Below are positions 1 to 32,515 of a stretch of DNA of 32,515 nt, in pieces. This DNA is from Candidatus Shapirobacteria bacterium. GTDB taxonomy: Bacteria; Patescibacteriota; Microgenomatia; UBA12405; UBA6130. Where the stretch lies: the NCBI GenBank assembly GCA_027039485.1, contig JALWDZ010000014.1, forward strand, positions 1 to 32,515. The letters run 5' to 3'. The position numbers were made by a program, and so were the translations under genes. The notes under the pieces are model-generated. The model had not been told where the DNA came from. It did not search any database and worked only from the letters and a program-made list of their open reading frames with translations. Positions within the stretch are counted from its first letter, which is position 1; each line of letters begins with the position of its first letter.

Positions 1-35
1 ACTTCTATTGGCAAGCGCTTGTATTTTCTAACCAT
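1..35 (-). CDS. 5' end of an unidentified gene, cut by the window edge
   Basis: An ATG on the minus strand at 33-35 opens a frame that runs off the left edge after eleven complete codons (MVRKYKRLPIE). It is preceded by a strong Shine-Dalgarno sequence AAAGGAG (complement of 42-48) with a six-base spacer, and further upstream by a TATAAT box. This start region is the reason for calling a gene; the peptide is too short to identify a family. It lies downstream of dnaE on the same strand, separated by about 158 bases that hold its own promoter, so it is probably a separate transcription unit. Confidence 0.55.
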   Translation of the reverse strand, partial: MVRKYKRLPIE

Positions 36-76
36 GAGAAACTCCTTTCTAAAAGGTTAATAAAATTTGTAAAGTG

Positions 77-82
77 ATTATA
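77..82 (-). promoter_or_regulatory. Probable -10 box for the partial gene at the left edge
   Basis: The complement of 77-82 reads TATAAT. The start codon lies 41 bases downstream, leaving room for a short leader with a Shine-Dalgarno site (42-48). No convincing -35 hexamer is visible at 16-18 bases upstream. Confidence 0.4.
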
Positions 83-103
83 GTATATGGGGTACAGCCC
101 ATT

Positions 104-182
104 TTTTGTTTTGGTCATTTAGTCATTTGGTAATTTGGATTTGTTTAGGATTTGGGTCATTAGGATTTAGGATTTATTATTC
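104..182. repeat. Degenerate low-complexity intergenic repeat (caaatgaccaaa type)
   Basis: On the complementary strand this stretch is a run of loosely repeated units such as AAATCCTAA, AATTACCAAA and AAATGACCAAAA. The same units recur at the far right end of the window (32365-32470). It is non-coding. Such imperfect A/C-rich arrays between genes are common in Patescibacteria; the function is unknown. Confidence 0.6.
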
Positions 183-193
183 CCAGTCCCAAT

Positions 194-3100
194 CTACTCT
201 TCCACCCCTTCATTTCCCAGAAGCTGAATTAATTGCTGGCGAACCTCAGGATTAAGATCTAGCCCTTGTTTCGGCAAAAGCACCTTGCCATTAGGAAAAA
301 TAAGAACTAATTTTTGTGGGCCAGGATGCTGGCGCAAGATTTCGTTAAGAGCCATAAGGTTGTGGGAACTAAAATGCGGCGGAATGCGCAAGGTTATCTG
401 GTTGCCATTCTGGCTACCGTTATGGTTGCTGCCTTGGATTTGGAATTCTTCGGGGGTATTAATTTCTTCAGCTAAAATACTCACCTTATTTTCCCGCCGT
501 TCGCTCCGTCCTTCAACCGCGACCACCATTCCCGCGTTGACTACCTGGCCCCGCCGGTCAAGCAAATCAGGAAAAATCACCACGTCGACTATCCCGGTTT
601 CATCGCGCAAACTGGCGAAAGCCATCGCCCGGCCCGTTTTTCGGGTTGTTACCATCCTCACGTTTTCCAAAATTCCCAACAAGCGAACCCGCAATTGTTT
701 TTCTTCTTCAAGGACGGCCTCTATTTTATGGGTAGCCAAATGTTGGTAGCGCCCCAATTTATTTTGCAGCGGGTGGCTGGTAAGATAGAAACCCAACAAT
801 TCTTTTTCAAATTCTAAACGTTCCTCATTGCTAAATTGCAAAGTAGGATCGAGGGTTATCTGGGGCAAATGCTCTTCCTCGCTCTTGTCAAAGCCAAAAA
901 GGCTAGCCTGCCCTTGTTGGCGATCACGTTTTAATTTTTCAACTGCTGTCCGCAACTGGTCTACCACCGCTAATAAAGCTTTCCGGGAACCAAACTGATC
1001 AAAAGCACCCACCTTAATCAAGCTTTCTAAAACTTTCTTATTTACTTTTTGGGTATCCACTCGATAATAAAAATCCTCTAACGACCGAAAAGCGCCTTTC
1101 TTTTGCCGAGCCCGGGTAATTTCTTCAATGGCCGCCTCACCGACATTTTTAATGGCCGATAAGCCAAAGCGGATTGCCAAACCGCCGGCCGATTCTTGAT
1201 CTTTTTCCAAAGTAAAGCCAACGTCAGATTTATTGATATCTGGAGGCAAAACCTTTATGCCCATCCGCCGGCATTCTTGAATGGCGCGGGCCACTTTTTC
1301 CTCATGCCCTTGGCCAGCTCCCGCCTCGGCGGTCAGCAAAGCAGCCATAAATTCGACCGGATAGTTGGCCTTCAGCCACGCCGTTTGGTAAGCAATCATG
1401 GCGTAAGAAACCGAATGGGCTTTGTTAAAGCCATAACTGGCAAAACGTTCAATCAAGGCAAAAACATTTTCGGCAATCTGGCGCGGATAACCATTTTTTA
1501 CCGCCCTCTCCAAAAAGCGCTTTTTTTCCTGGCGCATAAGCTCGATTTTCTTTTTACCAATGGCCCGCCGCAGCAAATCAGCTTCCCCCAAGGTATAACT
1601 GGCCATTACGTGGGGAATTTCCATACACTGCTCTTGGTAAACAGCAATGCCATAAGTTTCTTCCAGCACCGGCTTCAAATCAGGGTGGGGATAGTGAATC
1701 TTATGGGGATCTTTTTTGCCGGCAATAAAATCATCGATAAACTGCATCGGGCCGGGGCGAAAAAGGGCTACCATAGCGGAAAGATCGGAAAAACGGTGCG
1801 GCTGCAACTTTTGGGCTAGCTTGCGCATCCCTTGGCTTTCTAATTGGAAAACCCCGGTGGTGTCGCCCCGGGTAATCATCTGGTAAACCTTAGCATCATC
1901 GAGGGGAATTTCCGACAAATCGATGTCCTTTTTTTTAGTTTGTTTAATAAAATTAATCGTTTCTTCAATGATTGTTAAATTGCGCAAGCCAAGAAAATCC
2001 ATTTTAAGGAGACCAACGGCGTTATCGTCAACATTCAAGTCTAAAGAATACATGTCATATTGGGTGGTGATTTTCCCCTCCCGGGTATCTCGCTGCAGCG
2101 GAGTATAATGGACCAGCGGCTTATCGGAAATCACCACCCCGGCAGCGTGGACCGAAGCATGGCGTACCGTTCCCTCGATTTTCTTTGCCAGGTCAATGAT
2201 CTTGCGGGTCGTTTCCTCTTCTTCATAGGCTCGCTTTAACTCCGGGCTTTCTTTAAGGGCATCATCCAAAGAAGTTTTATGGCCGGGAATAAAGGGAATC
2301 ATTTTGGCAATTCGGTCGCCCACTGAATAGGGGTAACCCAAAACACGGGCCACATCCCGAACCGCCATCCGCGCCTCAATGGTCCCAAAGGTAATAATTT
2401 GGGCTACATGGTCTTCGCCATACTTTCGGCGGACATAGTCAATAACCTCATCGCGGCGGGTGTCAGGAAAATCAAGGTCAATGTCGGGAGTCGACTTCCG
2501 TTCGGGATTAAGGAAACGCTCAAAGGGAAGGTTATGGCGCAAGGGGTCAATGGAGGTAATCCGCAAAATATAGGAGACAATTGAACCGGCGGCACTCCCC
2601 CGCCCCGGCCCAACCCGAATGCCCTGCTTTTTGGCCCAGTTCACTAAGTCCTGGACGATGAGAAAATATTCGGCGTAACCTTTGTCAATAATGATAGAAA
2701 GCTCGTATTCGGCCCGCTCTTTTACCTTTTTATCAGGGTGGGGATAACGCTGGGGCATACGCTCCCGGACTAATTTTCGCAAATACGAAGCCGCTGTCTC
2801 TCCCGGCGGCAAAGGGAAACGGGGGTAAATCTTTTGCCCCAGAGGAATTTCCAAATTGCATTTTTCGGCTACCCGAAGGGTATTTTCTAAGGCATCGGGA
2901 TATTCGCCAAAAGCTTGCCACATCTCTTCGGGTGTCTTCAAATAAAGGTCGGGGGAATGCATTAAAGAAAGGCGGTTTTTGTCGGTTAATTTGGATTGCG
3001 TCTGGATAGCCAAAAGGGCGTCCTGGCCGGCGGCATCTTCGGGATAAATATAATGGGCATCGTTAGTTGCCAGCAAAGGCACTCCCATTTCCCGGGAAAG

Positions 3101-3682
3101 GGCAATTATCTTCTTATTGGCCGGATCCTGGTCTTTAATGCCGGGGTGGCTCTGAATTTCCAGGTAAAAATCTTCCCCAAAAAGGTCCAAAAAACGCTTC
3201 ACCGTCCGGCGGGCCTCATCTTCTTTTCCCTGAAGTAAAAGAGAAGGCACCAGCCCTTTCAAACAGGCGCTACTGGCAATTAACCCCTGGTGATATTTTT
3301 CTAAAATTTCCCAATCTATCCGCGGTTTATAATAAAACCCCTCCAAATAAGCAGCCGAAACCAACTTCAAAAGGTTTTGGTAGCCTTGGAAATCTTTGGC
3401 CAAAAGAAGGAGGTGGTAATATTCGCCCTTGCCACCGCTTTTGTCAAAGCGCGACCCGGTAGTCATGTAGGCTTCCACACCAATAATGGGCTTTATCCCC
3501 GCCGCTCGGCAAGCATTGTAAAACTTTACCGCCCCGTACATCGCCCCGTGATCGGTAAGGGCTAGGCTTTCCATTCCCAATTCCTTTGCCCGGGCCACCA
3601 ACGGCTTTATTTTACTCAAACCATCTAGAAGCGAATATTCGCTGTGAACATGAAGGTGGACAAATTTATTCTTTTTAGCCAT
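194..3682 (-). CDS. dnaE: DNA polymerase III alpha subunit (replicative polymerase)
   Basis: Catalytic subunit of the chromosomal replicase, 1162 aa, the usual DnaE1 length. An N-terminal PHP domain begins with HLHVHSEYSLLDG (residues 9-21). It keeps TDHG (43-46) and NDAH (207-210), so its metal site looks intact. The palm carries PDIDLDFPD (399-407), with D402 and D404 as the likely catalytic pair, and KMDFLG (560-565), with D562 as the third aspartate. A helix-hairpin-helix region and an OB fold (about 1015-1100) follow. The start ATG at 3680-3682 overlaps the 3' end of gatB by 8 bases, so translation is probably coupled. It is the last gene of the gatC-gatA-MFS-gatB-dnaE chain. Nothing essential is missing. 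Confidence 0.97.
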   Translation of the reverse strand: MAKKNKFVHLHVHSEYSLLDGLSKIKPLVARAKELGMESLALTDHGAMYGAVKFYNACRAAGIKPIIGVEAYMTTGSRFDKSGGKGEYYHLLLLAKDFQGYQNLLKLVSAAYLEGFYYKPRIDWEILEKYHQGLIASSACLKGLVPSLLLQGKEDEARRTVKRFLDLFGEDFYLEIQSHPGIKDQDPANKKIIALSREMGVPLLATNDAHYIYPEDAAGQDALLAIQTQSKLTDKNRLSLMHSPDLYLKTPEEMWQAFGEYPDALENTLRVAEKCNLEIPLGQKIYPRFPLPPGETAASYLRKLVRERMPQRYPHPDKKVKERAEYELSIIIDKGYAEYFLIVQDLVNWAKKQGIRVGPGRGSAAGSIVSYILRITSIDPLRHNLPFERFLNPERKSTPDIDLDFPDTRRDEVIDYVRRKYGEDHVAQIITFGTIEARMAVRDVARVLGYPYSVGDRIAKMIPFIPGHKTSLDDALKESPELKRAYEEEETTRKIIDLAKKIEGTVRHASVHAAGVVISDKPLVHYTPLQRDTREGKITTQYDMYSLDLNVDDNAVGLLKMDFLGLRNLTIIEETINFIKQTKKKDIDLSEIPLDDAKVYQMITRGDTTGVFQLESQGMRKLAQKLQPHRFSDLSAMVALFRPGPMQFIDDFIAGKKDPHKIHYPHPDLKPVLEETYGIAVYQEQCMEIPHVMASYTLGEADLLRRAIGKKKIELMRQEKKRFLERAVKNGYPRQIAENVFALIERFASYGFNKAHSVSYAMIAYQTAWLKANYPVEFMAALLTAEAGAGQGHEEKVARAIQECRRMGIKVLPPDINKSDVGFTLEKDQESAGGLAIRFGLSAIKNVGEAAIEEITRARQKKGAFRSLEDFYYRVDTQKVNKKVLESLIKVGAFDQFGSRKALLAVVDQLRTAVEKLKRDRQQGQASLFGFDKSEEEHLPQITLDPTLQFSNEERLEFEKELLGFYLTSHPLQNKLGRYQHLATHKIEAVLEEEKQLRVRLLGILENVRMVTTRKTGRAMAFASLRDETGIVDVVIFPDLLDRRGQVVNAGMVVAVEGRSERRENKVSILAEEINTPEEFQIQGSNHNGSQNGNQITLRIPPHFSSHNLMALNEILRQHPGPQKLVLIFPNGKVLLPKQGLDLNPEVRQQLIQLLGNEGVEE

Positions 3683-5012
3683 TTTTAGCTAATTTTTGTT
3701 CTAATAACTGGCGGGCTTCTTGGGGGTCGGCCTTCCCTTGGGTTAAGCGCTGAACTTGGCCTAATAAATAGCCAATAACATTTACTTTGCCGCGCCGGTA
3801 ATCGGCCACCGCCTTAGTTTCTTGTTCAATCACTTGGGCCACAATTGCCGCCAGCTGTGCCCCGCCCAGCCGTTCGCTTTGTTCTTTCTGCCATTCCTGC
3901 CAAAACTGGGCCGGTTTTTTGCCTTGCCAACGGTCCGGCTTGTTCACAATTAATTTAGCAATTTTTTGGGCTTGGTCACGGTTTTTGATCCGGGGAACCA
4001 GCATCTGCCAAAAATGCCGGGCTTCAGCGTTAGCCACTAATGTTTGGCTCAATTGCCAATCGAAGCCATATTTTTCCTGCCACATCTTTTCCTCTTCCCA
4101 AGGCAAACGGGGCAATTGCTTCTTTAGCTTCTCAATAACAGTAGAAGTTAATTCCAGAGGAGGGATGTCGGGATCGGGAAAATAACGGTAATCCTTAGCC
4201 ACTTCCTTGCGCCGCTGGCTAAAGGTCACCCCCCGCTGGGGATCAAAACCCCGCGTCTCCTGAACCGGCTGCTGGCCACTTTGCCAAACCCGCTTTTGCC
4301 GCTCAATTTCATAATTAATTGCCTTCTCGACAAAACGGAAAGAATTTAAATTCTTTACTTCTACCCGATAGTTAGGCAATTTTATTTTCTTGCCATCGCC
4401 CGGTTGAGGGGCCAAGGAAATGTTTGCCTCCAGGCGCATTGACCCCTTTTCCATATCAGCATTGGAAATCCCCAACCAGCGGACTAATTGCTGGATCCGC
4501 TTGACATAAGCTTTTGCCGCCGCGGCCGAATGCAAAACCGGCTGGGTGACTACCTCCACCAGGGGCACCCCGCTGCGGTTAAAATCAATCCAAACCTCAT
4601 TGCCGTGATGCTCTAGTTTGGCCGTATCTTCTTCCAGGTGGATATCATGCAGGGCTACGGCAACATACTCTCCTTCCAGTAAAATGGGCACCGCTCCCCC
4701 TTCGCCAATTGGGAGAATGTGCTGGCTAATTTGGTACCCCTTAGGCAAGTCGGGATAAAAATAATTTTTGCGTTCAAAGAGAAAGCGGCGGTTGATTTTC
4801 GCCCCCACCGCTAAAGCCATCAGGGCGGTCATTTCGATAGCTTTCTGGTTGGGAACTGGCAAAGCGCCGGGCAACCCCAAACAAGTTGGGCAAAGATTGG
4901 TATTAGCTGGCCGGTGGAAATGGTCAGCCGAACAGCTGCAAAACATCTTGCTGGCCGTTTTTAATTCAAAATGGACTTCAAGCCCGATGACTGGCACGAA
5001 CGATGATGGCAT
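3675..5012 (-). CDS. gatB: Asp/Glu-tRNA amidotransferase subunit B
   Basis: tRNA-binding and kinase subunit of GatCAB, which phosphorylates and then amidates Glu-tRNA(Gln) and/or Asp-tRNA(Asn). Residues 8-15 (VIGLEVHF) are the GatB signature. The zinc-site cysteines C25, C27, C41 and C44 are present (CSC...CPTC), followed by the conserved FYPDLPKGYQISQ region. The C-terminal YqeY-like tail is present. At 445 aa it is slightly shorter than typical (about 475). The ATG at 5010-5012 lies inside the 3' end of the MFS gene (35-base overlap), and its own 3' end overlaps dnaE. No separate strong ribosome site is visible, which suggests coupled translation. Unusually, it is separated from gatA by an exporter gene. 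Confidence 0.97.
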   Translation of the reverse strand: MPSSFVPVIGLEVHFELKTASKMFCSCSADHFHRPANTNLCPTCLGLPGALPVPNQKAIEMTALMALAVGAKINRRFLFERKNYFYPDLPKGYQISQHILPIGEGGAVPILLEGEYVAVALHDIHLEEDTAKLEHHGNEVWIDFNRSGVPLVEVVTQPVLHSAAAAKAYVKRIQQLVRWLGISNADMEKGSMRLEANISLAPQPGDGKKIKLPNYRVEVKNLNSFRFVEKAINYEIERQKRVWQSGQQPVQETRGFDPQRGVTFSQRRKEVAKDYRYFPDPDIPPLELTSTVIEKLKKQLPRLPWEEEKMWQEKYGFDWQLSQTLVANAEARHFWQMLVPRIKNRDQAQKIAKLIVNKPDRWQGKKPAQFWQEWQKEQSERLGGAQLAAIVAQVIEQETKAVADYRRGKVNVIGYLLGQVQRLTQGKADPQEARQLLEQKLAKNG

Positions 5013-6234
5013 TGCTATGACGAGAAATAATTAACCCCAAAAGAATTGCCGTTGTCCCAATAACTAATAGTAACAGGCGAATTCCTAAAATATCAATCAA
5101 GCTGGCAATAATCAGCAAAGGAATAATCGCCGCCAAATTGATAGTTGCGCTCAAAAGAGAAAAAACCCGGCCGCGAATTTTAGCTGGGGTAACCTCTTGG
5201 ATAAAAGTTTGGGCTGGCACCACCACCGAGGCCAAACTTACTCCCAAAACAAAAATGGCCACCATAGCCATAATTGCCCGCCAACTGTACTGGGCAAAAA
5301 AATAATCTAGAATGGCAATATAAATAATCGCCAAACCGGTACCTACCGAACCACTAACAATCCAATATTTTTTTCGCACCCGCCGGGCATGGCGGCCAAA
5401 AAGATAACTGCCGCCAATTAAACCTACCGCCAGCGGCACCACCAAGAATACCCCGGCATCGCGGAGAGAGCGGTGGAGAATAGTTTCGGCCAAAACCGGC
5501 AAAATCGTCGCTGCTGTCGAGCTGGCCATCTGGAAAAGGGCAATCACTAGAAAGCCAATTAGAACCAAGCGGCCGCCGCTCAAAAGGAATTGGACACCGC
5601 GTTGAATATCTAGCCAAAGGCCATTCCAATCATAGCGGTGGCGCCGTTGGCCAATGAGACGATTTGCCGGCAAAAGGGCCACCGCCAAGGTTGCCAAAAA
5701 AAGAAGCCCGGCGGAAATCAATAATAAAGTTGATCCCGAAAAAAATTGAAGCAAAATACTGGCCATGCCAAAACCAACTAAAAAAGATAACTGGGCCGTA
5801 AAAAGAAAAAGGCTGTTGGCCGCCGGCAATTGTTTCTTACTTACCACATCAGGCAGCGCCGCCGCTTCTGCCGGACCATAAAATTGGTTTAACACCGCAT
5901 AAATCAAAACGGCCACATAGATAAAATAAAAGCGGTGGCCAATCCAAAGCAAGCTGGCCACTGTCAAAGCTTGGAGAAAATTAGTAATCATCATTATTTT
6001 CCGTTTGTCCCAAATATCTACAAAAAAGCCTGAAAAAGGCCCCAGAAAAACTGCCGGCAAGCTGTAAAAAATCCACAACAAAGAAACGGCCACCGTAGAA
6101 CGGCTATTTTCGAAAATTTGGTTAATTAAAATAAAATTAACCATATTAATGGTCAGCTGGGAAAAAATTTGCGAAAGCCAAACCTTGATAAAGTTAGCGT
6201 TACTAAGCACCTGGCGGTAGGGATTAGTGAGCAT
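4978..6234 (-). CDS. MFS transporter, probable exporter (EntS/MFS_3-like)
   Basis: Integral membrane protein of about 418 aa with some ten to twelve hydrophobic segments. The loop after the second segment, GPFSGFFVDIWDKRK (about residues 65-79), is the MFS motif A region. The overall look is that of the MFS_3 / enterobactin-exporter-like group; the substrate cannot be read from sequence. I prefer the ATG at 6232-6234 (MLTNPYRQ), preceded by GGAAAATT, over the in-frame TTG at 6253-6255 that would add seven residues. It overlaps the end of gatA by 11 bases and the start of gatB by 35 bases. It is therefore embedded within the gatCAB operon and must be co-transcribed with it. Confidence 0.88.
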   Translation of the reverse strand: MLTNPYRQVLSNANFIKVWLSQIFSQLTINMVNFILINQIFENSRSTVAVSLLWIFYSLPAVFLGPFSGFFVDIWDKRKIMMITNFLQALTVASLLWIGHRFYFIYVAVLIYAVLNQFYGPAEAAALPDVVSKKQLPAANSLFLFTAQLSFLVGFGMASILLQFFSGSTLLLISAGLLFLATLAVALLPANRLIGQRRHRYDWNGLWLDIQRGVQFLLSGGRLVLIGFLVIALFQMASSTAATILPVLAETILHRSLRDAGVFLVVPLAVGLIGGSYLFGRHARRVRKKYWIVSGSVGTGLAIIYIAILDYFFAQYSWRAIMAMVAIFVLGVSLASVVVPAQTFIQEVTPAKIRGRVFSLLSATINLAAIIPLLIIASLIDILGIRLLLLVIGTTAILLGLIISRHSNAIIVRASHRA

Positions 6235-7636
6235 AATTTTCCAAAAAGTGGGCAACCCTTAAAATTTTACTTTCTTGAAAGAGGTCGCCAATCAGTTGGA
6301 TGCCAATTGGCAAATTTTTCTGATCGCGGCCAAAAGGCAGCGAAATGGCCGGCAAGCCAGCCACATTAGCCGGCACGGTAAAAATGTCGGAGAGGTACAT
6401 TGCCACCGGATCGGCAGTTTTTTCGCCCAATTTAAAAGCAGTCGTCGGCGTTGTTGGTCCTAAAAGGACATCCACCTTGCTAAAAAGCTTTTGGAAATCC
6501 CGGATGACTAAAGTCCGCACCCGCGAGGCTTGGAGATAGTAAGCATCATAATAGCCAGCAGAAAGCACATAGGTGCCAATCAAAATGCGCCGCTTTACCT
6601 CCATTTCAAATCCCTCCGCCCGGCTAAAGGCGGTCGTTTCTGCGGCCGTTTGGCCCCGCTTTGATTGCCGACCAAAGCGGATACCGTCATAACGGGCCAT
6701 GTTGGAGCTAATTTCCGCCGGCACCAAAACATAATAAACCGCCAACGCCTCTTCAAGGTGGGGCAAATGCGCCTTAACAACCTTGGCCCCATTATTGGTC
6801 AAAATATCGGCTGCCCGCATAACGGCCTCTTTAATTTCCGGCTGCAAACCATGCTGGAAGAACTCTTCCACCAAACCAACCCGCAGACCTCGCAGTGAAT
6901 TGTCATTTAAAGCTGCCAAATAATTTTCCACCGGCACCTGGCTGCTAGTGGCATCGCGCCGGTCATAACCGGCCATTAGCCCCAAAAGAAAGGCAGCATC
7001 GGCTACGGTTCGGGTCAGCGGCCCGGGAACATCAAAAGACGATCCCATGGCAATCAGGCCCCAGCGCGAGCAGCGGCCGTAAGTTGGCTTTAGCCCTACT
7101 ACTCCGCAAAAAGCCGCCGGCTGGCGGATCGAGCCGCCGGTATCTGTCCCCAAGGCAAAAACAGCCATCCCTGCCGCCACTGCCGCCGCTGACCCGCTTG
7201 ACGATCCGCCCGGCACCCGATTTAAATCATGAGGGTTATGGGTCGGCCCGTAACCAGAGTTTTCCCCCGACGCGCCAAAGGCAAAAGCGTCACAGTTAGT
7301 TTTCCCCAAAATTACGCCGCCAGCTTTTTGCAGTCGTTCCACCACCGTGGCTGTGTAAGGCGGTCGGTAGCCCCGCAAAATTTGCGACCCGGCCGTCGTT
7401 GGCAAACTAGCTGTCGAGAGGTTGTCTTTAACTGCAAAAGGAATGCCCTTTAGTTCAGTTTTTAGCCATTCTTTCGGCAATTGCAGCCGCTGTGCCCGGG
7501 CTAAGAAGGCGTGAATTTCTTCATCCTTGGCGGCAATTGTTTTTTGGCACTCCGCCCAAAGCTCTTGGGGGCTTAGCTTTTTCGCCCCAAGTTTTTCCCG
7601 CAATTCCAATAACGGTAATTGGCAAATTGACTTCAT
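6224..7636 (-). CDS. gatA: Asp/Glu-tRNA amidotransferase subunit A (amidase)
   Basis: Amidase-signature subunit that releases ammonia from glutamine for GatB, 470 aa, full length. The Ser-cisSer-Lys triad is visible as K70 (GIPFAVKDN), S145 (VPGGSSSGSA) and nucleophile S169 (GTDTGGSIRQP). The 99-residue K-to-S spacing matches GatA. The GatA-typical GYYDAYY and GPTTPTTAF segments are also present. The start ATG overlaps the gatC stop codon (ATGA, 7633-7636), a classic coupling arrangement. Downstream it overlaps an MFS gene instead of gatB. Confidence 0.97.
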   Translation of the reverse strand: MKSICQLPLLELREKLGAKKLSPQELWAECQKTIAAKDEEIHAFLARAQRLQLPKEWLKTELKGIPFAVKDNLSTASLPTTAGSQILRGYRPPYTATVVERLQKAGGVILGKTNCDAFAFGASGENSGYGPTHNPHDLNRVPGGSSSGSAAAVAAGMAVFALGTDTGGSIRQPAAFCGVVGLKPTYGRCSRWGLIAMGSSFDVPGPLTRTVADAAFLLGLMAGYDRRDATSSQVPVENYLAALNDNSLRGLRVGLVEEFFQHGLQPEIKEAVMRAADILTNNGAKVVKAHLPHLEEALAVYYVLVPAEISSNMARYDGIRFGRQSKRGQTAAETTAFSRAEGFEMEVKRRILIGTYVLSAGYYDAYYLQASRVRTLVIRDFQKLFSKVDVLLGPTTPTTAFKLGEKTADPVAMYLSDIFTVPANVAGLPAISLPFGRDQKNLPIGIQLIGDLFQESKILRVAHFLENYAH

Positions 7637-7923
7637 TTCCAGCCAATGGGTTTGCTGATAAAATAGCCATTCTTTTGCTGGGGAGCGTTTTGCAAGGCTG
7701 CTTCCCGCGGCAACGACTTTTCTTTTCGGTCCAAACGGCTCATCTGGGTTTTTCTAGCCACTTGGAAAGTAGGCTCCACGCCTTTAGTATCTACCCGGCG
7801 AATAATGGCAATGAAATGGAGGATGTCTTGTAAATCTTTCGCTAGCTGTTTTTCTTCTTCAGCTTCGAGATGAATCTGGGCCAATTGAGCCAAGTATTTA
7901 ATATCCAAATCACCCTTTTTCAT
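7633..7923 (-). CDS. gatC: Asp/Glu-tRNA amidotransferase subunit C
   Basis: Small 96-aa subunit that clamps GatA to GatB. The N-terminal pattern with LAQLAQIHLEAEEE and a following helix LAKDLQDILHFIAII is the GatC fold. The C-terminal belt segment is divergent but of normal length. It is the first gene of the gatC-gatA-MFS-gatB-dnaE chain. The ATG (7921-7923) sits only 8 bases downstream of a TATAAT box and lacks a clear Shine-Dalgarno sequence, so the mRNA may be leaderless. Its stop TGA overlaps the gatA start. Confidence 0.93.
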   Translation of the reverse strand: MKKGDLDIKYLAQLAQIHLEAEEEKQLAKDLQDILHFIAIIRRVDTKGVEPTFQVARKTQMSRLDRKEKSLPREAALQNAPQQKNGYFISKPIGWK

Positions 7924-7931
7924 TATGGTTG

Positions 7932-7960
7932 ATTATAGCCAATTACTGCCGGCGGGTAAA
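7932..7960 (-). promoter_or_regulatory. Promoter of the gatCA-MFS-gatB-dnaE operon
   Basis: On the minus strand TTTACC (complement of 7955-7960), a 17-base spacer and TATAAT (complement of 7932-7937) form a good sigma-70-type promoter. It overlaps the last codons of the DUF763 gene. The -10 box ends 8 bases before the gatC ATG, so transcription would start at or next to the start codon. Confidence 0.6.
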
Positions 7961-9070
7961 GACTTGGGCGGCACGTTGTAAAGCCTGATTGCGCTCTCGA
8001 GAATATAGCCAATGGCTCTGGCGCAACGCCTTTTCAACAATAGCCAGGGTGCGGTCATATTGTTGGCGGTCCACAAAGTAAGGCGTCCCGTCTTTGCCGC
8101 CATGGGCAAAAGTATAGCGCGCCGGGTCCTCATAAGAAGGTTTAGCCCCATAAATAATTTCAGCCACTAGGGAAATAGCCCGAATCGTTCTTGGCCCTAC
8201 CCCTGGGGTCATCAACAACTTTTCAAAAGTAGTCGGTTGGCGAATTAGAGCCTGATTTACTGCCCGGCGCAATTGGGGCGACAAGAATTCATTTTCCACC
8301 GGATGGTGATGGAACTCAATCCCCGGCAAAGACATCACCCGAAACTGCCAATCCCCTGACTTTACCGTTAATACCTTCAAATCACGGAGAAAAGTTTTCG
8401 GCTTTTGGATCACCTCTAAACCCACCTGCCGATTTTGGCGGCTTTTCTTCGCCGTTAGATCGAGCACCGTCGGCAAAACAACTGGCGAACTGATCCCAGT
8501 GTGCGGCTCTTCGATAAATTTCTTTCGGGTATCACCCCACCAGTGATACCGGCGCGCCCGGCCTTTTTGGATATTCATCCCCTGCTGAATCACGGCCCAA
8601 TGGCCAGTTTTAGTAAAAATAAACGAATGATGGTAAATCTGGAAGCCGTCTTGAATTAAGGCGCTGTCGACTTTCGCCGCTGCCCGAGAAGAATATTCCA
8701 GGCGCTGGACCACCTTTTCATTTAACCCTAACCGCCAGCCCCAATCGTTAATTTCTTCCGGTGTCCGCCGCGAAGTTTTCCCCTTACCGCCGCAAATAAA
8801 AATCCCCAAATCCTTTTCCAACCCTTGGAAAGCAACTTTTAGAGCCCCCAAAGTTGTTGTCGTCAACCCCGAAGCGTTCCAATCGAAAGCCAAAACGCAG
8901 CCCAAAGACTGAAACCAGACGGGATCGGCCAGCCGGCGCAAAAATTCTTCCGGGCCAAATTCGCGAATAATAGCAATGCCAATTGCCCGGCCCAAGCGCA
9001 CCATCCGCCGGAAAAGCCACGGCGGGCAACGGCCATAGTCAAGGGTAAATTCCGCTACTCCCGTCCGCAT
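7943..9070 (-). CDS. DUF763 family protein of unknown function
   Basis: A 375-aa protein that I recognise as DUF763 (a family seen in archaea and scattered, often thermophilic, bacteria). Evidence is the N-terminus RTGVAEFTLDYGRCPPWLF, the segments FDWNASGLTTTTLGALK (62-78) and CGGKGKTSRRTPEEI (93-107), and a C-terminal helix-hairpin-helix-like segment MTPGVGPRTIRAISLVAE (287-304). The last hints at nucleic acid binding; no biochemical role is established that I know of. The start ATG at 9068-9070 has a good Shine-Dalgarno sequence (AAGGAGA, complement of 9075-9081). Its first 14 codons are repeated exactly beside clpB (16218-16264), see the repeat entries. It ends 19 bases before gatC. Confidence 0.85.
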   Translation of the reverse strand: MRTGVAEFTLDYGRCPPWLFRRMVRLGRAIGIAIIREFGPEEFLRRLADPVWFQSLGCVLAFDWNASGLTTTTLGALKVAFQGLEKDLGIFICGGKGKTSRRTPEEINDWGWRLGLNEKVVQRLEYSSRAAAKVDSALIQDGFQIYHHSFIFTKTGHWAVIQQGMNIQKGRARRYHWWGDTRKKFIEEPHTGISSPVVLPTVLDLTAKKSRQNRQVGLEVIQKPKTFLRDLKVLTVKSGDWQFRVMSLPGIEFHHHPVENEFLSPQLRRAVNQALIRQPTTFEKLLMTPGVGPRTIRAISLVAEIIYGAKPSYEDPARYTFAHGGKDGTPYFVDRQQYDRTLAIVEKALRQSHWLYSRERNQALQRAAQVFTRRQ

Positions 9071-9073
9071 CTA
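9027..9073. repeat. 47-bp direct repeat, left copy (inside DUF763 5' end)
   Basis: These 47 bases, from three bases upstream of the DUF763 start codon into codon 15, are identical base for base to 16218-16264. The flanking bases diverge at once on both sides. The pair brackets the AT-rich glycosyltransferase/Nudix block. Copies are 7191 bases apart in the same orientation. This copy belongs to the intact gene. Confidence 0.95.
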
Positions 9074-9098
9074 GTCTCCTTTAATTTGGCACCAGTCA

Positions 9099-9197
9099 TT
9101 AGCCTAATTTCCAACTTTCAACTTGTAGTGTTTTCCTTTCGGGAAGATAGCCCAAAACCCAATTTCGACCCTCTTCCGTTGGCCTACAATACCTCAT
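9099..9197 (-). CDS. Possible 32-aa small ORF upstream of DUF763
   Basis: ATG at 9195-9197 opens a 32-codon frame ending with TAA at 9099-9101, 28 bases before the DUF763 start. The peptide starts MRYCRPTEEGRNW and contains LGYLPERKTLQVE. Its base composition is closer to the backbone than to the AT-rich block beyond about 9210. I do not recognise it; it could be a leader peptide, a gene remnant or chance. Confidence 0.2.
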   Translation of the reverse strand: MRYCRPTEEGRNWVLGYLPERKTLQVESWKLG

Positions 9198-9346
9198 TGT
9201 AATTGTAGATAATAATAAATAGTTTTATCAACTAGTAATCAAAGCTAGGGGTAGACGACAGACATGTCATCTTGTTTTAAGTGCGATCCATCCAGATATT
9301 AACCAAGAGCGAGATAAGATCGTAAAGATTGATTATAGAGTTTTGT
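9198..9346. other. AT-rich intergenic stretch at the left edge of the accessory block
   Basis: No gene, tRNA or convincing terminator is visible. It contains a weak inverted repeat CTACAAT (9184-9190) / ATTGTAG (9202-9208) at its border. The base composition changes here from backbone-like to AT-rich, so the true edge of the inserted block may lie in this stretch. Confidence 0.35.
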
Positions 9347-10051
9347 TTAGTTTTTCTTAAGAAGGTATAGTTTAAATCCACCGACAATTTTCACCATTTG
9401 CCTTTTTGATATTAATCCTATTGGGAGGTGAGCCAAGCGAACTAGTTCAAATTTTTTTGATGAGCGTTTTGGCATAGCTATAAATTTTGATTTAATAATT
9501 TTCCATCCGTTTTTCTCGAAAATTTCATCTAGTTGTTTTTCATTATAGTGATGGAGGTGTCCATACCTTATTTCAGTATCTTTCCAGGGATCAAAAAGTT
9601 CAGTTATTTTTAACAGCCTGTTTATTAAGGAATCTTCTAAGGGGACCTTTATTAAAATATAATTTCCTATTGATCTTAATTTCTGAACAAACTCTATATC
9701 TTTTTCTAAATGTTCAATAATATCTGCGCAAATAATGAGGTCGAATAGTTTGGCTGGAGTCTTGTAGTTAAAGATATTCCCGATTCTCCACTTGACAATT
9801 TTCTTTTTATCTAGCTCTCTTGCTTTTCTGATCATCGCTGGAGATATATCTAAACCTTCTATATACGTTGGCTTGAGTTCCTTGGCAATTAGGAGGGTAA
9901 CTAAACCTGCGCCGCAACCAATATCTAAGATTCTTTTAAATTTAGTTTTCAGGTTCATAGGAATAATGGAAAGGAGTTCCTTAGCCTTTGTTTTAGAATG
10001 TTCTAGGTGTAATGTTGGATTTTTTAGTATGTATTCTTTTTTATAGTCCAT
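9347..10051 (-). CDS. Class I SAM-dependent methyltransferase
   Basis: A 234-aa protein with a Rossmann methyltransferase core. Motif I is ILDIGCGAG (41-49), the acidic end of strand 2 is GLDIS (66-70), and DLIICADIIEHLE (104-116) is the motif IV/post-IV region typical of Methyltransf_11/23 enzymes. The substrate is unknown; its place at the end of a glycosyltransferase operon suggests a sugar or lipid-linked glycan, by inference only. It starts 8 bases after the stop of the HprK-like gene, so it is the last gene of the minus-strand operon that begins at 14859. AT-rich composition matches the block. Confidence 0.85.
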   Translation of the reverse strand: MDYKKEYILKNPTLHLEHSKTKAKELLSIIPMNLKTKFKRILDIGCGAGLVTLLIAKELKPTYIEGLDISPAMIRKARELDKKKIVKWRIGNIFNYKTPAKLFDLIICADIIEHLEKDIEFVQKLRSIGNYILIKVPLEDSLINRLLKITELFDPWKDTEIRYGHLHHYNEKQLDEIFEKNGWKIIKSKFIAMPKRSSKKFELVRLAHLPIGLISKRQMVKIVGGFKLYLLKKN

Positions 10052-10059
10052 AAACGGTA

Positions 10060-10968
10060 CTATTCTGTTTCCTTGATTAGTTTATTAACTTTCTTTAGTA
10101 TGCCAGAAATATCTCCTTTAATCCAATAAAACTGGACGTTTCGCGCTACTTTTTTACTAAACTTCGAGCGATGATAAGCTATTTTTGCCGAGTCTATCGA
10201 TTCTAATGGAACAGAAAAATTAATGATTCTTCTGGAAGTTCCCCTTATCTTTCTAGAGAGTTCTTCATAAAAATGAAAGTCTGCTTTTTGCGGCGACCAC
10301 TTCTCTATTTCTAGCTCTCCACCTTTTGATACTAAGGGTTGGATAACCAGAGAGAGTTTTGCGGGTTTTTTCTCTATTAAGAAGTATTTTTCTAACTTTT
10401 CTTTATTGGCCAAGTTTATTTTTTTCTCTAGGTAATTAGACATTTGTGGCTTATTAAAGGAAATTTGCTTGATGCCGCCGAGAATAAATAGATTAAAGTC
10501 TATCAAGATTTTCTCGTCACCGATGAATTTATACTCGTGTTTTGAGCAGAGATTTATTGCTAGAGATGTTTTTCCCAGACCGCTTACTGGACCAATGATT
10601 AATATTGCTTTTCCTTTCCAGCTTATTGCACTACCGTGAACACAGTATATTCCCTCTTTCTGCCTGATGTATTCTAAAAAATAATCAATTAGGGTGATTA
10701 GGTCATTAATGTGCTTTTTTGGCTGAAAATTATAACCTAGATATAGTTTTTGTTTTTTTATTTTAAAGTAGAATTTCTTCGATTTCTTAATGTAGAGAAG
10801 ATATTTAGTCTTTGAATTTTTGTCTTTCTTGTCGAGAGGGATGTTGACTTCAGGGATATATTGATACAAAAAGCCTGATTTTATTAGTTCACTTTTGACT
10901 TTTGTGTCACTGTGTATATTTATGCATGTTTTTGAGGAGCAAATGGTGAATTTATCGACGATTTTCAT
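10060..10968 (-). CDS. HPr-kinase-like P-loop protein
   Basis: A 302-aa protein. The central part (108-165) matches the HprK-related kinase pattern: VHGSAISWKGK, then IIGPVSGLGKTSLA (125-138) as P-loop, then FIGDEKILI (148-156). This is the pattern of 'HGSAV...GPSGSGKST...GDD' proteins found beside peptide- and glycan-modification genes. The first glycine of the strict GxxxxGK spacing is a proline here (P127, with G126 just before it), and the usual Asp pair is DE. ATP or GTP binding is likely; kinase activity on a small molecule or protein is inferred. The N-terminal 100 residues and C-terminus are not recognisable. Its 5' end overlaps the GT4 gene by 17 bases. Confidence 0.72.
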   Translation of the reverse strand: MKIVDKFTICSSKTCINIHSDTKVKSELIKSGFLYQYIPEVNIPLDKKDKNSKTKYLLYIKKSKKFYFKIKKQKLYLGYNFQPKKHINDLITLIDYFLEYIRQKEGIYCVHGSAISWKGKAILIIGPVSGLGKTSLAINLCSKHEYKFIGDEKILIDFNLFILGGIKQISFNKPQMSNYLEKKINLANKEKLEKYFLIEKKPAKLSLVIQPLVSKGGELEIEKWSPQKADFHFYEELSRKIRGTSRRIINFSVPLESIDSAKIAYHRSKFSKKVARNVQFYWIKGDISGILKKVNKLIKETE

Positions 10969-12106
10969 TTTTTTCTGAACTTACTTCTATTAATACTTTT
11001 TCTAGTTTTTTAATAGAATGTTTCCATGTCCATTTTTGAAGAATTGTCTTTCTGGCATTAAATCCTAACTTGTAGCGCAGTTCTTGATTAATTAAGAGTT
11101 TTCTGATGTTTTTATATAGCGAATGAGAGTCTTTTGGTTTGACCAATATCCCATTCATTCCATTTATAACGAAATCTTTCATTCCACAGCAATCAGAGGT
11201 AATGATTGCCTTTTGGGTTGATGCTGCTTCAAGCATTGTTGTTAGCACCCCCTCTTTTTTATAAGAAGGGAACACGCATAATTTGCTTCTCTGGTAGTAG
11301 TTGGGAAGTTCTTCATTTTTAATATACCCGATTAACTTAATGTTTTTATAAAGATTGTATTGCTTAATTAAAAATTTGATTTCTTTTAAAAATGGCCCTG
11401 CTCCCCCTATTACTACTCTGACTTTAGAAAATCTCTCTTCTTTGCGTAGAAAATTGATTGCTGGAATTAGAAACTGAAGGCCCTTTATTTTAATTAGGCG
11501 CCCCACATAGAGGACGTCGATATCTTCCAATTTTTTCTCATCTTTATTTTTTGGAGAGAACCTTTTTTCGTCGATTCCATTATGTATGACCGTTATATTC
11601 TTGATTCCAGACACCTCCTCCCATCCTTTCGCCACCGACTCACTGACGGCAATCAATTTATCTGCTACACGTAATGCAACTTCATCTGCAATTTGCCTTT
11701 TTTTAGGAACTCCGTGCAGAACAAGTAATTGCTTAATAGATTTGGGTATGGCAATAGCTGCTGGTGCGTAATGGGTGATTATTATGTCAAAGTGATTTTG
11801 GTTAAGGTAAGAGGATATCCAGCGACCCAAAGAAAAATAAAGTCTGTGTCCTAATTCATGGCTCAGCGTCATCCTTTCTATTCCTTTTATCGGATTCGGG
11901 GCAGAGATGAAGTTAATTTTGCGATTATTTTTCAGAAAATCAGAAAATAAATCACTTTTTTGCGCAGTGCTTAGTGTAATTAGGGTTACTCGATAACCAA
12001 TTTCGCTTAAGCATTTTGCCTGCATTAGGGGCACTACTTCTCCCCCGCCGACAAAAAAGCTTGCTGTTGGTATGTAAATGCAAATTTTAAGTCTTTTCTC
12101 CTTCAT
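10952..12106 (-). CDS. GT4-family glycosyltransferase (GT-B fold)
   Basis: A 384-aa protein. The N-terminal acceptor domain starts with ICIYIPTASFFVGGGE (8-23), the glycine-rich loop of GT4 enzymes. HNGID (175-179) and VLYVGRLIKIKG (198-209) begin the C-terminal nucleotide-sugar domain. The EX7E motif is present as E285...E293 (KEGVLTTMLEA). It probably transfers a hexose from a nucleotide sugar to a cell-surface glycan or lipid carrier at the inner face of the membrane. It follows the NDK-like gene by 6 bases and overlaps the HprK-like gene by 17, so it is in the same operon. Confidence 0.92.
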   Translation of the reverse strand: MKEKRLKICIYIPTASFFVGGGEVVPLMQAKCLSEIGYRVTLITLSTAQKSDLFSDFLKNNRKINFISAPNPIKGIERMTLSHELGHRLYFSLGRWISSYLNQNHFDIIITHYAPAAIAIPKSIKQLLVLHGVPKKRQIADEVALRVADKLIAVSESVAKGWEEVSGIKNITVIHNGIDEKRFSPKNKDEKKLEDIDVLYVGRLIKIKGLQFLIPAINFLRKEERFSKVRVVIGGAGPFLKEIKFLIKQYNLYKNIKLIGYIKNEELPNYYQRSKLCVFPSYKKEGVLTTMLEAASTQKAIITSDCCGMKDFVINGMNGILVKPKDSHSLYKNIRKLLINQELRYKLGFNARKTILQKWTWKHSIKKLEKVLIEVSSEKNENRR

Positions 12107-12112
12107 TAGTTG

Positions 12113-12805
12113 CTATCTTGGACTATACCTACTAATAAATCCCTCAATAAGTATTCCTCGAGATGCCAGTTCTTCAATATCCCACTTGCTCAGGATAACG
12201 GAAAGGGCTCTTGCAGTTTGTTCGGGAGTATCAGCGAAATGGATGACGTTATTTAAAATTGTTCTTATTTTATGATAGTATTCCTCTTCTGGCATTTCCT
12301 CTAGTCTATCCGGAGGGATAAATACGGACGGAGGGGTCAGAAGTCCTCTTATGCCCTTTCCTACAGTTTTAATTCGACCTTCTTGGTCTATTAAGCAAAC
12401 GTTTCCTTTAATTCTGGGAAATATTTCATAAATATTGAAATCATCAGATCTGAGTAGGAAAAAAATAACTTCCTCAGAGAGAATATCAAGGAGATAAGGG
12501 TAGAAACGTTTACCTTTTGCTTCTTGGTAAAATATGTCCCTAAGTTTAGTTGCTTTTTCGGTATCTAGTCTTCTCATTATAGTTTTCACTATGGTGATTC
12601 CGAAATCTTCTGATGGTCTTAGTCCAAGGCCACCTTTGATATAGTAGTCTACTAGCGGACTACAGGTATTAGTTGCTTGTTCAAAGAGAATTCTAATTGG
12701 AACGTCTAATCCTTGCTTTAATGATTCTGGTTTTATCATGGCGAGGCCAATTTCTTTTTCTCTAAGCATTTTGTTTCTATATCTCTTGGTCCAGTAACTT
12801 GTCAT
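12113..12805 (-). CDS. Nucleoside-diphosphate-kinase-like protein, divergent
   Basis: A 230-aa protein whose parts line up with NDK. EIGLAMIKPESLKQG (18-32) is the first strand with the Lys, GKRFYPYLLDILSEEVIFFLL (98-118) corresponds to 'KPFF..LVEFMTSGPVV..VL', GIRGLL (151-156) carries the Arg, and NNVIHFADTPEQTA (185-198) matches 'N..HGSDS.E.A', keeping the catalytic His as H189. It is longer than NDK (about 140 aa) owing to insertions at about 42-70 and 157-180. It may be a phosphotransferase or a non-catalytic nucleotide-binding relative. The ATG at 12803-12805 overlaps the GT2 gene by 29 bases; a second ATG at 12767-12769, just before the NDK part and 7 bases after the GT2 stop, is an equally good start. 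Confidence 0.7.
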   Translation of the reverse strand: MTSYWTKRYRNKMLREKEIGLAMIKPESLKQGLDVPIRILFEQATNTCSPLVDYYIKGGLGLRPSEDFGITIVKTIMRRLDTEKATKLRDIFYQEAKGKRFYPYLLDILSEEVIFFLLRSDDFNIYEIFPRIKGNVCLIDQEGRIKTVGKGIRGLLTPPSVFIPPDRLEEMPEEEYYHKIRTILNNVIHFADTPEQTARALSVILSKWDIEELASRGILIEGFISRYSPR

Positions 12806-14339
12806 ATAGCTTTAGATTACTTTCCAACTCTCTTTGCTTCTTTTTTTCTGACCCTGACCTTGGAGGGTGGTTGATATGGTAGACTCCAGTTGAAAGTACC
12901 GGGATAACAAAGTTTCCGTCTGCTATAACTCGTGCGCCAAAGAATGCATCTTCCATGCCCCATCCGGAAAAGTAATTAGAAAAAAATCCCGATTTTATTA
13001 TTGTTTTTCGCTGTAAGCTCATATTGTGTCCCACTACCATCGATGGCAAGTCGAAAAGACCTATATGTCGCCCGTAACCCAAATTCTTAAAGTAATTTGA
13101 TTCATTTAGCATTTCAATATAACTATCAACAGATAGTTTATACAGTCCTTTTTTTTCTTTGTGGATAAATCTAGAAAATCTTATATCATCATAGTTCTCC
13201 GGTGGTTTGACTCCTGTCTGAATTCTTTTAATGTTAGTTAATTCGGATATCCGATCTATATTTTTCTTGAAACTAAGAAAGATTGCATCCGGGAACATTC
13301 TTGCCCTTACTGAGTGCTCGAGGAGGTAATTTTGGCCTATAATTATATCCGAGTCCAGGAATATTATATGCTCGTTGCTAGCAAGATTTACGCCGATATT
13401 TCTCGCCGAAGACAGGCCTTGATTCTTCTCTAAGCGGATAATCTTGATTCGAAAAGTAAAATTTTTGATTTCTGGATATATTCTTTTTGCCGCTGGAATT
13501 TCTGAACCATCATCAACAACAATTACCTCCACCTCTTTGAGTAACTTCTTTGGTAATTTTTGGGCTTCTATAGAATAAAGTGTTTGGAGGATAGTATCCT
13601 CACTGTTAAAGCAAGGTATTATTATTGAAATTGGCTTAAACCATTTTACGGTTTTTATTTCTTTTTTCCCTACCAGTTTAGTCTTTGTTATTTCTTCGAA
13701 AGCGCTTTCATAGCAAGAGTAATCATTTGATATAGCCGTTAAGCGAGAACGCAAAGTTGGATTAGCGGCACTGATGTCAAATCCTAGCTCTTCCAAGTTC
13801 AACCTTATTCCGGCATTTAAAACGCCGAGGCTGTCAAAAAGTGGCTTAAGATCGGTATTCTTATTTTTCTTTACTAAAATTTTAATGTCAGAATCGTTGA
13901 GAAGCTTGAGCCGGAACCTTTTTGCTAAGTGCAAAAATTCCGTTTCACAACTCTTTGCTTCGGTACATTCGACCACATCTCCAATAAAAGTGTTCCTCAT
14001 TACTAAAATACTCCCATTGTTCACGGGAAATTCGTATACCAATATTTTCCCAAAAGTACACTTTGTGAAACCTAGAGAAAGAAGTGTTTTTAGCAGGGTT
14101 TTAGTATTTTTATTTTCTATGACCATCGGTTTTAGATATTCAGGAATCCCTGGATCTACCAGTTTTAATTGGCACTGTTTTTTATAAAAATGAAGGTGTA
14201 TTTCTTTATTATCTTTGCCAAATGTAAAAATAGAAAATTTCCTTTGAACTACAGGAGGGCCAAATTTTTGAGTCAGAAATTGAATTACTGATCCCGAATT
14301 ACCGATAATTACCGCTTTTTTGGAACCTGTTTTGTTCAT
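12777..14339 (-). CDS. GT2 glycosyltransferase with a CYTH-like N-terminal region
   Basis: A 520-aa protein. The C-terminal half is a GT-A family 2 enzyme: ISIIIPCFNSEDTI (237-250), EVIVVDDGS (271-279), GLSSARNIG (308-316), the DSD metal motif (329-331) and a late GWGMEDAFFG acceptor motif. The N-terminal 160 residues resemble a degenerate CYTH/triphosphate-tunnel domain: a strand-rich stretch with alternating charged residues, LLKTLLSLGF (82-91), KILVYEF (98-104) and GDVVECTEA (120-128), where CYTH proteins have 'K.R.Y' and 'EIE'. This second assignment is inference. The ATG (14337-14339) follows the Nudix stop by one base. It is the second gene of the operon. Confidence 0.85.
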   Translation of the reverse strand: MNKTGSKKAVIIGNSGSVIQFLTQKFGPPVVQRKFSIFTFGKDNKEIHLHFYKKQCQLKLVDPGIPEYLKPMVIENKNTKTLLKTLLSLGFTKCTFGKILVYEFPVNNGSILVMRNTFIGDVVECTEAKSCETEFLHLAKRFRLKLLNDSDIKILVKKNKNTDLKPLFDSLGVLNAGIRLNLEELGFDISAANPTLRSRLTAISNDYSCYESAFEEITKTKLVGKKEIKTVKWFKPISIIIPCFNSEDTILQTLYSIEAQKLPKKLLKEVEVIVVDDGSEIPAAKRIYPEIKNFTFRIKIIRLEKNQGLSSARNIGVNLASNEHIIFLDSDIIIGQNYLLEHSVRARMFPDAIFLSFKKNIDRISELTNIKRIQTGVKPPENYDDIRFSRFIHKEKKGLYKLSVDSYIEMLNESNYFKNLGYGRHIGLFDLPSMVVGHNMSLQRKTIIKSGFFSNYFSGWGMEDAFFGARVIADGNFVIPVLSTGVYHINHPPRSGSEKKKQRELESNLKLYDKLLDQEI

Positions 14340-14340
14340 T

Positions 14341-14859
14341 TTATTTTGTCATTCTAGAGCGGAAAAATAAAAATAAAAAAATTTCAAGCATTTGTTTATT
14401 ATCGCCCCTTTCCTCTAAAAGTTTTATACATTCAGTCTTTGAGAGGACACTTCTTCCTAGGGTTTCTCTCATCTTCCAGTTCTGATAATCTATTGAGATA
14501 ACCTCTGATTTTGTAATGGGGAGAATTGATATTTTGGGATAAGAACTATATTTGAGCCCCTTTATGTTTTCAACCAAGATGTATCCATACACTTTTATAC
14601 TCGATAGAGCTATTTTTATGCCTGCTTCTTCATAGTTTTCTCTGATTAATGCCTCTTTCCATGTTTCACCTTCTTCTATATGTCCCCCAACAGGGTTCCA
14701 CCAGCCGTTCTTATCTTTTATAAGGATTATCTTATTTTTATATACTGGAAATGTAAAAGGTGTTGTGATTGGGTACTCTGGCAGCGATTTGGCTGGATAG
14801 AATTTAGATTTTGATATAAATTTACCCTTGATTAATAAGTATTCAGAAAATTTTTTCAT
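14341..14859 (-). CDS. Nudix hydrolase
   Basis: A 172-aa Nudix-fold protein. The Nudix box is complete, G59 to I81: GHIEEGE, seven residues, then RENYEEAGI. The metal-binding glutamates (E74, E77, E78) are present and an Asn replaces the usual hydrophobic residue after RE. The substrate (nucleoside diphosphate linked to a sugar or other moiety) cannot be told. It is the first gene of the minus-strand operon. The ATG (14857-14859) lies only 7 bases downstream of TATAAT and has no Shine-Dalgarno site, so the transcript may be leaderless. Confidence 0.9.
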   Translation of the reverse strand: MKKFSEYLLIKGKFISKSKFYPAKSLPEYPITTPFTFPVYKNKIILIKDKNGWWNPVGGHIEEGETWKEALIRENYEEAGIKIALSSIKVYGYILVENIKGLKYSSYPKISILPITKSEVISIDYQNWKMRETLGRSVLSKTECIKLLEERGDNKQMLEIFLFLFFRSRMTK

Positions 14860-14866
14860 GCTTATG

Positions 14867-14895
14867 ATTATACTACAAAATAGCTCTATAAGAAA
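14867..14895 (-). promoter_or_regulatory. Promoter of the minus-strand glycosyltransferase operon
   Basis: The complement of 14867-14872 is TATAAT, with a weak -35 candidate TTTCTT (complement of 14890-14895) at 17 bases. The -10 box is 7 bases from the Nudix start codon. It stands back to back with the plus-strand promoter at 14963-14971. Confidence 0.5.
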
Positions 14896-14962
14896 ATTAT
14901 CAGGTTGCTTTAATTTTCCGATTACTATTTTCTAACTACAGCTGTTTTTCGGTTTATTTGTT

Positions 14963-14971
14963 TGGTATACT
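14963..14971 (+). promoter_or_regulatory. Extended -10 promoter of the plus-strand Nudix gene
   Basis: TGGTATACT is an extended -10 element (TGn followed by TATACT at 14966-14971). The -35 region (about 14942-14948, CTGTTTT) is poor, as is usual when TGn is present. A strong ribosome site AGGAAGGAG (15001-15009) follows before the ATG at 15016. Confidence 0.5.
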
Positions 14972-15015
14972 AGCTTTAGTTCTATCAGTTTGTATTTTTT
15001 AGGAAGGAGAATAAT

Positions 15016-15525
15016 ATGGAAGAGCCTATCAGTTATGCTATGAATTGGTTCACAGCCGATGAAATTGGAGAAGACCATCGGCACTTGCCTGTTACTCAAG
15101 TTTATGTTTGGATCGGAACAGCTGATCATAAATTGGTTCTAGTTTCGGCTAAACCGGGCCGCTGGCAATTTCCTGGTGGGCATCCAGAGAAGGGCGAAAC
15201 TCTATTGGAAACAGCCATTAGAGAGGTGTTTGAGGAAACTGGCCTCGACATCAGCCGGGAGAAAGGGAATTTGCGTTTTTTTGGCTATTATCTCGTTGAG
15301 GAAAAACAGGGAGGGAAAGTGATCAAAAGATATCTCCAAGTAAGGTATTTTCTTCTTCTGAGAGAAATGTCTGAAAAAGTTAAGGTTTTTGTCAACGAAA
15401 GGGAAAATGAAGAGAGAAAAGTTAATAATGTCGGCGTATTTTCTTTAGCAAAAGCATACCAACTAATTCCCTGGCTTTCTACTGCCCAAGAACTAGCCGT
15501 TTTTAAAGAAAAAGTTGGCTGGTAA
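15016..15525 (+). CDS. Nudix hydrolase, divergently transcribed
   Basis: A 169-aa protein with a perfect Nudix box, G55 to L77: GHPEKGE, seven residues, then REVFEETGL. The surrounding WQFPGG and FFGYYLVEE strands are typical of the fold. It is clearly different from the Nudix protein at 14341-14859, so this is not a recent duplication. It is one of only two convincing plus-strand genes in the window. It has a strong AGGAAGGAG ribosome site, unlike the divergent operon. The substrate is unknown. Confidence 0.92.
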   Translation: MEEPISYAMNWFTADEIGEDHRHLPVTQVYVWIGTADHKLVLVSAKPGRWQFPGGHPEKGETLLETAIREVFEETGLDISREKGNLRFFGYYLVEEKQGGKVIKRYLQVRYFLLLREMSEKVKVFVNERENEERKVNNVGVFSLAKAYQLIPWLSTAQELAVFKEKVGW

Positions 15526-15657
15526 TACATCTCTCTCAGCTATACTATTCTGCTAAATCATTAGTCGGGGCAATAGTTATAATCAATAATAAACTTTATC
15601 ATTCTAACCTTTCAAAAAATGAGATAGAATAGTCTTAGCAAATAAATACCAGGAATA

Positions 15658-16167
15658 ATGGTAATAAAAAATACAAATATTAGCCCTAAAGAGATGGAGT
15701 TTGGGGCGAAAATCGATTCCCCCGAGAAAGTAAAAGCGATTTTACGCTCTATCCCAAAAGTAGTTAATAAAACTACCCTTTTGATTACAAGCGAGATTTA
15801 TAAAAAGAAGGACGGCAATTTTTTCTGGCGTCTAAATAGAATCAAAAACAAGAAAAAAGTATTCTTGACCCTCAAAGAGGACCTATTAAACCAAAATAAT
15901 AGCATGGCTGAAGGAATGAAGGAGGCAGTCGAAGTTAATCTAACATTAAACTCAACCCAAGCCAAAGTAATAAAAAGAATCATTAATCTTCTCGGTTATC
16001 AACTGACAAAAATTATTAAAAAAAGAAGAATAATATATCAATTGCCAGACGCTCAAATTACTTTAGATTTTTATTACCAAGAAAAACAGTGGTATCTAGA
16101 AATAGAGTCTCCTAGCAAAAAGGAAATTCTAAAATTAAAGAAAATAATTTACGACAATAATTACTAA
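15658..16167 (+). CDS. CYTH-domain (triphosphate tunnel) protein
   Basis: A 169-aa protein with a CYTH-fold layout: N-terminal EMEFGAKI (12-19, ExE...K-like), WRLNRIKNKKKVFLTLKED with alternating basic residues, GMKEAVEVNLTL, LLGYQ...KKRRIIYQL, ITLDFYY and finally WYLEIESPS (EIE). This matches class IV adenylate cyclase / thiamine-triphosphatase-like enzymes that bind triphosphates in a beta barrel. The actual substrate is unknown. The ATG is preceded by AGGA (15651-15654). It lies 132 bases after the Nudix gene in the same direction, so the two may share a transcript. AT-rich. Confidence 0.75.
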   Translation: MVIKNTNISPKEMEFGAKIDSPEKVKAILRSIPKVVNKTTLLITSEIYKKKDGNFFWRLNRIKNKKKVFLTLKEDLLNQNNSMAEGMKEAVEVNLTLNSTQAKVIKRIINLLGYQLTKIIKKRRIIYQLPDAQITLDFYYQEKQWYLEIESPSKKEILKLKKIIYDNNY

Positions 16168-16210
16168 AAAACCAACTATCATCTTGGTTTGTTAGAGGCA
16201 TCGCCCAATT

Positions 16211-16261
16211 TCAGTGACAACGGCCATAGTCAAGGGTAAATTCCGCTACTCCCGTCCGCAT
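16211..16261 (-). pseudogene. Truncated 5' fragment of the DUF763 gene
   Basis: The repeat copy at 16218-16264 contains the DUF763 start codon (16259-16261) and its first 14 codons intact. The frame then runs into a new TGA at 16211-16213, giving a 16-residue peptide MRTGVAEFTLDYGRCH. It has no Shine-Dalgarno site. It is a relic, lying directly downstream of clpB on the same strand. Confidence 0.85.
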
Positions 16262-16264
16262 CTA
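16218..16264. repeat. 47-bp direct repeat, right copy (beside clpB)
   Basis: Identical to 9027-9073 across all 47 bases and in the same orientation. It is bounded by the AT-rich block on the left and by the clpB 3' end tract on the right. It marks the right edge of the accessory block. Confidence 0.95.
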
Positions 16265-16330
16265 TCAAAGTTTACTTTCCTACTTTCACTTTTCACTTCT
16301 TTTTCACTTTTTACTTTTCATTTTTCACTT
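16265..16330 (-). repeat. GTGAAA-type low-complexity tract at the clpB 3' end
   Basis: On the coding strand of clpB this stretch is a loose array of units such as AGTGAAAA and AAGTAAAA. It begins within the last clpB codons (residues LKVKNEK) and runs to the 47-bp repeat. Similar short AGTTGAAAGT sequence occurs near 9112-9124 at the other edge of the accessory block. Confidence 0.6.
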
Positions 16331-18905
16331 TCAACTGCTCCCCTTCTATCTCCACTCTCACTTTACCCCCTTCTTTCACCTTTCCCTCCATAATCATCAT
16401 CGCCAGCGGGTCGAGGATTTGGTTTTGGATTAGCCGCTTCAGGGGACGGGCGCCAAAAGCTGGGTCATAGCCATGTTTAGCCAGCCATTTTTTCGCCTCG
16501 GGGCTAATTACCACTTTAATTTTCTTATCAGCTAAGCGCTTCTCAACCTGCTTAATCTGCAGATCAACAATTTTTTGGATATGTTCTTCAGTTAACGACT
16601 TAAAGAGAATAATTTGGTCCAGGCGGTTAATAAACTCCGGTTTAAATGAACGGTGAATAATTTCCATTACCTGGCGGCGCATTTCTTCCTCGCTAATTTT
16701 TCCGTGAGCATAATCTTGAATAATATTGCTCCCCAAATTCGAAGTCATAATAATAACCGTATTTTTGAAATCTACCGTCCGCCCCTTGCCGTCAGTTAAC
16801 CGGCCGTCATCCAAAACTTGAAGCAAAATGTTAAATACCTGGGGATGAGCCTTTTCCACCTCGTCAAGCAAAACCACTGAATAAGGATGGCGGCGAACCG
16901 CTTCTGTCAGCTGCCCCCCTTCTTCATAGCCAACATATCCCGGCGGCGCGCCAATCAGCCGGGCTACCGAATGCTGCTCCATATACTCGCTCATATCCAA
17001 ACGGATAATGGCCCGCTCATCGTTAAACAAAACTGCCGCCAACGCTTTGGCCAATTCTGTCTTGCCAACTCCGGTTGGCCCCACAAAAAGAAAAGAGCCA
17101 ATTGGCCGATTCTCTTCTTTTATCCCCGCCCGAGCCCGGCGGATGGCATTGGCCACTTCGCGCACCGCTTCTTCTTGGTTTACCACCCGCTGGTGCAAAG
17201 CCTCCTCGAGATGGACCAGCTTTTCCGCCTCGGCCGTCATTAACCGCTCCACCGGAATACCTGTCCACCGCGAAACCACCCGGGCAATATCATCAGCCGT
17301 CACTTCCTCCTCAATAAGCCGCTGTTCGCCGCCAATCTTCTTCCATTTTTCTTCCCATTCTTTCAGCTCCTTTTCCAGCGCCGGAATTTCTCCATACTTA
17401 ATCTTGGCCGCCCGATCCAATTGCAAATCCCTTTCCGCCTGCTTTAACTCTTCTTGTAGCTTATCCAATTTTGCCTTTAGTTCCCGCATTTTACCAACGA
17501 TTTCTTTCTGGTTTTTCCAAGCGGCCTCCAAATCGCGCAGTTGCTCTTTCTTTTCGGCTAATTCTTTCTCCAATTTCTTCCGGCGCTCGGCCGCCGTCTT
17601 GCTTTTATCTTTAGCCAAAGCGTGAAGCTCGATTTCAATCTGGGTTACCCGCCGCTTTAACTCATCTAGTTTAGTAGGCATTGATTCAACTTCTATCTTT
17701 AAAGAAGAAGCTGCTTCATCAATCAAATCAATTGCCTTGTCGGGCAAAAAGCGGTCGCGGATATAACGGTCAGAAAGAACGGCCGCCGCCACAATTGCAT
17801 CGTCGCTAATCTTGACTCCGTGATGGACCTCGTATTTTTCTTTCAGCCCCCGCAAAATGGCAATCGTGTCCTCAACGCTTGGCTCCTCGACATAAACCGG
17901 CTGGAAACGGCGGGCCAAGGCGGCATCTTTTTCAATGTATTTCCGATATTCATTGACTGTTGTCGCCCCAATGGCGTGAAGAACGCCCCGCGCCAAAGCT
18001 GGTTTGAGCATATTGGCCGCATCGACCGCCCCCTCCGCCGATCCGGCCCCTACCAAAGTGTGTAATTCGTCAATAAAGAGAATATAACGGCCGCTGCCCG
18101 ATTCAATCTCTTTCAAAACTGCCTTCAGCCGTTCTTCAAACTCGCCCCGGAATTTGCTTCCCGCTAACAAAGCCGCCAAATCCAGGGCCAGAACTTCTTT
18201 GTTCTTCAAGCTTTCAGGTACATCGCCGGCCACAATCCGCTCGGCCAGCCCCTCGACAATAGCTGTTTTCCCTACCCCGGGATCACCAACCAAAACCGGA
18301 TTATTCTTGGTCCGCCGCGAGAGAATCTGCATCACCCGGCGAATTTCTTTATCCCGGCCAATGACCGGATCAAGCTTACCTTCCCGAGCTTGTTGGGTAA
18401 GGTTAACGGTATATTTTTCAAGGACATTATACTTGCCCTCCGGCTCCCGGCTGTCCACCTTCTGCTGGCCGCGCACCTGGCGCAAAATGGCAATTACCTT
18501 GTCACGATCCACCCCCAAGCGGTGAAACAATTCCCGGCAGGCATCATCTTTATCCAAGAGGGCTAAAAACAAATGTTCCCGGGAAATATATTCATCGCCA
18601 AACTCTTTAGCTTCTTTTTCCGCTTGTTCCAAAACCGCCGCCAGCTGTTGGGAAAGATAAACTTGGCCTAACTCGCCACCAACCTGGGGCAACTTTTTAA
18701 TTTCTTCCTCAACCTCCCGGGCCAGGCCCTCAATATCAACCTCCATCTTTTTCAACACCTCAACCACCACTCCCTCCAAGTCAGCAATTAAGGCCAGTAA
18801 AAGATGAAGGGGCAAAATTTGCGGCTGGCGGTATTGCTTGGCCAGCTCTTCCGCCTTAGCCAACGCCTGTTGCGAATTGTAAGTCAATTTTTCTGGATTA
18901 ATCAT
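16311..18905 (-). CDS. clpB: ATP-dependent disaggregase ClpB
   Basis: Hsp100 chaperone of 864 aa that threads aggregated proteins through a hexameric ring, working with DnaK. It has an N-terminal Clp repeat domain (1-145). NBD1 has Walker A GDPGVGKT (207-214) and Walker B ILFIDE (275-280). A long coiled-coil middle domain (about 410-525) separates ClpB from ClpA/ClpC. NBD2 has Walker A GPTGVGKT (609-616), pore loop GYVGY (656-660) and Walker B VVLLDE (677-682). The last residues, KVKNEK, come from a low-complexity DNA tract. The start ATG (18903-18905) overlaps the stop of an upstream 36-codon ORF. AGGGAG touches the ATG directly, too close for normal use, so coupled initiation is likely. Confidence 0.97.
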
Positions 18906-19012
18906 CTCCCTTTAATAATAACCACCCCTCTCCCCTTTTGCAACCAGATCCCCCGTCCAGGTCCTAATTCCTCCCCGCAATTCAGGCAACGAATTGTTTC
19001 TATCCTAGGCAT
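18902..19012 (-). CDS. 36-aa CxxC mini-protein translationally coupled to clpB
   Basis: ATG at 19010-19012 opens a 36-codon frame ending in TGA at 18902-18904, overlapping the clpB ATG as ATGA. The peptide begins [19 protein letters not shown] and ends VVIIKGR. It has one zinc-knuckle-like CLNC pair, then basic and glycine-rich residues. TATAAT lies 9 bases upstream of its ATG, so it would be the first, possibly leaderless, cistron of the clpB transcript. I know no named family for it. The CxxC, the exact stop/start overlap with clpB and the promoter position argue that it is real. It might bind metal or act as a regulatory leader; both are inference. Confidence 0.6.
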
Positions 19013-19021
19013 GGCACTGCT

Positions 19022-19027
19022 ATTATA
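19022..19027 (-). promoter_or_regulatory. Probable -10 box of the clpB transcript
   Basis: The complement reads TATAAT, nine bases before the mini-protein ATG. No good -35 hexamer is seen at 16-18 bases, and I found no CIRCE heat-shock inverted repeat upstream. Confidence 0.4.
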
Positions 19028-19219
19028 ACTTTAATCTAAATTGGGCTTGTTTGTTAATTGAGAAAGCAAAAATATTTTTGCACGTCTTCAGATTATACCC
19101 GGCGCCTTAAAGAGGGATTGACAAAGATTTGTTGCCTAGCTGATGCCATTCCTACTTCTCCCTTCTTTTACCCCCCTAAAAGTCTCAGATGTTTCGTACC
19201 CTGTTCAGGGGATTTATAT
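19028..19219. other. Intergenic region between the clpB unit and the restriction operon
   Basis: About 190 bases with no gene. It contains two small inverted repeats, CTTTTA-C6-TAAAAG (19165-19182) and CCCTG-TT-CAGGG (19199-19210), just past the end of the GNAT-like gene. Neither is followed by a T-run on the minus strand, so I do not call a terminator. Confidence 0.4.
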
Positions 19220-19528
19220 TTATAATTCTTTAATTGCATGAATAATCCCATCATCATCTCCGTACAGGGTATAGCCATGCCTCTTGTAGAATCTTTTTAA
19301 AGCCTCTAGGTCTGTATCCGGATAATCTCCTAAAACAGCATGAATTTTCTTTGCTCCATTCTGCTTAGCAAGCTCTTCTATCTCCCGAAGAACATTGCTG
19401 CCACCGCCTTTTTCTTTTTCTTTTGACCGAATATGAGCTAGAAGAAATTCGGAAGGGTCATCCTGATTAAAAGCCCCCTGAGCGAATGATCCCGTTTCCG
19501 AATAACTGGCTTCTAGTTTTTCGGGCAT
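19220..19528 (-). CDS. Short GNAT-like acetyltransferase domain protein
   Basis: About 102 aa. GGGSNVLREIEELAKQNGAKKI resembles the acetyl-CoA-binding loop and helix of GNAT enzymes, and LKRFYKRHGYTLYGDDDG resembles their motif B end. The front half is much shorter than a full GNAT domain (about 140 aa), so it may be a remnant or a minimal form. I start it at ATG 19526-19528, four bases after the hsdR stop, rather than at the in-frame TTG at 19550-19552. It is the last gene of the restriction operon. Substrate unknown. Confidence 0.6.
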   Translation of the reverse strand: MPEKLEASYSETGSFAQGAFNQDDPSEFLLAHIRSKEKEKGGGSNVLREIEELAKQNGAKKIHAVLGDYPDTDLEALKRFYKRHGYTLYGDDDGIIHAIKEL

Positions 19529-19532
19529 ATTT

Positions 19533-22331
19533 TTACCACTCAAACACCTCAACTATATTTTTAATTGCTTTTTTAACTTTTTGAATAATATTTTCCTGTT
19601 CCAAAAGCCCGACTTTGCGGGGTACAAGATCGATAATATCATCACTTAGAGGCATCTTTTGAGTATATAGATATTCGCCAATCATATTATGTAAATCTTC
19701 TACGCTAATACCGACTTCGTCTGCCAATTTCTTGATTTTCCTTGTTCTTTCTTCGTCCCAAAACATCTTAAAAGCCTCCTCAACATCATCTGGATGCCGT
19801 ATTTGGGGCAAATTTTCTTCTATAAATTTGCGGATAAGCTCCCTCTTTTTCCTAAGCTTGATATCTCTGTCCAAAATATTCAAAACTTCCTTGGTACGTC
19901 TCTTTCTTATTCTATCTGACTTGATGCCCTTCAAACCGATAAGAAGTTGAATTATATAATCAAAATTAATTACATCTCTTACTGTCAGTTCCAATTCAAA
20001 GTCAATCTCATCTAGAATTGATTCCTTTTCGGGGCTATTTTGTTTTACTCGTTCATAGACATCCAGGTACTTGCTTTGATAATCATAAAATTCCTGTTCG
20101 GTAATGCCCAGATCTTCCCAACTAAATTCTGCAAAAGTTTCCAGAGAAGATTTTATTCTTAGTAAATCTCTAAAGGTTTTAACAAAATTAGCTAATTCCT
20201 GCTCCCCTTTTAAAGTGTCAACATCTTTTGGCGTTAAGACTTGGCTTTTTAGTTCAACCAGTTTAGCTTGGAATTTCTTGCGTTGTTCTTCGTATGGTTC
20301 CTTGATAACTATTTCTTTTGCATTTTCATCGCCAAATAAGGCTAATGCTTCGTCGGTAGCTTTTTTCAAGTTTCGAAAGGAAACAATATTCCCGTGAGGT
20401 TTGCTAGAGTCTAAAATTCTATTAGTCCGGGAGTATGCCTGGATGAGGCCGTGATAACGAAGATTTTTATCAATAAAAAGAGTATTAAGCAAGGGGCTGT
20501 CAAAACCTGTCAAAAACATATTAACTACTAAAACTAAATCCACTTCTTTGCTTTTTATCCTCCTTTGTAAGTCCTTGTAATAGTCATAAAAACGATCTGT
20601 AGAAAAGTTTGTTCCAAAATCCTGGTTATAATCTTTAATACATTCTTCTAAAAAGTCACGGGAATGTTTATCCACTGTTAAGGTAACTTCTCCAAAGGCA
20701 TCTACTTCTAAAGTGTCGCTACTCATTTCTTCATTAGCGTAATAGGTAAAAATAGTGGCCAACTTGAAGTTTTCTGGTTTTTTAGCTTTCAACAAAGTGT
20801 AATATTTTTTTAGAACATTAATGTTAGAAACAGCAAAGATAGCATTAAACCGGCCGCGCTTAGTTTTTCTTTTCCAATCAGTTAAGACATAATCGGTGAT
20901 CTTGTTTAACCTGTCTTCACTCTCCAAGACCTCTTGTTTGTCAATATCAAAAACATCAACATCGGCAAGAATATCTTTTTCTAGAACGTCCGGAGTTTTC
21001 TGTTTATATTTGCCAACATATTCGACCACGAATCCCAAAACATTTCCATCGGCAATAGCGTTAGTGATAATGTATCTATGTAAGCATTTGTCAAAAACAT
21101 CTTTAGTGGTAACCCCGCCAACATTATTTTTGGCAAAAATAGGAGTACCAGTAAAGCCAAATAGTTGCGCCTTTTTGAAAAAGGAGCGGATTCTTTTATG
21201 AGTTACACCAAACTGGCTCCGATGGCATTCATCAAAGATGATAACAACTTTTTCATTGGCTAGATGGGCAAATTTTTGGCGATAATGCTCTCTACTAATA
21301 GCAATATCCAATTTTTGGATGGTAGTAACGATTAACTTTCTTTTCGGATCAGCTAATTGCTTTACTAGCGCGCGAGTATTATTTGTGCCATCCACGGATC
21401 CTTCAGAAAAAGAATTAAATTCCTTAGTGGTTTGAATGTCCAAATCCCTACGGTCAACCACGAAAAGAACCTTTTTAATTTCCGCTCTAGATTTTAGCAC
21501 CTGGCTAGCTTTATAAGCAGTTAAGGTCTTTCCAGAACCAGTGGTATGCCAAATGTAGCCGTTTTTATTGCTTTCAGCTGCCCGTTTTTCAATTGCCCGA
21601 ACAGCATAGTACTGATAAGGGCGAAGCAACATAGGGATATGTCTAGCTTCTGCCAAAACAATATATTCGCCAATGAATTGGGATAGAAAACATTTTTCTA
21701 AAAATACATCAGCAAAATCAGCAAGTTTTGTAATTTTTCTATTCCTTTCGTCAGTCCAGAAAAATGTTTGGGAAAAGCTTTGTTTGGGATTGTTGGCAAA
21801 ATATTTGGTATTAACGCCATTGGAAATAACAAAAATCTGAATGTATTCAAACAAGGTGCCAGCAAAAGAATGTTTGCTGTAACGTTTGATCTGATTAAAA
21901 GCTTCTTTAAGCTCAACTCCTCGCCGTTTGAGTTCTATTTGGACTAATGGTAAACCATTGATTAAAAGAGTAACATCGTAGCGATTTTGGTATTTACCTA
22001 CCTGGGTAATTTGGCGGGCAACTTGATATTCGTTTTTACACCATTCGTGCATGTTAAAGAAACGTACATAAAAATCAGACTCGTCATCGCGCTTAAGAGC
22101 AAAGCGATCTCGCAAAGTGTGGGCTTTGGTAAAGATGTCGCCTTTTTCTAGGTGGTTTAAAATGCGTTGAAATTCTTTGTCGGAAAAATGAGTGCGATTG
22201 AACTTTTCTAGTTGGGTTTTTAAGTTAGCGATCAAGGCTTCTTTGTCCGGAAGCGTCACCGACTCAAACCCCAACCGATTGAGTTGTTTGACCAAAGTTG
22301 TTTCTAGGTGCTGTTCAGATTGATGAGGCAT
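19533..22331 (-). CDS. hsdR: Type I restriction enzyme, R (motor/endonuclease) subunit
   Basis: A 932-aa HsdR that translocates and cuts unmethylated DNA in complex with HsdM and HsdS. The PD-(D/E)xK nuclease site is complete as D119, E133 and K135 (QIELK), with the same 14/16-residue spacing as EcoR124I. Helicase motifs are Walker A TTGSGKT (263-269), DECH (367-370) and FGFTGTPIF (motif III region). A long helical C-terminal part binds the methylase. All catalytic residues are present, so the enzyme should be active. It follows the HEPN-like gene by 14 bases. Confidence 0.96.
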
Positions 22332-22345
22332 AAAGTTAATCTATT

Positions 22346-23134
22346 TTAATTAAAACTATCAAATTGTTTTATATGTTTTTTAACTACTGGCGCTAGTAGG
22401 TTGTAAAGCTGGTTTAACATTGCTATAAGATTCAATCTATTTTGCTCTAACTCTTTCTTTTTCAATTTTATGTAGAGTTTGTAACCTATTTTTGCCGATA
22501 GCTTCATCAATTGAACATCTCTATTGGGCGTTATTTTTGCCGCCATCTCGAACAATTCTGCGTTTTTCAGCCTTTCATTTCTTTCCTGTAACTTAATTTT
22601 GTGTTTAATTTTGTTTTGCAACCGACGAATACCTTGCAAGCTTTTGTCGATGTTGTTTAAGGCAGCTACAACTTCCCTTTTCACGTTTTTATTGTTTGTA
22701 ATTATATCTTTAGTAACGAACCTATCTGCTAGTCCTAAGTTAAAAATATAATTAATTAAGTGTAGAACTCTATCGTATAGGGCAATTACGTTTATGTAGT
22801 AGAACTCGAGATGATATATGATGTAGTCGTGTCTAGTAAATTCTTTTTGTATTTTGTTGCTAGCAGAATAATTACCGATAAAAAGCTCTGATAAGTAAAG
22901 ATCTCTGATCTTAACCTCAACTTCTATTATGTGTTCTACTAACTCAAAAATGTATAAATCTTTTTTAGAACTGATTGGTTTTCTTCCTCCTAAATCTACC
23001 TTTGCATATTTCTTTACTATATCAACCATCATGGGTTCGATAAGTTGGCTTAAATCATTGTCTTTTATAAAAAATGATGATGGTGAATTGTTTTCGTTTT
23101 TACTATTGGTTTTTAATCTCTTTATTTTCTTCAT
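22346..23134 (-). CDS. HEPN-like helical protein of unknown function in the RM operon
   Basis: About 262 aa from the ATG at 23132-23134; an in-frame TTG at 23234-23236 would extend it to 296 aa but has no ribosome site and overlaps the previous gene. It is almost entirely helical, with EFYYINVIALYDRVLHLINYIF followed by helix LNNIDKSLQGIRRLQNKIKHK. The last contains R-x6-H (R171 and H178 in the 262-aa form), which fits the HEPN RNase Rx4-6H motif. It somewhat resembles Cthe_2314-type HEPN proteins. If correct, it would be an RNase-type effector or a relative used in phage defence. Family assignment is inference. Confidence 0.55.
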   Translation of the reverse strand: MKKIKRLKTNSKNENNSPSSFFIKDNDLSQLIEPMMVDIVKKYAKVDLGGRKPISSKKDLYIFELVEHIIEVEVKIRDLYLSELFIGNYSASNKIQKEFTRHDYIIYHLEFYYINVIALYDRVLHLINYIFNLGLADRFVTKDIITNNKNVKREVVAALNNIDKSLQGIRRLQNKIKHKIKLQERNERLKNAELFEMAAKITPNRDVQLMKLSAKIGYKLYIKLKKKELEQNRLNLIAMLNQLYNLLAPVVKKHIKQFDSFN

Positions 23135-23189
23135 AAATGTTTCTTTATCACATATTTCTTCAAGTTTACATTTGATAAATTTGTTATCA

Positions 23190-24248
23190 TTAGCAATGGA
23201 TTTGGCCTTTAAAATTGACAAAACTTTGCAAAACAATCATTGTTAAATTAAGAACAAATAATGCGTCTGATTGCGTAGCTTGACCTTTTGAAGGATGAGC
23301 GTCTGTTTTCTTTTGCCTTGATTTGGCAAGAAAGCTGTCAATATTATCGTATAAGCTCACAATCGGTTTACTATAGGGGATAATTTGTTGTGATTGTGCT
23401 TTTGTAAGTAATTTGCTTAAACTTTCTTTTTTACCAATTTTACCATGTATTTCTAGTTGTAAGTAAGCATGTATAGCATTTATTGAATTTTGAATAACTT
23501 TGTCGAATTGTTTTGCTCTAAAATCTTTAAAAGCTTTCCCCAACATTAAACTTACATCCGCATACTCTTCCGAACTCAAAACCTCTAAAGTTGGAGTGTA
23601 AATATTGTCTACAATTTCTTTAGACTGACGTGGTACAAAACCTTGTCTTGTTAGAATTACATATACCCCAAAATGCTCAAAAACATCATTCAAATCATTT
23701 GCAAATTCATCAAATTCTTCCCATCTCCACCCTTCAACTCTCTTTACAAAATCTTCTTCTGACTCGTTTTCTTCTTTCTCTGGTTTTTGATCAAAGCGTT
23801 CTAATATAATTGCTTTTGCATAAGCAGAAAGCAATTCGAAAGTAACATTTTCGGAGCTAAAGAAAAGTCTATAAAAATCATCAAGGGCATTAATAGATGA
23901 GTCATTTTCTAAAAATTTACGGGCATATGATTTAGCTTTGTATCTATTGTTTAAATATACTACAGCACCAATAATACGGAAAAGCTTCTTGAGATATTCA
24001 CGTCTTTTATCTGAAGGATACCTTTTAAAGGAATAAAAAATATTTGATAAGTTGTCTTTATTCACATGATGATAAGATAGGTAATTTTTCGAAAAAAACC
24101 ACTTTTTCCATAGATATAACCATATTTTCTTTTTCTCATCATCTAATAATTCATTCCAGCTCCTAAAACCAAAGTTAGGTTTTAGTTCTTTGAGTGCATT
24201 CTTGTTTATTTGAGACCAAAGCTTAAATTGTATTTTTTTCTTTTTCAT
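23190..24248 (-). CDS. Abortive-infection (Abi_C/HEPN)-like protein in the RM operon
   Basis: A 352-aa protein. The C-terminal 120 residues look like the Abi_C/HEPN group: a helix KDFRAKQFDKVIQNSINAIH, then SLYDNIDSFLAKSRQKKTDAH with R311-x6-H318, followed by a final helix DALFVLNLTMIVLQSFVNF. In such proteins 'R...(G/D)AHG' is the RNase motif. The N-terminal 200 residues are helical, basic and unrecognised. The start codon overlaps the hsdS stop as ATGA (24245-24248), so it is translated with the RM enzyme. A back-up toxin that acts when restriction fails is a reasonable inference. Confidence 0.6.
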   Translation of the reverse strand: MKKKKIQFKLWSQINKNALKELKPNFGFRSWNELLDDEKKKIWLYLWKKWFFSKNYLSYHHVNKDNLSNIFYSFKRYPSDKRREYLKKLFRIIGAVVYLNNRYKAKSYARKFLENDSSINALDDFYRLFFSSENVTFELLSAYAKAIILERFDQKPEKEENESEEDFVKRVEGWRWEEFDEFANDLNDVFEHFGVYVILTRQGFVPRQSKEIVDNIYTPTLEVLSSEEYADVSLMLGKAFKDFRAKQFDKVIQNSINAIHAYLQLEIHGKIGKKESLSKLLTKAQSQQIIPYSKPIVSLYDNIDSFLAKSRQKKTDAHPSKGQATQSDALFVLNLTMIVLQSFVNFKGQIHC

Positions 24249-25444
24249 ACAAACATCCTTTGCATGAGACCTTTTTTCCAGGCCTTTGCCTTTTTAATTT
24301 GTAACTGCTTAGATTCTATCACTTGATCGATTTTGCTCAAGAAATCGGCAACTTTGCGTTGTTCTAGGAGAGAGGGAATTTTAATCTTTTCTCTAGAGTA
24401 ATCTTTAAAATAAATGTGAGGAATAGTACTGCCACTGGTGTATTTTCCTAGCTTGATTTTTTTCAACAATAGGTATATAAAATACAGGTTTATATTCCCT
24501 TTCGGAAATATTGCATCCATAGTTCCCAAAATAGATGTTTTTGGCTGACACATTAAAACCCTACCCACCCCTGCGCCATCCTTCACAATGGAGATATACT
24601 CGGTGCCATACTGGTAATAATTTATTTTCTTTAAACTACCATTCGCGCCATATACTATGTAATTTCCTTTATTCCCTGCCAACGAGTTGGCAGAAATACC
24701 AGATGACCTTTTGTTGCAAACTTCTCCCAACCTCTTTTCTTCCCACTCTCCACTAAACTCTGGAAAACGAAGTCGGGGAATGGACTCGCCTTTGGCGGGA
24801 AAGAGTTGTTGCATTAAACCTTTTTTGTATTCTTCCCATTTTTCTTTTTGTTTTTTGAGGTTTTCTATCCACTCATCCACCATGCTTAAAAACTGAGCAA
24901 TTTTGCGCTGTTCTTCTTTCTGGGGAGGAATGATAATCATCACATCGTTAAAAAAATCACTAGCAGACATATTTAAAAGTCCGTGATTTCGTGCACCTTC
25001 TTGTGTTATTTTTGCTATTTCTCTATTGAGTTTTCCCGCATTAAAATATTGGTCAAAAAAATCACCTAAGTGGTTTCGATCTCGTAAGCCAAAACAAATA
25101 TACAAGGTTGACACTACACCCTTTGCGTATTTCTTAAGTTGTTTGATTGCTCCTACAGGATGCCCCTTAGAATAACTTCTGTTGTATGCAAATTCTCCTT
25201 TAAGTAGCAAATAATATCCAGATAAATCTTTAGCTGCCACAGATTTTGTAAAAAAATTTTCTTGATTTATTAATCCTTGTTGAGCAGATATTGTTAAAAC
25301 GTTTTGGTTGCCCTCTTTATTTTTGCGCGTTATCCTTTCAAAAACTTCTCCCAGTTTCTTTACATCCCATTCCCCCCTAAACTCTGGAAAGCGGAGGGTG
25401 GGAACTTTTGGTTTATTGTTTGATTTTTGTTGCGTATTGTTCAT
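24245..25444 (-). CDS. hsdS: Type I restriction enzyme, S (specificity) subunit
   Basis: A 399-aa HsdS with two target-recognition domains, each opened by the same motif. PTLRFPEFRGEWDVKKLGEV is near residue 15 and PRLRFPEFSGEWEEKRLGEV near residue 223. Each domain is closed by a coiled-coil spacer: PQKEEQRKIAQFLSMVDEWI and LLEQRKVADFLSKIDQVI. The two TRDs determine the two halves of a split recognition site, which cannot be deduced here. The gene starts 3 bases after hsdM stops and its TGA overlaps the next gene. The duplicated motif is also repeated at DNA level (24720-24779 and 25344-25403). Confidence 0.95.
   Translation of the reverse strand: MNNTQQKSNNKPKVPTLRFPEFRGEWDVKKLGEVFERITRKNKEGNQNVLTISAQQGLINQENFFTKSVAAKDLSGYYLLLKGEFAYNRSYSKGHPVGAIKQLKKYAKGVVSTLYICFGLRDRNHLGDFFDQYFNAGKLNREIAKITQEGARNHGLLNMSASDFFNDVMIIIPPQKEEQRKIAQFLSMVDEWIENLKKQKEKWEEYKKGLMQQLFPAKGESIPRLRFPEFSGEWEEKRLGEVCNKRSSGISANSLAGNKGNYIVYGANGSLKKINYYQYGTEYISIVKDGAGVGRVLMCQPKTSILGTMDAIFPKGNINLYFIYLLLKKIKLGKYTSGSTIPHIYFKDYSREKIKIPSLLEQRKVADFLSKIDQVIESKQLQIKKAKAWKKGLMQRMFV
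24720..24779. repeat. hsdS internal direct repeat, copy 1
   Basis: About 60 bases that align with 25344-25403, with identical runs such as ACTTCTCCCA and CTAAACTCTGGAAA. They encode the RFPEFxGEW module before each recognition domain and give a homology site for shuffling of specificity domains. Confidence 0.7.
25344..25403. repeat. hsdS internal direct repeat, copy 2
   Basis: Partner of 24720-24779 in the same orientation, encoding the first RFPEFRGEW module of HsdS. Confidence 0.7.
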
Positions 25445-25447
25445 TGA

Positions 25448-27013
25448 TCAAAATGGTGTTTCGATATTAAGTTCTTGGCAAAACTTGGCAATTTGGTTTT
25501 GGATTTGTTTTTCTTCTGCTTGGAGTTGTTTGAGATCTTGGGCAACAGCAGAGATATCAACAGGCTCTTCCTCTTCAAAAGTATCCACATAACGAGGAAT
25601 GTTGAGATTAAAGTCATTTTCTCTGATTTCATCTAGAGTAGCTCGGTGAGAATATTTGTCGATTTCTTTGCGTTCTATGTAGGTTTGGAAAATCTTATCG
25701 ATATTGGCATCGGTAAGGTAGTTTTGGTTTTTACCCTTTTCAAACTCACGGGAAGCATCAATGAAAAGAATGTCACCATCATCTTCTCTGCATTTTTTGA
25801 ATACGGCAATAATGGCAGGAATAGAAGTGCCATAAAACAGATTTGGCGGCAAACCAATAATGGCATCAAGATAGTTTTGTTTTTCGATAATGTATTGGCG
25901 GATAACTTTTTCAGCTCCACTACGGAAAAGAACACCATGGGGCAAAACCACGGCCATAGTGCCGTTGTCGGCTAAGTGATAGAGCATATGAGTGACAAAA
26001 GCATAGTCAGCATAACTTTTGGGGGCTAAGCGACCATATTGACTAAATCTTTCATCGGTAGCTAAAGTGGGGTCGGCATCACCTTTCCATTTGGCGGAAA
26101 AAGGAGGATTAGCAACAACCACCTCAAATTGTCGATCGCCAAATTTATCATCCATAAGAGTATCGCCATGGCGAATATCAAAGTTGCGATAGTGAATGCC
26201 ATGGAGAATCATATTCATGCGGGCAAGGTTATAAGTGGTGGGATTAAGTTCTTGGCCATAATAGTCAACTACTTCAGCAAACTCACCTATACGCAGCAAA
26301 AGAGAGCCAGAACCACAAGTTGGATCATAGACAGAACGGACTCTTTTTTTGCCATAAGTAACTATTCTGGCAATTAAACGAGACACCTGGGCTGGAGTGT
26401 AAAATTCACCACCCTTTTTGCCAGCATTGGCGGCAAATTGGCCGATCAAGTATTCGTAGGCGTCACCTAAGATGTCGCTTTGGGAGTTTTCTAATTCAAA
26501 ATCGATTTCTTGAAGGTGAGAAAGAATTTCCACAACTAGATCGTTTTTGGCTTTTTCAGTTTGGCCTAGCTTGATAGAAGTAAGATCAACATCGGAAAAA
26601 AGGTTAGCAAAGTCGTCCTCGCTTTCTGTGCCGGCGGCGGTTTGTTCAATGGCGTTGAGCACTTTCTTTAAATCTTCGAGAATGAAAGTGTCTTCACCCG
26701 GTATTTCGCCTTTGCCTTTTTTGACAAGGTATGAAAATAGTTGGGTGGGTTTAAGGAAAAATCCTAACTGCTCAAGCGAGCGACGGCGAATAATTTTTAA
26801 ATATTCCGGCTTAGTTTCGATAGTTTTGTCATAAATGATGTTGTCGGCTTCAAGCAGTTTATTAGCATGTTTTTCTTGTCGTTCAGAAAGGTATTTGTAG
26901 AAGATAAAACCAAGAATGTAATTTTTGTATTCATCGGCATTCATTTTGCCGCGGAGAAGATCGGCTATATTCCAAAGTTGTTGCTCAAGTTTTCTTTTCT
27001 GATCGCTAGTCAT
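25448..27013 (-). CDS. hsdM: Type I restriction enzyme, M (N6-adenine methylase) subunit
   Basis: A 521-aa HsdM. It has an N-terminal helical domain (about 5-140), the conserved GGEFYTPAQVSRLIARI entry to the catalytic domain (201-217), SAM-binding motif I DPTCGSGSLLL (230-240) and catalytic motif IV NPPF (302-305). The C-terminal helices contact HsdS. It is the first gene of the operon hsdM-hsdS-abi-HEPN-hsdR-GNAT, all in one direction with gaps of a few bases or overlaps, except for about 55 bases between the Abi-like stop and the preferred HEPN-like start. The 55 bases upstream separate it from the hypothetical gene before it; no clear promoter hexamers stand out there. Confidence 0.96.
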   Translation of the reverse strand: MTSDQKRKLEQQLWNIADLLRGKMNADEYKNYILGFIFYKYLSERQEKHANKLLEADNIIYDKTIETKPEYLKIIRRRSLEQLGFFLKPTQLFSYLVKKGKGEIPGEDTFILEDLKKVLNAIEQTAAGTESEDDFANLFSDVDLTSIKLGQTEKAKNDLVVEILSHLQEIDFELENSQSDILGDAYEYLIGQFAANAGKKGGEFYTPAQVSRLIARIVTYGKKRVRSVYDPTCGSGSLLLRIGEFAEVVDYYGQELNPTTYNLARMNMILHGIHYRNFDIRHGDTLMDDKFGDRQFEVVVANPPFSAKWKGDADPTLATDERFSQYGRLAPKSYADYAFVTHMLYHLADNGTMAVVLPHGVLFRSGAEKVIRQYIIEKQNYLDAIIGLPPNLFYGTSIPAIIAVFKKCREDDGDILFIDASREFEKGKNQNYLTDANIDKIFQTYIERKEIDKYSHRATLDEIRENDFNLNIPRYVDTFEEEEPVDISAVAQDLKQLQAEEKQIQNQIAKFCQELNIETPF

Positions 27014-27068
27014 CTAAAAATAGCAAAAATCTTATCCAACTGATGAGCTCGTCGTCTTTTTTTCCACT

Positions 27069-27788
27069 TTACTCCCCTTCCCAACTAACCATCCCTTTCA
27101 CCAAAGGGGTTTTGAAAGGTTGCCATTGGCCGTTAACGAGATATTGGGCTTGGGGGGCGAAAAGCTGGCCGCCGGGCAGACATGAAAAGCGGTAAACTTT
27201 ATGGCCATCGCTGGGCCGCAAATCTTGAGAAAACAAACAAATATTCTGGCCCTTGTTAATAACCTGGTGCCCGGCAACGGTTATTGTTTTGCCAGCGCGA
27301 ATAAACCAAAAAGGCGCCGTCAGCGGTAAAATATTGCCCTTAGCGTCGCTAAAAGTAAAGCTAATTTTGCCCCCGCTGACATTCTTATCGTAACGGTAGC
27401 GGCAGGTGCCGGTGGTGCAGCTTGAAGTGCCCAGCAAAATTTCCCGCTCTAATGTTGCCCCGCTAATGTCAAAATTATCATACTGTCCTTTTTCAAATTC
27501 CTGTCCCTGGTTATCATGGGCCAAATAGGTAAAATCATATTCACCCTTCTTAATCACCGCCGGGATTTTTTCCAAGCGCAAAGTAAGCCGGTGTTCATCA
27601 CCTTTAAAACTTAAAAGAAGCTGGGGATAATCCCGAGAGGTAATCTTTAGTTGTTGGGCTGCCGGGGTAGGAATGGGGGTAACTGCTGGGCCTTTAACCC
27701 GATGGAAAGGATCCCACCAAAGCCAAACCATAAAGCCGACAATAAAAATTAGGGCGGGCATGCCCACCAAAATAAACTTATTTTTCAT
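27069..27788 (-). CDS. Membrane-anchored extracytoplasmic protein of unknown function
   Basis: A 239-aa protein. Residues 5-25 form one hydrophobic segment (ILVGMPALIFIVGFMVWLWW) after MKNK. A Pro/Thr-rich linker (about 34-44) and a strand-rich outer domain follow. Four cysteines occur in two close groups (TSSCTTGTC, then ICLFSQ...FSC), consistent with disulfides outside the cell. No lipobox is seen. I do not recognise a family. The start overlaps the glycyl-tRNA synthetase 3' end by 11 bases, so it is co-transcribed with it. Confidence 0.75.
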   Translation of the reverse strand: MKNKFILVGMPALIFIVGFMVWLWWDPFHRVKGPAVTPIPTPAAQQLKITSRDYPQLLLSFKGDEHRLTLRLEKIPAVIKKGEYDFTYLAHDNQGQEFEKGQYDNFDISGATLEREILLGTSSCTTGTCRYRYDKNVSGGKISFTFSDAKGNILPLTAPFWFIRAGKTITVAGHQVINKGQNICLFSQDLRPSDGHKVYRFSCLPGGQLFAPQAQYLVNGQWQPFKTPLVKGMVSWEGE

Positions 27789-29172
27789 TGATCGCTTTCT
27801 TTAACCAATCTTTAACTGCATCAAGCTTAATTCGCTCTTGCTGCCGTGTGTCCCGGTCACGGATGGTTACCGTTCCGTCTTTTAAAGTTTGGAAATCTAT
27901 TGTAGCACACCAGGGGGTGCCAATTTCATCTTGGGCAAAATAGCGCTTGCCAATATTCCCCCGCTCGTCCCAAGCTACCAGGTATTCCTTTTTCAATTCC
28001 TGATAAAGCTGCCAAGCCACCCGGCGCAAATCCGGCTTATTGGCCAAAAGCGGGAAAACGGCCATTTTATAAGGAGCCACCTGGGGATGGAGACGCAAAA
28101 CTATCCGCTGCTTGCCTTTTACCTCTTCTTCCTGATAGGCATCAAAAAGGAGATACAAAAAGGTTCTGTCAACGCCCCCCGAAGTTTCCACAATCCAGGG
28201 AATAAACTTCTCTCCTGTCTTTTCGTCAACCACCGAGAAATCGTGGCCCGAGTATTGGCCGTGGCGGGAAAGGTCCCAGTCGCCGCGCCAGTGAATACCT
28301 TCCCACTCCTTCCAACCAAAAGGCGTCTGGTATTCAATATCAAAAGCTACCTTAGCATAGTGGGCCAGCTCTCCTGGCAAATGTTGGCGGAGGCGGACTT
28401 TTTTCTGGTCATTTACTAGGCCGCGGTACCAATTAAGGCGCTCATTCTTCCAAAATTCATACCATTTTTCCATTTCCCGGGGGTTGACAAACCATTGCAG
28501 ATCCCACTGTTCAAATTCCCGCTGGCGGAGCAAAAATTGTTTTGGGGTAATTTCGTTGCGGAAAGCCTTTCCAATTTGGACAATCCCAAAAGGAATTTTC
28601 AAACGCATTGTCTGGCGGACATTTTCATAATTAAGATAAATGTTCTGGCAAGCCTCGCCCCGGAGATATACCTTCTGCTTTTCTCCCTTCACCACTCCTA
28701 AATAGGCTTCTACCAAAATATTAAATTCTCGCGGTGCAGAAAGTGGACCATCACAATCGGGACATTTTTTGCCGGCTAGCATCTTAGTTAAAGCAGCAAG
28801 ATACTCTTTTTCCTCGTGCTTTTTCCCCTCTAGGGCTGCCAGTTGCTTTTCATCCAAAAGATCGGTCGCCCGAAAGCGGTGATGGCATTTTTGGCACTCA
28901 ACCAAAGGGTCGGTAAAATGCTCCACATGGCCTGATGCTTCCCAAACCCGCGGGTGGTCGATAATCGCCCCGTCAATGCCAACGATATTTTCGTGTTCTC
29001 GGGTCATCCACCGCCACCACAATTGCTTCAAATTATTCTTCATCTCCACCCCTAATGGTCCATAGTCATAAAAACCGCGCAAACCACCGTAAATTTCTGA
29101 ATTAGGAAAGACAAAGCCGCGCCGCTTGGTCAAAGCGACTATTTTTGCCAAAAGATCGTTCTTCTTGGTCAT
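27778..29172 (-). CDS. glyQS: Glycyl-tRNA synthetase, single-chain (alpha2) type
   Basis: A 464-aa class II synthetase that charges tRNA(Gly). The N-terminus RRGFVFPNSEIYGGLRGFYDYGPLG is the hallmark of the dimeric type. Two CxxC pairs (C93/C96 and C137/C140) form a zinc site in the insertion. Motif 2 is seen at IGKAFRNEITP followed by REFEQ, and motif 3 at ETSGGVDRTFLYLL. A C-terminal anticodon-binding domain follows (APYKMAVFPLLANK onward). The ATG overlaps the recO stop as ATGA (29169-29172). Confidence 0.96.
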   Translation of the reverse strand: MTKKNDLLAKIVALTKRRGFVFPNSEIYGGLRGFYDYGPLGVEMKNNLKQLWWRWMTREHENIVGIDGAIIDHPRVWEASGHVEHFTDPLVECQKCHHRFRATDLLDEKQLAALEGKKHEEKEYLAALTKMLAGKKCPDCDGPLSAPREFNILVEAYLGVVKGEKQKVYLRGEACQNIYLNYENVRQTMRLKIPFGIVQIGKAFRNEITPKQFLLRQREFEQWDLQWFVNPREMEKWYEFWKNERLNWYRGLVNDQKKVRLRQHLPGELAHYAKVAFDIEYQTPFGWKEWEGIHWRGDWDLSRHGQYSGHDFSVVDEKTGEKFIPWIVETSGGVDRTFLYLLFDAYQEEEVKGKQRIVLRLHPQVAPYKMAVFPLLANKPDLRRVAWQLYQELKKEYLVAWDERGNIGKRYFAQDEIGTPWCATIDFQTLKDGTVTIRDRDTRQQERIKLDAVKDWLKKAINEK

Positions 29173-29732
29173 CTTGATAAAAGTTGCAAACTTGTCAACC
29201 GCCGTTCGGCTAAGCTAACTAAAAATTTTTCCGCCTTTTGCTGGGCCTGGTTCAAACGGCCGGCTTGATATTCTTGCCAGGCTTCCTGCGAATAGCCAAA
29301 GCCCAACCAATTAGGCAACTCAATGCTAAATTTTACCACTTTTTCTACCTGTTGGCGCGGCGAGCGAGTAATAAGGATATCCAAGAAAGCATTGAAAACC
29401 ATCGGTTCGGGCACATTTTCCGGCAGTAAACGGGCCAAAACTTCGCCAAGATAAAGAAGCATCGAAAGCTTATTTAGACGCCAAGCGGTGGCTACCGGCT
29501 GCAATAATTCTGCTTCGCCAATAACGGCAATGCCCCGGCCTGAAACATGGGCAACGCCGCGCACCACATTAGCTGTCAAAAAAAGCCCCGCCCGGCGGCT
29601 TTTGGCATCCCGCGCTCCCCGGAGTAAAAAACGTTGCTTGCCCCGCCAGCGGGTTAGCAGCCAAACCAAACGGTCTTTTTCCCGCCAGTCGTAACTGCCC
29701 AAAACAATGCCCGTAAATTTGTAGCTTCTCAT
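29169..29732 (-). CDS. recO: DNA repair protein RecO, short form
   Basis: A 187-aa protein that loads RecA onto SSB-coated single strands together with RecR. The N-terminal OB fold is clear (YKFTGIVLGSYDWREKDRLVWLLTRWRGKQRFLLRGARD, a RecO signature region). A helical domain follows (LNKLSMLLYLGEVLARLLPE). It is shorter than usual (about 240 aa) and contains no cysteine at all, so the C-terminal four-cysteine zinc module of many RecO proteins is absent. It abuts the DUF4012 gene without any gap and is coupled to glyQS by ATGA. Confidence 0.85.
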   Translation of the reverse strand: MRSYKFTGIVLGSYDWREKDRLVWLLTRWRGKQRFLLRGARDAKSRRAGLFLTANVVRGVAHVSGRGIAVIGEAELLQPVATAWRLNKLSMLLYLGEVLARLLPENVPEPMVFNAFLDILITRSPRQQVEKVVKFSIELPNWLGFGYSQEAWQEYQAGRLNQAQQKAEKFLVSLAERRLTSLQLLSR

Positions 29733-31595
29733 TTAAAAAGCAATTGGAAAAACCCGGTCGCGGCGCAATTTTTCCTGGTAAACCACCCGGCCGTTTACTT
29801 TTATGGTCTCTTCGACTTCTTTTTTGCCGGGCTGTTTTTGCCGCCACAACTTGAAACTACTTTTATTAAATGGCAGCTCAACTTCAGCGCTGATTATCAA
29901 CTTGCTCCGGGGATAAAGAGGATTTTTGACCCCAAAAAAGCCGCTAATAACCGTCTTGCCTAATTCTTGGCTAACCGTTGGCTTAATTTCTGATCCCGTC
30001 AACTTAACCAATTTTGTTCCCGCTGGCAAATAAAAGCGGAACCAGTCGCGATAGGCACCATTAAGGCAGAGATCGCCTTTTTCTAAATTACAATTAGACG
30101 CCGGTGCTGGGTTGGTATAAGTAACAGTAATTTTCTTATAAAGCTTTCCCTGGCGGCGGTAATATTCGCTGACCACTTTTTGTTTAATAAAAAGATTGGC
30201 TTTGGCTCCCCCAAGATTGCTATCGTTAATTTGCAAATAATCGCCATCGCCACCCAGAAGACGACCGCCAAAACCTAATCTGCTAACCGCCCTTTCCAAA
30301 TTAGCATCGAGAAAATAAACAAGAATATGTTTTTCTTCCAGGTTGCGCCAAAACACCGCCGCTAAAGTAGCCACCTGTTGGCGGGGAGCACCGATAACAT
30401 TGCTCAAGAGGGAGTGAAGAACCGGGCCCAGAAAGCCCTTGCGATCGGCAATAAAAGTACTCCGGGGCTTATCAGCTAGCATTTCTAATTGGTAAACCAC
30501 CTGGGGGCAGCCAAAACAGCGCTGGTCAGGTTGGGCAGAAAAATTACCCCACCCCGGCACACCAATCCGCCCTAAAACCCGCAATAGGTCAACCAAAACC
30601 TGGGTATCAACGGCGATGACACCGTCAATATGCTTTTGGCCGGTTAATTTTTGATAATAGGGCAAAAACCGCTCTACTGAGGTAGCAAAATCGGGGCTGG
30701 TATTCATATCCCGCAAGTACCAGCGCGATACTTTAAGATAGCGGGCCAAAAGCGGCGGCGGCTTGAGAGGAGACTGGAAACGCCGGTCCAGAGTATAAAT
30801 ATCGCTAGAAACTAGAGGATAAATCTGGCCCTTTTTCACCCGGAAAACGCCGTAGGCTGTCCAAAATCCGCCAGTGGGCCGCAGTTCGCCATCATTTTGG
30901 AAAATAACTAGGTAATAACGGTTGCTCTTCTCACCCAAAAGCCAGGCGGCCTTTTTAATTAACGGCTGCCCTTCCTGGCTTAAGCGGGTCACTTCTGCCA
31001 TTAGTTCTTGAGCCTTGCTAATCTTGGCCCGGAGCTGGTAGCCGTGCCATTTTTCGGGATAACGCCGGGCTGCCACAGCTTGCAAGTTTTGGTTGGCCAC
31101 CGCTAACTGTTTGCTAATACTATCCAGTTGAGGCTCTAAACTGGCCACCGTTTCCACCAAAAATTGGATTCGGTCGGCGGCAGTTTTGGCCCCATCCCCC
31201 TGGCGATTGCCAAATCCTAAAAAGTCTTGGTAAGGCTCAATCGCCGCCAGCAATTGCTGCCCTGCCTCTAGCCCAGCCTGGCCGGCAAGAAGAAGATGTT
31301 GGCCATCATCATAATGGCGGCCTAGCCCCGGGCAATAGTGCCAAAAGCTCAACCGCCGATAAAGAGGAATCATTGCCGCTAAATCTTTTTTTGCCTGGGC
31401 GACGGCCTGGGCTGTTTTTTCCAGATTCTTACCCTGCCAGCTAGCTTGGACCTGGTGGAGATCACCCTCTAACCGTTGGCTGGTTTTTTTCAGTTGCCAC
31501 AAGTTAACGGCAGTAAAAGCTAAAATAGCTAGCAGAATGCCGCTGGCGGCAATTATTACCCACTGCCAAAATTTTAGTTGCATTTTTAGTTTCAT
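29733..31595 (-). CDS. DUF4012 family membrane protein
   Basis: A 620-aa protein with a single N-terminal transmembrane segment (about 12-32) and a coiled-coil-rich region (about 33-215). The DUF4012 core is marked by YYLVIFQNDGELRPTGGFWTAYG, where 'NDxExRPTGGF' is the family hallmark, followed by SSDIYTLDRR. DUF4012 proteins are widespread in Patescibacteria and some Actinobacteria and Chloroflexi and are often next to envelope-glycan genes. Their activity is not established; a role in cell-wall polymer assembly has been suggested by context and is supported here by the sugar transferase just upstream. GGAG lies a few bases before the ATG; a second ATG occurs four codons in. Confidence 0.9.
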   Translation of the reverse strand: MKLKMQLKFWQWVIIAASGILLAILAFTAVNLWQLKKTSQRLEGDLHQVQASWQGKNLEKTAQAVAQAKKDLAAMIPLYRRLSFWHYCPGLGRHYDDGQHLLLAGQAGLEAGQQLLAAIEPYQDFLGFGNRQGDGAKTAADRIQFLVETVASLEPQLDSISKQLAVANQNLQAVAARRYPEKWHGYQLRAKISKAQELMAEVTRLSQEGQPLIKKAAWLLGEKSNRYYLVIFQNDGELRPTGGFWTAYGVFRVKKGQIYPLVSSDIYTLDRRFQSPLKPPPLLARYLKVSRWYLRDMNTSPDFATSVERFLPYYQKLTGQKHIDGVIAVDTQVLVDLLRVLGRIGVPGWGNFSAQPDQRCFGCPQVVYQLEMLADKPRSTFIADRKGFLGPVLHSLLSNVIGAPRQQVATLAAVFWRNLEEKHILVYFLDANLERAVSRLGFGGRLLGGDGDYLQINDSNLGGAKANLFIKQKVVSEYYRRQGKLYKKITVTYTNPAPASNCNLEKGDLCLNGAYRDWFRFYLPAGTKLVKLTGSEIKPTVSQELGKTVISGFFGVKNPLYPRSKLIISAEVELPFNKSSFKLWRQKQPGKKEVEETIKVNGRVVYQEKLRRDRVFPIAF

Positions 31596-31637
31596 TTTTA
31601 CTCCGATTAACTACTCTACCATAACGGCTGGGGTTTA

Positions 31638-32306
31638 TTAAACCGCCCCCTGGCCGCTAATCATCACCCAGGGTGTTTTGAGAAGGATTTTTATATCTAG
31701 CCAAAGCGATTTCTTGCGGGCATAATAAGCATCCAATTCCACCCGCTTGTCAAAATTAATGTTGCTCCGCCCCGACACTTGCCAAAGACCGGTAATTCCC
31801 GGCTTTACCTGTAAAACCTCCTTGATCAAGGTCCGTGTTTGCGGATAACGTTTTTGCTGCTCTTTTAACTCATCGGGATAATAAGCCCGGGGGCCGACAA
31901 TGCTCATCTCCCCTTTAAGGACATTGATCAATTGGGGAATTTCATCAATCGAATGTTTGCGAATAAACTTGCCCACCCGGGTCACCCGCGGATCATCCCG
32001 CAATTTATAACTATTCTTTTTATATTCTTCATACAACTTGCGGAACCGGGCATCATGCTGCAAAAGCCAATGGGCGTTCATAATCATCGAGCGGAATTTG
32101 TAAATTTTAATCAATTTTCCATTCTGGCCTACCCGGGGCGGAATATCAGCAAAAACTCCCCCTTTTGACTCTAGCTTAATCAAAATAGCAGTAAGCAAAC
32201 AAACGGGAAGAAAAACAATCCCCAAAATCAGAGCCAAAACAACATCCATTACCCGCTTCCAGAGAAAATACCACTTTTCTTGCCAGGATTGTTTGCCCGA
32301 CTTCAT
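31638..32306 (-). CDS. Polyprenyl-phosphate sugar-1-phosphate transferase (bacterial sugar transferase family)
   Basis: A 222-aa monotopic phosphoglycosyl transferase that puts the first sugar phosphate on the lipid carrier for an exopolysaccharide or envelope glycan. It has the N-terminal membrane helix (about 20-43) and IYKFRSM (68-74). The characteristic block [20 protein letters not shown] (103-122) is followed by [20 protein letters not shown] and [13 protein letters not shown]. It lacks the extra N-terminal transmembrane domain of full WcaJ-type enzymes, so it is the minimal form. The start ATG at 32304-32306 is clear. Forty-two bases separate it from the DUF4012 gene, with which it probably forms an operon. 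Confidence 0.95.
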
Positions 32307-32364
32307 TGTCTCATTATTAATAGCATAACTTTCTTTACAAAAGCAAACAATAATTAAAAAAATT

Positions 32365-32470
32365 CCAAATCACAAGCACCAAATCACAAACAAACTCTAA
32401 TTACCAAAATCCTAATCCGCCAGCTGGCGGACTAAACAAATTCAAATGACCAAAATTCAAATGCTCAAAA
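32365..32470. repeat. Degenerate intergenic repeat, right end of window
   Basis: A loose array of units such as CCAAATCACAA, AATTACCAAAA, AAATGACCAAAA and ATTCAAATG, the same kind as 104-182 on the opposite strand. Non-coding. Confidence 0.6.
32416..32431. repeat. Perfect 16-bp palindrome within the right-end repeat
   Basis: TCCGCCAGCTGGCGGA is its own reverse complement and is strikingly GC-rich within an AT-rich stretch. It may be a small mobile or protein-binding palindrome embedded in the repeat; the function is unknown. Confidence 0.7.
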
Positions 32471-32483
32471 ACATTGAAACTGT

Positions 32484-32515
32484 GTCATTCTGAGCGTTAG
32501 CGAAGCCCCAGGACG
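32484..32515 (+). repeat. Start of a TGTCATTCTGAGCG-type dispersed repeat
   Basis: GTCATTCTGAGCGTTAGCGAAG (32484-32505) resembles the 'CATTCTGAGCG...GCGAAG' short dispersed repeat that I recall from intergenic regions of many unrelated bacteria. It is cut by the window end. Confidence 0.45.

Follow-up and report, generated by a model that had tools for sequence, protein, structure and literature searches.

CYTH domains are phosphate enzymes that occur alone or joined to other phosphate-handling domains, and a glycosyltransferase that begins with one raises the question of what such a domain does on an enzyme that transfers sugars. The case arises in a stretch of 32,515 nucleotides (the window), which is contig C14 of a 695-kb Candidatus Shapirobacteria genome, 97% complete in 27 contigs. 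A sequence-only reading of this DNA had seen there a GT2 glycosyltransferase fused to a degenerate CYTH domain, and had proposed that a triphosphate-binding domain in this place could sense or trap the donor.

The fusion gene and its transferase domain

On the minus strand, positions 12777-14339 form a single open frame of 520 aa without internal stops, and the plus strand of the same interval contains many. The sequence-only reading had placed the gene correctly and had given no strand. The idea that two genes were joined here by an assembly or gene-calling artefact has practically no chance of being right: the source assembly does come in 27 contigs, but the uninterrupted frame speaks against it, and it is already refuted by the homologues in five other genomes, which share the identical domain order. 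Promoter and terminator scans stayed at chance level.

Table 1. Features of the fusion gene and its surroundings (positions in the window; residues are those of the fusion protein).
Feature	Position	Strand	Remarks
CYTH-like/GT2 fusion protein, 520 aa	12777..14339	-	Intact ORF; full-length homologues in five other genomes
Degenerate CYTH (triphosphate tunnel) fold, predicted, residues 9-160	13860..14315	-	Profile searches, hhalign, AlphaFold, Foldseek, VIA-align
VVECTEA (residues 122-128), where ExE would lie	13956..13976	-	First E present (E124); T126 instead of the second
Linker, residues 164-235, SNDY motif at 204-207	13635..13850	-	Lies ahead of the GT domain, also in members without CYTH
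GT2 GT-A domain, residues 236-520	12780..13634	-	PF00535; invariant motifs; fold match
Nudix hydrolase, PITTPFTFP subfamily	14341..14859	-	Ends 1 nt before the fusion gene starts; same subfamily adjoins in G177, G373 and G702
Enlarged NDK-like protein	12113..12805	-	29-nt overlap with the fusion gene; K25, GxGxRG and I188-H189 conserved
GT4 glycosyltransferase	10952..12106	-	Cassette gene
HprK-like P-loop kinase	10060..10968	-	Cassette gene
SAM-dependent methyltransferase	9347..10051	-	Cassette gene
Second Nudix hydrolase	15016..15525	+	
Stand-alone CYTH protein	15658..16167	+	PF01928 28.6 bits, cut-off 23.2; 7/11 tunnel residues as aligned

The canonical GT-A domain proposed for the second part of the protein is borne out by PF00535, which matches residues 238-339 (E 1.6e-24; 87.2 bits against a cut-off of 23.3), and by the D-x-D motif; Glyco_transf_7C scores below its own cut-off (E 7e-4). 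Across the six CYTH-fused members described below, D276-D277 (of DDG), D329 and D331 (of the DSD at 329-331) and E463-D464 are invariant, and judged from its sequence the transferase domain is intact. Its best structural match, over residues 202-519 of the model, is K4CP, the GT2 chondroitin polymerase of E. coli K4 (Z 25.7, 235 residues, 3.0 A; profile match E 7.9e-31), with the polypeptide GalNAc-transferases as the next nearest solved fold. K4CP, however, matches with two tandem GT stretches, whereas the fusion protein has one GT domain behind its CYTH-like domain; the tandem pair that marks a chondroitin polymerase is absent, with a single PF00535 stretch in 520 aa.

GT2s with other partner domains, or with none, also have the short SNDY lead-in ahead of the GT domain. 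Proteins of this type in G459, G615, G160, G220, G115, G758 and the Verrucomicrobia contig L044 have a similar linker motif and GT domain, and their partners are a possible histidine phosphatase, a second GT2, a C-terminal extension (repeat-like by eye), or nothing. The SNDY-GT2s of G459 and G615 (L126/L228 9325-11139 and L127/L229 164-1972) carry a different N-terminal domain, whose reading as a histidine phosphatase is tentative: it comes from an RH motif and, in one of the two proteins, a PF00300 match below the cut-off (E 0.037), and the PDB gave no match. In the Verrucomicrobia MAG stretch (L044 4061-10010), the genes near the related SNDY-GT2 include one with a weak dTMP-kinase-like match (E 0.033) and three recognised by eye, which resemble Nudix, GT4 and GTP cyclohydrolase II genes.

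A divergent CYTH domain and its tunnel residues

Residues 1-226 alone match no Pfam family, and no PDB entry by phmmer at E<=10. Neither the whole window protein nor its N-terminus drew a CYTH match from Pfam, NCBIfam or PHROGs, or from the PDB by phmmer, and PF01928 stayed silent on the N-termini of the window protein and of its homologues in G074, G177 and G307, the four scanned with it. The CYTH resemblance is therefore not demonstrable from the single sequence, but it becomes significant with homologues. In the PDB, a profile of four N-termini matches the triphosphate tunnel metalloenzyme Saci_0718 (7ns8, E 0.0032, profile positions 6-170). A profile of all six has 1yem (E 0.0033) and 2een (E 0.021) as its top matches, and 4cij (0.26) and 6cgh (0.3), neither a CYTH by name, rank above 2dc4 (0.33); limited to the CYTH-like part, the profile finds 2een (E 0.0025), 1yem (0.015) and then 4cij (0.088). 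The three archaeal entries matched by these profiles also appear among the CYTH/TTM structures returned by Foldseek and VIA-align, and the accessible part of PMC8233210 puts the Pyrococcus orthologues and Saci_0718 in one cluster. The N-terminus of G307 matches 2een even alone (phmmer, E 5e-4). In hhalign, the six N-termini aligned to eight stand-alone CYTH proteins from related genomes, the window's own at 15658-16167 included, give a score of 39.6 (p 3.4e-5, 97 columns), against 11.1 (p 0.66), 10.9 (0.81) and 13.9 (0.38) for Nudix, NDK-like and methyltransferase controls with the same query.

The predicted structure agrees with the profiles. With the N-domain alignment AlphaFold gave a mean pLDDT of 62 and core blocks up to 83; with the full-length alignment the mean was 74, with N-domain blocks up to 87, a pTM of 0.75 and residues 380-435 under 50. 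Over residues 9-160 the full-length model runs b-a-b-b-b-b-a-b-b-b-a, with strands at 9-12, 30-40, 46-52, 55-61, 72-75, 93-106, 109-117 and 120-125 and helices at 15-26, 76-88 and 129-141. By AlphaFold, Foldseek and VIA-align together this is predicted to be an eight-stranded antiparallel beta tunnel, the fold on which the sequence-only reading had staked its case. Foldseek against the PDB returns TTM/CYTH structures at all of ranks 1-11 (best E 3.9e-4). VIA-align of the N-domain model reaches Z 10.0 with 2een (139 residues, 3.5 A), 9.5 with SaTTM and 8.8 with AtTTM3; its 21 best entries are all CYTH/TTM (Z 8.0-10.0), and the Mediator subunits Med18/Med20, already recognised as relatives of this fold, follow from 7.7 down, in the range under 8 where, by the tool's own note, similarity may reflect a common arrangement. 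On the full model VIA-align listed GT structures, and thus has no bearing on the N-domain.

Homologue profiles, hhalign and predicted fold thus bear out the proposed degenerate CYTH domain, and residues ~9-160 of the fusion protein are confirmed, as far as profiles and a predicted model can do so, as a divergent CYTH (triphosphate tunnel) domain. Some other small beta fold, unrelated to CYTH, would fit the silence of PF01928 on the four N-termini scanned and the PDB profile E-values of only 0.0025-0.0033. We nevertheless hold this to be very improbable, because the fold search and three sequence routes all lead to CYTH/TTM entries, with lower scores for unrelated rows.

With the CYTH/TTM proteins (PF01928; SaTTM Saci_0718, PH1819, Pfu-838710, AtTTM3, YgiF) the N-domain shares the predicted tunnel fold, the order of strands and helices and the length, and it is homologous to them by profile. 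It differs from these enzymes in its fusion to a GT2 and in its motifs. ExExK, RxR and ExE are described in the accessible part of PMC8233210 as the metal- and phosphate-binding signatures of CYTH domains, and the window copy has none of the three. Its first acidic residue is D43, with no D or E earlier, and ExExK is therefore impossible in any register, a stronger statement than the lack of a clear N-terminal ExExK that had been pointed out before. The RxR arginines are replaced by H48 and H50 (HxH). Both strings quoted in the sequence-only reading are present (GKILVYEF is residues 97-104, VVECTEA residues 122-128), and the position table upholds the placement of the latter at the EIE motif, with E124 kept and T126 in place of the second E.

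We scored 11 tunnel and metal positions for the canonical residue class in a merged alignment of fusions and stand-alone CYTH proteins, one column of which (the strand 7 D) is gapped in all six fusions. The window copy and that of G177 keep 2 of the 11, G074 and G373 keep 4, G702 none and G307 9; the eight stand-alone proteins keep between 7 and 11. The stand-alone CYTH gene reported 1.3 kb from the fusion is present, with PF01928 above its cut-off, and its score in Table 1 is probably a lower bound because the alignment looks off around RxR. In the G307 protein the hallmark position reads ECELR and the second motif EIE, residues that suggest to us an ancestral form of the fusion that is still close to active.

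Distribution of the fusion and its gene cassette

The whole architecture occurs in six genomes in all, the window's own and G074, G177, G307, G373 and G702. Among the 95 genomes searched, G074 is the only other one to match most of the protein, with a full-length homologue (36% over residues 64-516), and all other matches are to the GT2 part. A two-sequence profile added G177 and G307 from 373 genomes of the class, and a four-sequence profile added G373 and G702 from 379 genomes of the phylum. Further genome draws yielded no additional CYTH-fused member, and a repeat phylum search centred on G459 no new genome. Searched alone in 349 genomes, the N-domain matched strongly in four, all GT2 fusions, and weakly in four more (E 0.003-0.009), which were taken as chance. 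Genome contigs scanned with the single fusion protein gave no relative; the two-sequence alignment brought out numerous plain GT2s and a single better relative, the Verrucomicrobia contig L044, whose match starts at residue 196. Viral contigs matched within residues 184-417 only. The fusion is absent from G001, G002 and G003, two of the same genus and one of the same family (87-95% complete). In a tree of the GT part the window protein groups with G702 and G373, both from another class of the phylum (support 99/98), and the CYTH-fused rows require two changes, since G307 branches away from the others at an open fork. G27, G90 and I119 are the only N-domain residues invariant in the six members, and so no interaction surface is indicated. 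A separate protein of 575 aa (L236 1489-3216) has a P-loop kinase-like segment (GGSASGKTS) flanked by two CYTH-like regions. The region near the end has a CYTH match; the opening region and the kinase-like segment were recognised by eye in the translation.

Along the minus strand of the window the order is Nudix, fusion, NDK-like, GT4, HprK-like and methyltransferase, followed on the plus strand by Nudix and CYTH (Table 1). Over the six fusion regions, with the window's own genes serving as queries and counted, GT4 and HprK-like genes are each found in five; so is the NDK-like gene, whose G177 copy lies within a 516-aa ORF and whose G074 copy has E 2e-5 only, but a Pfam NDK match over the cut-off. 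The methyltransferase and the same Nudix subfamily are each found in four regions (both at E<=1e-40), an HAD phosphatase in three and a stand-alone CYTH in two. The G307 region has no GT4, HprK-like or NDK-like gene; its fusion (L227 9900-11543) lies outside the cassette and adjoins a guanylate-kinase-like gene (PF00625, E 1.5e-13). Among 90 relatives the HprK-like protein reaches E<1e-100 in G000 and G074, the two found with the fusion, values that are inflated because both are among the five sequences of the model; three further genomes give weaker matches (1e-9 to 1e-21). The NDK-like proteins are enlarged and divergent, and those at 12113-12805 of the window, L223 11728-12366, L225 13146-14036 and L226 2731-3621 keep GxGxRG and the IH pair; the 516-aa ORF of G177 with the related stretch is L224 10323-11873.

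GC content falls to 0.32-0.38 over 9-16 kb; on either side it is 0.44-0.52 (1-9 kb) and 0.51 (17-19 kb). This AT-rich island, the absence of the fusion from G001-G003 and a GT tree that runs across classes point to a spread of the cassette or fusion gene by lateral transfer. The GT4 has a match to PF20706 'GT4-conflict' (E 4.2e-7), which led us to consider a role in conflict or defence, but its matches to general GT4 families are far better. A second AT-rich island, at 19533-27013 on the minus strand, holds a type I restriction-modification system (HsdR, HsdS and HsdM by PADLOC models); two genes between HsdS and HsdR, at 22346-23236 and 23190-24248, have no PADLOC match.

Possible roles of the fused domain

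We favour, with moderate confidence, a GT2 of glycoconjugate synthesis that carries a non-catalytic, CYTH-derived docking module and belongs to a laterally moving cassette. Its GT-A domain, structurally near the chondroitin polymerase/polypeptide-GalNAc-transferase group, would add a sugar to an acceptor. By sequence, profile and predicted fold, the first ~160 residues descend from a CYTH domain whose beta-tunnel fold was kept while its metal- and triphosphate-binding residues were lost, a loss that makes the N-domain most likely non-catalytic. It could then dock or position the acceptor, or offer a contact surface to partner proteins of the cassette, by analogy with the inactive tunnel-fold Med18/Med20 as structural subunits. 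The accessible part of PMC4641920 describes Med18/Med20 as tunnel folds whose activity was apparently lost, and they are thus a precedent for a tunnel fold that outlives its chemistry. Their likeness to the N-domain model (VIA-align Z up to 7.7) is one of fold only, and, unlike the window protein, they are subunits of the eukaryotic transcription machinery and carry no fused enzyme. The cassette (Nudix, GT4, HprK-like, NDK-like and methyltransferase genes, sometimes an HAD phosphatase and a stand-alone CYTH) would move laterally, and would probably build and phosphorylate a surface glycan or small glycoconjugate; that its product is a phosphorylated glycan or glycoconjugate is our guess from the enzyme set.

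The fused domain might instead still bind a phosphate ligand (NTP, PPi or polyphosphate) and so regulate the transferase. The fold is homologous, E124 is kept, G307 has 9 of the 11 tunnel residues, and the Nudix, NDK-like and HprK-like neighbours all handle phosphate. Plant TTM1/2, according to the accessible part of PMC8233210, lack ExExK and ExE, yet AtTTM2 is a pyrophosphatase in vitro; as in the window protein, their tunnel domain sits within a multidomain enzyme, but its partner is a kinase and W/YxRxR is kept, whereas the window protein has a glycosyltransferase and HxH. As the window copy retains 2 of the 11 tunnel residues and G702 none, and as the window copy also has no acidic residue before D43 and HxH for RxR, we consider continued ligand binding quite unlikely. 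By the same residues the suggested triphosphate-binding domain, and with it the sensing or trapping of the donor, is unsupported in the window protein. GT2 donors are mostly diphospho-sugars, which makes a donor trap unlikely in itself. The triphosphate-binding idea may apply to G307, whose fused CYTH is near intact, and the window's N-domain may bind anions weakly, given that E124 and a few basic residues remain.

Alternatively, the domain could be a passive relic, or a solubility or stability domain without a specific role. Its identity to the window copy is 19-27% among the members, against up to 52% for the GT part, as would suit a relic. The domain persists, however, in six genomes from more than one class, its indels fall mostly between the predicted elements in the alignments and the full-length model, and a useless domain would be expected to disappear from small genomes, so that this explanation too seems unlikely. 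Returning to the docking module that we favour, a more specific version can be proposed only tentatively: the cassette, seen here in small-genome bacteria, would be a mobile one for a phosphorylated or nucleotide-derived glycoconjugate, and the once-working CYTH of the GT2 would now be dedicated to recognising the phosphorylated acceptor or the HprK-like or NDK-like partners. If this were true, a tunnel-fold pseudoenzyme would act as the targeting module of a glycosyltransferase, with its starting state nearly kept in G307.

The fusion partners of CYTH domains reported in the accessible part of PMC8233210 are an HD hydrolase, an exopolyphosphatase, a nucleotidyl kinase, CHAD and phosphoribulokinase, and GT2 is not among them there. 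A literature search on CYTH or cassette terms, whose coverage mostly leaves out subscription journals, likewise found no CYTH-glycosyltransferase fusion described. The six proteins put a CYTH tunnel on a glycosyltransferase, with an active site graded from near intact in G307 to empty in G702, and they bring to attention a recurring gene cassette that appears to move laterally. The gradient from G307 to G702 would represent a natural series of an enzyme fold becoming a non-enzymatic module.
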